Source: an uncultured Schlesneria sp. (GTDB lineage Bacteria > Planctomycetota > Planctomycetia > Planctomycetales > Planctomycetaceae). Taken from it: DNA of 61,974 nucleotides. This document shows positions 1 through 61,974 of the stretch, piece by piece. The notes beneath the pieces are model-generated. The model did no database searches. It was given only the letters and a program-made list of their open reading frames with translations, and was not told where the DNA came from. Positions within the stretch are counted from its first letter, which is position 1; each line of letters starts with the position of its first letter. Location: NCBI GenBank assembly GCA_903858935.1, contig CAIOKO010000152.1:1-61974 (forward strand). Reading direction: 5' to 3'. Made by a program: the position numbers and the translations under genes.

Positions 1-846
1 AGTTGGACTCGCCGCATTCGGAAGCTGGAAGGGCATGTCGAAACGATCGCGCAAGGGGATTTCGGCCTGGAATTAAGTCGCGGCCCGATCGATGACGAAT
101 TCTCTCGACTGGTTCAAAGCATTAATTCCATGAGCCGTCAGTTAAACACCATGCGAGAACAGTTGATTCAGGGAGAACGAATTCGGCTGGTAGCGCAGTT
201 GACCGCAGGGATTGGACACCAGCTGCGTAACGGAATTGCAGGAGCAAAGCTGGCCATCCAACTGCACGAAAGCCGATGCCAACAGGGAACCGATACGAGT
301 CTGATCGTGGCTCGAAACCAGTTGGCACTGGTCGAAGAAGAAGTCCAGGGATTGCTCTCACTCGGCAAAGGTGATTCGAGACCTCCTGCTCAAATAGATC
401 TTCGCCAGATCATCGAAACTGTTCGAGATCTTGTGTCGTTAAACTGTGATCACAAAGACATTGAATTGACCGTGGAAAGACAAGAAACACCACTCAATGT
501 CATGGGGTTTCCTGACCGTCTTCGAGCGGCATACCTCAATCTCACCTTGAATGCGATCGACGCCGCCGGACCCGGTGGACATGTCTGGCTCACATCAACC
601 TCGAGCCTTGAGCAATGCACAATGATCGTCGAGGACGACGGCCCAGGTCCGCCGGCCGAACTTGCTTCATCGCTGTTTGAATCGTTTGTCACATCAAAGC
701 CCGAAGGGATCGGACTTGGGCTGACCGTTGCCGTCACGGTCGCTCAGGCACATCATGGCTCACTAACCTGGAACCGCCGCCTCGACCGGACTCGATTCGA
801 ATTAACAGTGCCAAAATCTGCGACCTTTGAACAAGACCGCTGCTGA
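1..846 (+). CDS. Sensor histidine kinase, 5' truncated (HAMP + HisKA + HATPase)
   Basis: The reading frame is open from the first base, so the gene starts upstream of the window. An ATG at 130 lies inside the protein and is not the likely start. The visible part begins with a HAMP-like linker (bases 1-130: ETIAQGDFGLEL, then DDEFSRLVQSIN). A dimerisation helix follows with the phospho-acceptor His in GIGHQLRNG (His codon 217-219). The ATPase domain has the N box (LNLTLNAIDAAG), the G1 box (VEDDGPGPP) and the G2 box (GIGLGLTVAV). It should autophosphorylate and pass phosphate to the regulator whose ATG overlaps its stop codon by one base. The input domain is outside the window, so the signal is unknown. 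The kinase assignment is certain. Confidence 0.93.
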   Translation, partial: SWTRRIRKLEGHVETIAQGDFGLELSRGPIDDEFSRLVQSINSMSRQLNTMREQLIQGERIRLVAQLTAGIGHQLRNGIAGAKLAIQLHESRCQQGTDTSLIVARNQLALVEEEVQGLLSLGKGDSRPPAQIDLRQIIETVRDLVSLNCDHKDIELTVERQETPLNVMGFPDRLRAAYLNLTLNAIDAAGPGGHVWLTSTSSLEQCTMIVEDDGPGPPAELASSLFESFVTSKPEGIGLGLTVAVTVAQAHHGSLTWNRRLDRTRFELTVPKSATFEQDRC

Positions 847-2234
847 TGTCTCGAATTCTGATTATTGATGACGAACCGGCGATTTGCTGGAGCCTGAAAG
901 AACGGCTGACGGATCAAGGTCACGACGTCCAGATTGCGGCATCGGTCGAACGTGCTGATAAACTTCTTAACACGTTTGTGCCCGAAGTCATTGTGCTGGA
1001 TATCCGCTTGCCGGGACAGGATGGCCTGTCCGCCATCCCTGGTTTCCGCCAGCGATTACCTTCGACCCCCATCATCGTCATGACCGCCTTCGGGGATTTG
1101 CAGACGGTCGTTGATGCGATCAGTCGCGGTGCTTTTGAATACCTGGTCAAACCGTTTGAATTGCCCGACTTTCTGTCGGTGGTCTCCCGCGCCATCCAGA
1201 CGCTCGCAAAGGAAAAAACGGGTCCGTCGCTGCCCGTCGAAGGGAATCAATTGATTGGGCGCGGGCCTGCCATGCAGGCGATCTTCAAACAAATCGCCTT
1301 GATGGCACCCACCGAATTTCCCATTCTGATCACGGGTGAAACGGGCACCGGAAAAGAACTCGTTGCCGAGGCGATCCATCGGCATAGCAACCGCCGTAAC
1401 GGTCCGTTCGTGCGGGTCAGTTTGGCAAGCCTCAATCCATCGGTGATCGAAAGTGAACTGTTCGGACATGGCAAAGGTGCGTTCACCGGTGCCACCGAAG
1501 ATCGTCAGGGACTGTTCGAGTTGGCAGAGAACGGGACAATCTTTCTCGACGAAATCGGTGAGACTCCTCCAGCGATTCAAGTGAAACTGTTACGTGTGCT
1601 CGAATCTCATTCGTTCATTCGCGTCGGGACCAGCAACGAGCGAACAACAAACGCCAGGTTGATCGCTGCCACGAACCGTGATTTGAGGTCCATGATCGCC
1701 GAACACAATTTTCGGGAAGATCTGTATCACCGATTGAAAGTCTTTTCGATCGAACTGCCACCATTACGATCTCACCGCGAGGATCTCAGGCCGCTGGTGG
1801 AATACTTTATTGGACGGCACCTGAATTCATCTCATCCGAATATAACCGACGAATTCTGGGCTGAAATCGAAAAGCAAACCTGGCCGGGCAACATCCGTGA
1901 ATTGCGAAATGCGATCGATCACGCAGTCGTTCTCTCTCGCGGCGGACCGCTGGTCGCTGCACACCTTCCGCAGTGGCCGGTTGACATCGCTCCTGGTGAG
2001 GAATCGTGTGATCAACTTCAACTCGCGATTGCCGCTTGGGTTCAGCGGCAACTCAGCGACTCTCAAACGGACGGTGTGAACGATCTTTACCGACGTTTTT
2101 CAAGCATTGCCGATACCGCCTTGTTGAATGAGGTTCTGTCTCATACTCAACAAAACCGCAGCGCGGCAGCCAAGCTTCTCGGACTCGACCGAGCCACGCT
2201 ACGAACGAAGCTCGGAACAACGGCTTCGGATTGA
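846..2234 (+). CDS. NtrC-family sigma-54 response regulator
   Basis: This 462-residue protein has the three standard NtrC parts. The receiver domain (about 1-120) has the acidic pair DDE near the start, the phospho-accepting Asp at residue 52 (VLDIRLPG) and the conserved Lys (VKPF). The AAA+ domain (about 135-370) has Walker A GETGTGKE, an intact GAFTGA sigma-54 loop, Walker B IFLDEIGE and FREDLYHRL. The C-terminus is a Fis-type helix-turn-helix (SAAAKLLGLDRATLRTKLG). It should activate sigma-54 promoters after phosphorylation by the kinase upstream; the TGATG overlap at 844-848 indicates translational coupling. Its targets are not evident. A palindrome 19 bases past the stop probably ends transcription. 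Confidence 0.95.
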   Translation: MSRILIIDDEPAICWSLKERLTDQGHDVQIAASVERADKLLNTFVPEVIVLDIRLPGQDGLSAIPGFRQRLPSTPIIVMTAFGDLQTVVDAISRGAFEYLVKPFELPDFLSVVSRAIQTLAKEKTGPSLPVEGNQLIGRGPAMQAIFKQIALMAPTEFPILITGETGTGKELVAEAIHRHSNRRNGPFVRVSLASLNPSVIESELFGHGKGAFTGATEDRQGLFELAENGTIFLDEIGETPPAIQVKLLRVLESHSFIRVGTSNERTTNARLIAATNRDLRSMIAEHNFREDLYHRLKVFSIELPPLRSHREDLRPLVEYFIGRHLNSSHPNITDEFWAEIEKQTWPGNIRELRNAIDHAVVLSRGGPLVAAHLPQWPVDIAPGEESCDQLQLAIAAWVQRQLSDSQTDGVNDLYRRFSSIADTALLNEVLSHTQQNRSAAAKLLGLDRATLRTKLGTTASD

Positions 2235-2249
2235 GATTTGCGGATCAAA

Positions 2250-2284
2250 GAGCACTGCTTGACCGAAGACGGTCAAGCAGTGGC
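2250..2284. terminator. Perfect palindrome between convergent genes, likely bidirectional terminator
   Basis: The arms 2253-2264 and 2271-2282 are perfect 12-base complements (cactgcttgacc / ggtcaagcagtg) around a 6-base loop. It lies between the regulator stop at 2234 and the DUF1559 stop at 2312. No long T run follows. Its minus strand matches the hairpin family also seen near 24760, 36730, 36870 and 49310. Confidence 0.7.
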
Positions 2285-2311
2285 ACGATAATTCAGAAGA
2301 TTAACGATGAA

Positions 2312-3250
2312 CTAATATCCAAAATCGGCGGTCATTTCACTTCCAGCGCGAGTTCCCATCGTCTGAAGGTGAGTCGCCGAACCACCGTCGCTTGTCACAG
2401 AATGCAGAAACCGGACTGAGCCGTCGACGAACAAGGCGTTGACGCCACCTGTGTGGAGACTGGAAAAATCATCCAGACCTCCATCGGGATCGTTGATGGC
2501 ATTGATGCGATGGGCATGACCCAACACGTGAAATGACGATGCTTCATCGAGGGGAGCCGCGCGATTACTTGCCCCCGCTCGTAAGCGACCTGTATTTGGT
2601 GCGCCAATCCATGTTCCGTTCGCTTGTGCCCACGAACGTTCCGCGACAAGAATCGTATTTGAGGTCCCGTCTAATATCTCGGCAAAGCGGACACTGCTGT
2701 TACGAAAGAGCATTCCGTTACCGGGATTAACATTGTCATCAACACTTGATGACTCGTTTCCGACGCAGCCAACGTAACTGCTGGGACCCGGTTGAACGAC
2801 TTTACCCGAAGCGACATTTGTAATTGCGAAGGTCCCGTTTGGAACAATATCTGATGCACAGATGAAAACGGTTACTCTGGTCGCGACAGGGGCCGAGTTC
2901 AACGGGTGCTCGATCGGCAAACTGAAATTGAACAGCCCGAAGAGCGGAAATTGATCCATTTGAGGAAGAATCATCGCACTCCAGCCCCAGCCGGGAGTCG
3001 TCGCGGTTGTGTCCGAACTGGCGACGTATCCAGGAGGAAATCGCCCGTATAAGTCGCAGTAGTTTTGCAGCGCCAGACCGATCTGCCTCAGATTGTTTTT
3101 GCATTGAGTTCGACGAGCCGCCTCGCGAGCCTGCTGGATCGCCGGAAGAATCAGAGCCACCAGGATGGCGATGACTGAAATCACGACCATCAGTTCGATC
3201 AGTGTAAAGCCCTTACGCACCGGTTTTGAAAAGAAATCCAGACGATTCAC
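2312..3250 (-). CDS. DUF1559 protein with type IV pilin-like N-terminus
   Basis: This is a typical member of the planctomycete family with a prepilin-type leader and a DUF1559 body. A short basic leader ends in RKG, followed by the pilin motif [21 protein letters not shown] and then [16 protein letters not shown]. The C-terminus carries the family signature [17 protein letters not shown]. The leader should be cut and methylated by a prepilin peptidase, leaving a surface or pseudopilin-like protein; the role of these abundant proteins is unknown. I chose the GTG at 3250, six bases after a GGGG stretch, which gives 312 residues. A TTG at 3271 is the alternative and has no visible ribosome binding site. 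It is a single gene with no secretion genes nearby. Confidence 0.9.
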
Positions 3251-3380
3251 AGGGTGCCCCAACAGAGTCAAACGGCGTGACTAAAATTTCAACGGCCTTA
3301 CGCTAAGACATTACGACTTAATCACGGCGGGTGCAACGGCAGATGAATTTTGCCTGCCCGGAATTATTCAACGAATCGGC

Positions 3381-5933
3381 TCAATTCTCTGCCGTGGTCT
3401 TTCGCTTCGCCATGGGGACTCGCTGAAAGCGGCCCTTCCCAGTGGGGCCGCGCTCATTCAACTCCATCAGGGCGTAAGTGATTTCGTCCAGATCACTCAA
3501 TGGACGATCGGCAAGGTAGCGAAATCGCAACTTCTGCTGCCTGTCGAAGATGAGAACCCCGTGTGTGATCGCAGGCTCATTTGCCGTTACCGATGAAGAG
3601 TCATATTTTGCCAGATCGAAACCGTCAGGAACCTCATGAAATGAGAAGTGATCTTTTTTTCGGACTCCCAGGGCCGTCAGTTCCCGCTGCTGAAACGGAG
3701 TCGCGCTCATGCATTTGATCGTCGCATCAAGATTCTTCAAGGGGTCAGAGCGTTTCCAGAGTCGAACAAGTCCATCGGCACAGTGGGGACACCCCATGCC
3801 GCTGATGAAGACCAGCACGTTGTTCTTACCTGGATCGAGATCCAGTCCGTCAATTTTTATTCGTTCCGCTTCAGTGACCCGTTCCAACAGATAAAGATCG
3901 GGATATTGAGCGCGCGTAGTTCCCACGATATTGAGGTCTTTCATCATCCCTTGATCCTCGTGATCAAGAATGTGGCAATGCACAACGGATCGCCCGCAAT
4001 AGTCGTTAGGGATAAAGTGGATCGGAGTCACAACCTCGCGGCTGATGGCCAGCGTGTCCTTCCAGACCCCCAGCGAGGGAACGTAAAACGGATTGACATG
4101 CATGTGAAACGGGTGTTTGACAGACTCCACAACACCCGGCAGAAATTCCTTAACGCCAAGGTTCCAGATCTGAGGAGTATCGATCCTGATCGTGATACTA
4201 TCAGCCGTTCCAGACTCGGCGTATGGCTTCCCCACATGACGAGGAACTGTCGAAACCCCGAACCGTTCCTTATCAGCAAAGGTAAAATTCAGCTCCAGAG
4301 TTTCCGCACCCGTTACATCGGGAGCCGGACGCTTGAGCTTCATGATCTGTGCGACAGGTGGCAGGCTCATCGGAGTCGCAATCCCTCCGTGAACCATCAA
4401 CTTCGCCACAGGAGTCGCATTTTTGACCGGACCGAGATGAGTTCGCACCAGACGTTTTGCTTCAGACGGAAGCAGCCAGTACTCTCCATCAGTCGCTTGA
4501 TCAGTCACCCTCACAAGTACGTCACTGCGGTACCCTGGATAAAGTTCGTTATGGATTTTCTTCTTCAGATGTCCCGTCGGAATTCCATCCGTCGCGATCT
4601 CGTACGTTTCGATCGCATCGGTAATCGCGGGGACATCAATCGACGCGTCCTTCAAATCGCCCGCACGATACCAGGCAAGGTTCAATGCCGACTCTCGACC
4701 GGCGTGAATCAGCCGCCAGCGCTCGATCTGACCTCGTTGAATCTCGATCGACGGGGCATTCTGACCATTAACGGCGAGGACTTCCGCTGATTCCGGCTTG
4801 TTGCTGGGGATTCCTTCAGTGATCCGGCCAACGTTCTTTTCTGCGGGAGCATTTTTACGATCGTTCACATCGGCAGGATCAACGATCCATCGGGTTCCCT
4901 GACCTCCCTCCTGGCCACCGACTTTCGTGAAGACCAGCTGCTGCAACAGAAACACACGCCCATACTCAACATCTTTTGTACTGTCCGTCGGATGCTTGAT
5001 CCGGTTGGCAGCCTGGATTTCTTTCAATTTTTCAAGATCGTTCGATGCCGCGTCGGTGTCCCCCAGGACAATCAAGGCGCCAGCGAGCCCATTTGCTAAT
5101 TGATAGGCAGCCGAACCATGGACATGTGAGTGATACCAGAACGTTCCCGCAACGTGATTTTGAGGAAGCTCATAATCCAGGAACAATTCATTCGCCTTGT
5201 CACCTGTGGCAGGTGGCAGATCGAGAAAGGCATTATCGTGACCGCCACCGGGACTGACGTGTAAACCGTGCGTGTGCAAATTAATCGAGAAAAGATTGTG
5301 GGGCGCATCCATCATCCAGTAGGCGGGCCGGTCCTGAGGTCCCGGGGGTTCCGCACCGGCGTTCCACTCGAGAACCGGTTCGCGACTACTGTTCAATTTA
5401 TTCTTGAGATTGATGATCAACTTTTGATGTCGATTGATAACGATCGTCGGACCACATAGCCGTCGGTTCAAAAAACCTGGTCCGCGGTAACGAATGGCAT
5501 TGACCTGATCTGGTGTGCCATCCCCGTCGACGTCGATCAACGGCAACTCAGGCTCGGTTTCCGTGACTTCCAATTCGTATAACACGACATCTTTGGTTCT
5601 TAACATCGCTTGTTCGAGATCGCGTCCCTCGAGCGTTGCTTTCGCATGACCAAAGTGGAATCGACGGTCACGACGAGACATATTCGAAAAGAGTCGGCCA
5701 AGTGCTTCAGACGAATCAATTGACTGACCACGCGAACTGCTCGGCATCGAGAACGGCGTTGGTGCAATCGGTTGGTCCTGAGCCAGCCCCTCTTTACGCC
5801 GAATCTCCGTCAGTTGTTCCGACGAGATCCGATGCGTCACGTGTGATGGTTTGCCCGTGTCTAACCCCTGAGCGAACACGGTTCCCGCGTCGCAAAGAAG
5901 CAAACCGAAAAGAAGAACGAAAATCCGTTTCAT
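3381..5933 (-). CDS. Exported multicopper oxidase with C-terminal thioredoxin-like domain
   Basis: The product is 850 residues with a signal peptide (RIFVLLFGLLLCDAGTVFAQG). All four copper-binding motifs of multicopper oxidases are present: HTHGLHV (about 219), WYHSHVHG (about 269), HPFHMHV (about 609) and HCHILDHEDQGMM (about 653). The last carries the type 1 copper Cys, the flanking His residues and an axial Met. It should oxidise a substrate and reduce oxygen to water outside the cytoplasm; CueO/bilirubin-oxidase-like enzymes are the nearest idea and the substrate is unknown. After about residue 690 comes a thioredoxin/AhpC-like stretch with GMGCPHC, which normal members lack. The ATG at 5933 follows GGAG at good spacing; an in-frame GTG lies at 5939. 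The gene is downstream of an orphan modA. Confidence 0.9.
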   Translation of the reverse strand: MKRIFVLLFGLLLCDAGTVFAQGLDTGKPSHVTHRISSEQLTEIRRKEGLAQDQPIAPTPFSMPSSSRGQSIDSSEALGRLFSNMSRRDRRFHFGHAKATLEGRDLEQAMLRTKDVVLYELEVTETEPELPLIDVDGDGTPDQVNAIRYRGPGFLNRRLCGPTIVINRHQKLIINLKNKLNSSREPVLEWNAGAEPPGPQDRPAYWMMDAPHNLFSINLHTHGLHVSPGGGHDNAFLDLPPATGDKANELFLDYELPQNHVAGTFWYHSHVHGSAAYQLANGLAGALIVLGDTDAASNDLEKLKEIQAANRIKHPTDSTKDVEYGRVFLLQQLVFTKVGGQEGGQGTRWIVDPADVNDRKNAPAEKNVGRITEGIPSNKPESAEVLAVNGQNAPSIEIQRGQIERWRLIHAGRESALNLAWYRAGDLKDASIDVPAITDAIETYEIATDGIPTGHLKKKIHNELYPGYRSDVLVRVTDQATDGEYWLLPSEAKRLVRTHLGPVKNATPVAKLMVHGGIATPMSLPPVAQIMKLKRPAPDVTGAETLELNFTFADKERFGVSTVPRHVGKPYAESGTADSITIRIDTPQIWNLGVKEFLPGVVESVKHPFHMHVNPFYVPSLGVWKDTLAISREVVTPIHFIPNDYCGRSVVHCHILDHEDQGMMKDLNIVGTTRAQYPDLYLLERVTEAERIKIDGLDLDPGKNNVLVFISGMGCPHCADGLVRLWKRSDPLKNLDATIKCMSATPFQQRELTALGVRKKDHFSFHEVPDGFDLAKYDSSSVTANEPAITHGVLIFDRQQKLRFRYLADRPLSDLDEITYALMELNERGPTGKGRFQRVPMAKRKTTAEN

Positions 5934-6214
5934 CGTCACACTCCATTGTTAGACGATGAGATCATAAAACGACGTCAGTTTGCTGTGAAGTCGATCCGAA
6001 TCAAAAGACCCCTGGAACGTCGCCGTTCGGAGGTCAATTTTCATTCTCCCTGCAGGGCAAATCCCTGAACGATTATTCTTCGAGATAACAGGGTCATCGC
6101 GGAACTCGGTTACGAAAAAGGCCCTCCTCCGACCTCGCGGTGGAGAGCTTAAAACTTGGGAAACGTCGCCACAGTTTTCTAAGTTTCGCCGCGGTTTCGC
6201 GATAGAAAAACTCT
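5934..6214. other. Intergenic stretch between modA and the multicopper oxidase
   Basis: About 280 bases lie between the modA stop and the oxidase start. An 89-codon minus-strand frame (5949-6218) opens with a GTG overlapping the modA stop, but its composition (many Arg, Ser, Asn), lack of a domain and position suggest chance. The space probably holds the oxidase promoter. I see no clear riboswitch or operator. Confidence 0.4.
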
Positions 6215-7111
6215 TCACGGCATTTCCGGCTCAGCAAATCCGTACTTTTGAAGAATCGCCTGACCCGCTTCTGATGTCACGAATAGCCGAAGCTGATCAC
6301 AAGCCTCTCGATCTTTGGCCCACGAAAGAATTACCCCCCCCTGAACGAGCGTCGGATACGAACTGGTCGGTAGTTGCCAGAATCGTCCTTTGTCTCGCAA
6401 TGGCGAAACCGTCGCCAGAGACGCGGCAATCATTCCAACATCCGCCGCTCCCGATTCCACAAACTGAGCTGTCTGGGCGATGTTCTCACCGAGAACCAAC
6501 CTGTCCTGAATCGATTCGTAGATCTCAAAGTATTTCAAAGCCGCTTCTGCAGCACGCCCATAGGGGGCGAATCTCGGATTCGCGATGGCGATTTTTTTCA
6601 CCGCAGGATCGCTCAAAACATCGATACCGTTTTTGTCCAGATCGAGCGTAGAATCGTTGCGTACCCAGATGCCAAGATGCCCCACCGCATAAGAAAACAG
6701 GGTCTCTTCCAATCCGTCACCCTGCTCGATCAGCTTGCGGGGATATCCGATATCCGCTGAAAAAAAGATGTCAAACGGTGCTTTATTTGAAAGCTGCGCG
6801 AAGAAGTTTCCCGACGAGCCGAATGTCGTCTCGACCTGAATCTCTGGATGCAACTTTTTGAACTCACTCGCAATTTCCCCAAACGCAAACTTCAAGTCCG
6901 AGGCCGCCGCGATAGAAATCGTTGTCTGAGTCACTTTGGAAGTCGGTTGCAAGCCAGACGTTTTTGATGACGAGTCTGGCGATACAGGCACTCGATCACA
7001 GCCCGCCACACAGGTGAACAGGATCACGGCCCCAAAGAGAGATTTCGTAGTACTTACGGATGGTTTCTTCGTGCGCCGCGAAGAATTTCCACGGATCGGC
7101 CAGGCTGGCAT
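6215..7111 (-). CDS. modA: Molybdate-binding lipoprotein (ModA family), orphan
   Basis: This is an extracytoplasmic binding protein of the ModA/Wtp type (298 residues). A basic leader and hydrophobic stretch end in a lipobox (CVAGC), so it is probably lipid-anchored. The mature part has the family pattern: ISIAAASDLKFAFGEIASEF, TFGSSGNFFAQL, APFDIFFSADIGYPRKL, and later the interdomain segment GENIAQTAQFVESGAADVGMIAAS. The Ser residues of AAAS and FGSSG are the usual oxyanion contacts. ModA normally feeds molybdate to ModBC; no permease or ATPase gene is adjacent. The ATG at 7111 is chosen over a TTG at 7126, and neither has a clear ribosome binding site. Binding of another oxyanion cannot be excluded. 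Confidence 0.85.
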   Translation of the reverse strand: MPAWPIRGNSSRRTKKPSVSTTKSLFGAVILFTCVAGCDRVPVSPDSSSKTSGLQPTSKVTQTTISIAAASDLKFAFGEIASEFKKLHPEIQVETTFGSSGNFFAQLSNKAPFDIFFSADIGYPRKLIEQGDGLEETLFSYAVGHLGIWVRNDSTLDLDKNGIDVLSDPAVKKIAIANPRFAPYGRAAEAALKYFEIYESIQDRLVLGENIAQTAQFVESGAADVGMIAASLATVSPLRDKGRFWQLPTSSYPTLVQGGVILSWAKDREACDQLRLFVTSEAGQAILQKYGFAEPEMP

Positions 7112-7189
7112 GATGAAACAATTCAAAATTGGGTACTTTGAGTCAATTTAGTTTCGTTGTATTTGACTTGGCAATCAACAAGTCATTGA

Positions 7190-7279
7190 ATCGTTTTTGT
7201 GATTGTAAGAACAGGTGTTTTATGCGACGACGCAGCGTTGCTAAGAGTACAATCCATGGAATTCTTCCCTTCGCGGCTT
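7190..7279. repeat. Degenerate dispersed repeat, copy 1 (TTTTaYGCGACG type)
   Basis: This segment and 8261-8353 share the order of blocks: gtgrttgt/gtggtcgt, then tgttttaYgcgacgRcgc, then ttcttcccttcgcg. The spacing is nearly equal. It is a diverged non-coding repeat in the gap between two minus-strand genes. Confidence 0.5.
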
Positions 7280-7365
7280 CGGGCGATTGCCCTAAGAATT
7301 TGCCGGATACTGTGCGTCGGTGAAGGATGGATCGGGCACGATTTCAATAAGTGTGAAAACCTCAA

Positions 7366-7707
7366 TTAACGAGAAACGATCTCGTACTTGCTCCTGACCA
7401 TGAATTCTTCGCCCGCTGAGACGAGCGGATACCCCGGATAAGGCAACCATGGCCGGGAGGCGACTAACGCATACTTACGGGAAATGAGTTCATACAAGTC
7501 GGCCCCTGCGAGACAGTCGTTGATCTCGCCAGCAGATAAATCCGGCATCCGGGATTTCTCGCGCCATTGGATTGCCTGGTCTCTATTCCATTCTGCCCAG
7601 CCATGGCAAAAACAGGATTTATTCCAAAGATCCAATCCCACGAACGCGACGGTACAGATGACAGCGAAAATCGCCGGTTGAATCAATCGCTTCCGCCATG
7701 TCTTCAT
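7366..7707 (-). CDS. Small single-pass membrane protein of unknown function
   Basis: This 113-residue protein starts MKTWRKRLIQPAIFAVICTV, a basic N-terminus followed by one hydrophobic helix (about residues 9-25). The rest is soluble, with a Cys pair (CFCHGW) soon after the helix and a C-terminal region rich in aromatic residues and proline. I do not recognise a family. The ATG at 7707 follows GAGG at six-base spacing, which supports translation; a GTG at 7719 overlaps that Shine-Dalgarno. It is probably exported or anchored with the bulk outside. Confidence 0.6.
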   Translation of the reverse strand: MKTWRKRLIQPAIFAVICTVAFVGLDLWNKSCFCHGWAEWNRDQAIQWREKSRMPDLSAGEINDCLAGADLYELISRKYALVASRPWLPYPGYPLVSAGEEFMVRSKYEIVSR

Positions 7708-7830
7708 AGTGTTCCTCACACGCTTTTGAAAAATCTGTCGCAGTCGTCGGTTGAATCAGTTTAACAAATGATCGGCAATCTCATCAGGAAATACCGATTA
7801 TTACTGGCATCGTGCAGCAAGAGGCGTCCA

Positions 7831-8154
7831 TTAGAATGGCAACGGCTGAAACTCAGAAAACGGATGCAGCGATTCTGGCAAACTGGCCAGCGGAACGTAT
7901 TCACAGGCCGCTTCAAATTCGGCCCATAACGCGAGAACCGCCGGGTTATGATGGGCTTTTTCGATGGCTTCCGGTGACAACCATTCAAAGACCTCCACAA
8001 TCGTTCCGTCCGTCGCTTGCATCGCATACCGAGTACGATCCGTGACCAGTCCTTCCCTCTGCAGAATGCCCCAATGTTTTTCCACGACGGCACCGAGCTC
8101 CGCCTCTTTTCCCGGCTTCGGCTTGAATGCGGCAATCACAAAACGGCTCGTCAT
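7831..8154 (-). CDS. ABM-fold (antibiotic biosynthesis monooxygenase-like) protein
   Basis: This 107-residue protein matches the small dimeric alpha/beta-barrel ABM family. It begins with the strand RFVIAAFKPKPGKEAEL, followed by VEKHWGILQREGLVTDR, then IVEVFEWLSPEAIEKAHHNP and AVLALWAEFEAACEY. Members include quinol monooxygenases, haem-degrading enzymes and many uncharacterised proteins, so no substrate is assigned. The ATG at 8154 has AGGAG eight bases upstream, better than the in-frame codon at 8175. It appears to be a single gene. Confidence 0.82.
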   Translation of the reverse strand: MTSRFVIAAFKPKPGKEAELGAVVEKHWGILQREGLVTDRTRYAMQATDGTIVEVFEWLSPEAIEKAHHNPAVLALWAEFEAACEYVPLASLPESLHPFSEFQPLPF

Positions 8155-8260
8155 CGAAGTGACTCCTGAATTCACTCAACAACCAACGGATTGAATTTGT
8201 CAGACCTTGTCCGAGACGATGATACCAGAGAGTCCCAAAATCAGGCATTGGCCAGTAAAT

Positions 8261-8353
8261 GAATCCTGTTTGTGGTCGTGGGAAAAGATGTTTTACGCGA
8301 CGGCGCGGAGTCGCGAAGAAGACATCACAATTGATTTCTTCCCTTCGCGACGT
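8261..8353. repeat. Degenerate dispersed repeat, copy 2 (TTTTaYGCGACG type)
   Basis: This is a partner of 7190-7279, sharing the blocks tgttttacgcgacggcgc and ttcttcccttcgcga. It sits in the divergent space between the ABM-fold gene and the exported glycoside-hydrolase-like gene. Confidence 0.5.
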
Positions 8354-8368
8354 TTCATTCTCTGATTC

Positions 8369-8471
8369 CTTCGTGCTCTTCGCGTCCTTCGTGGTGTTAA
8401 GATGGGCTTATTGGCAATCGATCAGCGGGGATCGGCAGAGTAGCACCACGAAGGACACGAAGAGCACGAAG
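8369..8471. repeat. Long inverted repeat, 28-base arms
   Basis: The arms 8369-8396 and 8444-8471 are complementary over 28 bases with a single mismatch (a G-T pair in RNA), around a 47-base centre. Each arm has the period cacgaagga/cacgaagag. No reading frame of quality runs through it, and it belongs to the gene-free stretch 8155-8722. Confidence 0.8.
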
Positions 8472-8722
8472 TTGGAATTCGACGATTACGTTGGGCACAC
8501 TAACTCAACCAGGGGAGCCGGGGTGCGTCAGCCCGGACCGGCACAGCCGGTTGATGCGCGTCGGACGATGGTAAATACCCGGGGCGGTGCTCGAAGACGA
8601 GCTTGTCCCGACTTCCCACACTTGCAGTTCTTGAGTGTTGTCTGCCAGAATAGAGACATTCTGCCTCATGATACCGGGCAGGTTTGCCGCGAACTCAAAT
8701 CACTCACAACTTGCTGTCAAAT

Positions 8723-10354
8723 ATGGAACTCAACTTGCCTCATCGACAACTTGCGATCGTCGTTTTCGGTCTTTTCACCGGATTGGTACTGGCAAACGAT
8801 ATCGTCCCTGGTGACCGGAAATGGGATTTTGAAGGGGAGTTTTCGGGAAAGCCCGCAGCTGGTTTTCGCACCGCTGTTGGCGATTGGACCGTTACGCAGG
8901 ATCGGAAGAATCAAGTCCTTGCCCAGACCGCGTCGAACGCAGACTCCGTTTTCAATCTCGTTCTCAGCTCCGATGTGCTCTATTCCGATCTGGAACTCAG
9001 CGTCCGTTTAAAAGCGGTTAAAGGGGTCGTCGATCAAGGGGGTGGTCTGGTTTGGCGCGTGAAGAATTCGCAGACATATTACCTGGCTCGTTTTAATCCG
9101 CTGGAAGATTCATTCCGCGTCTACAAAGTGGTGGATGGCAAGCGAATTCAACTCGGTAGTATTAAAGCTTCCGGCGATACCGACTGGCACACTCTCCGCG
9201 TCTCGATGCACGGCAGCAAAATCGGCTGTCACCTCGACGATACGATTCACCTCGAAGTTGAAGATACGTCGATTCGAGGCTACGGCCGGATCGGGCTCTG
9301 GTCCAAATCAGATGCTCATACGTACTTCGACGACCTGACGGCGAAGGGAACAATAATCGTTCCCAAACCTGCCGAAGCGATCACCGAAACAAAAGAATTC
9401 GAAATCAAAGGGGACCGCCCGTATCTCGGCGGTCATGAGGTCGATCTATGGGGACTTCGCTGCGGAAATGCCTTCTTCAGTGACGCAGTGACCGAACGCT
9501 TCATTCGTAACTTCGACAACATGAACGCTCATGGAATCAATCTGGTTGGGGCATACATCCAAGGCGTCAACGCGGGATTTCCCAACGGAGATGCTGGTCT
9601 GAACGGATTCAGCCGACACGGCGTGCTCTTGCCCGAAGTCGCTCGCCGCATGGAATGGCTGATTCGTGAAGCCGACCGATGTGGCATGGTTGTGATGATC
9701 GGAGTCATCACACCCCGCAAGGATCAAGACTTTTATGATGACGCCGCTATTCGAAAGGCGATTGAGGAGACGGCCCGCTTTCTGACCGAAAAGAAACTGC
9801 GCAATGTGTTCGTCAATCTGTGCGACGAATTCAATCACCCGTTAAGTGCCGACAAGCTCTTGATCCGTGAACCGGATGGTCCAAAGAAGAAGGCCCAAAT
9901 GACCGCCTGGTTCAAAGCGATCGCCCCGAACATCGAAGCGGGGGTCGGACCACATTGGAAAGCCGATACCGAAGATCATTATCCCTCAATGGACGTGCGA
10001 ATCATTCAGAAAGGTATGCCCATTCCGACAGAAGGATTCGTAGTGAATGTCGAACCGATTCGCGAAGACTATTTCCAGAACGATGGAATCTTTAATCAGA
10101 CCAATCTGGATGTCGTCTTCTCCAACTGTCGCAAGTATCTCGACGCACCGAATGCCGTCTTCATGTTTCATTCGGGCTTTGTGCAGGGAATTACCAACTT
10201 CAGCGGCACCGCACCACACGCAGAAATGGGCGGTTACGGAACCGGCCCGACCGACCGCGGGATTCGATTTTATTACGACTGGGTCCGCGACAACGTCGGG
10301 AAATGGGAATACCCCAATCACGTTCCGTCATCCGATTTTTCAATCAACCCTTGA
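8723..10354 (+). CDS. Exported two-domain protein: DUF1080-like jelly roll plus TIM-barrel hydrolase-like domain
   Basis: The product is 543 residues with a signal peptide (QLAIVVFGLFTGLVLAND). Residues about 30-215 form a concanavalin-like jelly roll of the DUF1080/3-keto-disaccharide hydrolase type (VWRVKNSQTYYLARF, GRIGLWSKSDAHTYFDDL). Residues about 225-540 look like a glycoside-hydrolase TIM barrel, with YLGGHEVDLWGLRCG, NMNAHGINLVGAY and NVFVNLCDEFNHP, where the Glu-Phe-Asn could hold the acid/base. No known family is certain. It likely acts on polysaccharide or glycoside outside the cytoplasm. I chose the ATG at 8723, directly before the signal peptide; a TTG at 8684 would add 13 residues unlike a leader. 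Confidence 0.8.
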   Translation: MELNLPHRQLAIVVFGLFTGLVLANDIVPGDRKWDFEGEFSGKPAAGFRTAVGDWTVTQDRKNQVLAQTASNADSVFNLVLSSDVLYSDLELSVRLKAVKGVVDQGGGLVWRVKNSQTYYLARFNPLEDSFRVYKVVDGKRIQLGSIKASGDTDWHTLRVSMHGSKIGCHLDDTIHLEVEDTSIRGYGRIGLWSKSDAHTYFDDLTAKGTIIVPKPAEAITETKEFEIKGDRPYLGGHEVDLWGLRCGNAFFSDAVTERFIRNFDNMNAHGINLVGAYIQGVNAGFPNGDAGLNGFSRHGVLLPEVARRMEWLIREADRCGMVVMIGVITPRKDQDFYDDAAIRKAIEETARFLTEKKLRNVFVNLCDEFNHPLSADKLLIREPDGPKKKAQMTAWFKAIAPNIEAGVGPHWKADTEDHYPSMDVRIIQKGMPIPTEGFVVNVEPIREDYFQNDGIFNQTNLDVVFSNCRKYLDAPNAVFMFHSGFVQGITNFSGTAPHAEMGGYGTGPTDRGIRFYYDWVRDNVGKWEYPNHVPSSDFSINP

Positions 10355-10480
10355 AGAAAGCTCGCAGGAAAAACCGCAAAAGAGTTTTGACCACGAATCT
10401 GACGAATCTCGGGAATAAGAATCAGAAGGAAACCCTGCTTGAGGGATAGCCGGTGAAGCAATGATGGAAAAGAGTATTTG

Positions 10481-10602
10481 CCACAGATGCACGCAGATTC
10501 ACACAGATAAACGCAAAAGAGAAAATACAGGAAAATGAGGTTGTCTAGTATTTTTCTCGCGCTTCATCTTTCTTATCTGTGTGGTTCTGTGTGCATCTGT
10601 GG
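10481..10602. repeat. Inverted repeat of the ccacagatgcac type, 30-base arms
   Basis: The arms 10481-10510 and 10573-10602 are complementary over 30 bases with three mismatches. They have the repetitive pattern ccacagatgcac / acacagataa and flank an AT-rich core. The element lies between convergent genes (stops at 10354 and 10619) and could end transcription from both sides. I see nothing coding in 10355-10618. Confidence 0.8.
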
Positions 10603-10618
10603 CTGAATTCTCTTAATT

Positions 10619-11434
10619 TTATCGTATCGCTTGAGCGACAACCGGTTTCACTGGCGAAGCAACCAGCGGGAATTTCAGCGTGAATGTTGTTCCGATTCCG
10701 ACGGCGCTTTCCACGCGAATCCGGCCTCCGTGTGCTTCCATGATGTCGCGAGCGAGCGAAAGGCCCAAACCGGTTCCACCCTGTCCCTGTTCGTCAGCGG
10801 TTTTCGTCGTGAAAAATGGTTCGAAGATTCGTCGCAATTTTTCCGGCGGAATCCCACAACCGGAATCCTGGATGCTGAGCTCGGCCTGACCTTGTTCCTT
10901 ATTCTGACGAACGGAGACGGTCAGATTTCCACCCTGCTCCATCGCCTGACGAGCGTTGACGATCAGATTCAGGATCACTTGTTGGACTTGCCCTGAATTC
11001 ACCGCAGCGAACGGATGGTCTTCGAATTTCGTCGTCAGCCTGACCCGGTAACGCTGCAAATCTTTTTCGACCAGCACCAGCACATCTTCAACCAGAGGAA
11101 CAAGATCCATCGGTTCTCGACGATCCCCCTGCTGTCTGGCATACGACAACATGCCGGTGGTGATTTTCGAAGCACGATGTCCTGCGGCGAGAATTTTCTC
11201 GAACGATTTGTCTCGCATCGCGGCGTCTTTGTGACGGATCCCCATCTTGGCGTAGTTGATCACCGTCATCAGAATATTATTGAATTCATGTGTGATCGAT
11301 GACGCGAGCACGCCAACGGAACTCATTTTTTGAGCTTGCAGCAATTGCTGTTGAAGAGATTGCACCTGTTGCTGAAGTTCAGCAATTCGTACTGCAGCCC
11401 GACGTTCGTCGAATTCAGAAACTGTGCTCTTCAT
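10619..11434 (-). CDS. Soluble orphan sensor histidine kinase
   Basis: This 271-residue kinase has no membrane segment and no recognisable sensor domain. Residues about 8-38 form a Gln-rich coiled coil (AELQQQVQSLQQQLLQAQK). The HisKA helix follows with SSITHEFNNIL (His near 49), then a full ATPase domain: N box LNLIVNARQAM, G1 QDSGCGIPP, F box FEPFFTTK and G2 GGTGLGLSLARDI. It resembles the catalytic half of NtrB-like kinases. No response regulator is adjacent. The signal may come through the coiled coil or a partner protein. The kinase call is firm; the pathway is unknown. Confidence 0.92.
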   Translation of the reverse strand: MKSTVSEFDERRAAVRIAELQQQVQSLQQQLLQAQKMSSVGVLASSITHEFNNILMTVINYAKMGIRHKDAAMRDKSFEKILAAGHRASKITTGMLSYARQQGDRREPMDLVPLVEDVLVLVEKDLQRYRVRLTTKFEDHPFAAVNSGQVQQVILNLIVNARQAMEQGGNLTVSVRQNKEQGQAELSIQDSGCGIPPEKLRRIFEPFFTTKTADEQGQGGTGLGLSLARDIMEAHGGRIRVESAVGIGTTFTLKFPLVASPVKPVVAQAIR

Positions 11435-11730
11435 GTCGGAAACGACCTTGTTGTAATCACGTGATGAGAGCTTCCTATTACTTTACTCGTCGAGTATCGG
11501 ACGACCGGGCAAGTCGACTTCACGCGCAAGACGTATCGATTGTTCTGCGTCTACTAACACCCGAGGGTCGTAGCGCGTACTCAAGTTGCGACGGGCAGGT
11601 AATTCAGAGAGGGTATACCGACTACCACGCAGTCTTGAGCTTAGGGCATCAGGCCCATTAGAAGCCAAACTCTGTCGGTAACGGACTTTCGGTCGAATGA
11701 GGAAACAGGAGGGGACCGTGCAAATTCCTC

Positions 11731-12137
11731 GTTTAACCCGCAGCCGCAGGAGGATCAGCGTTCAGCCGATCTTTTCGAACGTTGCCACAGCCTCGACTTG
11801 TCGCAATCCCTTAACGAGAAATGACGCCTCGGCGAACGGCAATTCCGCCGCTCTGCTCCCGCTTCTCTGCGAGGCGCGGTTAAACGATAAAACGTCGTTA
11901 TTGTTTAACCCGAAGCCATCGGCGCAGGAGGATCGGCGTTCAGCCGATCTCTTCGAACGTTGCCACAGCCCCGATTTTTCGCAATGCCACAAAGTGAAAT
12001 GACGCCTCGGCTAACGGCAATTCCGCCGCTCTGTTCCCGCTTCTCTGCGAGGCGCGGTTAAACGATAAGATGTCGTTATTGTTTAACCCGAAGCCATCGG
12101 CGCAGGAGGATCGGCGTTCAGCCGATCTCTTCGGATT
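11731..12137. repeat. Tandem array of about 178-bp units bounded by GTTTAACC/GGTTAAAC
   Basis: Two full units (11731-11885 and 11903-12063) and a truncated third (12081 to about 12137) follow one another. Each opens with gtttaaccc, contains the hairpin gatcggc-gttca-gccgatc, and closes with gcggttaaac. A spacer of 17 bases (gataaRaYgtcgttatt) separates the units. The steps are 172 and 178 bases; the first unit lacks six bases. Minus-strand frames of about 75 codons inside are repeat artefacts. A diverged single copy lies at 33167-33294. Confidence 0.85.
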
Positions 12138-12192
12138 TCGCTGTGCAAGAGATGTCAATGTGCCTTTTTTGCATTACTGGCCTGGCTGTTCT

Positions 12193-12290
12193 GGGGTCGG
12201 GCGTTCAAATTTAAAAATTGGCAGTTTCAGCGAATTTCAACAATAGATTGATCAAGTCGGCCAATTTTGAAAATTGAACACCCGACCCCC
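12193..12290. repeat. 96-bp palindromic element, copy A
   Basis: The ends are inverted repeats of about 30 bases: ggggtcgggcgttcaaattt at the left and tgaacacccgacccc at the right, with aaaattggc/gccaatttt inside. The centre is not conserved among copies. Other copies are at 24816, 45749 and 56117, and a right end at 39169. Confidence 0.85.
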
Positions 12291-12455
12291 TCTTATTGAC
12301 CCTCGCTGCAGCGGAAAATCAACGTACGTCTCGGTAAGATGCGTAGCCTATTCGACTCGCGTCAATCAGATTTAAGAATGCCGAGATTTCTTCAATGTCG
12401 GGCGCGAGGATCGTTTTGCAGATCGTTAGTGAATTTCTACAGGAACAGGAAACCG

Positions 12456-13250
12456 ATGAAAAAATCCGATTGGCTGATGGGTGTTGTATTAACCGCGTTC
12501 ATTTCAGGAGTGGGTTGTCCCGTGAATGCAGATGAATATCTCAATGGGATCGAGTGGAAAGAGCCACCTCTGGTCGTCCCCGCCGAAAACAACGGTGCAC
12601 CATCGGACGCCGTCGTCTTATTTAATGGCAAAGATTTTTCAGCCTGGCAGGGTGCCGACAAGTGGAAAATCGAAGATGGAGCAATGGTTTGCGTAAAAGG
12701 TGATATTCGGACGAAGGAATCGTTCGGAGACTGTCAGCTTCACATCGAATGGTCGGCACCAACACCTGCCACAGGAAACGGACAGGGACGTGGCAATAGC
12801 GGCATTTTCTTCCAGGATAATTACGAGTTACAGGTGCTGGATTCGTTCGAAAACAAGACCTATTTCGACGGTCAGGCGGGAGCCATCTACAAGCAGACCC
12901 CCCCGCAGGTGAATGCCACTCGCGCTCCCGGTACGTGGAACATCTACGACGTGATCTGGACTGGCCCCCGTTTCAACGACGACGGATCGTTAAAATCACC
13001 TGCGTATGTCACCGCCTTGCATAACGGCATCCTGATCTTGAACCATTTCGAGCTGAAAGGTGATACCCCTTTCAACCGTCCGCCACAGTACAAAAAGCAC
13101 GCTGAAAAGTTGCCAATTCGCCTGCAGGACCATAACAATCCGATGAGGTTCCGTAACATTTGGATTCGCGAAACCAAACCGACCATCGGAGTTCAGGCGA
13201 AAAAGCCGTTCCTACGTGACGACAAAGGGAACGAGAAGCCGATCGAATAG
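12456..13250 (+). CDS. Exported DUF1080 (3-keto-disaccharide hydrolase-like) protein
   Basis: This 264-residue protein has a signal peptide (MKKSDWLMGVVLTAFISGVG). One jelly-roll DUF1080 domain follows: VLFNGKDFSAWQG, the strand CQLHIEWSAP, NSGIFFQDNYELQVLDS, WNIYDVIWTGPRF and the C-terminal RLQDHNNPMRFRNIWIR. Such proteins are numerous in planctomycetes and act on or bind sugars outside the cytoplasm; some hydrolyse 3-keto-glycosides. The ATG at 12456 follows AGGAAACCG; the longer frame from 12339 would place extra residues before the signal peptide. Its stop lies 18 bases from the convergent AhpD-like gene. Confidence 0.9.
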   Translation: MKKSDWLMGVVLTAFISGVGCPVNADEYLNGIEWKEPPLVVPAENNGAPSDAVVLFNGKDFSAWQGADKWKIEDGAMVCVKGDIRTKESFGDCQLHIEWSAPTPATGNGQGRGNSGIFFQDNYELQVLDSFENKTYFDGQAGAIYKQTPPQVNATRAPGTWNIYDVIWTGPRFNDDGSLKSPAYVTALHNGILILNHFELKGDTPFNRPPQYKKHAEKLPIRLQDHNNPMRFRNIWIRETKPTIGVQAKKPFLRDDKGNEKPIE

Positions 13251-13268
13251 GTCACCTGACAAAACAGA

Positions 13269-13667
13269 TCAGACTGGCCGTTTGAATTTCTCGTCCACAG
13301 GGACCTGATATCCATTGGCCAGTCGATTTGTCATGTTGGCCGCACCGACGATACTCATTAGTTCACCGAACATGGCGTCGGTCATCCCCTTCTTAACGGC
13401 GGCTGCGCTGTGTGACGCGATGCAATAATCGCAACCATTCGTCGCGCTGACAGCGATATAGATCAGTTCACGCACAAGGGGGTCCAGTTCGCCCGGCCCG
13501 CCCATCACCTCTTTCAACATAGCCCAGGTCCGTTGAAGAGTGGGCGGGTGGTTGGCGATCGCCTTCCAGAAATTGTTGATCTCATCCGTTTGCCGCGTGG
13601 TCCGGATATCGTCATAGACCTCGCGAACCAGACCAGTACTTTGCTCGTATTCAATCAGTGATGTCAT
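13269..13667 (-). CDS. Carboxymuconolactone decarboxylase/AhpD-family protein
   Basis: The 132 residues match the all-helical CMD/AhpD family. The core is ELIYIAVSATNGCDYCIASHSAAAVKKG, which has the redox CxxC (CDYC) and the conserved His three residues later. This is the signature of peroxidase-related AhpD-like members. It is cytosolic and probably works in peroxide or alkylhydroperoxide defence. GGAAAGGA before the ATG at 13667 supports the start. It is a single gene, convergent with the DUF1080 gene. Confidence 0.9.
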   Translation of the reverse strand: MTSLIEYEQSTGLVREVYDDIRTTRQTDEINNFWKAIANHPPTLQRTWAMLKEVMGGPGELDPLVRELIYIAVSATNGCDYCIASHSAAAVKKGMTDAMFGELMSIVGAANMTNRLANGYQVPVDEKFKRPV

Positions 13668-13917
13668 GCGAAGATTCCTTTCCAGAAATCATGATGTCGC
13701 TCAATCAGGAACCAGTACAAAAACAAGCCCATAATCAATCAGACAGTCCCCGACCGTATTCAGACACGCTAGAGTAAACGGCGAAACATGTCAGATGCGC
13801 GACGATCTTTCTATTAAACTAGCACTTCGTTATGAATCAAGGCACGGCCTTGCTGACTGCATTCGATCATTTTCGCTCGCTTTGACTTCCGTTCAGATCA
13901 AACTTGAAAGAACCTCA

Positions 13918-15231
13918 ATGTTTGTTCGACTTCGTCCTCTTGGATTGGGGCTGATTGTTGTCACCGTGATTTCTCTGGCAGTCGGCGTGTCGCGTCCGGT
14001 TCGTTCCGGAAATGCTGTTGCCGACAGCTTGCGGGAAGCTGGTCCACTCAAGTGGTTTCGCGGCAATCTTCACACGCATTCCCATTGGAGCGACGGTGAC
14101 GACTACCCGGAAATGATCGCCGTCTGGTATCGCGACAAAGGCTACGACTTTCTTGTCTTTACCGATCACAACACCATCGCAGACAAAATCCGCTGGGTAG
14201 AGATTGCGCACACGAAAGGTGGAGAAGCGGCTTATGAAAAACTCAAAGCCAGATTTCCTGGCGATTGGATTGAAGAACGAAACAAGGACAACAAGCACGA
14301 AATTCGCCTGAAACGATTCGACGAAGTCTTCGCGAAGTTGAATGAAAAGGATAAGTTCCTGGTGATTCAGGGGGAAGAAATCAGCGACTCATTCGCCAAA
14401 CACCCCATTCACCTGAACGCATCCAATCTCGTCAGGACGATTCCCCCTCACGGTGGCAACAGCGTTTCAGAGACGATTCAAAATGACGTGAACGCTCTGC
14501 ATGCTCAGCGTGAACGAACTCGTCAGCCCATGATGATCCACCTCAATCATCCAAATTTTGCCTGGGGAATCACAGCAGAAGATCTGGCACCGATTCGTGG
14601 TGAGAATTTCTTTGAGGTCTATAACGGTCACCCGACTGTTTACAATCAGGGTGACGAAATTCATGCCTCCACAGAACGGATCTGGGACATTATTAATACC
14701 AGACGTCTGAGCGAACTTAGCCTGCCGCTACTTTTCGGTCTGGCCACTGACGACGGTCATTCGTATCACAATATCCCGTCTCGCGCGAGTGAACCTGGTC
14801 GGGGTTGGGTGATGGTTCTTGCGGAAAAACTTGATCCCGGAGCATTAATTCATGCGATGGAAGCGGGTCGTTTTTACTCGTCATCGGGTGTCACGCTTGA
14901 ACAAGTGGCGTTGACGGAGAAAAGTCTTGAAGTTTCGGTCCGCCCCGATCCCGATGCAACGTATACAATTGAATTTATAGGAACACGAAAAGGGTTCGAC
15001 CCCACGAGTGAACCTGTCGTCGATAAGGCAGGAAAATCTCTCCCTGTCACCAGAAAATACTCGAAAGACATCGGTGAAGTTCTAAAAACTGTGACAGGAA
15101 CGTCGGCGTCATACGCCTTTTCCGGGGACGAGCTGTATGTTCGAGCGAGGATTACCTCATCGAGACCTCATCCAAACCCGTCGGAAATCGGAGAACCTCA
15201 ACGAGCCTGGACGCAACCAGTCACGCCGTAG
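13918..15231 (+). CDS. Exported PHP-domain phosphoesterase-like protein
   Basis: The 437-residue protein begins with a signal-like segment (LGLGLIVVTVISLAVGV). The PHP metal site follows: FRGNLHTHSHWSDG (first two His), FLVFTDHNTI, the Glu in VIQGEEIS, HLNHPNF and a late ATDDGHSYHN. This is the usual set of His, Asp and Glu ligands for the di- or trinuclear metal site. Exported PHP proteins likely hydrolyse phosphate esters; the substrate is unknown. The ATG at 13918 is preferred because the longer frame from 13795 has no leader character. The TAG stop is the first part of the palindrome at 15228-15286. Confidence 0.87.
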   Translation: MFVRLRPLGLGLIVVTVISLAVGVSRPVRSGNAVADSLREAGPLKWFRGNLHTHSHWSDGDDYPEMIAVWYRDKGYDFLVFTDHNTIADKIRWVEIAHTKGGEAAYEKLKARFPGDWIEERNKDNKHEIRLKRFDEVFAKLNEKDKFLVIQGEEISDSFAKHPIHLNASNLVRTIPPHGGNSVSETIQNDVNALHAQRERTRQPMMIHLNHPNFAWGITAEDLAPIRGENFFEVYNGHPTVYNQGDEIHASTERIWDIINTRRLSELSLPLLFGLATDDGHSYHNIPSRASEPGRGWVMVLAEKLDPGALIHAMEAGRFYSSSGVTLEQVALTEKSLEVSVRPDPDATYTIEFIGTRKGFDPTSEPVVDKAGKSLPVTRKYSKDIGEVLKTVTGTSASYAFSGDELYVRARITSSRPHPNPSEIGEPQRAWTQPVTP

Positions 15232-15286
15232 CATGGGCTTCAGCCCGTGTGCCATCACAACTTGTGCGGGCTAAAGCCCACGCTAC
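15228..15286. terminator. Palindrome fitted exactly between two convergent stop codons
   Basis: The arms 15228-15247 (gtagcatgggcttcagcccg) and 15267-15286 (cgggctaaagcccacgctac) pair over 20 bases with few mismatches. The plus-strand TAG (15229-15231) is inside the left arm and the minus-strand TAA begins at the next base after the right arm. It is probably a shared terminator and belongs to the GGGCTTCAGCCC-type repeat seen in many genomes. Confidence 0.75.
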
Positions 15287-16648
15287 TTACCACTTTGTGG
15301 TGGCAGCACGTTCGAGAGTGAAGACCGCCGTTCCATTGCGGAACAGCGTCACAGTCCCCGTTGACTGACTGACGGTAATCGCCATGGCCAGCGTATGAGC
15401 TGAAATTGCGGCTGCCGTTTGATGTCGGGCACCGAGCCCATGAGGCAGGCCGGGCGGCGATGACTTGGGCATCAAGTAAGTCCCGGCGCTGAGAACGGTT
15501 CCATCACCCTGAATGATGAATGCCCCGTCGATCAGGGCGTACTCTTTCATTGTCTCACTCAAGCTGGGGTCGAGGACATTGCGAAGCTGTTTTGAGTATC
15601 CATGAAACGGGTTCAAGACCAGTTGTTGAGCGTTTCGCAAGACGTTGCGCGCGTCACCGACGACGAACATGCAGCCCACCGGATGTGCTTCGCGACCTTC
15701 GGCGGCAATTTCGACCGCCAGAGATAAGACCCTGAGCATGACTGCAGGGCGCACGATATCGATTCCACGACGATTTTTTTCGGACAACATGGCCCGGAAA
15801 TGGGCTTCCGGTTTTGTGACGGTGATACTGTCGAGCCGCCGTCCATCGGGGCCAGTAACACAAATCACACTGGTTTTTTCGTGCAGAAGGTTTTGTGATG
15901 ACGCGAGAAGTTGCCCGAGATTGGCTCGATCCATGCGGGAAAGCGAAGCATGTAAGCCTTCGAACACGTGAGTATCTTCACGATCGATTTGAAAATCTTC
16001 GCTGTGCTCCGTCGTGACGATCAGCAGCCGACCCTTCCATTGAGCCAGCGAATCCCACGGGACACTTTCGAGGCGGTCGATCGCGATCAGCAAAGCCTGT
16101 GCACCCAGCGATTCCACCAACTGCATCGCCTGCTTGACAATGACTTGCGTTAAACGCGGAATCCCAGGGAAACGGACGGGACGCTGATCTGGCTGAATTC
16201 CTGCTTTTGCCAGCAATAATGTATCGATCGTCTTGGTATCTTTCGCATCGATCAGTTGCTGTCGAAACTCGGGCAGCTTTAGCAGTTCAGCCAGTCCCGC
16301 GAGAACTTCGACATGCGTTTGTTGCAGTTTCCGTCCGATGACGAGCAACACGACGAGTTTCACGCTTTGGCCGCTGGGGACTCCATAATCGATCCCCGAT
16401 CGGCTTCGGCCGAGAACGACGCGAAAATCACCTTCCCAGTCGACGAAGGCGTGCGGCAGGGCAAAATCACTGGAAACAAGGGTTTGGGCAGCCGCTTCGC
16501 GTTCTTCAATTGCCTGCAGAACAGTATCCGGAGCGATCCCTTCGTCTTCCCAGTTAGCGGCTTGAACAAGCGCTCGAATGGCGGCAGGACGCTGTTTGAC
16601 CGACAGCTCCACGATCCGAATCGCACTGACCAAATCGCCAAAATCCAA
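15287..16648 (-). CDS. PTS EIIA type-2 / diadenylate cyclase (DAC) fusion
   Basis: This 453-residue protein joins two domains not usually found together. Residues about 1-150 look like a type-2 PTS EIIA (NtrN/EIIA-Fru type), with the phosphorylatable His in SDFALPHAF. Residues about 160-290 form an alpha/beta section (LGAQALLIAIDRLE, GRLLIVTTEH) like the pyruvate-kinase-C-like part of DacZ-type proteins. Residues about 310-445 are a DAC domain: HPVGCMFVVGD, then the catalytic DGAFII and GLGARHQTAAAIS, matching the DGA and RHR motifs. It should make c-di-AMP from two ATP. The start is TTG at 16648, eight bases after GGAGA. It is a single gene. Confidence 0.85.
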   Translation of the reverse strand: MDFGDLVSAIRIVELSVKQRPAAIRALVQAANWEDEGIAPDTVLQAIEEREAAAQTLVSSDFALPHAFVDWEGDFRVVLGRSRSGIDYGVPSGQSVKLVVLLVIGRKLQQTHVEVLAGLAELLKLPEFRQQLIDAKDTKTIDTLLLAKAGIQPDQRPVRFPGIPRLTQVIVKQAMQLVESLGAQALLIAIDRLESVPWDSLAQWKGRLLIVTTEHSEDFQIDREDTHVFEGLHASLSRMDRANLGQLLASSQNLLHEKTSVICVTGPDGRRLDSITVTKPEAHFRAMLSEKNRRGIDIVRPAVMLRVLSLAVEIAAEGREAHPVGCMFVVGDARNVLRNAQQLVLNPFHGYSKQLRNVLDPSLSETMKEYALIDGAFIIQGDGTVLSAGTYLMPKSSPPGLPHGLGARHQTAAAISAHTLAMAITVSQSTGTVTLFRNGTAVFTLERAATTKW

Positions 16649-16960
16649 TGTTTCGTCTCCGCTCGATCGTCACACAAGATGATGCCAACGCAACCGCCAA
16701 CGGTCTTATAGTTCAAGCCACTAAAACATGGCAACCGCGCTCGTCCGGATATTGCAAAAGAATCGATTGATCACGACACGTTTCGTCTGCCGCAAATTCT
16801 CGGTAATGTGAACGTCCGCTTTGTCAGTTTCTGATTCACGGTGCCACTGCTTCTCCAAAGACTCCTAAGCACTGGCACAGAATCTGATTTCGAAAACTGA
16901 CAAATCCGTTCGTTGATTTGACGCGCCCAAGAATCAATAGCAGCCAGTAGGATAGACATC
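16649..16960. other. Divergent intergenic region upstream of the cyclase fusion and an amidohydrolase
   Basis: These 312 bases separate two divergent genes, so both promoters should be here. I see no repeat of the families listed elsewhere and no convincing operator. The short frames that cross it have no ribosome binding site. Confidence 0.5.
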
Positions 16961-18229
16961 ATGAAAACAGCCACAGGATGTACGGTCATCTCGAATGGAT
17001 CGGTGATTGTCGGTACAGGTATCGGACCGATTCCGGACGCGACCGTGATCGTGAGAGACGGAAGGATCGAATATGTTGGCCCGACGAAAGAGGCACCTCT
17101 GTTCGAGCGATCCGCCTCGACCATTGATGCACGTGGCGGGACGATCATGCCGGGCTTGATTGAAGCTCATTTCCATCCGACTTATTTCAATATCGAGGCG
17201 CTGGAAGATCTCGATATCAAGTACCCGGTTGAATATGTCACAATCCTGGCGTCATGCAATGCAAAACTTGCGCTCGAATGCGGGTATACGTCCGCTCGAA
17301 GTGGCGGCAGCCTGTTTAATGTCGACGTCTGGCTGAAAAAGGCGCTTGAGAGTGATTTAATTCCTGGCCCACGTATGGCCACCAGCGGTCGCGAGATTTG
17401 CAGCGTTGGCGGACTGATGGATTGGAATCCCGACTTTCGCAAGATCGGCATGGAAGGCCTTGTGCTGCTCGTGAACGGCCAGGACGAAGCGCGAGCTGCC
17501 GTACGAAAGCTGGTCAAAGATGGTGTCGAATGGGTGAAGACGTACCCGACTGGCGACGCGGCATCACCCGACCTGAATGACCATCACACGTTGTGCATGA
17601 CATTCGATGAAATGCATGCGGTCGTGGCGACAGCCCACAACCATGGATTGAAAGTGACAGGACATTGTCGAGCGACAGAAGGGATCAAGAACGCATTGCG
17701 AGCGGGTTACGACACCATCGAACATGGAACGTTCGTTGACGACGAAGCACTCGAGCTGATCTTGAAGCGGAATACTCCAGTGATTCCCGCGCTCTACTTC
17801 GAACTGGCCAGCATCGAACGGGGACCGGAATTCGGTCTGTCGCAACGTGTCATCGACGGGCACCAGGAAACTTTGGATGGAGGTGCGGAAAGCGCACGCC
17901 GAATTCTCAAAGCTGGTGGACGACTGGGCATGGGAGGAGACTACGGGTTTGGCTGGAACCCACACGGTCACTATGCGCGTGAACTTTCGTTCTTCGTCAA
18001 TTACGTCGGATTCACCCCGCTGGAAACGCTGACCTGTGCGACGAAAACGGGTGCCGAGATTCTTGGCCGCGAGCACGAATTGGGGACTCTTGAAACGGGC
18101 AAGCTTGCCGACGTTCTGGTCGTGGAAGGAGATGTTCTCGCCGACATTTCAATTCTAGAAAACCGAGAACGTTTCATCGCGGTCATGCAGGGGGGGATCG
18201 TCAAGGCGGGTCAGCTGGTTGCAAGATGA
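16961..18229 (+). CDS. Metal-dependent amidohydrolase (imidazolonepropionase/prolidase-like)
   Basis: The protein (422 residues) is an amidohydrolase-superfamily TIM barrel with small beta-sandwich ends. The metal ligands are present: HFHP after strand 1 (PGLIEAHFHP), the Lys in WVKTYPTGD that may be carbamylated, HNHGLKVTGHC, GYDTIEHGTF and the final Asp in MGGDYGFGW. The C-terminus has GTLETGKLADVLVVEGD, typical of the family. Members hydrolyse dipeptides, cyclic amides or N-acyl compounds; the substrate is not assigned. There is no signal peptide, so it is cytosolic. The ATG at 16961 follows AGGAT. Confidence 0.87.
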   Translation: MKTATGCTVISNGSVIVGTGIGPIPDATVIVRDGRIEYVGPTKEAPLFERSASTIDARGGTIMPGLIEAHFHPTYFNIEALEDLDIKYPVEYVTILASCNAKLALECGYTSARSGGSLFNVDVWLKKALESDLIPGPRMATSGREICSVGGLMDWNPDFRKIGMEGLVLLVNGQDEARAAVRKLVKDGVEWVKTYPTGDAASPDLNDHHTLCMTFDEMHAVVATAHNHGLKVTGHCRATEGIKNALRAGYDTIEHGTFVDDEALELILKRNTPVIPALYFELASIERGPEFGLSQRVIDGHQETLDGGAESARRILKAGGRLGMGGDYGFGWNPHGHYARELSFFVNYVGFTPLETLTCATKTGAEILGREHELGTLETGKLADVLVVEGDVLADISILENRERFIAVMQGGIVKAGQLVAR

Positions 18230-18393
18230 CCCCTGGTGCTGCTTTGGTTTACTACAAAGGCGATCGCTGACAGACGCTTTCGAACCCTCTAGCGGAAGCC
18301 TGAATTGAATATGCCGTATTTGATTAAACCGCTGGTAACAAAAGCCTTCGCGAAACATTTTGGGAGCCGGTGCCGAGCTTTGGATTTATTTCG

Positions 18394-18431
18394 TTGACAT
18401 ACATAGAAGTTCAATGCATAATTCTTCTATG
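18394..18431 (+). promoter_or_regulatory. Near-consensus sigma-70 promoter overlapped by a palindromic operator
   Basis: TTGACA (18394-18399) is followed by 17 bases and CATAAT (18417-18422). The inverted repeat catagaag (18402-18409) / cttctatg (18424-18431) covers the spacer, the -10 and the start codon. The expected transcription start is about 18429, the A of the PadR ATG. This is a likely autoregulatory PadR site. Confidence 0.65.
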
Positions 18432-18845
18432 GAACTTACCAAAGAGCTGATGGGGGCGTCAGTCGCTCCGCTGATACTCGCGATCCTGAAGGATGGTGAG
18501 AGTTACGGCTATGCGTTGATCCAACGAGTTCGAGCTTTATCAAGCGGCGAAATCGAGTGGACTGACGGAATGCTCTATCCCGTGCTTCACCGACTGGAAG
18601 AACAACAGTTGATCGAGTCTTACTGGAAGACGGCAGAGAACGGCCGGAAAAGAAAGTACTACTTGATGAAGGACTCTGGCCACAAAGCACTCACAATCCA
18701 GCGCGAGCAGTGGCGTCTCGTGAGCCAGATATTAAACCAGGTTTGGGGGGATGCGACATGTTCGACTTTGAGCACCAGATTCGTCAATGGCGTCGCGGAA
18801 TTTCGATTCGCCTTCCAATCCATAGTGACGCGGTTGCCGAGTTAG
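18429..18845 (+). CDS. PadR-family transcriptional regulator
   Basis: The winged-helix PadR core is clear: MELTKELMGASVAPLILAIL, then GESYGYALIQRV, the recognition region EWTDGMLYPVLHRLEEQQLI and the wing GRKRKYYLMKDSGHKAL. The family usually represses its own operon by binding a palindrome near the promoter, which is present here. I start at 18429, which fits the family N-terminus and the predicted transcription start; an ATG at 18414 would add five residues. The C-terminus (after about residue 108) overlaps the next gene by 88 bases and follows a run of six G at 18744-18750, so the true end could differ if the run slips. It forms an operon with the next gene. Confidence 0.88.
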   Translation: MELTKELMGASVAPLILAILKDGESYGYALIQRVRALSSGEIEWTDGMLYPVLHRLEEQQLIESYWKTAENGRKRKYYLMKDSGHKALTIQREQWRLVSQILNQVWGDATCSTLSTRFVNGVAEFRFAFQSIVTRLPS

Positions 18846-19612
18846 AAGATCATCTCAGAGAAGCCGTACAACGCCACGTCCAGAATGGCATGACGCAGGA
18901 AGCTGCGTGGACAAAAGCCATGGAAGAGTTGGGAAGCCCTGACTCGATTATGATCGAATTCAACAAACTGCCAGGCTACGCAGTTTACCGATGGTGGCCG
19001 GCAAGAATTGTCATGGGGACGTATTTCATTGTTGCCCTGCTGGCGTCATCGTTCATCGTCTCGCGACTGCTGAAGGGGAAAATTGACACGTTGTTGGCGC
19101 TCCACGTCTTGACGATCACCCTCGGCTACACAGCAGTGTTCTCCATCAGTGCGATCGCTGCGTGGTCGGTTCTCTCGCGCGCCGTTCGGGGATGGTCGGA
19201 TACCGAGACGGAAGTACTCCGCAGAACAACGTGGTACATAACCGTGTCGGCCTTGGTGCTGACCATGCTTGGGATGGCGTTGGGTGGATTCTGGGTTTAC
19301 AGCCAAACTGGCCAATACTGGGCGTGGAACCCGAAAGAAATCGGCGGCGTGACGCTGGTCGCATGGAACGCGCTCGTGCTGGTGTTGCTCAATCGAAGAA
19401 AAAACGAGCGTATCGGAATGGTGCTTGGTCTGATGGGAAGCGCTCTGGTCACCCTCTGCTGGTTCGGACCGATATTCGCGGCGAGTGGAGCGTTGCACGG
19501 TCAACGTGGTAGCGACATCCCGATTCGAGTGGCGGTCATCGAGGTCGCATCGCTGCTTGCTCTTTTGAGCCTCGTATGCCTTCCGGCAGGACATGTGCGG
19601 TACCGGCGTTGA
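18758..19612 (+). CDS. HAAS-prefixed, CcsA-like membrane protein
   Basis: The 284-residue protein has two parts. Residues 1-75 look like a HAAS/DUF1700-type prefix (MFDFEHQIRQWRRGI, AVAELEDHLREAVQRHV, GMTQEAAWTKAMEELGSPD), common in proteins encoded beside PadR genes. The remainder has about six or seven hydrophobic segments and resembles the C-terminal half of CcsA: LHVLTITLGYTAVFSIS, then the WWD-like YWAWNPKEIGGVTLVAWNALVL and a late ASGALHG. The CcsA in this window has matching segments (HVTCITLGYATTYLAG; FWGWDPKENAALIIVLWNAL). It could bind haem, but is far shorter than CcsA. The start at 18758 is the first Met of the HAAS domain. Confidence 0.78.
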   Translation: MFDFEHQIRQWRRGISIRLPIHSDAVAELEDHLREAVQRHVQNGMTQEAAWTKAMEELGSPDSIMIEFNKLPGYAVYRWWPARIVMGTYFIVALLASSFIVSRLLKGKIDTLLALHVLTITLGYTAVFSISAIAAWSVLSRAVRGWSDTETEVLRRTTWYITVSALVLTMLGMALGGFWVYSQTGQYWAWNPKEIGGVTLVAWNALVLVLLNRRKNERIGMVLGLMGSALVTLCWFGPIFAASGALHGQRGSDIPIRVAVIEVASLLALLSLVCLPAGHVRYRR

Positions 19613-19862
19613 TCAGGCCGAGAGCTGCCAGTCATGTCGGCACTTTAATGCACTTCAAAGCGACGTATCACCAACGTATGCCGCAACTTCTCCGACGATG
19701 CCGCCCAAACGACGGAGAATGACCTTCAGTGGTGCTTTCCGTCAGACGCATCGCTATAATTCCATGCAACTGCCGAAATCGTCCCGCCTGGTTGCCCACC
19801 CGACTCGATCGTAGATTCGGTCGTGTTTTGCCTGCTCCCTGCCTTTAAGACAGAGTATCGCC

Positions 19863-20939
19863 GTGTCAAAGCTCAACACAATTACTCCGTTCGGTGTCGC
19901 ATTTTCCGGTTGGTTGGTTGTCTGTTGCGTAGGGATGAGTGGCTGTGAAAAGGTCGAGAAGATCACGACCTATCCCGTCGTGAAGCACGATTCGCTACAA
20001 ACATCAGAATATCTTGCAAATTTTGAACGGGCGCATCCCAAACCGGAACGGATGATCGGACTGGTCGTACCAAGGGCGACCACACTGTGGTTCTTCAAGC
20101 TGCAGGGAAGTGTTGAAGCGGTGACGGCTCGAGAAAACGATGTGCGCGAGTTTCTGAAGTCCGTTCAATTTCCAACGAACGAAGAAGCGGAATGGACACT
20201 GCCGGCTGGTTGGAAAAAATTGGGCGCGACTGAAATGCGGTATGCGACGCTGGTTCTGGATGGGGAACCGCAACTCGAAATGACCGTGACAAAGTTCCCC
20301 GGCCGAGATGATTTACCGCAAGCCGAGCAGGTCGTGATGAATATCAATCGCTGGCGAGGGCAGTTGTCATTACCCCCGATCAGAAACGAGGACCTTGAAG
20401 ATCAATCCGAGCAGATCTCGATTGCAGATGGTAAGGGTTATTGGACAAACCTGGTCGGACGACCGCGTCCGAAACCCGCTGGGATGACTCCACCGGCCCA
20501 GGCAACCATGCCGAACCAGGCGAATGCCGAACCAGCTGCCGAGAAATCGGCTCCTCTTTACAACAAACCTGAAGGTTGGACCGAAGGGCCATCAGCGAAG
20601 TTTGCTACGGTTTCGCTGCAGGTATTGGATGGCGATAAGAAAGCGGCGATCACCGTGACCTCGGCTGGCGGCAGCCCGCTTCTGAACGTGAACCGATGGC
20701 GCGGACAAGTCGGGCTTGGTCCACTGACTGAAGAACAACTGGCTGCAACAGCCAAAAAGGTTGAAGTTGGTCAAATGGCAGGGAACCTCTACGAGATGTC
20801 TCAGGAGGGACGTTCGATTTTCGGAGTGATTGTCGAAAACCAAGGTCAGATGTGGTTTGCAAAGATGGCGGGTGATACTCCGCTGGTCGAGCGAGAGCGC
20901 GAGCGATTCGTCGAATTTCTCAAGTCGCTGCAGCTGTAA
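19863..20939 (+). CDS. Lipoprotein with an internally duplicated domain
   Basis: This 358-residue protein has a leader ending in a lipobox (VGMSGC), so it should be lipid-anchored. After it are two copies of one domain: copy 1 about residues 80-195 (LPAGWKKLG, LEMTVTKFPG, MNINRWRGQLSLPPIRNEDL) and copy 2 about 235-355 (KPEGWTEGP, AAITVTSAGG, LNVNRWRGQVGLGPLTEEQL). Each ends in a piece with FWFK/MWFAK and a REREREF-type helix. I recognise it as a conserved planctomycete type but know no function. The start is a GTG at 19863. It lies 94 bases upstream of the ResB-CcsA gene and may be co-transcribed, which would suggest a role near cytochrome c maturation. Confidence 0.78.
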   Translation: MSKLNTITPFGVAFSGWLVVCCVGMSGCEKVEKITTYPVVKHDSLQTSEYLANFERAHPKPERMIGLVVPRATTLWFFKLQGSVEAVTARENDVREFLKSVQFPTNEEAEWTLPAGWKKLGATEMRYATLVLDGEPQLEMTVTKFPGRDDLPQAEQVVMNINRWRGQLSLPPIRNEDLEDQSEQISIADGKGYWTNLVGRPRPKPAGMTPPAQATMPNQANAEPAAEKSAPLYNKPEGWTEGPSAKFATVSLQVLDGDKKAAITVTSAGGSPLLNVNRWRGQVGLGPLTEEQLAATAKKVEVGQMAGNLYEMSQEGRSIFGVIVENQGQMWFAKMAGDTPLVERERERFVEFLKSLQL

Positions 20940-21032
20940 AGTCCGGATTGATCGACTCAGTCTTTCCCCGGAAAAGCCAGATCCGGGAAATACAAGAAAC
21001 CCAATCAGCCCCGTTCGATGGTGAGGTGTTTG

Positions 21033-24000
21033 ATGGCAACAGGCGTAATGACATCCGGTAGTTTCGTCCGTCAAGAATCGTCGGAGCACGCGCTTTGGAC
21101 GGGGATTAAACGGGTCCTTGAACCAGCCGCATCGCTGAAGCTGACGGTCGTCTTATTCGCGCTGTCGATCTTTCTGATCCTCGCAGGAACTTTTGCTCAG
21201 GTAGATAAAGATATCTGGGAAGTGATCGGCCTTTACTTCCGCTGCTGGTTTGCGTGGGTCCCTTTCCAGGTCTTCTTTCCCGCATCATTTTTTCCTGATG
21301 CTCCATTGAATGTACCGGGAGGAATCTATTTCCCCGGCGGAAAACTCCTTGGTTTGCTGCTGGCTGTCAATCTGGTCTCTGCACATCTGATCCGCTTCAA
21401 AGCCGTCGCGACCGGATCGCGGCTGCTTGCCGGATTCGTCAGCATCGCAGTTGGCTGCGTCATGACCTGGGCGATCATCGCGGCTGGCGGAAACTCAAAG
21501 GGGATTATGGCTGAACCCTTGATTCCCTATAGCACTCAGTGGGTCGGATATCAGGGACAACTGGGATTGGCGGCGCTGGCTGCCGGGTTTGGTTTCGTCT
21601 TGCTCTGTCAACAACCTATGTCAAAATCGGGTGACAAGTGGGTTCGACAACTTTTCTTGCGAGGACTACTCGCGGTCACAGGAGTTGGCTTGGCGTCGCT
21701 TCTCGCCTGGATTGTCGTACGTGGCCAGTCAGGACGACCCAGCGATGCATCGCTTCGAATTCTGTGGCAATTGACGCAAGGAGCCGCCACTTCGATCGCG
21801 CTGCTCGGTGGTTGCTGGGTTGTGTTTGGCAAGCGAGCCGGGATTGTTCTGCTGCACGGTGGCATCGGTCTGATGATGTTTTACGAACTGCACGTCGCCC
21901 TGACAGCCGTCGAAACTCAAATGAATTTCGTCGAGGGAGAACGAACGAATTTCGTTCAGGATATTCGCACGATTGAACTCGCGGTGATTGACAGCACGGA
22001 TTCGAAAGAAGACCGCGTCGTAGCGATTCCCAAATCAGTGTTACTGAGCGGTAAGCCGATCGACCATCCCGATCTTCCCTTCAAGATCACGGTTTCTGGG
22101 TTTGTGAAAAACGCAGAAATTCGTGCGGCCTCGTCAAAAGACAAAAATCCGGCAACGGAAGGTAATGGCCTCTCATGGATGGCTGATGAAAAGCAACCTG
22201 GAGCAGGTACCGACAATGACAGTCGCGTCGATACACCCGCTGCTTATGTCACACTCGAATCCAAGGTCGATAACACGCCGCTCGGTACGTATCTCGTGAG
22301 TTGGATACTTTCAATGAGCGACGAATTCGACACGATTTCGTATCAAGGGAAGACTTATCAAATCGCTCTCAGGCCGAAACGCTATTACAAGCCTTATGTT
22401 TTCGAATTAATTGACGTCAAGAAGGAAGACTATCTCGGGACGAGTACGCCACGAAATTATGCGTCAAAGGTCCACATTCGCGATACCGCTCGAAATGTCG
22501 ATGAAGACAAGACGATCTGGATGAATAACCCTCTGCGGTTCGCCGATGAGACCTTTTATCAAAGCGGCTATTACCGCGACTCGCGTACCGGATCCGAGCA
22601 CGCGACGCTTTCCGTAGTTGCCAATTCCGGCTGGATGATGCCTTATGTCGGTTGCATGCTTGTCGGCATCGGAATGCTGACACATTTCGTGATCCTGCTC
22701 GTTCAATTTCTGACGAAAGGTGACGTCCCCAATATTTCTGCCGAAGAATCCGAACGAGCGGCGAAGCTGGCGGCAAAGTTAGGTATCAAACAAAAAACAT
22801 CCACCGAGCCGGTCTCCGAACTTTCGCCGAATGAAAGCGCTTCCGGATGGGCATCGGCTGCTTTCGCCTTTGTGATCGCCGGTTGTGCTGCTGCCTACGT
22901 CAGCAGTATTGCGGTTCCACCGAAAGCAAAGACCTTATCGATGGACCTGTATCGCTTTGGTCAGATTCCGGTTGTTTCAGAAGGTCGGACTAAGCCGATT
23001 GATACGGCCGCTGCCGCAGCCTTGTTGACGATCTCTGGACGAACACAGATTACCGTTGGTGAGGAAGATTCAAAACGAAAGATCCCTGCCATTCAATGGC
23101 TGCTGGAAGTGATTTCCGAATCGAAAGTCTCGGAAGAACGAGAAATCTTCCGTGTCGAAAATCTCGAATTACAGGAAACAATCGGCGTCAAAAAGCGTGA
23201 GGGAATGCGTTATTCGAGAGCCGATATCCGTGCGAATCAGGACGAATTTGAAAAGCAGGTCAAGCTCGCCCGTGCGCAGGCTCAAAAGGATCGACGGCAA
23301 CTAAGCGTTTACCAGAAGAAAGTGCTGGAACTGAGTGATAAAGTTTCCACATTTGATAACCTCGCATTTGCCTTCGGACTACAACACCGGATTCGGGGTG
23401 AAACGCAACAGGAAGTATTGCGGTCGTTTCAAATGGTCAGTCAATTTGCCGAAGTCATGGAAGAACAAGGTCAACCTGTCTTCGCAGTCTGGCCGAGCAA
23501 TGATGAAGAGAAGTGGCATATCCTTTCGCGTGCCTGGTTGATCGACCTGCCAAACCGCATGAAAAAGAATGGCCAGGAAAGCCAGACGGTGGCGACTTGG
23601 GAAAAACTATTGACGGCCTTTTCCGAAGACAAAGCCCCGGAATTTAACAAGGAAGTTGATGGCCTCTTAAAACTGGTCAACGACCAGCATCCGAAAGACG
23701 TCAAACCTTCGGTGATTCATCTTGAATCATACTTCAACTTCGTCCGGCCGTTTACACATGCCAGCGTATTGTACCTGATCGCATTCATTCTCGGTGCCTG
23801 TGGGTGGCTGGTCTGGCCACGCGGATTTAACCGAGCGGCATTTTACCTGTTGCTCGTCACACTTGTCCTGCACTCGGCAGCACTCCTGGCTCGGCTGATC
23901 ATTTCCGGGCGACCGCCGGTTACGAGTTTGTATTCGTCGGCAGTATTCATCGGCTGGGGCTGTGTCTTGTTCGGATTGATGTTCGAAGTGATTTACCGGA

Positions 24001-24677
24001 TCGGGATCGGCAATATTGTCGCTGCCGTCGCAGGCTATGCCACATTGCAAATTGCAGACGGCCTGGCAAATGACGGTGATACCTTCACCGTTCTTCAAGC
24101 CGTTCTTGACACGCAATTCTGGCTTGCCACACACGTGACGTGTATTACGCTAGGGTACGCCACGACATACCTCGCGGGGTTATTTGGCGTCGCTTACATT
24201 TTACGTGGAGTTTGTACCCCCTCATTGTCCGCCAGCGACGGACGTGACATTTACCGCATGATTTACGGAACGCTTTGTTTCTCGATCTTCTTCAGTTTTG
24301 TCGGAACGGTCCTGGGTGGACTTTGGGCCGACGATTCCTGGGGCAGGTTCTGGGGCTGGGATCCTAAAGAAAATGCGGCGCTGATCATCGTGCTCTGGAA
24401 TGCACTCGCGCTTCATGCCCGCTGGGGTGGCATGGTCAAAGAACGCGGACTGGCAGTGCTGGCCGTCGGCGGCAATATTTTCGTCAGTTGGTCCTGGTGG
24501 GGTGTGAATGCGTTAGGAGCAGGCTTGCATTCATACGGTTTCAAGCAGGGAACTCTGCGAAACCTTGGCCTGTTTATCCTTGTAAATCTGGTGATTATCG
24601 GAATCGGGATGCTGCCGAGAGGAATGTGGTGGAGCCTGCGAAAGCAGGACGTTGCCGCGTCGGCTAAACCGGCGTAG
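21033..24677 (+). CDS. Cytochrome c biogenesis protein, ResB-CcsA fusion
   Basis: This 1214-residue membrane protein has both halves of the system II haem exporter/ligase. The N-terminal ResB/Ccs1 part has membrane segments (LTVVLFALSIFLILAGTFAQ, LLGLLLAVNLVSAHLI) and a large outer domain (about 290-530). The C-terminal CcsA part has the WWD segment FWGWDPKENAALIIVLWNAL and His in FTHASVLY, HVTCITLGY and GAGLHSYGF, which bind haem. It should move haem out and attach it to CxxCH apocytochromes. I chose the ATG at 21033, which has GAGGT at good spacing, over 21018. A central stretch rich in Lys and Glu (about 700-860) is longer than in fusions from other phyla. Confidence 0.93.
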   Translation: MATGVMTSGSFVRQESSEHALWTGIKRVLEPAASLKLTVVLFALSIFLILAGTFAQVDKDIWEVIGLYFRCWFAWVPFQVFFPASFFPDAPLNVPGGIYFPGGKLLGLLLAVNLVSAHLIRFKAVATGSRLLAGFVSIAVGCVMTWAIIAAGGNSKGIMAEPLIPYSTQWVGYQGQLGLAALAAGFGFVLLCQQPMSKSGDKWVRQLFLRGLLAVTGVGLASLLAWIVVRGQSGRPSDASLRILWQLTQGAATSIALLGGCWVVFGKRAGIVLLHGGIGLMMFYELHVALTAVETQMNFVEGERTNFVQDIRTIELAVIDSTDSKEDRVVAIPKSVLLSGKPIDHPDLPFKITVSGFVKNAEIRAASSKDKNPATEGNGLSWMADEKQPGAGTDNDSRVDTPAAYVTLESKVDNTPLGTYLVSWILSMSDEFDTISYQGKTYQIALRPKRYYKPYVFELIDVKKEDYLGTSTPRNYASKVHIRDTARNVDEDKTIWMNNPLRFADETFYQSGYYRDSRTGSEHATLSVVANSGWMMPYVGCMLVGIGMLTHFVILLVQFLTKGDVPNISAEESERAAKLAAKLGIKQKTSTEPVSELSPNESASGWASAAFAFVIAGCAAAYVSSIAVPPKAKTLSMDLYRFGQIPVVSEGRTKPIDTAAAAALLTISGRTQITVGEEDSKRKIPAIQWLLEVISESKVSEEREIFRVENLELQETIGVKKREGMRYSRADIRANQDEFEKQVKLARAQAQKDRRQLSVYQKKVLELSDKVSTFDNLAFAFGLQHRIRGETQQEVLRSFQMVSQFAEVMEEQGQPVFAVWPSNDEEKWHILSRAWLIDLPNRMKKNGQESQTVATWEKLLTAFSEDKAPEFNKEVDGLLKLVNDQHPKDVKPSVIHLESYFNFVRPFTHASVLYLIAFILGACGWLVWPRGFNRAAFYLLLVTLVLHSAALLARLIISGRPPVTSLYSSAVFIGWGCVLFGLMFEVIYRIGIGNIVAAVAGYATLQIADGLANDGDTFTVLQAVLDTQFWLATHVTCITLGYATTYLAGLFGVAYILRGVCTPSLSASDGRDIYRMIYGTLCFSIFFSFVGTVLGGLWADDSWGRFWGWDPKENAALIIVLWNALALHARWGGMVKERGLAVLAVGGNIFVSWSWWGVNALGAGLHSYGFKQGTLRNLGLFILVNLVIIGIGMLPRGMWWSLRKQDVAASAKPA

Positions 24678-24740
24678 CCCGTTCGTGCGCGTCGAACGAT
24701 GGGATGATTAGAATAGGAAGATCGTTCGCGCGTTGACGGG

Positions 24741-24806
24741 AAACCAACAAACGAAGAACGCTGCTTGACCGTACCTTGTCAAGCAGCGTTCTTCGTTTGT
24801 TGGTTT
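24741..24806. terminator. Perfect 29-base hairpin after the ResB-CcsA gene
   Basis: The arms 24741-24769 and 24778-24806 are perfectly complementary over 29 bases around an 8-base loop. The core ctgcttgac/gtcaagcag is shared with the hairpin at 2253. It lies between convergent genes (stops at 24677 and 24925) and probably ends transcription in both directions. Confidence 0.85.
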
Positions 24807-24815
24807 TCCAAAAAG

Positions 24816-24911
24816 GGGGATCGGGCGTTCACATTTCAAATTGGCCATCAGATCGCTGCATCAATGAAAACACTGGAACGGCCAATCTTGAAATATTGAA
24901 CACCCGAGACC
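24816..24911. repeat. 96-bp palindromic element, copy B
   Basis: The left end is gggggatcgggcgttcacat and the right end attgaacacccgagacc, with ttggcc / ggccaa inside. It starts nine bases after the 29-base hairpin, so two palindromes share this convergent junction. Confidence 0.85.
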
Positions 24912-24924
24912 GCAGAGCGAAACG

Positions 24925-25944
24925 CTATCGTTTTTTCTCAGGTTGTAACGCGTTCGCTTCGCGAAGTTTCCCGCTTGCCGCGTCGCCAGCTTTTTTCAAA
25001 TTGGGCCGCTGAGTCTTTGATGGTTTTGCTTGTGCCTGCGGCGTCGCCAACGGTCGACGAGTGATTTCCTGCCAGTGCCGAATATCGATTTCATATGGTC
25101 CGTGCGGCTGACCATAGTCTCCGTAGTCGGTCAGATATTTTTCGAGGCGGCGTATTTTCTGGGTCGGCTCAAGTTCGCCGGGATGATCGCTCCCTGGTGC
25201 TCGACCCCAGACGATTCGTGAACCACCGATGCCAGTTAACTCAAGCATGATATCCTTTGGGTCGGTCGACGGCTCGGCAAGCTGCGGAACGACGATCGCT
25301 TCGAGCTTCAACGTTTTCCACTTTTCACCGAGAAGGTTCGCCAGTCGCGCCGCTGCCACGATGTTGGGTTCATTCCAGATCGCTCCGGGACGGACTTTGG
25401 GTTTCGTTCCCGTGTACTGAATCACAGGAAAACGAATTGTATCGCTTGCTGAAAAATCAGCGGTTGGCAATAAGACCCCATTAATATCAACCGGAATCCT
25501 CCCCCCCTGAACCTGAGCCATCAGGACGGGCTGACGATATTCCAACTCAACGGTGACGGCAGCGGGAAACGATTTTTGCACACGAACGACTTTGGCAACC
25601 CAGGGATGGCGGCGAAATGCAGCTGCGATATCCGATGTCAAACTTTCGCTGAGCAAAGAGATCTTCGAAGGAACCCCTGACTGTTCTGCGACTTCCTCAA
25701 CCAGATTCTGGGGAACCGGGTGTTTGGGGAGTGGGCTGACTTGAATTTCCGTAAACGAAATCTGGTATTCAGGACGCCCCTCAAGCGACGGAAGCTTTTG
25801 AGCCACATAAGGCCAAAGCGCAAAGACCCCCGCCACCAGTGATGCGCGAAACAACATCGCCGGTTGAAAAAACCACTGGATAAACGACGAAACTGCCGAA
25901 GTTTGCCTCGCCGTTTCAACGACTGTTTTACCAGTACGAGCCAT
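24925..25944 (-). CDS. FtsQ/DivIB-like POTRA-domain membrane protein
   Basis: This 339-residue protein has one N-terminal membrane helix (AMLFRASLVAGVFALWPYVA), a POTRA-like domain (about 65-150; HPWVAKVVRVQKSFPAAVTVELEYRQPVLM) and an FtsQ-type beta domain (PVDINGVLLPTADF, IWNEPNIVAAARLANLL). The C-terminal tail is Lys-rich and disordered. In most bacteria FtsQ links the divisome; planctomycetes lack FtsZ, so the role here is open. The ATG at 25944 is used; the longer TTG at 25962 has no support. Upstream at 26248 is a divergent gene. Similarity to FtsQ is moderate but the domain order fits. Confidence 0.75.
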   Translation of the reverse strand: MARTGKTVVETARQTSAVSSFIQWFFQPAMLFRASLVAGVFALWPYVAQKLPSLEGRPEYQISFTEIQVSPLPKHPVPQNLVEEVAEQSGVPSKISLLSESLTSDIAAAFRRHPWVAKVVRVQKSFPAAVTVELEYRQPVLMAQVQGGRIPVDINGVLLPTADFSASDTIRFPVIQYTGTKPKVRPGAIWNEPNIVAAARLANLLGEKWKTLKLEAIVVPQLAEPSTDPKDIMLELTGIGGSRIVWGRAPGSDHPGELEPTQKIRRLEKYLTDYGDYGQPHGPYEIDIRHWQEITRRPLATPQAQAKPSKTQRPNLKKAGDAASGKLREANALQPEKKR

Positions 25945-26247
25945 ACAATTACTGCAATCCAACCAGTTTGCCTTGGGGCGGTTCGAACAATTCGAACGAA
26001 TCCCGTCTTGAGAAACTTGACGTTATCAGTCTCGTTAAGGGTTCATGGAGCGGGAGCTCATGACGAACCGCCTGTGACGGTGTTTCAGCAACATCGGATC
26101 GTGGGGCATCGGCAGTTGATGCCGATCTGATGGAAATCGCGGAAAAAGATAGCTGAATTCTCATTTGTATGGCACAATAGAGTAGATCGTTTAAGTTTCC
26201 CACGAAATACTCCGGTGGGGTTTACCCAACGAAGTTGAGGTGCTGTC

Positions 26248-27045
26248 ATGTTGCAATTCTGTTTGGCATCGATTTTGATTTTTCTGACGGCGAGTTTTTC
26301 GCTCGGTAAGGAAGAAATTCCGCCTAACATCGTTGCCGGAAAACAGGTTGACAATGACGCGAAGCTGACTGTTGGTACCAAGCTTGTCGGTATCTGGGAT
26401 AAGAAGAACTATCTTGTCGAAGTGATCGAGCTGAAACGGGATAAGCAGATTCGTATCCACTGGATCGGATTCGACAAAAGCGAAGATGTCGATGTCCCGC
26501 CAAACACGCTCTACTACGTTGCCGATACGACTCAAACCAGGAAAGCCAGAACATCGCCTCTGCCAAAGGAGTATCAAGCCTACGATAAGAATGGCGACGG
26601 GCAGATCGGTCTCTACGAATGGGAACGCTCGAAATACGCGGAATTCAAACGCCTCGACAAAAACCATGACGGATTTTTGACACCACAGGAATTGGCCGTC
26701 AAAGTCAGCGCTACTTCCGTGGCAGTCGCCTCAACTGATCCGGCAGGGACCAAAGAAGCGACACCGAATCCAGGTAACCTTGAGGCCTATAACGGCATGA
26801 TTGGTCAATCGGTGATGTTTTCGGTTACAGGTAAGATCGAAGGACAAGTGATTGGTAATGGCACGTATACCACGAGCAGTGATCTTGCCGCCGCTGCCGT
26901 TCACGCGGGGCTGGTCAAAGCCGGCGAGATGGGGACGGTCACTGCGACGTTTGTCGAGTCGCCCAAGAGTTACAAAGGTTCAATGGCAAACGGCGTAACC
27001 AGCGTCGACGGACCTGAATTTACGGCCGCCTTTACGCTGAAATAA
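26248..27045 (+). CDS. Exported EF-hand / LCCL-domain protein
   Basis: The 265-residue protein has a signal peptide (FCLASILIFLTASFSLG). Two EF-hand loops lie at about 111-145: DKNGDGQIGLYEWE and DKNHDGFLTPQEL, both with the Asp/Asn/Asp calcium-ligand pattern. The C-terminal 75 residues look like an LCCL domain: SVTGKIEGQVIGNGTYTTSS, DLAAAAVHAGLVKAGEMGTV, then GSMANGVTS. The mid-section (about 40-90) with IRIHWIGFDKSEDVDVP resembles an SH3/agenet-like barrel. It is probably a calcium-binding protein outside the cytoplasm. GAGGTG before the ATG supports the start. Confidence 0.85.
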   Translation: MLQFCLASILIFLTASFSLGKEEIPPNIVAGKQVDNDAKLTVGTKLVGIWDKKNYLVEVIELKRDKQIRIHWIGFDKSEDVDVPPNTLYYVADTTQTRKARTSPLPKEYQAYDKNGDGQIGLYEWERSKYAEFKRLDKNHDGFLTPQELAVKVSATSVAVASTDPAGTKEATPNPGNLEAYNGMIGQSVMFSVTGKIEGQVIGNGTYTTSSDLAAAAVHAGLVKAGEMGTVTATFVESPKSYKGSMANGVTSVDGPEFTAAFTLK

Positions 27046-27102
27046 GACCCCATGTGGAAACGCACTTACCGGTATTATTGCGAAAAAATAAAGACAACGT
27101 AC

Positions 27103-27242
27103 GCAACCCCACCCCGTTCGTTAGGGTGGTTAACCGGCCTTTGCTCTTTGTCCTTGCAGTTAAAATCAGGCTCACTTATTGCCGGTGCCCCTGGTGCAAA
27201 GGCCCGATAACCACTCACGTAGAGGGGGTGGGGTCCGGTTGC
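27103..27242. repeat. Imperfect inverted repeat, about 42-47-base arms
   Basis: The left arm 27103-27144 (gcaaccccacccc ... ggcctttgc) pairs with 27196-27242 (gcaaaggcccg ... gtggggtccggttgc) with a few loops. It is between the convergent EF-hand and dnaE genes and could end both transcripts. The loop of about 50 bases shows no gene. Confidence 0.65.
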
Positions 27243-27275
27243 CATTTGCTTGCCTTGGTGCGCGACCCCCTGCTG

Positions 27276-30200
27276 CTACCTACCTATGCTATGTCCGTTC
27301 GAACCCTTCTTCTTCAGATCGGCCACGAACTTGACATTTTCTTCGCCGATTGTTTCCGTCAATTCGCGGCGCAGTTCCCGATTGACGCTGATTTTTTGTT
27401 CCAACGGCTTCAGGCTGATATATCTCTTGCGGATATCACCTTCGCCTGCTGAGTCGACGACGAGAATTACTTCGGCCTTGCCGGGTGTCTTTTGAATGAT
27501 GTCGCGAACCCGTTCGATCGCTTGTATGTCGTGCAGTCCCTTCTGGAATTTGATCAGCACCTGTTTGGTGAACTCTTTCTCAACTTCTTCCAGCGTCCAC
27601 ATTGCATCGACGATCACATTCGGTTCGCGACTGCGCTTGTCGACCTTGCCTCGAACAAAGCGGATCTGTTCCGTTTCTACCTTTTCACCAAGCCGGGCAA
27701 ACTCTTCAGGCCACATGATGCAGCGAACGACTCCGGTCGGATCTTCGAAGTCAAAGTTCACATACTTCTGGTGTCCGTTTCGACTGGGCTTTTTCGTCTG
27801 AGCTTTCTTGATGGCCGAGACCATTCCGCCCAGGACTACTTCTTCGTTCTCACCCGCTTCCACAAGTTGCTTCGCTTCGTGCGTCGAAAATTGTTTGATT
27901 ACGGACGACATTTCCGCCAGCGGGTGTGAGGTCAAGAAGAAGCCCAGCGCTTCTTTCTCGAAGGCCAGCATTTCCCGTTTTGACCATTCGGGAACGTCAG
28001 GCAACGTGGACGGACCTGCAGTTCCGACGACGACTTCGTCGTCGTCGCCACCGAACAGGTTTTTCTGGCCCCGCTGTTTATCGCGCTGAATCGAAGCGGC
28101 CCCTTGAACAGCTCTTTCAATGACGGCAAACTGCTGCGCACGACGGCCACCCAGACAATCGCACGCTCCCGCTTTGACCAGCAGTTCAAGCACACCTTTG
28201 GTCACGTGCTTTGGATCACAACGTTCGGCGATCGAAAAAATGTCTTTGAACTGACCTCCCTTATTTCGCTCAGCCACAATCGCCGAGATCGCAGCTTCGC
28301 CCACCCCTTTGATGGCACCCAGACCAAAGGTGAGTTGATCGCCAAGGACCGAAAATTCCACGTCCCCCACATTGATGTCGGGAGGCAGAATATTGATTCC
28401 CATGCGACGGCAGTCGTCAACGTGTTCAACAAGTTTGTCTGTTTCACCGAGTTCGCATGAAAGCAAGGCCGCCATGAATTCAGGAGGATAATGAGCTTTC
28501 AAATAGGCTGTCTGGTAAGCGACCGCTCCGTAAGCCGTACTATGACTTTTGTTGAAACCGTAACCGGCAAATTTCTCGATCATGCCAAACAGTTCCACTG
28601 CTTTGGCTTCGGCGAGATTGTTTTTGCTGGCACCTTCCAGGAATTGCGCCCGGTACTTGGCGATCGTTTCGAGTTTCTTTTTACTGATCGCCTTAATGCA
28701 CTGATACGACTGAGGGAGTTCGATGCCACCCAGCCGGTTCAGAATCCGCATGACCTGTTCCTGATAGACCATCACGCCATAGGTCTCGTCCAGGATCGAG
28801 TCGATAATCGGATGCAGACGTGGAAGCGGCAAGCGTTTGTGTTTGACGTCGACGTACGTCATCACCATCCCCCCTTCCAGAGGGCCGGGCCGATAGAGCG
28901 CCGAAGTCGCGATAATGTCCGCAAATTTGTCCGGCTTCATCTTGGTGAGCAGGTCCCGCATCCCGCCAGACTCAAGCTGGAAGATCCCTTTCGTCTCACC
29001 CCGCTGAAGCAGTGCAAAAGTCGGCTGATCATCCAGCGGCAGCTTGACAGGATCGATTTCCACGCCGCGATGCTTCTTGACGTTTTTGACCGCCTTGTCG
29101 AGGATCGTCAGGTTACGAAGACCCAGGAAGTCCATTTTCAGCAGCCCGGCCTTTTCGACCGTTGGACCTTCCCATTGCGTGATGACGTCAGTTTTCCCCG
29201 TGATCGTCTGCAGCGGGATATACTGAGAAATCGGTCGATCAGAAACGACGACACCCGCCGCATGAGTTCCCGCACTGCGCGCCAGTCCTTCGATCTGTTT
29301 CGCCAGATCCAGTACCTCGCGGATCTTCGGATCGCTATTGTAAAGATCCTGAAGTTCGGAGCTCTCTTTGATCGCCTCGTCCAGGGTGATGTTCAGCGTC
29401 TCAGGAACCATTTTGGCGATGACATCGACGTCTTTCGGCGGGATCGACAACACACGCGCCACGTCGCGAATGGCGGCTTTGGCCTTCAGCGTTCCAAATG
29501 TACCGATCTGTGACACGTTCGCCGAGCCATATTTCTGCTTCGTATAGTCGATAACCGCCTGACGCCGGTCACGACAGAAGTCGATATCGATATCGGGTGG
29601 TTCCGTTCGACTGGGGTCGAGGAATCGTTCGAACAGCAAGTCGTACTCAAGCGGACAGACGTGGCTCAGTCTCAGCACGTACGCCACGATGGCACCACAG
29701 GCTGAACCTCTCGCGCTGCACGGAATTCCCTGTTCGACGGCAAACCGGACGAAGTCCCAGACGATCAGAAAATAGCTGGCGTAGCCCATCTTCTCGATCA
29801 CCGAAAGTTCGAAATCCATCCGCTCACGATGAGCGGCTGTGATACCATCGGCACCATACCGGAAGATCATCCCTTCGTCGCACAATTCACGAAGATAGTC
29901 GATGTCCTTTTTGCCTTCGGGGGGCTGAAAGACCGGATAGTGCCGCGACTTCAGATCCAGTTGAATATCGACTCGATTTGCGATCTCTTGCGAACGCCGG
30001 ACTGCGTCTTCAAAACCAGGAAAGGCGTCGTACATTTCCGAAGGAGTCCGGACAAACAACTGGTCGGTGTCCATCTTCATCCGATTGATGTCTGACCGCT
30101 CGACTTTTGTGTTCACACAGAGCAGCACGTCGTGCATGGCCGCATCGGATTGATTGAGATAGTGAGCGTCATTCGTCGCCACCAGCGGCAGCCCCATCCG

Positions 30201-30827
30201 ATTGGCCAGATCGACTGTCATATCCATGCACTGCTTCTGAATATCAAATCCTGCGTTCTGTATCTCCATATAGAGGCGGTCGCCAAAGACCTTCGAATAC
30301 CATGCAACCAGTTTTTCAGCCTCTTCGTCGCGTCCACCCAGAAGAAGTTGTGACAATTCACCGGCAGCACAACCCGACAGCAGGATCAGCCCTTCGCTGT
30401 GTGCTTCGAGAATTTCCTTGTCGATTCGAGGACGATGATAAAAACCTTCCAGGAACGCCGCAGAAGAAAGCTTGACCAGGTTTTGAAAACCCGCCGCATT
30501 CATCGCCAAAAGAGTCAGGTGATAGCACGCCTCTTTGACGCGTGAAGCACCCGATTTATCAAATCGCGAACCGGGTGCAATGTACGCTTCCAGTCCCAGA
30601 ATAGGATTGATGCTCGCGCCACGGCACTCGTTATAAAACTCAAGCGCCCCGTAAAGGTTGCCGTGGTCGGTGATCGCAAGGGAATTCATTCCCGCGTCTT
30701 TTACCTTCTTAACAACCTGATCAATTCGGTTCGCCCCATCCAGCAAGCTGTAATGTGTATGGCAGTGCAGATGAGAAAATGGCGGTACCTGGTTGACCGA
30801 AATAGAATCAATCGCAGCATCGGACAT
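27276..30827 (-). CDS. dnaE: DNA polymerase III alpha subunit
   Basis: The 1183-residue protein is the replicative polymerase DnaE1. The PHP domain starts near residue 15 (HLHCHTHYSLLDG, ITDHGNLYG). The palm has the catalytic aspartates in PPDIDIDF and the earlier GSACGAIVAYVL. The fingers and thumb have YQEQVMRIL and GYGFNKSHSTAYGAVAYQTAYLKAHYP, followed by a helix-hairpin-helix region and an OB-fold C-terminus. It makes DNA at the fork together with beta clamp and DnaX. The ATG at 30827 has GGAAGGGA eight bases upstream; the GTG at 30845 overlaps that site. The gene stands alone. Confidence 0.97.
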   Translation of the reverse strand: MSDAAIDSISVNQVPPFSHLHCHTHYSLLDGANRIDQVVKKVKDAGMNSLAITDHGNLYGALEFYNECRGASINPILGLEAYIAPGSRFDKSGASRVKEACYHLTLLAMNAAGFQNLVKLSSAAFLEGFYHRPRIDKEILEAHSEGLILLSGCAAGELSQLLLGGRDEEAEKLVAWYSKVFGDRLYMEIQNAGFDIQKQCMDMTVDLANRMGLPLVATNDAHYLNQSDAAMHDVLLCVNTKVERSDINRMKMDTDQLFVRTPSEMYDAFPGFEDAVRRSQEIANRVDIQLDLKSRHYPVFQPPEGKKDIDYLRELCDEGMIFRYGADGITAAHRERMDFELSVIEKMGYASYFLIVWDFVRFAVEQGIPCSARGSACGAIVAYVLRLSHVCPLEYDLLFERFLDPSRTEPPDIDIDFCRDRRQAVIDYTKQKYGSANVSQIGTFGTLKAKAAIRDVARVLSIPPKDVDVIAKMVPETLNITLDEAIKESSELQDLYNSDPKIREVLDLAKQIEGLARSAGTHAAGVVVSDRPISQYIPLQTITGKTDVITQWEGPTVEKAGLLKMDFLGLRNLTILDKAVKNVKKHRGVEIDPVKLPLDDQPTFALLQRGETKGIFQLESGGMRDLLTKMKPDKFADIIATSALYRPGPLEGGMVMTYVDVKHKRLPLPRLHPIIDSILDETYGVMVYQEQVMRILNRLGGIELPQSYQCIKAISKKKLETIAKYRAQFLEGASKNNLAEAKAVELFGMIEKFAGYGFNKSHSTAYGAVAYQTAYLKAHYPPEFMAALLSCELGETDKLVEHVDDCRRMGINILPPDINVGDVEFSVLGDQLTFGLGAIKGVGEAAISAIVAERNKGGQFKDIFSIAERCDPKHVTKGVLELLVKAGACDCLGGRRAQQFAVIERAVQGAASIQRDKQRGQKNLFGGDDDEVVVGTAGPSTLPDVPEWSKREMLAFEKEALGFFLTSHPLAEMSSVIKQFSTHEAKQLVEAGENEEVVLGGMVSAIKKAQTKKPSRNGHQKYVNFDFEDPTGVVRCIMWPEEFARLGEKVETEQIRFVRGKVDKRSREPNVIVDAMWTLEEVEKEFTKQVLIKFQKGLHDIQAIERVRDIIQKTPGKAEVILVVDSAGEGDIRKRYISLKPLEQKISVNRELRRELTETIGEENVKFVADLKKKGSNGHSIGR

Positions 30828-31103
30828 AACCGGAATCCCTTCCACAAAGCGGTTTTTTCAGTAAGCAAGATCAACACGCGGCGATTGTTCTCGCAATTCG
30901 CGGCACGTGGGATTATTCGCAAAAGGGGATTGTAACGCACAAAGATGGGGACTCAATCAACTTATGAAGCAGGGAATGGAAACAAATCTCATTGACGAAT
31001 CGCGGAACGAATTTTCATCAGGAAAAAAAATCGAATTCCGAGTGATTCTCTCCTTAGCAAACCCGAAAAGTGATATGCTCGATAGAACTCTTACTGGAGC
31101 ATC

Positions 31104-31901
31104 GTGGTGCCACCCAATAGTCCTTTTGAACGTCCTCGCCGACAGATTGAACGTGAGTTTGGTGTGCCGGTTCCGGGGGAAATCGTGCCACCAGAGAGCT
31201 GGACCCAAACGGCAGTGAAAAAACTACCGCCGCCGGGTCCACTCGACTTCAAAGAGATGTTTGGACGAGAAGCCCCCGTCATGCTCGATATTGGATGTGG
31301 GAACGGACGTTCGACACTCGCTTCCGCCGTCTGGAGACCGGGTATCGATCATCTGTCGTCAGACGTACTTCCGGTTGTTATCCGTTACGCCACTCGACGT
31401 GCCAATCAACGGGGGTTGACCAATGTCCGTTTTGCTGTCATTGGTGGTCGCGAATTGCTCGCTGATTATATTGCACCGCAATCGATTGCCGAGATTCATG
31501 TCTATCATCCACAACCCTACTATGAAGCGAGCCAAGTCCATCGCCGACTGATCACGCCGGAATTTCTGGCGCTCGCACATCGGTCGCTTGTGCCGGAGGG
31601 ACTCTTTATCCTTCAGACGGATAATCCAGGCTATTGGAAATACATGCAGCAGGTTGTTCCGTTGTTTTTCAATTGGACACCTCACCCCGATCGCTGGCCC
31701 GACTCACCCAAAGGTCGCACGCGCCGCGAAATCATCGCAATAAAACAGTCACTGCCGGTGTTTCGTGGATCGGGAAGGCCACGATCGGATGTCTCTCCGG
31801 ATGAGGCATTGCGACTCGCAGTCACGCTTCCTCCGCCGACATTCGATGCCGATCGCAAACTGCGTGCACTCGACCGGATGGAACGCGAATCGGACTCATA
31901 A
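31104..31901 (+). CDS. TrmB-like SAM methyltransferase, divergent
   Basis: This 265-residue protein has a class I methyltransferase fold of the tRNA (m7G46) TrmB type: motif I VMLDIGCGNGRSTLA, then NVRFAVIGGREL, IAEIHVYHPQPYYEASQVHRRLI and LFILQTDNPGYWKYM. In canonical TrmB the fourth element is FPDPW..K..H..RR and the last TD.E.Y. Here PDPW is replaced by HPQPY, so the key Asp is missing. It may be a tRNA methyltransferase with altered chemistry, or act on another substrate. The start is GTG at 31104, with GGAG close by. The next gene starts 24 bases downstream. Confidence 0.75.
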   Translation: MVPPNSPFERPRRQIEREFGVPVPGEIVPPESWTQTAVKKLPPPGPLDFKEMFGREAPVMLDIGCGNGRSTLASAVWRPGIDHLSSDVLPVVIRYATRRANQRGLTNVRFAVIGGRELLADYIAPQSIAEIHVYHPQPYYEASQVHRRLITPEFLALAHRSLVPEGLFILQTDNPGYWKYMQQVVPLFFNWTPHPDRWPDSPKGRTRREIIAIKQSLPVFRGSGRPRSDVSPDEALRLAVTLPPPTFDADRKLRALDRMERESDS

Positions 31902-31925
31902 CGCCCTATCAGGAATGATCGCTCG

Positions 31926-33152
31926 ATGAAACCTGGGCTGAAAGTTGGCACTAGTGGGACGCTTGATCTGATAGTCGGAGGATCGGACGTCATACATCTT
32001 GGATCGTCTCAACCAGTCAGCACGCTTGTTTTTTGTACTCCATCAATGATCAATCTGATGGAGCATGCGGCACGTGAGGCGCTGCGTCCCTTCCTGGATG
32101 ATTCAGAAGAATCCGTTGGTGTGAACGTCGTCGTTGAGCACCTCGCCGCAACACCAATTAACTCTGTTGTTCGAGCCGAAGCACGGGTCACGGCCATTGA
32201 AGGTCGATTGGTTGATTTTGAAATTGTGACGTTTGATGAACAGGAACAGATCGGTCGAGGGACTCATCGCCGAGCCGTCATTCAAGTAGAGCGGTTCGTG
32301 TCGAAGTTGATCGAAAAAACCAGCAAATTGAACAGAGGAGTCATTGTGCCCTCGCTTATCGAAGCCAATCGAGCAGAACTGTCGCCGTTAAAAACTCTGG
32401 TAGTTGAACGCGACGGACCGATCGTCACCGTGACGTTAAACCGAACCGCAAAATTGAATGCTGTTGACCGACAGATGACAACCGACTTTGAGCAATTGAA
32501 TTCGTGGTTGGCCGGTCATTCCGAAATCCGAATCGTCATTTTGACCGGTTCAGGTGAAGCCTTCTGTGCGGGGGACGATGTGAAGGAGGTCGGTACGCTT
32601 GAATTGGCCGAGGCGACTAAGCTTAGTCACCGTCAGGCGTCGCTGTATCTGGCTTGGGAAAGACTGCCTCAAATCTTCATCGCTGCCGTCAACGGCGTCG
32701 CATTTGGGGCAGGTTGCGTCTGTGCCTATTCGTGTGATTTTCGAATCGCCGCCCACTCGGCTCGTTTTGCCATGCCGGAAGTGAAACTCGGATGGCCTCC
32801 GGGTTACGGCTTGGCTCAACTGACCGCGTTGATTGGCAAGGCCCGCTCGCTTGAGTTATGCCTGACGGGAAAACAAATCACGGCACAACAGGCGGAACAA
32901 TACGGACTGGTGCACGACGTCGTGCCTCAATTACGAGTTATCCCCGCTGCGCGTGAACTGGCTACGCAACTTCTTAAACAACCGGCTGAAGCACTGCGTC
33001 TCACGAAGCGATTGTTACATGCGGACGAAGGGACCCAGTCAAAGCAGGCATTTCTCGCTGATACTGCGGCCTACATTCATTGTCTGGGGCAAAAGGACGC
33101 GCAGGAAGGAATTGCCGCATTCAATGAGAAGCGGTCTCCGAAATACCAATAG
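31926..33152 (+). CDS. FlK-like hotdog thioesterase fused to a crotonase-family enoyl-CoA hydratase/isomerase
   Basis: Residues 1-130 of this 408-residue protein look like a hotdog thioesterase of the fluoroacetyl-CoA (FlK) type: TLVFCTPSMINLMEHAAREAL, VGVNVVVEHLAATPI, EIVTFDEQEQIGRGTHRRAVIQVERF. Residues about 155-408 are a crotonase: VTLNRTAKLNAVDRQM, the oxyanion loop EAFCAGDDVKEV, NGVAFGAGCVCAYSCDFRIAA and PEVKLGWPPGYG. The two parts could couple hydration or isomerisation of an acyl-CoA to its hydrolysis. No acyl-CoA pathway genes are adjacent. The ATG at 31926 starts 24 bases after the methyltransferase, so co-transcription is likely. Confidence 0.85.
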   Translation: MKPGLKVGTSGTLDLIVGGSDVIHLGSSQPVSTLVFCTPSMINLMEHAAREALRPFLDDSEESVGVNVVVEHLAATPINSVVRAEARVTAIEGRLVDFEIVTFDEQEQIGRGTHRRAVIQVERFVSKLIEKTSKLNRGVIVPSLIEANRAELSPLKTLVVERDGPIVTVTLNRTAKLNAVDRQMTTDFEQLNSWLAGHSEIRIVILTGSGEAFCAGDDVKEVGTLELAEATKLSHRQASLYLAWERLPQIFIAAVNGVAFGAGCVCAYSCDFRIAAHSARFAMPEVKLGWPPGYGLAQLTALIGKARSLELCLTGKQITAQQAEQYGLVHDVVPQLRVIPAARELATQLLKQPAEALRLTKRLLHADEGTQSKQAFLADTAAYIHCLGQKDAQEGIAAFNEKRSPKYQ

Positions 33153-33166
33153 CGAGGGCATTTCAA

Positions 33167-33294
33167 GTTTGACCCGCAGCCATCGGCTCAGGTGGATCGG
33201 TCCTCCCGCAATTTTTCAATTAGATAATGACGCCTCGGCTGACAGCAATCTTGCCGCTGCGTCCCCGCTTTTGTTCGAGGCATGGGTTTAACCA
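33167..33294. repeat. Diverged single copy of the GTTTAACC-bounded element
   Basis: This copy opens gtttgacccgcagccatcgg, contains atgacgcctcggctgacagc and ttcgaggca, and ends gggtttaacc. The order and spacing match the tandem units at 11731-12137, with many base changes and a missing gatcggc hairpin. It lies in the 345-base gap between the crotonase fusion and the next gene. Confidence 0.7.
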
Positions 33295-33497
33295 GCACGA
33301 CGAATGCCGACCCGCGATCAATATCGGTGCTTACAACGCGTCGCGGATACGAATCTTGAGTCGCGATTTGCTCACAGGCATTTATTGCCGAATCGGTCTG
33401 GACACAAATGGCGGCATCCTTACAATCCCGCCCGGTCCGACGCTGGGGGGCGGCGGGTGCGTCGACAGTTCCGAGTCAGTTCTGAAGGACTGGTCGC

Positions 33498-34373
33498 ATG
33501 CGAATCCATTTTATTTGCGCCGTTATGCTGCTCGTCCTTGCGACGCCCGGCTGTTGTTTCCGTGGGGGATACCCCGCTGGCTACTATGCCCCGGGTCCAT
33601 CGGTGGTGCCTCAACAGCCATCAACCGGTTTTCCCGGTGGACCATTTTATCAGCCGGGGGGAACGTATCCCTATCCGACAAATGGAGCAACTCCTTATGT
33701 TCCCGGAACTTCGCCTTCAGGACCAACATTGATGCCGCCAGGAAATTCCGGTGGCTCAACGACTTATGAAAGCCCCTCCGGCAGTACTGGAAGCGCGCCC
33801 ACATTTAATCCGGAAACGCCGGCTGGTGACAAAGTCCCATTGCCTGGCGACGATCCAGGTTTTGAACGTGGAAGCGCAAAACCCACGCTTAGGCCGACGA
33901 CATCTTCCGTTGAACCGCAAGATGCGCCTTCGATGGTTCAAAACGAATCTCGCCCCCGACCTCGACCCAGTGCCGACACCAGCGTCAATCTGCCGGAAGC
34001 AGACGATCCTTTTGAGGCTCCTGCGGTACGGCAGGCGTCTGCCACCGACACAGCCGACGATGACGTCCAGTTCGCAGACAGCAAACCAGCAGTAACTCGC
34101 GGTGTGCCAAAACCCTACGCACATGATCCCGAATGGAACTGGGTTCAGGGAGTCGTTGATTATGACCCCGAATCGAAGACTTGGATGCTCATGTACGATG
34201 ACAGTCCGGATAAAGCCGACCAGCTTGGCGGCGTGATCACGCTGGTCGATCATCCTGCACTCTCAAAACTCCGCACAGGCGATGCCGTCCGGATTGAAGG
34301 GTCGGTTGATGAGAATGTTGGCGATTCTCGTAATATGCCCGTGTTTCGAATTGCCAAGACGAAAAAGCTCTAA
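33498..34373 (+). CDS. Proline/glycine-rich exported protein with C-terminal OB-like domain
   Basis: This 291-residue protein has a signal (RIHFICAVMLLVLATPGCC). The Cys pair after it may allow lipid attachment, though ATPGC is a weak lipobox. Residues about 20-190 are low-complexity (Gly, Pro, Ser, Tyr) and likely disordered. Residues about 205-291 are compact: WVQGVVDYDPESKTWMLMYDD, GGVITLVDHPALSKLRTGDAVRIEGSV, similar to a small OB-fold. The type is common in planctomycetes and its role unknown. GAAGGA before the ATG at 33498 supports the start. Confidence 0.75.
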   Translation: MRIHFICAVMLLVLATPGCCFRGGYPAGYYAPGPSVVPQQPSTGFPGGPFYQPGGTYPYPTNGATPYVPGTSPSGPTLMPPGNSGGSTTYESPSGSTGSAPTFNPETPAGDKVPLPGDDPGFERGSAKPTLRPTTSSVEPQDAPSMVQNESRPRPRPSADTSVNLPEADDPFEAPAVRQASATDTADDDVQFADSKPAVTRGVPKPYAHDPEWNWVQGVVDYDPESKTWMLMYDDSPDKADQLGGVITLVDHPALSKLRTGDAVRIEGSVDENVGDSRNMPVFRIAKTKKL

Positions 34374-34676
34374 AGACACCGAACGCTGACGTACTGAGTG
34401 GATTTGTCGGTGACGGATGTTATCATTACGATCCGTTTTAAATCCGATTGTGAATTCACTCACTTCAATAGCCGTCGTTTTGACATCAGTGACTGCCTGA
34501 CTTTGATTTTTGAGAACGAAAATTAGGGCAATTCGAAACGGAAAATTTATTTTCCCGTTTTCGAGAATATAAACTTGAGTTTTGTGCTTCGGACTGCATC
34601 AGCCTTACGTTCCTCATGAATTCAAGTTGGTTGAACGCTGATACGGCTGTTTTTTCGCCGGAAAGCGAGTCCGTTC
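34374..34676. other. AT-rich intergenic region with a near-palindrome
   Basis: These 303 bases hold the promoter of the sigma-54-type activator gene. The segment 34535-34562 (gaaacggaaaat / attttcccgttttc) is an imperfect palindrome that could be an operator or a weak terminator. I see nothing else. Confidence 0.35.
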
Positions 34677-36683
34677 GTGTCCACCAAATGGATTTTGTGG
34701 CAGCAGGTTGCTCAGTCGATTCAAGCCGATGACGGTGTTCGTGTCCTTCAGGCGGTCGAACAAGTTGTCGATCAAGCGGTCCTGGCCGACAATGCTGCTG
34801 AATTTCTGCGAGATCAACTTCCTGAATTGGCTGGCGAATTGGCCGCAAATTCTGTCGGGATTTTCCTCAGAAATCCGGATTGGATCGCGCTTTCCCAACA
34901 CGGTCGTGTTGGTCTGAGCGAAATGCCAAAACACCTTTTAATGGACGTTCTTGATCGAGACGCCGGTTTTGTCGGGTCTCTCGAGGGCGTACCAGGTACT
35001 TATCTTGTCGCGACGCCGCTACGAAGTCGCAGCCATACCGGGGCGGTACTGGTGTTTGCCGGTCGTAGTTTTCCGGATGATGCCTTGCCGTCAGCCATGT
35101 TGATGTCCAAGGCTCTCGGTGCGTGTCTGGACTTTCTCGCCCGTCGAAGTCAGTCAGTAAAACGGATCGAACAGCTTCAAAGCATTCTGAGAATCTCGCT
35201 GAATCTTTCGGCCGTGCACGAAACCGAACCGCTTCTGGAATTAATTGCGAAAGAGGCGACGCGATTGCTCGATTGCGATCGGGCCAGCATCTTCGTCTGG
35301 GACAAAGAGCAGCACGAACTTGTCGCGTGTCCCGCCCTGGGTGTTGAAGGAAATTCGCTTCGTATCCCCGACAACACAGGAGTCGTCGGCGAGGTCATCC
35401 ATTCAGGCGTTTCGTTACGAGTCGATGATGCTTACAACGACCCGCGTTTCAGCCGGAAAGTTGATTCCACAAGCGGGTATAAGACACGCAACCTGCTCTG
35501 TGCCCCACTGCATGGAACTAACAAAAAGTTGCTGGGTGCTTTCGAAGTCATCAACAAGAACACGGGATCATTCAGCGACGACGACGAAATCACGCTGGCG
35601 GACCTTTCACTTCAGGTCGCAGTCGCTCTTCAGAACACTCGCGAACGAGAATCGCTGCTCAGATCTCACCACCAATTGACAGAACAGGTCACCAAAGGGG
35701 TGACGATTATCGGTGACAGTCCTGCAATGCAGGCGATGCGCAGCACGATCCGACGGCTGGCAGCAACGGATCTACCGGTCCTTATTCTTGGTGAAAGCGG
35801 AACTGGCAAAGAAGTCGTGGCCCAAGCCCTCCATTATCAAGGTCCACGTGCCGATCGCCCGTTCATCGCCGTGAACTGTGCGGCTCTCACAGAAACACTA
35901 CTGGAAAGTGAACTGTTCGGTCACGAAAAAGGGGCCTTCACCGATGCGAAAGAAATGCATAAAGGGAAGTTTGAAATCGCCGAGGGTGGCACGATTTTTC
36001 TCGATGAAATCGGTGACATGAGTCCCGGTGGACAGGCAAAACTACTGCGGGTTCTCGAGCAAAAAGTGATTACCCGCGTGGGTGGCTCACAATCGATTCC
36101 CATTAACGCCCGCGTCATCGCCGCGACGAATGCGCGTCTGGCAGAGGCGGTGCGAGCCAAGAAATTCAGAGAGGACCTCTATTTTCGCTTGAACGTGGTG
36201 ACACTCGATCTGCCGTCACTGCGGGAACGAGCTGATGATGTCCTGCCCCTTGCCGAGCATTTTTTGAACCTGTTTGCGATCCAAGCCAGGCGACCCAACT
36301 TGCAGATCTCTGCCGATGCACGCAAACGCCTGCAATCTCACACGTGGCCTGGCAATATTCGCGAACTGAGAAACCTGATGGAACGAGTTGCGTTCCTGGC
36401 TCCAGGAGATCAGGTCGAAGTTGACGACCTGGCATTCATTCTCAGTCCCGAACAGCAGAACATTTACGAGCCTTCTCTGGACCTTGGTCTCGGCGATGCG
36501 ACCAACGGATTCCAACAGGACTTCATCCGTCGCGCCATCAAGCGGGTCAAGGGAAATATGAGCGAAGCCGCGAAACTTCTGGGACTGCATCGCTCGAATC
36601 TCTACCGCAAGATGAGGCAACTCGGAATGAGCGAGGCAGGAAGCAAAGAAGATGAAGAATTTGCCGGCGACGACGCGACGTAG
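34677..36683 (+). CDS. GAF-domain sigma-54-type activator with GAFTDA loop
   Basis: The 668-residue protein has an N-terminal GAF-like region (1-150), a second, clearer GAF (about 185-325; LLDCDRASIFVWDKEQHELVACPALG, NLLCAPLHGTNKKLLGAFEVINK), an AAA+ domain (about 345-580) and a Fis-type HTH (SEAAKLLGLHRSNLYRKMRQLG). Walker A is GESGTGKE and Walker B IFLDEIGD. The sigma-54 loop reads GAFTDA rather than GAFTGA. The GAF domains probably sense a small ligand. The start is GTG at 34677 with GGAAAGCGAG upstream. The target and ligand are unknown; the next gene is an exported protein. The regulator identity is firm. Confidence 0.9.
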   Translation: MSTKWILWQQVAQSIQADDGVRVLQAVEQVVDQAVLADNAAEFLRDQLPELAGELAANSVGIFLRNPDWIALSQHGRVGLSEMPKHLLMDVLDRDAGFVGSLEGVPGTYLVATPLRSRSHTGAVLVFAGRSFPDDALPSAMLMSKALGACLDFLARRSQSVKRIEQLQSILRISLNLSAVHETEPLLELIAKEATRLLDCDRASIFVWDKEQHELVACPALGVEGNSLRIPDNTGVVGEVIHSGVSLRVDDAYNDPRFSRKVDSTSGYKTRNLLCAPLHGTNKKLLGAFEVINKNTGSFSDDDEITLADLSLQVAVALQNTRERESLLRSHHQLTEQVTKGVTIIGDSPAMQAMRSTIRRLAATDLPVLILGESGTGKEVVAQALHYQGPRADRPFIAVNCAALTETLLESELFGHEKGAFTDAKEMHKGKFEIAEGGTIFLDEIGDMSPGGQAKLLRVLEQKVITRVGGSQSIPINARVIAATNARLAEAVRAKKFREDLYFRLNVVTLDLPSLRERADDVLPLAEHFLNLFAIQARRPNLQISADARKRLQSHTWPGNIRELRNLMERVAFLAPGDQVEVDDLAFILSPEQQNIYEPSLDLGLGDATNGFQQDFIRRAIKRVKGNMSEAAKLLGLHRSNLYRKMRQLGMSEAGSKEDEEFAGDDAT

Positions 36684-36723
36684 TGTTTTGTCCCAAACAA
36701 AAGTGGTCAACCGTAGCAGTCGG

Positions 36724-36770
36724 GTGGCATGGTTTTACCGTCTTCGGTAAGGCCGTGCTCTTCGGACACG
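36724..36770. repeat. Hairpin repeat (ACCGTCTTCGGT type), copy in 36.7 kb gap
   Basis: The segment ggtggcatggttttaccg-tctt-cggtaaggccgtgctcttcgg forms a hairpin and shares the ccgtcttcgg core with the minus strand of the repeat at 2253. It is 40 bases after the sigma-54 activator stop and may be its terminator. Confidence 0.6.
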
Positions 36771-36856
36771 TTTTTGGACCATGAAGACAACGCCTTACGA
36801 CGACTACAAGACCGTGACACCTCGAGTTTGGACCGCTATTCCGCACAATTGGGCCC

Positions 36857-36900
36857 CACCGCTTGCTTTACCGTATTCGGTTAAGCAGTGCTCTTCGATT
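36857..36900. repeat. Hairpin repeat, second copy in the same gap
   Basis: The segment gcttgctttaccgtattcgg-ttaagcagtgctcttcg is a second member of the family. The pair lies 130 bases apart in the 526-base gap 36684-37209; apart from these I see only the likely promoter of the next gene. Confidence 0.55.
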
Positions 36901-37209
36901 GCGTCAAAACACTTGGAACGATGTTGTTTAGAATAGCGGCTTACGTTAGTCCGTCACGGTGTCCAAGCTTGTTTCCACTTCGCACTGATCACGACGTGTC
37001 AATTCAGGGGAACTGCGTCGAGTTTGTTTTTTGTTCGGATCGTATCGCGCGATATCTCGATACAACTCGAATCTCGCTTGCAATCATTAGAACCGTCACA
37101 CCCCGACCATCCGTTACGACGATCACTATTCAGTCCGTGAATTGTCCACTGCCGGAGTCGACCGGCAGAATCTGCGGATAAATAGCCGGATTGGTGCGAG
37201 GAGATGGTA

Positions 37210-39168
37210 ATGCGCAAAGATATGGTTGTCGGGCTGCGAACGTGGGTGCTCTGCGCGGCTTCGGCGGGACTGTTTTCCCAGTCGATAGCGGCAGGAGAAC
37301 TGAAACCTGTTGTGTCTTCGCCCGTAAGAAAGCCTTCCGCTAAACCTGCTCCTGCTCCAGGTACTCAGCCGCCGAAGCTTTTGATGGTGGCAGATGAGAC
37401 CAGCTCGACGGCCAACGCCGTTGTCCCCGCGTCACAAATCGAAGTCGCCGCTAATGATAAGACCGAAGTCCAGCGCCAACTCGAATTGTTGTACGAAAAA
37501 GACGGGAAAGAAATTCCCGACATGCAATTGAAGATGGTACCACTCAATCCGCCGGGAAAAACGCCTGCTGCTGCTCCTCAGTCCGCCGCCGCGACGGCAC
37601 CGCGTCCAACGCAACCGTCATCGGCACAGAAGCCTGCAAAACCGACGCCCGGCTACACGAAATATCAGCCAGTTGCTCCGGCACGTCCGCAGACAACGAA
37701 CTATCCAAACCCCGTAACGCCAGTCACGTCACAGACAACCAAAAATTACTCATCGGCCATCGATGCCCAAGGACCGCAAACGGTCCAACCTCAACAGCAG
37801 GCGCAAGCTCAACCACGCCAAAACCCTGTTTCGGGATTCTTTAAGAAACTGATCCCTGGGGCTAAGAAACCATTAACGTCACAGCCGCCGATTCCACCTG
37901 ATTACGCCAACAATTCTGTACCTGATGTTCCCCCTGCTTCTCAGACAACACAATCCAATCAATATCTGGCATCGCAGCCGAGAGGACCGTTACCACCAGC
38001 AACGAACAACGTGCCACTGGCTGCGAAGCCCGTGTTGCTGCCGGCCCCACTGAATGCTGAACCAATCCCGCTGTCGCCAGTCGCTCCAAAAGCCCCGATT
38101 GCCGTTGGATACAGTCCCAATTCCATTGATCTGCCACAACCGGACGGCGGACTACCGGCGCTCGCACAACTACCGATGTCACTTCCGGATAATCCTGGCG
38201 AAGCGTTTATGCCTCCACTGTTGAATGAAACACTACCGCTCCCTGCAGTGACGCTAAATACCAAACCCGAAGAGTTGGTCTACGAACTTCCAAAACCGCA
38301 AGCCCAGAACGATTTTCCCAACCCGTTCCCGGAACTTCCAGAGAACCAGGCCGACCTGAAGGGGAAATCATTACCTAAAACCGCCCAAGTCCTCGCTGTG
38401 AAGGTTCCTACGGTAGCGGCTCCTGCGGTGCCAGCGCTGACCGCTCAAGTTCCCTCGGAGCAGGTTCCCACACTGCCGATTCTTTCTACGGACACCGCGA
38501 CATCGAACGAGCCCGAAACCAGCGTCGCAACGCTTGACCCGCCGAAAACAGATGAAGATCCGTTCTCGGTTCGAGTCAAGGATTTTGCTGAACCAAGAAT
38601 CGATGAGAAGGTCGAAGCAAACGCTCCATCAGTCGCAGTGACACCCAGCAGCCCTGATGTGATCGCACCGCCTGGACCATTGACCACTCCGTCAGTGACC
38701 GATGCAAAAGCTGACGTTGGACCGGAGCTTGATGTGGGAGCCTTATCGGAACAGCCCGCAGACGCCCTGACACCTGCAGACCCTTCGGATTCTTACCTTG
38801 AAAAAATGCAGCGGATCCGCGACCGATTCGGAATGAAGGGCTTGAAAGGATTCTGTCCCGTCACACTGCGAGACGAGCGAGAACTGTTAGACGCCAAACC
38901 AGAATTCCACTTTACTCATCGAAGCCAGAAGTTTCACTTCGCGTCGGAAGAAGCTCGTAATCGATTCGAAGCTGAACCATCACTGTATGCACCAGCCGCG
39001 TACGGGGCAGACGTCGTGTCGCTGGGCCGTGATAAAGACGTCGTTGAAGGAACACTCGACTTCGCCGCCTGGTACAAAGGCCGACTTTACCTGTTTAGCA
39101 CGCAGGAAAATTACTACGTCTTCGTCAAATCACCAGTTACCTACGCCAGCCCGGCAGGTGTCGAGTAG
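37210..39168 (+). CDS. Long proline-rich exported protein with YHS-like C-terminus
   Basis: The 652-residue protein has a signal segment (TWVLCAASAGLFSQSIAAG). Residues about 30-520 are Pro/Ala/Gln/Thr-rich and low complexity. A compact C-terminal domain (about 535-650) starts GLKGFCPVTLRDERELLDAKPEFHFTHRSQKFHFASEEA and then repeats the pattern in GRLYLFSTQENYYVFVKSPVTYA. The CPVT and F-FASEE/FSTQEN elements recall YHS/TRASH-type metal domains in tandem. It could bind copper or another metal outside the cytoplasm, but this is inference. GGAG lies six bases before the ATG at 37210, better than the ATG at 37204. Confidence 0.75.
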   Translation: MRKDMVVGLRTWVLCAASAGLFSQSIAAGELKPVVSSPVRKPSAKPAPAPGTQPPKLLMVADETSSTANAVVPASQIEVAANDKTEVQRQLELLYEKDGKEIPDMQLKMVPLNPPGKTPAAAPQSAAATAPRPTQPSSAQKPAKPTPGYTKYQPVAPARPQTTNYPNPVTPVTSQTTKNYSSAIDAQGPQTVQPQQQAQAQPRQNPVSGFFKKLIPGAKKPLTSQPPIPPDYANNSVPDVPPASQTTQSNQYLASQPRGPLPPATNNVPLAAKPVLLPAPLNAEPIPLSPVAPKAPIAVGYSPNSIDLPQPDGGLPALAQLPMSLPDNPGEAFMPPLLNETLPLPAVTLNTKPEELVYELPKPQAQNDFPNPFPELPENQADLKGKSLPKTAQVLAVKVPTVAAPAVPALTAQVPSEQVPTLPILSTDTATSNEPETSVATLDPPKTDEDPFSVRVKDFAEPRIDEKVEANAPSVAVTPSSPDVIAPPGPLTTPSVTDAKADVGPELDVGALSEQPADALTPADPSDSYLEKMQRIRDRFGMKGLKGFCPVTLRDERELLDAKPEFHFTHRSQKFHFASEEARNRFEAEPSLYAPAAYGADVVSLGRDKDVVEGTLDFAAWYKGRLYLFSTQENYYVFVKSPVTYASPAGVE

Positions 39169-39199
39169 TCAAAATTTCAAATTTGAACACGCAACCCCA
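39169..39199. repeat. Right-end fragment of the 96-bp palindromic element
   Basis: The 31 bases tcaaaatttcaaatttgaac + acgcaacccca match the right end of copies A-D (gccaattttgaaatttgaac + acccgacccc). They follow the stop of the proline-rich gene directly, in the 40-base space before the convergent cystathionine-type gene. Confidence 0.65.
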
Positions 39200-39208
39200 G
39201 AACGTGAA

Positions 39209-40408
39209 TCATAAAAGCTGCACGAGAGCTCTTCCCAGTTCGCGATTCAGGTCACTCGCGTCTTCCAGCCCAATCGATAACCTGACCAGTCCATCACCGA
39301 TTCCGCAAGCGGCTCGTGCAGATGCGGTCATGAATTTGTGTGATGTACCGGCCGGATACGACACCGTCGTTCGAGCATCGGCCAACGTTGGCGAGAACGG
39401 TATGACATGGGACAGTCTCCGAAAAAGGACATCCACCGCTGGCCTGCCACCATTGAGGTCGAATGCAAGCATCCCTCCACACCCGTTCGGCAATAAACGG
39501 CTCGCTCGATCGAAGTGAGGGTGGTTCTCCAATCCTGGATAGAAAACGCGCGCTACTTGAGGATTTGATTTCAAAAAGTTGGCAACCCTTGTCGCCGTTT
39601 GAGAGACGCGTTGCATTCTGAGAGGTAAAGTCCTCAGTCCGCGCGATGCAAGCCAGCTTTCAAAGGGATTGGCATTCACTCCGTATAAACTTGACATCGC
39701 ACGAATTCTTCGGATCAGGTTTGTCGGACCGACGACAATTCCAGCCATGACATCGCCGTGACCATTCAAGTATTTCGAAACACTATGCCAGACCAGCGTT
39801 GCCCCATGATCGATCGGACGCAGCAGGCACGGCGTGGCAAAGGTACTGTCAACAAGCAGCGGAATCCCCTTTAGCACTTCAACAATCGCTGGAAGATCGG
39901 CGACTTCCAGCAGCGGGTTGGAAATTGATTCGACGATACAAAGTCGAGTTTCTGACGTGATCGCAACACGTAATGCCAGAAGATCGTCGACATCAAAATA
40001 CGTGATCTTCAACCCGAACGACGAAGCGAGGTGATCAAGCAGTTGACCCGTTCGGCCGTAAAGGACTCGCGCCGCGATGATATGGTCGCCCGCTTTAACC
40101 ATACTCATGAGTACCGCGGTCAAGGCACCCATTCCCGACGCCGTAACGACTCCAGTTTCGGCATGTTCCAGGGTGGCGACATCGTTGGCAAATGCCTCGT
40201 GATTAGGGTTTCCATCGCGGGTGTAAAGGTAACCTTTCTCGCGGCCCCCGGTGACGGAATCCAGTTGCTCAAGCGACTCGATATCGAATGCCGTTGTCAG
40301 ATAGACGGGTGGTGCGCTTGAACGTGTCGTAAATTCAGGAACCCAACCGGCTCGTGCTGCAACAGTCGACGAATCGAGTTCTGGTGAGTCCGATGATTCA
40401 GAAGTCAT
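39209..40408 (-). CDS. Cys/Met metabolism PLP-dependent enzyme (cystathionine gamma-synthase-like)
   Basis: This 399-residue enzyme is a trans-sulfuration-family PLP protein: YLYTRDGNPNHEAFANDVATLEHAETGVVTASGMGA (substrate and phosphate region), LLVDSTFATP, and the PLP Lys in VWHSVSKYLNGHGDVMAG. The C-terminal YPAGTSHKFM holds the carboxylate-binding Ser/Thr residues. Activity could be cystathionine synthase or lyase, methionine gamma-lyase or O-acetylhomoserine sulfhydrylase. It is the fourth gene of the minus-strand run Kbl, RbsD, EVE, this gene, with short gaps, suggesting one transcript. Confidence 0.88.
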   Translation of the reverse strand: MTSESSDSPELDSSTVAARAGWVPEFTTRSSAPPVYLTTAFDIESLEQLDSVTGGREKGYLYTRDGNPNHEAFANDVATLEHAETGVVTASGMGALTAVLMSMVKAGDHIIAARVLYGRTGQLLDHLASSFGLKITYFDVDDLLALRVAITSETRLCIVESISNPLLEVADLPAIVEVLKGIPLLVDSTFATPCLLRPIDHGATLVWHSVSKYLNGHGDVMAGIVVGPTNLIRRIRAMSSLYGVNANPFESWLASRGLRTLPLRMQRVSQTATRVANFLKSNPQVARVFYPGLENHPHFDRASRLLPNGCGGMLAFDLNGGRPAVDVLFRRLSHVIPFSPTLADARTTVSYPAGTSHKFMTASARAACGIGDGLVRLSIGLEDASDLNRELGRALVQLL

Positions 40409-40464
40409 TCGATATCCGTTTACAAAGAGCTTTTGTGTTCATCGCCACGCTTCCGAGATCATTC

Positions 40465-40989
40465 TCAAGAATCTTCAGGAATTTCAACTCCTGCCAGGCG
40501 ATGCACGGCGCGCCATTCCTCTTCAGTAACAGTTTGAATGGACAACCGCATTCCCCGTTTCATCACAAGCATCTTGCTTGTCGTTTCATCCCCTTGCAAC
40601 ATTTCTCGTGTGATTGGTTGTGAAAACTTTTTGATCAGCTTCACATCGACCATGTACCATCGAGGCTGTTCAGGATCACTTTTAGCGTCGTAGTACTTGC
40701 TTTGGGGATCAAACGCGGTGAAGTCTGGATACCCTGCTCGAGCGACTCGCATGGTCCCGAAGATCCCCAATGGCTCTTCGCGGCTATGGTAGAACAAAAC
40801 CAGATCACCGACCTGGACATCGTCTCGCAGAAAGTTGCGAGCCTGATAATTGCGTACACCGTCCCATGGCGCCGTTTTCTTCGGTGATTTATCCAGATGA
40901 TCGATCGAAAACGCCGACGGCTCCGATTTAAATAACCAGTATCGTCGGGGTGGTTTTACGATGGTTTTTGATTTCATGAAAGATTTCAT
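40465..40989 (-). CDS. EVE-domain protein (thymocyte nuclear protein 1-like)
   Basis: The 174-residue protein is almost entirely an EVE domain, a PUA-like fold: YWLFKSEPSAFSIDHL, WDGVRNYQARNFLRDDVQVGDLVLFYHSREEPLGIFGTMRV, YPDFTAFDPQSKYYDAKS and WYMVDVKLIKKFSQPIT. EVE domains recognise modified DNA or RNA bases, such as methylcytosine. It is cytosolic. Its stop is 56 bases from the next gene's start and it follows the RbsD gene by 12 bases. A nearby modification enzyme would help; none is in this run. Confidence 0.92.
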   Translation of the reverse strand: MKSFMKSKTIVKPPRRYWLFKSEPSAFSIDHLDKSPKKTAPWDGVRNYQARNFLRDDVQVGDLVLFYHSREEPLGIFGTMRVARAGYPDFTAFDPQSKYYDAKSDPEQPRWYMVDVKLIKKFSQPITREMLQGDETTSKMLVMKRGMRLSIQTVTEEEWRAVHRLAGVEIPEDS

Positions 40990-41001
40990 TTTCGAGCAGA
41001 A

Positions 41002-41448
41002 CTACGTTGTTCGACAACCGAGAGTGAGAAGCACATTTGCCCACAAATGCTGGTCAGCCGTCTGGATCGTCAGCACATGATCCCGCGATGCGACGGCATC
41101 ATAGAACTGCCATTTGTCGATCGGCGTCAGTTCCAGCTTTGACCCCGATGCGGCGACGATGCGGCGATAGTCGGTCCAAACAACCGGGTCCCCTTTTTGA
41201 GCATATGGATCGTCAGCAGGGATTCCCATCGTATTGATAGCATCGACCGGAATCGCTGTCAGCAACGTTTCCAACACCTGCGAAACAGTCACAATTCCTG
41301 GGGCCAGATTCAGGCTGACCAGACGGGCATTCGGACCCAGCGTCGTTGAAGCAGGATAATTTCCATCGGCAATTAATACCTTGGCATGATGTCCGGCGCG
41401 AGCCAGGATTTCCGAGATTTCCGGGTGCAACAGTCGGTGCTTGAGCAT
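41002..41448 (-). CDS. RbsD/FucU-family sugar mutarotase
   Basis: The 148-residue protein fits the RbsD/FucU fold: MLKHRLLHPEISEILARAGHHAKVLIADGNYPAS, with the catalytic His in the AGHHAKVLIADGN segment, then DPVVWTDYR and the C-terminal LTIQTADQHLWANVLLTLG. Members interconvert pyranose/furanose forms of ribose or anomers of fucose. It has no sugar transporter nearby. It lies between Kbl (93 bases upstream) and the EVE gene (12 bases downstream). Confidence 0.92.
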   Translation of the reverse strand: MLKHRLLHPEISEILARAGHHAKVLIADGNYPASTTLGPNARLVSLNLAPGIVTVSQVLETLLTAIPVDAINTMGIPADDPYAQKGDPVVWTDYRRIVAASGSKLELTPIDKWQFYDAVASRDHVLTIQTADQHLWANVLLTLGCRTT

Positions 41449-41541
41449 TCGTTAGGTCTCTATCAGGTTGTTAAATGAAATCTGTTTATTCGAGGAAGAA
41501 TTCAGGAGCAGACAATTTCACATATAAATGTCAGATCGCAA

Positions 41542-42732
41542 TCAAAGTCCCAGTTCGTGCTTCACCTCAGTAAAACATCTTACTGCCAATTCGAGATCCG
41601 CGCGCGAGTGGGCTGCGGAAACCTGCGTCCGAATACGGGCTTTCCCCATCGGAACCACAGGATAGCTGAAACCGATCACATAGACCCCTTTCGCCAGCAT
41701 CGCCTCGGCGAATTTTGCTGCGAGAGCAGCGTCTCCGAGCATCACCGGCGTGATGGGATGTGAACCGGGCGTTATCGTGAAACCACGCGCGGTCATCTCG
41801 CCTCGAAAGAATGCCGTATTCTCGGCCAACTTATCTCGAAGCTGCGTCGACCGCGTCAACAGGTCGAGTGCCGCGACCGATCCTGCTGCGATGGGTGGTG
41901 CGACCGTATTCGAAAACAAATAGGGCCGCGAGCGTTGTCGAAGATAATCAATGATTTCCTTCCGACCACTGGTATAGCCACCACTCGCACCTCCCAGCGC
42001 TTTACCAAGTGTTCCTGTCAGAATATCGATTCGCCCCAAAACTCCCTGTAGTTCATGAGTTCCCCTGCCGGTCGGTCCGGTAAAACCGACAGCATGAGAA
42101 TCATCGACCATGACCAACGCCTGATATTTATCAGCCAGGTCGCAAACGGCGGGAAGGTTAGCGTAAGTACCGTCCATGGAAAACACGCCATCGGTGGCGA
42201 TCAGCTTGTACCTGGCCTTGGCCGTGTCCGCCTCGCGAAGCTTTGCTTCCAGGTCAGCCATGTCGTTGTTTTTGTAACGGTAACGCTGAGCCTTACAAAG
42301 CCGAACACCGTCGATGATGCTGGCATGATTGAGTTCGTCTGAAATCACGGCGTCTTCTGCACCCAGTAATGTCTCGAACAAACCGCCGTTTGCGTCAAAA
42401 CACGAACTGTAGAGAATCGTTTCGTCGGTCCCAAGGAACGACGAAAGTCGGTCTTCAAGCTGTTTGTGAATCCCCTGAGTCCCGCAGATAAATCGAACAG
42501 AGGCCAGGCCATATCCCCATTCGTCGAGAGCTCGATGAGCCGCTTCGCGAATTTCGGGATGCTGCGCCAAACCGAGATAGTTGTTTGCACACAGGTTCAG
42601 AACCGGGCCGCCGTCGGCCACACGTACGAACGTCCCTTGCGGCGTCGAAAGCACCCGCTCACTTTTGAATGTTCCTGCAGCCCGTATCTCATTAAGTTGA
42701 CCAGCCAGATGTCGTCGGAAGTCTTCGTTCAT
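41542..42732 (-). CDS. kbl: 2-amino-3-ketobutyrate CoA ligase (glycine C-acetyltransferase)
   Basis: This 396-residue PLP enzyme matches the alpha-oxoamine synthase family and Kbl along its length: FKSERVL near the start, [53 protein letters not shown] and the PLP Lys in [15 protein letters not shown]. Kbl cleaves 2-amino-3-ketobutyrate with CoA to glycine and acetyl-CoA in threonine breakdown. A tdh gene is not in the window. The ATG at 42732 aligns with the N-terminus of the E. coli enzyme (Glu/Asp-Phe, then a Leu-rich helix), so the ATG at 42753 is less likely. Confidence 0.93.
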
Positions 42733-43093
42733 GGGAAGGCTCGTTGTTAGCATGTATGCCCAATAGGTACCCCAGGCTCCAAGTTAGAAGACCGAATCGT
42801 CCCAGTCGAGTCAATCGCGTCGCGTCCCTGCCGGTTTTTGAGCGTCGTACAATGGGTTTAGAACCGGCTGATCGTTCGCACGTTGATCGAGAGGGTAACG
42901 AAGCTTCCAAGCCGACAGTGTGAAATCAGCAGTGCTAGAGAGGCTTTATCGACTCATCGCACCGGCTGGAAGCCGCCGTGACGTAAATGATTACAAGTCG
43001 GTTGCTTTTCGTGCGCATTTTCAACAGAGTCTTCCCAGGCGACCTTGGCTCGAATGAACTGCAATGAAGACTCCTGATTGAAGGAAGGCGTTC
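42733..43093. other. Divergent intergenic region upstream of kbl and apt
   Basis: These 361 bases should hold both promoters. The block gatcgttcgcacgttgatcg (about 42870-42889) recalls gatcgttcgcgcgttgacgg at about 24720-24739, another sign of dispersed repeats. The minus frame 42692-42910 is not a convincing gene. Confidence 0.4.
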
Positions 43094-43618
43094 GTGAATC
43101 TGAAGGAATACATTCGTAATGTGCCCGATTTTCCAAAACCGGGGATCATGTTCCGCGACATCACGCCGCTTCTCGCAGCACCGGAAGCCTTTCGCTTCGC
43201 CATCAAACAGTTCGCCGACCGCTTCCGGTCAGCCAAACCAACGGCAATACTGGCAGCCGAGTCTCGTGGCTTCATTTTTGCCGCACCCCTGGCTCTCGAA
43301 CTTGGCGCGGCGTTTGTTCCTGTCCGTAAACCGGGCAAGTTGCCTTATGAAACTCGCAAGTTTCAATACGATCTCGAATACGGCAGTGATACGCTTGAAA
43401 TGCATGTCGATGCGGTGGAACCAGGCAGCAGGGTTCTGCTAGTCGATGATCTACTCGCCACAGGTGGAACGATCGAAGCCTGCCTCAAGCTTGCGCAGGA
43501 AAGTCAGGCAGAGGTCATCGGCTGTGCATTCCTGATCGAACTGACGTTCCTTAACGGACGCGACCGACTCAAGAACCAGGAAGTCTTCAGCCTGCTAAAA
43601 TATGACGGCGAAACGTGA
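43094..43618 (+). CDS. apt: Adenine phosphoribosyltransferase
   Basis: The 174-residue protein has the Apt pattern throughout: [54 protein letters not shown], the PRPP loop [16 protein letters not shown] and [14 protein letters not shown]. It salvages adenine to AMP using PRPP in the cytosol. The start is GTG at 43094, with GAAGGAAGG upstream. Length is normal for the family. It is followed 71 bases later by an exported esterase with no evident link. Confidence 0.96.
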
Positions 43619-43689
43619 TCGCCAGAATCGTTGGTGAGCAGTCCCCTTCGATTTCCACCGAAGGTGGCTCGATCGAATAAGGGACGAAC

Positions 43690-45711
43690 ATGACAAGCAG
43701 AACCTACGTCTGCGTGCTTTGGTTGTTGTTAGGTTGTAGCGCTACGGCGGTCGCTCAAGAACCTGCCAGAACGTTTCAAACGTTCATTCAAAAACAGTAT
43801 TCGGAACTCCGAAAGGATGACCGACCAGCAGCTTCTCTTGAAGAATGGAAACAGCAAAAGGTTACTCTTCGCGAAAATCTGCTGAAGGCCTGGGGTGGCT
43901 TTCCAGAGACCTCATGTGAATTAGAGCCTCGCATTCTCGGCGGGTTTCAGCGTGACGGATATCGCGTTGAAAAACTCGTTTTTCAAACTCGACCTGGAGT
44001 CTGGATGACGGCGAATGCTTATGTTCCCGACCAGCCGGGCAGGCATTCCGCGATCTTACATGTTCACGGACATTGGGCCGGAGCAAAACAAGATCCTGTC
44101 GTTCAGACCCGCTGCATTGGCTGCGTCAAATTGGGATTCTTTGTTTTGTGCGTCGATGCCTTTGGTGCAGGCGAACGAGGGATTGAAAAGCTGCTCGGCG
44201 AATATCATGGCGAAATGACAGCGGCAACACTGCTTCCGGTTGGTTTGCCTCTGTCAGGACTGCAGGTTTACGAAAACATGCGAGCCGTCGATTATTTGCG
44301 GACTCGGCCCGAAGTCGATCCCGATCTAATCGGTATTACTGGAGCAAGCGGGGGCGGAAATCAGTCGATGTATGCCGGTGCGTTCGACGAGCGAATTCGA
44401 TGTGTCGTCCCAACCTGTTCGGTTGGAACTTATGAAGCTTATCTCAGTACGGCATGCTGCATGTGCGAAGTGGTACCAGGAGCGTTGCGATTCACTGAAG
44501 AAGGTAATGTCCTTGGCCTTGCCGCTGACCGAGGTCTGATGGTAACCAGCGCCACAAAAGACGCATTTCAGTTCTCGGTCGCTGAAGCCAAAAAGTCTTT
44601 TGAACGCGTTGAAACAATTGCAAAATTTTTCAAGACCGCCACAGTCAAGCATACAATCATCGATTCTGGTCACGACTACAATCAGCCGATGCGCGAGGCG
44701 ATGTACGGCTGGATGACAAAACAGCTGAAACAGGAAGGTGACGGTTCTCCGATCTCCGATCCGATTATCAAGCCGGAAACACCCGAATCGTTACGCTGTT
44801 TTCCTGGTGATTCGCGACCCGACGACTTTGTGACGATTCCCAGATTTGCAGCGATCGAAGCAAGTCGGCTGGCCAATAAACGAGTCATCCCTACCACACG
44901 CACCGCGTTTGAAAAACTGCAACCCGAAAAACGACGTGCTTTGATCGAAGTTCTCGGTGGCCAGCCGAAACCGTCACCGATTCATCTGAATGTCGAACCA
45001 GGTACTGATCAGGCCAGCCAGAGGCTGACTTTCGATTCCGAACCAGAATTGAGATTATTCGCGCACCGTGACTTGCCGGAAAAACCGGGTCGACTTGCGA
45101 TCGTGGTGGATCTCGAAAGTGGCGCTGAAGCTGCCTTTACGAATGAACTCGCAAAAAGTTTACGTGACGGGGGTTGGGCGATTGTCACGCCTGAACTTCG
45201 AACCACTGGGCGTTTTGCTCATCCTGGAGACAAAATCGGAAACGCGCCTGATCACAATACGGCTGAATGGTCTTTGTGGATTGGTCGGCCACTTCTCGGG
45301 CAATGGGTCTATGATATTCGACGCACTCTTGATGCGATTGCTGATCGAGACGGTTCGCTGCCGCACGACGTTCTCATAATTGGTCGTGGCTCCTCTGGCG
45401 TCGTCGCCGTGTGTGCCGCAGCATTGGATGAACGGATTACGCGGGTCAAGACGATCGAATCTCTTTCCAGTTTTGCCACCGATCATGCTTATCGCGGACT
45501 GCGACTGGGACTGATGGCTCCCGGACTCTTACGAGACGTCGGTGATATTGCCGACATTGCAGCACTCGTCGCACCTCGTCCCGTTACAATCAATGGCGGA
45601 ATGACAGGTGACGGCAATCCCCTTGATCTCGCCACACTTAATAAGACATTTGCGTCAACCAAACGAGCCTTTGAATTGCTCGATGCCGGCAGCCTGCTGG
45701 TCGTTGAATAA
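43690..45711 (+). CDS. Exported two-domain alpha/beta hydrolase (acetyl xylan esterase-like)
   Basis: The 673-residue protein has a signal peptide (VCVLWLLLGCSATAVAQ). Residues about 60-350 form an alpha/beta hydrolase: ILHVHGHWAGAKQ (oxyanion region), nucleophile Ser in GITGASGGGNQS, and HTIIDSGHDYNQPM with the catalytic His. It resembles acetyl-xylan-esterase-like hydrolases. Residues about 430-673 look like a second, degenerate hydrolase copy: VWVIVDL-type strand AIVVDLESG, VLIIGRGSSGVVAV (Ser in GRGSSG), and no clear His. The substrate is likely an ester on plant or algal polysaccharide, by inference. A likely terminator/repeat follows at 45749. Confidence 0.85.
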   Translation: MTSRTYVCVLWLLLGCSATAVAQEPARTFQTFIQKQYSELRKDDRPAASLEEWKQQKVTLRENLLKAWGGFPETSCELEPRILGGFQRDGYRVEKLVFQTRPGVWMTANAYVPDQPGRHSAILHVHGHWAGAKQDPVVQTRCIGCVKLGFFVLCVDAFGAGERGIEKLLGEYHGEMTAATLLPVGLPLSGLQVYENMRAVDYLRTRPEVDPDLIGITGASGGGNQSMYAGAFDERIRCVVPTCSVGTYEAYLSTACCMCEVVPGALRFTEEGNVLGLAADRGLMVTSATKDAFQFSVAEAKKSFERVETIAKFFKTATVKHTIIDSGHDYNQPMREAMYGWMTKQLKQEGDGSPISDPIIKPETPESLRCFPGDSRPDDFVTIPRFAAIEASRLANKRVIPTTRTAFEKLQPEKRRALIEVLGGQPKPSPIHLNVEPGTDQASQRLTFDSEPELRLFAHRDLPEKPGRLAIVVDLESGAEAAFTNELAKSLRDGGWAIVTPELRTTGRFAHPGDKIGNAPDHNTAEWSLWIGRPLLGQWVYDIRRTLDAIADRDGSLPHDVLIIGRGSSGVVAVCAAALDERITRVKTIESLSSFATDHAYRGLRLGLMAPGLLRDVGDIADIAALVAPRPVTINGGMTGDGNPLDLATLNKTFASTKRAFELLDAGSLLVVE

Positions 45712-45748
45712 CCCCGAAACCAACCCTGAAAACCGGAAATGTTGAAGA

Positions 45749-45843
45749 GGGGTCAGGCGTTCAAATTCCAAAATTGGCCATGATGCCACGTTCATTGCAG
45801 AAATCGGTGGACTGGCCAATATTGAATGTTGAATACCTGGTGC
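45749..45843. repeat. 96-bp palindromic element, copy C
   Basis: The left end is ggggtcaggcgttcaaattc and the right end is more worn (gaatgttgaatacctggtgcc). Inside are aaaattggcc/tggccaat. It lies between the convergent esterase and rseP genes. Confidence 0.8.
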
Positions 45844-45954
45844 CAGCACGCAAGATCCTTGGCATGTGAAGTCGCATGCCAAAGATCTTCAACTGAAATC
45901 CACCCGTTACGAAACGGACTTGTTTCCTCGGCGTATCGACCATTCAAGCCGTCG

Positions 45955-47967
45955 TTACTTCTTTGCAAATGGATGAATAAACAAATCCAGATAAAGGACA
46001 AGCGCCATAAGGCAAAGCAGGAATGCAAAGCCTGCATAGGTCGCTCCGATCATGACTTGTTCGCTCGGCCGACGACGAGTCAGTGCCTCCCACGCCAGAA
46101 AGACCATGTGACCACCGTCGAGTACCGGAATCGGCAGGAAATTGAGAACAGCCAGATTCACGCTGAGAAAACCTAGGAACAGCAGCATCGCAATCCAGCC
46201 TTGCTGAGCAACCTGATACGCGGCGTTCGCAATCCCAAGTGGACCGTGAAGTTCTTTGTATGACACTCGCCCTGTCACCAGGCTCCGGAGAGTCAGATAG
46301 ATGTTGAGTGCCGAACTTTTTGTATGAGCGATTGACATCGAACAGGCTTCGCCAAGTGAATCAGCCTTTTGGACGAGCTTTTCAGGTTCTAACCTCAGTC
46401 CGATAATTGGAAGTGGCCACTCCGTATCGAGTTTTGGTTCCAATTCGACGTCTTTCTGTTTTCCTTCTTCAAGAATCGTCAGCATCACTTTACGTTGTGG
46501 AAGCCGCTGAACTAGCCAGAACGCATAGGCGACGTTGTTAATTCTTGCTTCCCCTTTCGAGTCATCAAAATTGACGGTGATCGTCGATTCCTTGGCATCA
46601 TCCTGATGATCCCCTGGTTCGGCGCTACGCACCAGCGCCAGCTTTTTCAGCGGTCCAGGCTTGATGCCGACATTCTCGGCGGAACTTCCCGGTTCCACGG
46701 CCAGCACAACGGGAAGGATATGAAACGCGGCTCCGATTGAAGGAATCGAAAGAGGTTCGCCTTCACGCTCGGGTTGATCCAACCAGCCCGGAATATCGTC
46801 CGGAACCAATGTTAAAGTTTTACTTTCTTGCCCTCCGCCAGGATTCTGCCGCGTGACAACGATATCAATCTCTTTACCAGAACGTTTGGCGAATTCAACC
46901 GGCAATTTCAATGGGTCGATCTGAGTACCAATGTCCAAGCCGTCCAACTTTGCCAGCTTGTCCCCTTTCTTGAGACCCGCTTTTTCCGCTGGGGATCCAT
47001 GTCGAACGGCAGCGATCGGCCCCGAATCCAACGTCAATCCAAGTGTTCGGAAGAAATTGTCGGTGATGGTGACCGTTTCGTTAGTCGGACTTGGCAGCGG
47101 CTTGCCCGTCGAATCGTTCTTTCGTTCGACGGTGATCGCGAGTGAATTTCCCGAATTGGCTGCGACAGCACGATGGAATTCGACGGCTGTTTTTACGGCG
47201 TGATCGCCGACATCCTTAATTAAGTCACCCGTATGGAATCTGGAAGTCGCACGATCTGTCGCATGGCCGGGTGAGGTATCGTAGACGATCAGACTCTCCA
47301 TCGGCGTCACACCAATTTGAGGATGTGAGCCTGATGCGTCGGGATCAACTGTGATTTCAAACGATTTTCCGTCGGCGTGTTTCCCTTCGAGCTTCAAAGG
47401 ACCCGATGAGAGCGCGACTGCCAGCTGAAGTTCGGGAAACGTGCTGATGGAACTGTTGTTGATCTTCTCGATATGGTCTCCTGCGTCCAGTCCAGCAACC
47501 CATGCTGGCATTCCTGGTCGGACGTCGCCAATCAGCGATGGAGACGTGGGGAAACCAACTTTAAAGACGATGATAAAGAATAAAAGTGCTGTCAGGACGT
47601 TCATCGTAACGCCTGCCGAGATAATGGCCATTCGTTGAAAGACCGATTTCGCCACGTACGATCGGGGGTCTTCAGCGATCTCTTCGTTGGTCAGCTGACT
47701 CGGGTCAGCGTCATCCTGACCAAGCATTTTGACGTAGCCACCAAACGGAATCAGAGACAGTGCATATTCGGTTTCGCCCCATTTGCGACTAAAAAACACC
47801 GGTCCAAATCCGATGCTGAACCGTTCGACGAAAACGTTACACCACTTGGCCACCGCAAAGTGTCCAAGTTCATGCAGGAAAATAACCAAACCCAACCCGA
47901 TTGCGGCGAGTCCGATATTCGACGCATTGTTGGCTAACTTCATCAAATCGACTGCGAGGATTTCCAT
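45955..47967 (-). CDS. rseP: Site-2 protease RseP with PDZ domains
   Basis: The 670-residue intramembrane protease has the zinc motif HELGH at residues 32-36 inside the first membrane helix, the [29 protein letters not shown] segment, and the second membrane motif [20 protein letters not shown] with the third zinc ligand. Two to three PDZ-like domains lie between (about 165-500), more than in short relatives. It cleaves anti-sigma or other membrane factors after a site-1 cut. AAAGGAGAT stands six bases before the ATG at 47967; the long frame from 48063 would overlap dxr more. It overlaps the end of dxr by 25 bases, so the two are one transcript. Confidence 0.93.
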
Positions 47968-49106
47968 TGTTGCATCTCCTTTCGCGCCCAGCCGTCCAGA
48001 CGGATAAGTTCCGTTAAAGTCGGTTGAGCATCGAAGTTGTGACCGATCAGAATATCGCCGCATGCTTGCGGGATTTCTGTAAATTTCAAATTGCCATCTA
48101 AAAACCGCTGTACCGCAACTTCATTGGCCGCATTCAGAACCGCTCCGCAGGTTCCACCACGCCGGGCGACCTCAAAACCAAGCCGCAAAGCAGGAAAGGC
48201 GTCGAGGTCGGGTGGCTGAAAATCAAGCTGGTGCGAGCGCGTCCAGTCCATCGTCGCAATTGTACCGGCCCAACGTTCAGGGTAGGTCAAAGCATACTGA
48301 ATCGGCAATTTCATGTCCGGCGGTGAAAGTTGGGCGAGTACACTGCCATCGACGAATTCGACGAATGAATGCACGATCGATTGCGGATGAATCATTACTG
48401 CAATCTGTTCGATTTCAAGGTCAAACAGCCACCGTGCCTCAATCACTTCGAGCGCCTTATTCATCATACTGGCCGAGTCAACAGTGATCTTGGGCCCCAT
48501 TTGCCATGTCGGATGAGCCAATGCCCGCTCAACCGTGACCTCGCGTTCAAGTCGCTCTTTTGACCAACCCCGAAACGGCCCGCCGCTTGCCGTCAGCACG
48601 ATCCGTTTTAGATCCTGACGTCTTCCCCCAAGAAGGGCCTGGAATACGGCACTGTGTTCACTATCGACGGGTAGCAGAAGCGAACCCGTTTTTTCGGCAA
48701 GCTGCATGACCAGCGGGCCGGCGACGACGAGCGTTTCTTTATTTGCGATCCCGACCCGTTTGCCCGCTTCTATCGCTGACCAGGCGCCCCGCAATCCGGC
48801 CGCTCCTACGATTCCGCAAACGACGGTATCGATATCGGGATGACAGGCAATCTTCTCTATCGCATCAGGCCCGAAGGAGACCTCTGTCTTATATGGAAAT
48901 GCATTGCCGCCAATCTGAGCACGGAGACTTGCGTCAGAAATCACGGCGAACCGAGGTTGATGTCGATGACATTGCTCTGCCAGGCTTTCCCAACGTCCAT
49001 GCGCAGTTAACGCTGTCGCTTGCAGGCGCGAATTGTGCGCTGCAATCACATCCAGGCAACTGGTACCGATGGACCCGGTCGCACCAAGCACTGCGATCCG
49101 GTTCAT
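47943..49106 (-). CDS. dxr: 1-deoxy-D-xylulose 5-phosphate reductoisomerase
   Basis: This 387-residue enzyme is the second step of the MEP isoprenoid pathway. Visible motifs are the NADPH loop [45 protein letters not shown] (metal and substrate site), [42 protein letters not shown] and the late [12 protein letters not shown]. Dxr makes MEP from DXP. I chose the ATG at 49106, directly before the NADPH strand; GTG at 49127 would add seven residues. The gene precedes rseP, a common dxr-rseP order in bacteria. Confidence 0.95.
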
Positions 49107-49527
49107 GTCTGGCAGTTCAGGGGGCACGCATCACTCGCATAGACCATCACGGACGAGAGATGCTCGCCATAACTCACGACGTCATGGACGATTACGCACT
49201 CCCTTTTTGAATCTCGCATTCTAGGTGGCGAAAACATTCCCAGCAATAGCGATGGAACTTGTTGTCACGGAACAACTTTGAATCTTCGGATCGGGCGCCA
49301 CACAGTTTTCCCTTCCTCGGCAAAGCCGTGCTCTTCGGACAGGTTCATGTTATCGAACCCTGAAACACATGCCCTTGTCGAAGACTCCAAAACATTGGCA
49401 CCCGGAACTTCGACCACGATGCGGTTTATCAGGAACAACACAATTACCTTACGCCAGTCTGGCCGTTTGATCAGAACAGGCTCGCCCTCCATTTGAATTG
49501 AGGGAAAGCCCTCGCCGCGACATTTGG
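49107..49527. other. Gap between the M42 peptidase and dxr, with a hairpin repeat
   Basis: These 421 bases hold a copy of the hairpin family at 49296-49341 (acagttttcc-cttcctcggcaaagccgtgctcttcgg). The other bases show no clear gene; the small frames across it have poor start sites. The dxr promoter should lie near 49110-49220. Confidence 0.45.
49296..49341. repeat. Hairpin repeat, copy between M42 and dxr
   Basis: The bases cacacagttttcccttcctcggcaaagccgtgctcttcgg follow the same order as the copy at 36724-36770 (ttttaccgtcttcggtaaggccgtgctcttcgg). The stem is worn here. It is a dispersed hairpin repeat with a likely role as terminator or none. Confidence 0.5.
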
Positions 49528-50586
49528 TTACGGAGTGAAATCACTATCCGAATCAACGGAAAGACAGAATTGTGCAATCAGTTCCGCAGCGTTGTCGAGA
49601 TCGTCCAGCGAAACGATTTCCACCGGGCTATGCATGTATCGATTCGGAATACAAACCAGACCGGTGGCAACTCCACCCCGAGTCAGTTGCAGTTCCGCTG
49701 CGTCATTACTCGCCGCAGTTGCCAGGCCATTAACCTGTATTGGCATCTGCAAAGCCGTGGCTCTCTCTACTAAACGATCGAAGACAACCGGGTTAACGTT
49801 GGGGCCGCGGTATAACACCGGCCCCTTCCCCAACTTGATTCGCCCATACTGGTTCTCATCGATCGTCGGACAATCAGTGGCATGGGTCACGTCAACGACG
49901 ATCCCCAATTGAGGATCGATCTGATGGGCACTCGTTTGAACGCCGCGTAAACCAATCTCTTCCTGCACGGTCGAAACCGCGAACACCGCCGCCTTCGGGT
50001 TTTGACGACTGATCCGCTCTGCCGCCGAGATCACCGTCCACGCACCGACTTTGTTGTCCATTCCCGGCGCTGCTGCCATGCCGTTCCGCAGTTCGCGATA
50101 TCCAAGCTGCACGGTGATTGGATCACCGATCGCAACAAGACTTCGGGCTTCGTCACCATCCCTGACGGCAATATCCACCCACAAGTTTTTGATCTCGGGA
50201 ACTGATTTCCGATCATCCGGAGATTGAAGATGAATCGGCTTACGGGCAATCACTCCTGGGACAGGGCCATTCTTCGTCCAGACCTGAACATCCTGTCCGA
50301 TCAAAACCTGTGGATCCCACCCGCCAATGGCATGCACCCATAGGAAACCCTTGTCATCGATGTGCTTAACCAGCAATCCAATCTGGTCACAGTGACCTGC
50401 AAGCATGATGCGGGGTGAGCCAGTCGGATTAACGGCCGCAATCACATTTCCGTGCCAGTCCGTCCGAATTTCATTTGCAAAACCGCCCGCGTATCGGCGA
50501 ACGACGTCCTGTACAGGTCGTTCGTACCCTGACGGGCTGGGTGCGTGCAGTAAATCCTTGAGAAACTGTAAAGCATTACTGTCCAT
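49528..50586 (-). CDS. M42-family metallo-aminopeptidase
   Basis: The 352-residue enzyme has the M42 (TET/glutamyl aminopeptidase) pattern: SGYERPVQDVVRRYA, metal His/Asp in LAGHCDQIGLLVKHID, MDNKVGAWTVISAAERI (bridging Asp), VSTVQEEIGLRGVQTSA (catalytic Glu, metal Glu), DVTHATDC and the C-terminal CIPNRYMHSPVEIV with the second-metal His. It should remove N-terminal residues from peptides in large oligomers in the cytosol. Its start is 14 bases after the end of the small 75-residue gene, so both are probably in one transcript. Confidence 0.92.
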   Translation of the reverse strand: MDSNALQFLKDLLHAPSPSGYERPVQDVVRRYAGGFANEIRTDWHGNVIAAVNPTGSPRIMLAGHCDQIGLLVKHIDDKGFLWVHAIGGWDPQVLIGQDVQVWTKNGPVPGVIARKPIHLQSPDDRKSVPEIKNLWVDIAVRDGDEARSLVAIGDPITVQLGYRELRNGMAAAPGMDNKVGAWTVISAAERISRQNPKAAVFAVSTVQEEIGLRGVQTSAHQIDPQLGIVVDVTHATDCPTIDENQYGRIKLGKGPVLYRGPNVNPVVFDRLVERATALQMPIQVNGLATAASNDAAELQLTRGGVATGLVCIPNRYMHSPVEIVSLDDLDNAAELIAQFCLSVDSDSDFTP

Positions 50587-50600
50587 GAAAGTATCTTTGA

Positions 50601-50828
50601 TTAATTCACGAGTCGTTCGTTCGGAGAAAGATAGTCGTTCCAGTCTAAAGAAAGTTCGTCTTCTTCAACACCGAGAACTTCTGCCAAATGCGAGATACTG
50701 GTCAGATGGAGGATCTTGTCGATCTCTTCCAGATCAATGTCACCTGTCCGAATTCCGTATAAAAGCCCACGACACTTTCCCAGCGCAAGTAATAACAATG
50801 CCTGTCGTTTCTTCGACCCGTCATCCAT
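50601..50828 (-). CDS. Small conserved-looking protein of unknown function (75 aa)
   Basis: The protein begins MDDGSKKRQALLLLALGKCRGLLYGIRTGDIDLEEIDK and ends with an acidic segment (VLGVEEDELSLDWNDYLSP). GGAGGAT lies seven bases before the ATG at 50828, a strong ribosome binding site, so I believe it is real. It is predicted as a helical soluble protein with no membrane segment. I know no family. It lies 14 bases upstream of the M42 peptidase and could be co-translated with it. Confidence 0.65.
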   Translation of the reverse strand: MDDGSKKRQALLLLALGKCRGLLYGIRTGDIDLEEIDKILHLTSISHLAEVLGVEEDELSLDWNDYLSPNERLVN

Positions 50829-51219
50829 TTGAACATCCTCCGATCGTGATGGAAGACCTCATCCGCCGTAATTTTATCCCTGCTTCAGTATTAAAAGACT
50901 CGAAAACCAGCCCGAGAAATGGGGTGCTTAGATAAAACAGGGTGTTTCCCTCTAATACGCCCAAATACCCGCACAGTATTTCTTCTGAAATTTCAGTGAA
51001 AAAATGAAGAATTCTTTTGACCATCAGCCTCACTGAGGTTAGCGTTCATTCTGACAGGCAACTTTCGCGGGCGCTCCGTTTCAGTTGACTGCTCACAAAA
51101 GCGCTAGGCAAGGATGCGGTACACATCGCCGATTCAGGCGACTCCGACTGGCGATTTATACCAACATGTATCGATCGCGAGGACGGACGGTACGTTCGGT
51201 TCTACATGGAGGATTCGAA
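50829..51219. other. Divergent intergenic region upstream of the BON gene
   Basis: These 391 bases separate the minus-strand small gene and the plus-strand BON gene, so promoters in both directions are expected. A minus frame (50821-51033) and the 5' extension of the BON frame have no ribosome binding site. Nothing else is evident. Confidence 0.4.
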
Positions 51220-51456
51220 ATGAGTTTCGCTTTTGTCCAATCGTCGCCAGAGCTTGTTGAGCTTTTGGATCAGGTCGAGCAAGCCGTTCTCGCCAGAACT
51301 GGGGGGCGCATTGTCGGCCTTCAAGTTCGGATGGATGAAGGCCGCATCGTCGTCTCAGGACGAACGTCGACTTATTACAATAAGCAGCTTGTCACCCACG
51401 CGATTCGCGATGCCGTTGATGACGTGCCGGTCTTGAACGAAGTTCAGGTCTGCTAA
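51220..51456 (+). CDS. Single BON-domain protein (78 aa)
   Basis: The product is one BON domain: SPELVELLDQVEQAVLARTGGRIVGLQVRMDEGRIVVSGRTSTYYNKQLVTHAIRDAVDDVPVLNEVQV. GGAGGAT lies before the ATG at 51220 with correct spacing. It has no signal peptide, so it is probably cytosolic. BON domains bind lipid or protein; the role of the single cytosolic version is not known. A near-perfect palindrome follows the stop. Confidence 0.85.
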   Translation: MSFAFVQSSPELVELLDQVEQAVLARTGGRIVGLQVRMDEGRIVVSGRTSTYYNKQLVTHAIRDAVDDVPVLNEVQVC

Positions 51457-51461
51457 ACCAT

Positions 51462-51549
51462 GTAGGGTGCGGTCGAGTCTTCGAGGCCCACCATCTTCAC
51501 GAATTCTGCGCCCATTTTGGTGGGCCTCGAAGACTCGACCGCACCCTAC
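51462..51549. terminator. Perfect 32-base inverted repeat between convergent genes
   Basis: The arms 51462-51493 and 51518-51549 are perfectly complementary over 32 bases (gtagggtgcggtcgagtctt... / ...aagactcgaccgcaccctac) around a 24-base loop. It is six bases after the BON stop and 37 bases before the stop of the convergent ThuA gene. It can fold in both RNAs and probably ends both transcripts. Confidence 0.85.
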
Positions 51550-51586
51550 GAAGACCCATCCCTGGATCTTTTTTTCGCTGCGAATA

Positions 51587-52495
51587 CTACTTCGTCACAC
51601 CAGCATCCTTGAGGGCTTTCGCTTCTTCCTTGGCAGAAACTTCCGGGTTCGGTGCGGCGTCGCCCGCTTCCTGGCCGAGAACCCACTTCACACCTCCCGT
51701 GACATGATCGAGAAATCGCTTGTCGACCCAGGTTGCTTCGTTGTGGCCCAGGTTCGTGACAAAAACACGGCCATCGCCGTAGTTCTTCACCCACGAGACT
51801 GGAACGTGTCGTGCTTCGATGACTTCGACTTCTTTGTCACCTTCTTTGACCTTCTTCTTGCCACCCTTCGTCGGACACTTTTCGATATTCAAACTCATCA
51901 GGACGTGAACTTTTTCCGGTTGCCAGTTCTTGTACCAGTAAATTTCATCCTTGATCTGAAATTCGCCGCCGAAAGGTTTCATCGCAGGATGTTTCGTGTC
52001 GTGAACGGTGATCGTGACAAGTTCGCCTGCGTTCCAGGGATGACCAGCAAATGTTCCGCCAATCATGTCCCAATACGGCTTGTAGTTGTGGTACGTGTCG
52101 AGTGCCGAATGAAATCCGATGAACCCGTGACCTTTCTTCGTTAGCCACTCTTTGAAAAAGTAATCCTTGTCAGTTTCGCTGATGGGGAGGTCACCGGTCG
52201 TGTAGAACATCACAATGTCGTATTTTTCCAGATTGGCTTTCGTAAAGTCAGCGGCAGCGTCCTGCGTACATTTGACATCAAACAGGCCCGATTGCTGGCC
52301 CAGTTGAGTCATCGAAATCTCGGCAGGTGACAGAGTTCCAGGGGGCTGATCCTTGCGATCACGATTCACCGAACCATGCTTAAACCCCTGGCTTTGAGTC
52401 AGCATCAGGACCTTGGCTTTATCCGCTGCCGAAACGGAACCTGCCGTCATCAAACTAACAAACAACGCCACCAGCAAACCACGAGACATTTTCAT
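51587..52495 (-). CDS. Exported ThuA-domain protein
   Basis: This 302-residue protein has a signal peptide (RGLLVALFVSLMTAGSVSAAD) and a ThuA-like class I glutamine amidotransferase fold: AKVLMLTQSQGFKHGSV, KYDIVMFYTTGDLPIS, HGFIGFHSALDTYHNY, GTFAGHPW and a late GRVFVTNLGHNEATW. ThuA-like proteins occur with sugar metabolism in planctomycetes; no biochemical role is certain. GGAG is nine bases before the ATG at 52495. A Lys/Glu-rich tail (PEVSAKEEAKALKDAG) ends it. Confidence 0.9.
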   Translation of the reverse strand: MKMSRGLLVALFVSLMTAGSVSAADKAKVLMLTQSQGFKHGSVNRDRKDQPPGTLSPAEISMTQLGQQSGLFDVKCTQDAAADFTKANLEKYDIVMFYTTGDLPISETDKDYFFKEWLTKKGHGFIGFHSALDTYHNYKPYWDMIGGTFAGHPWNAGELVTITVHDTKHPAMKPFGGEFQIKDEIYWYKNWQPEKVHVLMSLNIEKCPTKGGKKKVKEGDKEVEVIEARHVPVSWVKNYGDGRVFVTNLGHNEATWVDKRFLDHVTGGVKWVLGQEAGDAAPNPEVSAKEEAKALKDAGVTK

Positions 52496-52615
52496 TGCGG
52501 GAAACTCCATAGTGAATAAACCGGGAATCATAAGCAAACCACGATGATACCCGCAGACGCCAATGGTTTCATCCCGTCGCATGCCAATTCGAGACTGCCG
52601 TCGAAACGACAGTCA

Positions 52616-53974
52616 TCAAAGTAACTCGCGAGGAACCTCACCTTGCGGCAGCAGATGCATGGGTCGTCCGGAGTGATCGACCACGGTGTCGTTGGGAACT
52701 AAACCGATCGCGTGATAGACGATCGCACAGAAGTCTTCGACACCGATTGGCCGGGAAGCAGGGAACGCTGCTTTCGCGTCGGTGCTACCGATCACCTGGC
52801 CGTGCCGGTAGCCACCACCCGCGATTAATACGCTTTGTGCCTGAGGCCAGTGATCGCGTCCGGCATCTTTATTCATAACTGGTGTACGTCCAAATTCCCC
52901 AGCCGATACGACAAGTGTGTCATCCAGCATCCCTCGTTCGGCCAGATCCTGGATCAGCACTCCCACGGCCCTGTCGTGACGTGGCATTTTGTTATCCAAG
53001 CCACCCTTGAGATTGCCATGGTCATCCCAATAGCCGGTATTGAGGGTCACAAATCTCGAGCCCGCTTCAACCAGCCGTCGAGCGACAAGCGCCTGCTCAC
53101 CCCAACCATCACCGTAACGTGCCCGTGTCTTTGCATCTTCCCTGGAAACATCAAACGCTTCGCGGGTTCGACCTGATAACAAAATATCGAGCGCCTGCTG
53201 ATCGACAGCATCCAGTTGGCGGAAGACGGCGTTCTGGTCATTTCGCTTTCGTAATGTATCCAGCTGCTTTTGAAGCCCAACCCGATTATTCAGCGAATCA
53301 ACCGTCATGCCGTCAACAAGTGCAAAGCTGCGATGATCACCCCCCAGCAGACGTCCTGCTTCGTCACCATAGCTGAACTCACCGTAGCGGAAAGGGTTGT
53401 GAGCAACACCAAGCCACGCACCCCCATGAAAACCAAAACCGCCATCATTCATGTTGACGGACGTCAGCACCCCGGCTCGCTTCGGACCGATTAAGTGAGA
53501 TGCGACGGCACTCATCGACGGCTGGCGTGGAACCCGATCAGAACCATTGGCACCGGTTCTTCCCGTCAACATCCAATGCGCCGCGGCCCAGTGATCGCCG
53601 TTCCCATGAGTGAAACTGCGAATCACCGTGCACTTATCCATGACCTTCGCCTGCTCAGGGCAAAGCTCACTGACATCCAGACCCGGCAGCGAAGAAGCGA
53701 TTGAACGATACGGACCACGAATCTCCGAAGGCGCCAGCGGCTTCATATCGAACGTATCAAGCTGTGACGGCCCACCGTGCTGCCAGATCAAGATGACGGA
53801 TCGTTTCGACGAATGTTGAATACCACGTCCTGACGCATCCGCAGCAACCGCCTCTCGTCGCAGTAACGACGAAAGGCTTAATCCGAACGCGCCCAACGAG
53901 CCAATTTCCAGGAAACGGCGACGGGATAAACCATCACAAAATGGACGAGTCGTACCGTGGTTGATTCGAAGCAT
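52616..53974 (-). CDS. DUF1501 Tat-exported sulfatase-like protein, copy 1
   Basis: The 452-residue protein has a Tat signal (SRRRFLEIGSLGAFGLSL) and the DUF1501 alkaline-phosphatase-like fold: SVILIWQHGGPSQLDTFDMKP, FTHGNGDHWAAAHWMLTG, NTGYWDDHGN, VSAGEFGRTPVMNKDAGRDHWP and the C-terminal AIVYHAIGLVP. Members lie mostly beside DUF1549/DUF1553 cytochrome genes in planctomycetes; none is here. AGGG before the ATG at 53974 supports the start. It is likely an exported metallo-phospho- or sulfohydrolase, but substrate is unknown. Confidence 0.88.
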   Translation of the reverse strand: MLRINHGTTRPFCDGLSRRRFLEIGSLGAFGLSLSSLLRREAVAADASGRGIQHSSKRSVILIWQHGGPSQLDTFDMKPLAPSEIRGPYRSIASSLPGLDVSELCPEQAKVMDKCTVIRSFTHGNGDHWAAAHWMLTGRTGANGSDRVPRQPSMSAVASHLIGPKRAGVLTSVNMNDGGFGFHGGAWLGVAHNPFRYGEFSYGDEAGRLLGGDHRSFALVDGMTVDSLNNRVGLQKQLDTLRKRNDQNAVFRQLDAVDQQALDILLSGRTREAFDVSREDAKTRARYGDGWGEQALVARRLVEAGSRFVTLNTGYWDDHGNLKGGLDNKMPRHDRAVGVLIQDLAERGMLDDTLVVSAGEFGRTPVMNKDAGRDHWPQAQSVLIAGGGYRHGQVIGSTDAKAAFPASRPIGVEDFCAIVYHAIGLVPNDTVVDHSGRPMHLLPQGEVPRELL

Positions 53975-54138
53975 GCACAAAGCCCTGACAAATTAAAACT
54001 ACAACGGAAATCGGTTAAAACCGTATCGATTAAATTACATGAGTGTCAACGTGGAATGTTTTCGCATGGGGGGGATTTTCAACCAGTCGAACGAATTCCG
54101 TTCCGCGAAATCCATGATTGCTAAGAATTCGTACTAAT

Positions 54139-54615
54139 TCACCCAATCCAATCGTTGACGATTTCTTTCACGTCTTCGGCTTCCAGGGTCTCGTGAGCGA
54201 GCAAGCTGTCAGCCAGCGCCGCCACTGCAGACCAATTCGGCTCGGAATCGATCAAGCGGTACAACTCGCCAGTCACCGCCTCAAGGTATTCCAACCTTTT
54301 ACGCGGGGCCGCGAATAACGGTTCAGCCAGTTCCCACGCGGCTTGCCAGTCATTGGCCCATTCCGCGACAAGTCCTGGATGATAGGGGTCGCCGGAATAC
54401 AGCATCTCGGCCACCGGACCTGCCAGCGAAACTTGAATCGCTCGTTCGCAAAATTCACTGTCTGAAAGTCGTGATCGTCGCCAGACAATCTGAGTGTCAC
54501 CAAATCGTTCCGGGCCGTCGTCGTTATCGGGCTCGATCGTGACCGACCGGACCTTGGCTCCCAGAACCGTCGCCATGAATGCGTGACCAGCTTCGTGGTA
54601 GGCAGTAAGCTCCAT
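54139..54615 (-). CDS. Stand-alone M41 (FtsH peptidase)-like protein
   Basis: This 158-residue protein resembles only the zinc-peptidase part of FtsH: TAYHEAGHAFMATVLGAKV with the HEAGH motif, the helix QVSLAGPVAEMLYSG, and WANDWQAAWEL with the Asp that gives the third zinc ligand. It has no membrane helix and no AAA+ domain. ATG at 54615 is used; a GTG at 54651, three bases after the stop of the DUF1501 gene, would add 12 residues. Either way it is closely coupled with the upstream DUF1501 gene. A protease needing a partner ATPase is the simplest reading. Confidence 0.78.
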   Translation of the reverse strand: MELTAYHEAGHAFMATVLGAKVRSVTIEPDNDDGPERFGDTQIVWRRSRLSDSEFCERAIQVSLAGPVAEMLYSGDPYHPGLVAEWANDWQAAWELAEPLFAAPRKRLEYLEAVTGELYRLIDSEPNWSAVAALADSLLAHETLEAEDVKEIVNDWIG

Positions 54616-54654
54616 ATTCAAAACCAGTTCCGTGAGACGCAGACAGGTCACCGC

Positions 54655-56028
54655 TTAGACCGCAGTACCATTGAAGAGCGATTCGATCACGTCGCCGCGA
54701 TTCAAAAGCACCCTTCTCCCCAGGCGGTCTTCGACTTCAACTTCGGCAGGAAGACCCAGCAAGTGATAGACTGTCGCCCCCACATCGTTCGGCGAAAATC
54801 CTCGCGTCGCCGGATAGGCCCCGGTGACATCGGATCGACCGATAACCTGCCCCCCCTGCACTCCCGCTCCGGCAAATAGCCCGAAGAAACAGGGTCCCCA
54901 GTGATCCCGGCCTCGTTCTTTATTGATCTTTGGTGTACGGCCAAACTCACCCAGCATCATCACCAGCGTATCATTCAAACGTCCACGCGACTCCAGGTCG
55001 TCCAGCAACGCAGAAACACCCTGGTCGACCGGCGGCAACAGCCGTGTCTTCAGGGTATTAAAAATATCACCGTGGCTGTCCCAGTTCTGAACCCGGCCCA
55101 TATTCACCTGTACGACGGGAACCCCGGCTTCAATCAGGCGTCTTGCGGTCAACAGCGATTGACCTTCGGTCGTGCGACCATAGCGATCACGCATGGCGTC
55201 AGGTTCGCGATGCAGTTCAAACGCCTGACCCAGTCGACTGGACGTGAGCAGATTAAACGCAAGCTGCTGATCTTTCTGCAACCTTAGAGATTGAGCGACC
55301 TCCGCAAATTGGGACTGCTTGCGATTGATTTCTTCGAGCAGCATCTGCCGCTGGCCGAGGTGGTTGACATCCATCCCCTGAGCCATCGTCAGGGCGTCGA
55401 CACGGAAATCGGGCTTGTTAGGATCACCTGTGATCTGCCAGGGATCGAAGTTCTGACCGAGAAATCCGGCATGCTGACCCGGCCAGACGAGTGGGCCTTC
55501 CCGCAAGAATGTCGGAAGATTGACGCCTGATGGAAGCCCGTCGTCACGTCGTCGCAAAAACGACAACGCCGAAGAATAACAGGGCCAGTCGTCTCGCGAG
55601 GCAATCTTGTCGAAAAAGCCACCCGGCTGCTTTTGACCCGTCAACACATGATGTGTCGACATCAGGTGGTTGTTGTCTTCGTGTGACAACGTTCTGATCA
55701 CGGCATATTTATTGGCCCGTACAGCCAGTTGCGGCAGATGCTCACAAATCGAATAGCCGGGGATCGACGTCGCAATTGGCTGGAATTCCCCCCGAATCTC
55801 GGCGGGGGCTTCGAGCTTCATATCAAAGGTATCGTGATGACTGCAGGCACCGGTCAGAAATACGATTAAAACCGACTTGGGTGATCGTGAAGCTTCGGAT
55901 CGCTGTGCAGGCGCTCCCTGGGATCGACGACCAAGAGCCGATGACAGGCCAACCCCGAGCAAACCGGAATAGCCCGTCTGAATCAGCTCCCGACGCGAGA
56001 CGCCTGTATAATGTTGATGAACCTGCAC
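54655..56028 (-). CDS. DUF1501 Tat-exported sulfatase-like protein, copy 2
   Basis: The 457-residue protein belongs to the same family as the gene at 52616-53974: SVLIVFLTGACSHHDTFDMKLEAP, SHEDNNHLMSTHHVLTG, VNMGRVQNWDSHGD, MLGEFGRTPKINKERGRDHWG and DVGATVYHLLGLP. The Tat-type leader has VSRRELIQTGYSGLLG. The first signature has ACSHHDTFDMK rather than HGGPSQLDTFDMK, so metal-site details may differ from copy 1. The start is GTG at 56028 after GGAATTGAG. Its stop is directly upstream of the M41-like gene. Confidence 0.87.
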   Translation of the reverse strand: MQVHQHYTGVSRRELIQTGYSGLLGVGLSSALGRRSQGAPAQRSEASRSPKSVLIVFLTGACSHHDTFDMKLEAPAEIRGEFQPIATSIPGYSICEHLPQLAVRANKYAVIRTLSHEDNNHLMSTHHVLTGQKQPGGFFDKIASRDDWPCYSSALSFLRRRDDGLPSGVNLPTFLREGPLVWPGQHAGFLGQNFDPWQITGDPNKPDFRVDALTMAQGMDVNHLGQRQMLLEEINRKQSQFAEVAQSLRLQKDQQLAFNLLTSSRLGQAFELHREPDAMRDRYGRTTEGQSLLTARRLIEAGVPVVQVNMGRVQNWDSHGDIFNTLKTRLLPPVDQGVSALLDDLESRGRLNDTLVMMLGEFGRTPKINKERGRDHWGPCFFGLFAGAGVQGGQVIGRSDVTGAYPATRGFSPNDVGATVYHLLGLPAEVEVEDRLGRRVLLNRGDVIESLFNGTAV

Positions 56029-56116
56029 GACTCAATTCCCTCGCCAAATCCGAAAACCTTAACGCATCAACTATACTCTATATCGGATCGAAAGGGCAAA
56101 GTCGGTTATCGAAGAG

Positions 56117-56213
56117 AGGGTCGGGCGTTCAAATTTCAAAATTGGCCGACCGTGTGACTTTTATCGTTAAATCGATCTACACGTCCGATTTTGAAATCTG
56201 AACACCCGACCCC
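56117..56213. repeat. 96-bp palindromic element, copy D
   Basis: Left end agggtcgggcgttcaaattt and right end tctgaacacccgacccc, with aaaattggcc/gattttgaaa inside. It lies between minus-strand genes, just upstream of the DUF1501 gene. The ends are the best conserved of the four. Confidence 0.85.
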
Positions 56214-56265
56214 AAATCATAAAGGCCACCCATTCACATTGAGGCGACAACCCAGAATCCCTCGG

Positions 56266-59200
56266 TTACAGACGCGGCTCGGCACCCAGCGATCCATTGA
56301 GTTCCTTGAGATATTCAGGGCTGCGTAGCCGGACCAGTTCATTCGCAACGAGTTGCTGACGTTCGGCAATATCACTGATCACAGTTTCAGCGTTCGGGCG
56401 ATCCTTCAAATACGCCTCCAGATACGCCTGGTGACGTTCCCAAAGCTGAATGTCACGCTTCTGCTTGGTTTCCAGTCTTTCGCGATACCAGTCACTGGCA
56501 AGTAGAGATTCCCGCGTGAACAGTTTCCGGAATTCCGGGTCCCGCTCGGTTTTTCCCTCGTAGTGACCATACGCCATGATCGTCAGCAGAATCTTCAAAG
56601 GAGGACACGCTTTTTCGATCGAGCCATCTTCGAAGTATTGTAACGCTGATCGTTGCTGAGCTTCGACAATGTATTTGACACCATCGGCAAACGAATCCAG
56701 GTCTTGAGTCTCTGGCTGCAAGATCGACTTATCAAAAACCTTATCGGGGTTGTCGAAAATACGACCGAAATAACGACGTGTAAAACGCTCGGTAATCCGA
56801 TAACCCAGACGACTTGCCGGGATCGTTTCGCCCTTATACTTTAGGTCGCTTACCGGCTCGAGCAATCGCTCACGAATCAGATATTCAGGATCACGTTCGT
56901 CAGGTGACATCCGGCACCAGATCTCGGGTACGAGCAGACTGATGTCATGATCAAATCGCGAGTTCGGGCCGATATATCCCGCTGCCGTCGAATAGCCAGA
57001 CAGGCCGGTCAGGATCATCGAAACCAGCGCCGTGTTGATATCTGCCGTGGGAATGACCGCGTTAAACGGCCCTTTGGTCAATGCTCCTTCACTCCCTGCA
57101 CCTGTCGTCGAAGGGCTTTTCCCCGTCAACGAACAGATATAATCCATAAACAGTTCGGGAAGTTCCTGGTAATGGATTGGGTTATAAACTGCGAGACTGC
57201 GAATTCCCTTGGCACGTTCCGGTGGGTTATTACGTCGACCGGACAGCACCGCGTTAACAGGAAGATGGACCGGCATCTCTGCCGGAATTTTTCGCCAGAA
57301 CCGAGTTCCCATCTCGGCGACGTAGCGATCCATCGGCGAGACCAGATCGGGACGATCCTGCAGATATCGTGGGTTCTTTGAGGGAACGCCCCCCACTCGT
57401 CTGGGATTATCCGAACAGACAATGTAACCGCTTTCAGCAGCCAGTACCGATTCCAACAGTTTTTTCATCGGCGATGTAAAAGCGTCGAAGTCGACGACCT
57501 TGTCCATCATGTCTTCGACATCCGCTCGAGTCAGCGGTTCAAAGTTCGAAATAAAATTCAGACCTTCCCGTGCCAGATCCGCTTCCGCCTGCTTATCAAA
57601 CCCTCGGTGAATTGCATCGTCAGGCCGCTGAAACAACCGATACTCACAATTCTCCACAAACTTCTTGCTGGCGTCGGGAGAATGAGGCAGGTTGGGGGGC
57701 ACATTCGCCGCGGGGGCGGACGGTGAAACCAAGGAGGCTGGAATGACAGCGCTTGCTGGTACGGTTGGTCCTTCTTCAGCCAGGTACGAAAGTGATCGTG
57801 ACGGAACGACGATCGAGGCGCTGATGTCGTCTTCTTGCTGGACTTTGGATGCCGCGGCGAAATCCTGACGGACTTTAAATGTACGCCAGCCGTGATCGCC
57901 GGAAAGACCGACCCGCAGGTAGGTACCGACAATCGTACGTTCGTGAACCTTCAGTTCGTGCCCAGGACTGCCGTTCACAAAGTCGACGCTGAAATGACGC
58001 CGCCAATCGTTGCCCCACTGGGGGTTGTAGAACCGCTTAATGGCATAAACGATGGCATAAACGTGACTGGGGATCGTTGCCAGCCAGTCATTGTAGTCCT
58101 GGGTATAGTCTTCAGAGGGGGTCAGCAGCTTGATCACGCTTCCCAGCGATCGCTTTGAACTGAGCAGAGGACGGCTTGGAAGAGCAGCGTAATTCCGTTC
58201 TTCCTTGAGTGATGGAATCCATCGGTCCGAATAATCCCGCTCAAAAATCGCCTGAACGTGATCGAGATCGGCCTGAATATCGGACACGAACACTGAGCCG
58301 TATTGCATGTAATCGACAAGCGACTTGCTGATTTCGCTTTTTCCACCGCCGCTGACCGTGCAGGGCTTGTGGCAGAAAGTTCCTTCTGCGGCGGTCCCGA
58401 TGATTCTCCAGGAGGGCGCAGACGGGTGTTTTTCCATCCGAACTTTATAACCCGACGGTGCCATATAGACTTTGCCGGGCAGCAGCGGAATATGAATTAA
58501 TCGCTCGCCACGTTTCCACGAGATGTCCTGCTGGCGTAAGTCGGCACGAGCATCCTCGGGAATATAAATCAGATTGGGATATTTTCGGTCAATCCCATAT
58601 CCCTCGGGTTTGACATCAATCCACTGCGAATAGTCCCGCACGATGTCTTCAAACGTCCGCCCGTTATACCGGCGACTGTTGACCTGAAGCTCTTCTCCCA
58701 GGCTCCAACTGGGGAAGACTAACGCCCCCCCAGCGTGCTCTTCTTCGACATTCCCCATCAGATTTGCGGCGTAACTGATCTGGGTCTTCACTTCTTTTTT
58801 GCAGTAGCCAAAATAGTTGTCCGCGATGATCGTGACGATGACGCCCGATTCATCTCGGCAAGTCACCTTGAACGCATCACCGTCATTATAGAGTTCGTCG
58901 TCACGCTCCCAGCACATGCGGTCGTTTTTCTCACGAGCGGTTGCCTGGCTGATATGTGGAAGCCCCAGTTGTTTCTTTGTGAGCAGTGTCAAATGAGGTG
59001 CGAGAATGACACAGCCGGTATGACCTGACCAATGAAGAACATCCAGGGCCGCATCATTGCTGGGGACGAACGGGTCACCCGCATTACCAAAGATGGATTC
59101 CACAAAGTCGAGGTTACTGACAAGCGCACCCGGTGCAAAAAAGCGGACCTCCATCGACTTTCGCGGCGTGTACCCAGGAACTTCGGGACAGACGATCGGT

Positions 59201-59838
59201 CGCAAGAGAATTGTCACCCAGAACCGCGCCTGTTCAGCCTCGTCCTGATTCGCCGTAAATGGCAGCAGCAACAAGTCACTGGGGGGGGTCATGGCATGTC
59301 GAAACAACTCGACGTAGGTTTTCTTCGAAACCGTCCGCTTATCGCCGGGAATGGCAAGTCCACCCTCACAGACGTGAAATGTCCCGACAGTCGTCCGTCG
59401 GTCAGAGCGAGGATTGTGCAACGCCCCATTGCGGACTCGATAGGAATGCAGGTACTCGCTTTTGAACTCATTCCCGTCAGCCGGAAACGACAATTCACGG
59501 TTCAGGCCATGTCGATCCAGAACAAGCCCTCGTCCAGGAACGCGTAACGGCTCTGACTTGGGGCCTTCGCCAGCAAGAACATCCTCAAAATAACGATTCA
59601 GAAACGACTCAATCCGCTGATCGACGGGACACCGGTGATTGTGAAGTAACCGCGTTTTCTCACGAAAATTCGTGATCAAACCCGCTGCGAGTTTGACAAG
59701 CTCGGTTCCCCCAGCCGCCTTGGCAACGGGCAATCCGTTCGCAGCGAGCTTCAGGTTGATGTATTGCAGCAGTTCTGACCGATCATTCTGCTGATCAGAC
59801 GAATCGCGATCATTCTGGAATCCGAGCGAGAGCTTCAT
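56266..59838 (-). CDS. 1190-residue protein, candidate pyrophosphate-type PEP carboxykinase
   Basis: The protein is large, soluble, with no signal or membrane helix. A glycine-rich loop (about 490-510) reads [19 protein letters not shown], followed by [17 protein letters not shown]; upstream is [22 protein letters not shown], which looks well ordered. Size (near 1100-1200 residues) and the SGGGKSE loop fit what is known of the diphosphate-type PEP carboxykinases, but I cannot align the family by eye. If right, it would link PEP and oxaloacetate using PPi. Otherwise it is an uncharacterised NTP-binding or kinase-like protein. A Pro/Ala-rich linker is at about 705-735. It lies 144 bases after the BtaA gene. 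Confidence 0.6.
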
Positions 59839-59982
59839 ATCTATTGCTTCCAGAGCCTTAAACCGGCAAGGCGCTGCCGATGAGGGGGTTCACCCGGCGG
59901 TGGCCCTTCAGGCTCAAAAAAATTCACATAACCGAAACACGCGCAACAAGGTACTCGGTTATGCCTTATCTACAAGTACGCG

Positions 59983-61179
59983 TCACCTTCGGATATCCGC
60001 AATGCAGAAGCTGCCATACGTGTGAACGCGGTCTTTCGCGTGCAACTCGTTCGCGAGTGGATGGTTGTAATGCAAAATGTCTGACAGTTTCCGCTTCTGG
60101 CCGTTGACAACAACTTCGATCGGGTTGATGAAGGTGCCATCCAGGCCCGCACTTCGCCAGAGGACTCGGGCGTCCGGCGAAGCCTTGTCGAGAATCGCCT
60201 GCCATTCGGCCGTCAGGATTTTTTTCGCAGGATCTCGCGACAACCAGTCCATGTGATCCAGCAGGACGAGTCGCGTAATGGGTTTATCCTGTTGTTCGAG
60301 AAACCCCTGGACCGTATTGGTGTGGGTCGTGACCCGATCGGCGACGCCCTCTTTCAGCCGATCAAAGTTTTCTCGCTTGAGATATTCAGGGCAGGCGTCC
60401 TGCGAGTACTGGCCGGTCAGATAGACGCGCCAGGCATAGTTATCCTTCAGCGGAATCTTGGTGAACACGGCTTCAACGCGGTCAACAACGAACTGCAGAA
60501 TTCCACCTGGATAACCTTCGTCGATCTGTTTTCTCTGGGCTCTGGGGACACCAAGTAGAGAAAGGGTGACATCACGGCGCATGGCGAACTTGATCATTGG
60601 TCGCCACAGCTTCTTTGCCAGATCATATTGCTGAAACAGGCTTTTCTGTTGTTCGACATTTTCGGCAGCAAGCAGTGCATTCACGGGATCTCGCATTTTG
60701 GCAACACGATCCACGTAATAATTGACGAACCACGCGAACGTGCCACTCGTACAGCGGAAATAAAATGACTTGCGGCGTCCCGCTTTAAACATCGAAGCCT
60801 TGCGATCCCAAAATTTCTGTGCGTCGACTGGCAAGTGTGGCCGAAGCTGGTTCGGATAGACCGATTTCCATTCAGGAAGGCATCCGTTCCCGAACAGCTT
60901 CCAGAATGTGTCGTAATCCAGGTGACGTAACCCGGCCAGTTTCAGTTCGAGCAAATGGTTTTGCTTGGAATTCATATCGACGGCATGAACGTGGCCGGCG
61001 CCGGCAAGAGCATAATCCAACGCATTACACCCGGCCGAAGTGATCACGACGACGCGATCTTGAGGTGTCAGTTCCAGCGCGACGCGATCGAGACGGGGAT
61101 CTTCCCAGCACTGGTTGTAGACGATATTTCGCCCGTGAACGAGATTGAACCAAGTCTTACTAAGTTTTTCGACAACCAT
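59983..61179 (-). CDS. btaA: BtaA (SAM:diacylglycerol 3-amino-3-carboxypropyltransferase), DUF3419
   Basis: This 398-residue protein matches BtaA/DUF3419: NIVYNQCWEDPRLDRVALEL, VVVITSAGCNALDYALAGAGHVHAVDMNSKQNHLLELKLAGL (SAM-binding), YDTFWKLFGNG and late VLLDHMDWLSRD and WRSAGL. BtaA transfers the 3-amino-3-carboxypropyl group of SAM to diacylglycerol, the first step to the betaine lipid DGTS. No BtaB N-methyltransferase gene is in the window. I use the ATG at 61179 (MVVEKLSKTWFN); the ATG at 61242 would add 21 residues of poor character. Neither has a clear ribosome binding site. Confidence 0.88.
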   Translation of the reverse strand: MVVEKLSKTWFNLVHGRNIVYNQCWEDPRLDRVALELTPQDRVVVITSAGCNALDYALAGAGHVHAVDMNSKQNHLLELKLAGLRHLDYDTFWKLFGNGCLPEWKSVYPNQLRPHLPVDAQKFWDRKASMFKAGRRKSFYFRCTSGTFAWFVNYYVDRVAKMRDPVNALLAAENVEQQKSLFQQYDLAKKLWRPMIKFAMRRDVTLSLLGVPRAQRKQIDEGYPGGILQFVVDRVEAVFTKIPLKDNYAWRVYLTGQYSQDACPEYLKRENFDRLKEGVADRVTTHTNTVQGFLEQQDKPITRLVLLDHMDWLSRDPAKKILTAEWQAILDKASPDARVLWRSAGLDGTFINPIEVVVNGQKRKLSDILHYNHPLANELHAKDRVHTYGSFCIADIRR

Positions 61180-61460
61180 TTTTTGGACTGTTCGTAGAGT
61201 AACCTGAGGCCGGGAAAAAGAATGACCGTCGAAAACGACCATCTCGTTCGTAATCGAAACTCGTCACGCTGGCGCAAGCGGACTCGTGATAACATGAAAA
61301 GCTTCGGAAACGCGTACTATGTTGGCCGAACGCGAGCCGTTTCTCAACCGAGACCCGAAATCTGACATCTTAATACAGCAAAACGAACAACGCTGAAGGT
61401 GTTAAAACCACTGTTTCCAGCATCTTTGGACACGTCAAATTTGCAAAAAATGGAAAAACG

Positions 61461-61656
61461 AGGCGAGCCGAGGTGCGTTAGCCCTCGGACTCTTCCCCTT
61501 TCTACTCTCAACTCACTCATAACTACTCTGTGCCGCTTCGGCCCGCCCTCGGACTCTTCGTTCTCTTCCATTGCGCTGTATTCGTCGTTCCGAGAAAATT
61601 CGTGTCAAAGTTCGTTCGAGTTTGTCCGACTTCGACCATTCCCCGTATTTCATTGG
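61461..61656. repeat. Large direct repeat, copy 1 (about 196 bp)
   Basis: The segment starting aggcgagccgaggtgcg and ending tatttcattggg recurs at 61779 with a 318-base step, with a few base changes (cttcccctttctac, ctcataactactct and ccgcttcgg are kept). No real gene lies here. Confidence 0.85.
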
Positions 61657-61680
61657 GTTTTGTGCCTTCTTTTCGTCGTG

Positions 61681-61760
61681 TTCGAGTTTGTTCGAGTTTG
61701 TCGCAGTTCGTTCGAGTTTGTCGCAGTTCGTTCGAGTTTGTCGCAGTTCGTTCGAGTTCG
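61681..61760. repeat. 20-bp minisatellite
   Basis: Three perfect 20-base units (ttcgagtttgtcgcagttcg) at 61691-61710, 61711-61730 and 61731-61750, with half units at each side. It lies between the two copies of the 196-bp repeat. Too short and without spacers, so not a CRISPR array. Confidence 0.95.
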
Positions 61761-61778
61761 AATCCCACCATCGCTCCC

Positions 61779-61974
61779 AGGCGAGCCGAGGTGCGTCAGC
61801 CCTCGGACTCTTCCCCTTTCTACACTCAACTCGCTCATAACTACTCTCTGCCGCTTCGGCCCCCCCTCGGACTCTTCGTTCTCTTCCGTTCCGCTGTATT
61901 CATCGTTCCGAGAAATTTGGTGTCAATGTTTGATCAAGTTTGTCCGACTTCGACATTTTCCCGTATTTCATTGG
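61779..61974. repeat. Large direct repeat, copy 2, running to the window end
   Basis: This copies 61461-61656 and is cut by the window end at tttcattgg. The first 29 bases share the pattern gagccg(a/g)ggtgcgtcagccc with a segment at 8514-8540. Confidence 0.85.

Follow-up and report, generated by a model that had tools for sequence, protein, structure and literature searches.

The closest described relatives of the protein considered here are the DacZ (DacY-CdaZ) cyclases of archaea and some bacteria, in which, according to the excerpts of Braun et al. (2019, PMC6741144) used here, a pyruvate-kinase-C-like domain is likewise followed by a diadenylate cyclase (DAC) domain. The same excerpts name a class DacD, whose five listed examples are all verrucomicrobial. 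The cyclases CdaA and DisA are also of interest, as are, for the phosphotransferase (PTS) part of the protein, EIIA-Ntr (PtsN) and the fructose IIA domains.

The window analyzed, a stretch of 61 974 nt from an uncultured Schlesneria sp. (contig CAIOKO010000152.1), carries on its minus strand an open reading frame for a protein of 453 aa in which an EIIA domain, a pyruvate-kinase-C-like domain and a DAC domain follow each other (Table 1). A preliminary description, made from the sequence letters, had proposed a fusion of EIIA, an alpha/beta part and DAC on the basis of the motifs SDFALPHAF (with His66), DGAFII (residues 374–379) and GLGARHQTAAAIS (residues 404–416). All three motifs are present, and the architecture was borne out by Pfam matches at both ends of the chain and by three predicted folds in a row. 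The PTS_EIIA_2 profile (PF00359) scored 61.9 bits and the DAC profile (PF02457) 75.9 bits, each against a cut-off of 27; thus, the fusion is more than a chance resemblance. The active-site His of PTS_EIIA_2 is there (His66); the third residue of the DAC motif RHR is Gln410, not Arg. No domains beside these three were found by Pfam or in the predicted fold. The middle part, earlier thought to add a third input, resembles instead the known N-terminal domain of DacZ: the DacZ_P profile (PF21755) gave 17.8 bits in the window protein, below its cut-off of 27.4, and matched 22 of 26 aligned fusions at E ≤ 0.001 in Pfam searches. With this domain sitting directly before DAC, the protein is of the DacZ type in a wider sense.

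Table 1. Features of the fusion gene and its product (positions in the window; residues of the 453-aa protein)
Feature	Position	Strand	Remarks
Whole gene	15287..16648	(-)	453 aa, TTG start, TAA stop at 15289-15287
Shine-Dalgarno-like GGAG	16657..16660	(-)	8 nt before TTG, read from sequence
EIIA domain	16199..16639	(-)	residues 4-150, EIIA-Ntr-like fold
His66, predicted phospho-acceptor	16451..16453	(-)	aligned with His of PtsN; His in 96/107 fusions
Pyruvate-kinase-C-like domain	15806..16162	(-)	residues 163-281; Pfam DacZ_P/DacZ_T weak
DAC domain	15311..15802	(-)	residues 283-446
DGA motif	15521..15529	(-)	residues 374-376; D-G in 107/107 fusions, A in 103
RHQ, replacing RHR motif	15419..15427	(-)	residues 408-410; R-H in 107/107 fusions, third residue variable

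Compared with the described classes, the window protein is 35% identical over 200 residues to a Haladaptatus protein annotated as DacZ and differs from DacZ by the EIIA domain in front; the NCBIfam DacZ model NF041371 gave 118.7 bits (residues 240–446), below the equivalog cut-off of 430. It has the DAC fold, the DGA motif and the R-H pair in common with CdaA and DisA, but differs from them in consisting just of EIIA, pyruvate-kinase-C-like and DAC segments and in having RHQ for RHR. Its EIIA domain, unlike EIIA-Ntr, is fused to a cyclase, and the PtsN model TIGR01419 gave 26.7 bits, below the equivalog cut-off of 138.7; its profile match to fructose IIA is closer, at 58.7 bits, though likewise below cut-off.

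That no EIIA fusion had been described, as was initially supposed, turned out to be the weaker part of the proposal: the EIIA-DAC fusion is real, but it is widespread and has probably already been named, as DacD. This identity, judged from the listed examples, is probable because these are verrucomicrobial and because the fusion was the only DAC detected in 22 of the 22 Verrucomicrobiota genomes tested, all chosen for holding a fusion. No EIIA-DAC fusion appeared in the titles or abstract openings of the literature searched, a scope that leaves the 2023 article by Galperin, ‘All DACs in a row’, outside.

The TTG start (16646–16648) is common to the longest reading frames of loci L033, L036–L039 and L042, at the same place. 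The gene stands alone, its 3′ neighbor (13795–15231, plus strand) being convergent and its 5′ neighbor (16961–18229, plus strand, an amidohydrolase gene) divergent. A plus-strand reading of 15287–16648, or a chance frame, was rejected, as there are several stops on the plus strand. A protein 99% identical was found in an uncultured Schlesneria genome (locus L052), and in comparison with a 99% identical relative (L033) dN/dS was 0.016 for EIIA, 0.007 for the middle domain and 0.006 for DAC, pairs farther apart being at or near synonymous saturation. All three domains are under strong purifying selection.

Among the matches listed, the full-length fusion was present in 12 of 199 Planctomycetota genomes; it was also present in 16 of 101 genomes of the Schlesneria family and in all four sampled from the genus, a recurrence that excludes an isolated oddity or a chimeric assembly. 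Not every genome of the family has the fusion: at E 1e-15, eight of the 101 genomes were without any match, and most had just a short DacZ. A contig scan confirmed at least 559 relatives, of which the best 80 by similarity to the window protein, nearly all from metagenome-assembled genomes, are the loci named in this text. Going by their record titles, they belong to Verrucomicrobiota (33), Planctomycetota (18), Fibrobacterota (15), Spirochaetota (9), Kiritimatiellota, Walliibacteriota and Myxococcota (1 each), with 2 unranked. Every reading frame in this set covers EIIA, the middle domain and DAC (with L126 counted although part of its EIIA domain is missing); 78 are complete and the other 2 are cut by the end of their contig.

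We also considered that the fusion is an ordinary planctomycete DacZ with an EIIA domain newly added; this was rejected, as fusion and short DacZ coexist in four genomes of the family (G279, G232, G265 and G287). A quick tree was built from 95 fusions and 39 short DacZ, with rows picked by similarity to the window protein and with near-duplicates and one truncated row dropped; in it two changes separate the labels, and a single fused clade was not rejected (p-AU 0.57). One fused lineage would fit this tree; the reading is provisional because long branches meet in it.

Residue conservation was analyzed in 107 fusions, some of them near-identical and some from genomes reached by two routes. In the EIIA domain, Arg50 is conserved in 106 of them and His66 in 96 (Gln in 9, Lys in 1, a gap in 1); in DAC, D374-G375, R408-H409 and S427 are kept in all 107. 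The third RHR residue is A in 51, Q in 27, R in 18, E in 5, and S, T and V in 2 each. It also varies in 22 short DacZ and is His in the Haladaptatus protein annotated as DacZ; Arg at this position is therefore not strict in this group. By phylum, within the best 80 of at least 559 relatives, His66 was found in 18 of 18 fusions from Planctomycetota, 33 of 33 from Verrucomicrobiota, 9 of 9 from Spirochaetota and 6 of 15 from Fibrobacterota.

The ten proteins with a replaced His are nine from Fibrobacterota and the unranked L101: Gln stands in L069, L071, L072, L079, L082, L099, L104, L116 and L101, and Lys in L097. One more fusion, from Wallbacteria (L126:554–1924), has an EIIA domain without the active-site segment, and EI was not found in its genome. 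The DAC motifs are intact in all eleven.

Counts of EI and of DAC proteins cover 50 fusion genomes drawn from the same best 80 of at least 559 relatives. EI is present in 48 of them, including all ten with Gln or Lys for His66; thus, the His is not lost in step with the relay, and the idea of such a link was discarded. The two genomes where EI was not found are that of L126, which fits with its deleted site, and that of L130 (1.4 Mb), which keeps the His and does not fit. In 31 of the 50, no DAC other than the fusion was detected at E 0.001, a count that may overlook a weak DACNV-type copy and is subject to possible incompleteness of the metagenome-assembled genomes. Such single-DAC genomes include three with Gln for the His (L071, L116 and L101) and that of L126, without the site.

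The genome of the window has genes for a hibernation factor (Ribosomal_S30AE), EIIA, HPr and EI in a row (L138:3409–6639, minus strand; G000:C172); its EI has three domains only, all of the EI core. A search for EIIC of PF02378, the one EIIC family covered, found none anywhere in the genome. A c-di-AMP riboswitch (RF00379, 62.7 bits, E 4.2e-12; L150:5701–5877, minus strand; G000:C194:23200–23376) lies ~160 nt upstream of a gene for an 802-aa Band_7/SPFH protein. A 777-aa protein has 7TMR-HDED, then 7TM-7TMR_HD, then HD, a layout that we take to be PgpH-like, and a channel-like protein has Ion_trans_2, TrkA_N and TrkA_C. A second DAC-related protein (L002:1456–2733, minus strand; G000:C164) shows a DACNV sensor domain at 3.4e-26, a weak DAC match of 25.3 bits and the motif GTRHRSA; because of it, the fusion may not be the sole c-di-AMP synthase of the genome. 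Taken together, the riboswitch and the PgpH-like, channel-like and DAC-related proteins indicate that c-di-AMP signaling very probably operates in this organism.

What we infer about catalysis, phosphorylation, its polarity and the physiological output is the following. The DAC domain would join two ATP into c-di-AMP between two subunits, with the pyruvate-kinase-C-like domain linking or sensing, and a non-transport PTS relay would carry phosphate from PEP through EI and HPr to His66 of the EIIA domain. Taking its phosphate from this relay, the cyclase would read the PEP/pyruvate balance. Unphosphorylated EIIA would permit synthesis and phosphorylation of His66 would restrain it; if c-di-AMP is made in the genomes of L071, L116 and L101 (Gln) and of L126 (no site), the unphosphorylated state must be competent. 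The product would act on the riboswitch, perhaps also on K+ or osmotic targets, and would be removed by the PgpH-like phosphodiesterase. The suggestion in the preliminary description that phosphotransfer state tunes the c-di-AMP level looks plausible, given the conserved His, EI and HPr in the genome, the riboswitch and the PgpH-like protein. The joint reading, a predicted soluble DacZ-type cyclase with an EIIA relay input, restrained by phosphorylation and set in a riboswitch/PgpH-like circuit, seems to us evenly poised between right and wrong.

Potassium and osmotic homeostasis are under c-di-AMP control in many bacteria, according to the portion of PMC7900238 drawn on here. In the corresponding portion of PMC9239096, unphosphorylated EIIA-Ntr is said to bind KdpD in several bacteria, and EIIA-Ntr regulation of TrkA appears as the title of a reference. 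A joint role of EIIA and c-di-AMP in K+ control is an attractive idea, if a wholly conjectural one.

The EIIA domain could also be a docking or structural module without working phosphotransfer, attached to a DacZ cyclase regulated by a partner or a metabolite at the pyruvate-kinase-C-like domain. Gln or Lys replaces His66 in 10 of 107 fusions, all in EI-bearing genomes, and the site is deleted in L126; with DAC motifs intact throughout, these proteins count against an obligatory phospho-control and agree with a mere docking role. Nevertheless, His66 is kept in 96 of 107, without exception in the Planctomycetota, Verrucomicrobiota and Spirochaetota fusions counted above, at an overall identity of only ~30–35%, and we consider the docking role rather unlikely, if conceivable. 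One could go further and make the EIIA domain the main output, donating phosphate to other proteins or binding them, with the cyclase part as a sensor; EIIA-Ntr proteins are indeed regulatory and bind other proteins, KdpD among them (PMC9239096, same portion). Yet the DAC catalytic residues (107/107) are kept more strictly than the EIIA His (96/107), and no second DAC was detected in 31 of 50 fusion genomes, so that such a reversal of roles is hardly credible.

The Gln at the third RHR position of the window protein, and the choice of A, Q, R, E, S, T or V there among the 107 fusions, could mean that DAC is inactive or makes another product. This is improbable in our judgment, since the position varies in the 22 short DacZ as well and is His in an annotated haloarchaeal DacZ; DacZ of Haloferax volcanii, whose third residue was left out of the comparison, is an active cyclase according to the excerpts of PMC6741144. 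The purifying selection and the presence of the riboswitch and the PgpH-like protein in the genome also argue against it.

Returning to the relay-fed cyclase, a broader version can be offered tentatively: across several Gram-negative phyla, c-di-AMP would come mainly or solely from a synthase that is PTS-gated via its own EIIA domain, and the PEP/pyruvate state would set c-di-AMP directly. If so, the PTS-Ntr and c-di-AMP pathways, elsewhere separate controllers of K+ homeostasis, would be merged in one polypeptide, and the Fibrobacterota Gln forms would be fixed in the state that permits synthesis. The three-part protein is found across several bacterial phyla and so may couple nutrient status to c-di-AMP. 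Attached to the cyclase, an EIIA domain would give c-di-AMP synthesis a defined input that is open to assay with standard reagents (EI, HPr and His mutants); the EIIA-DAC architecture is, to our knowledge, biochemically untouched. As no DAC besides the fusion was detected in 31 of 50 fusion genomes, such an input would explain c-di-AMP regulation in groups such as Opitutae, where, as far as we know, this messenger is little studied.

No shared gene neighborhood pointing to PTS or K+ transport was found in 64 of the 80 loci, the other 16 being set aside by the reading-frame filter. Some neighbors recur, with Pfam identities taken from one example run per neighbor type. Immediately upstream of the fusion, 14 loci have an acyltransferase gene, and 9 have a glucose-6-phosphate isomerase gene immediately downstream; these loci are mainly from Fibrobacterota, where the fusion is often found between the two genes (for example, L071:7369–8718 and L069:4032–5210). 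In 13 Verrucomicrobiota loci the gene just upstream is for NADH dehydrogenase chain 3 (for example, L083:5588–5959).
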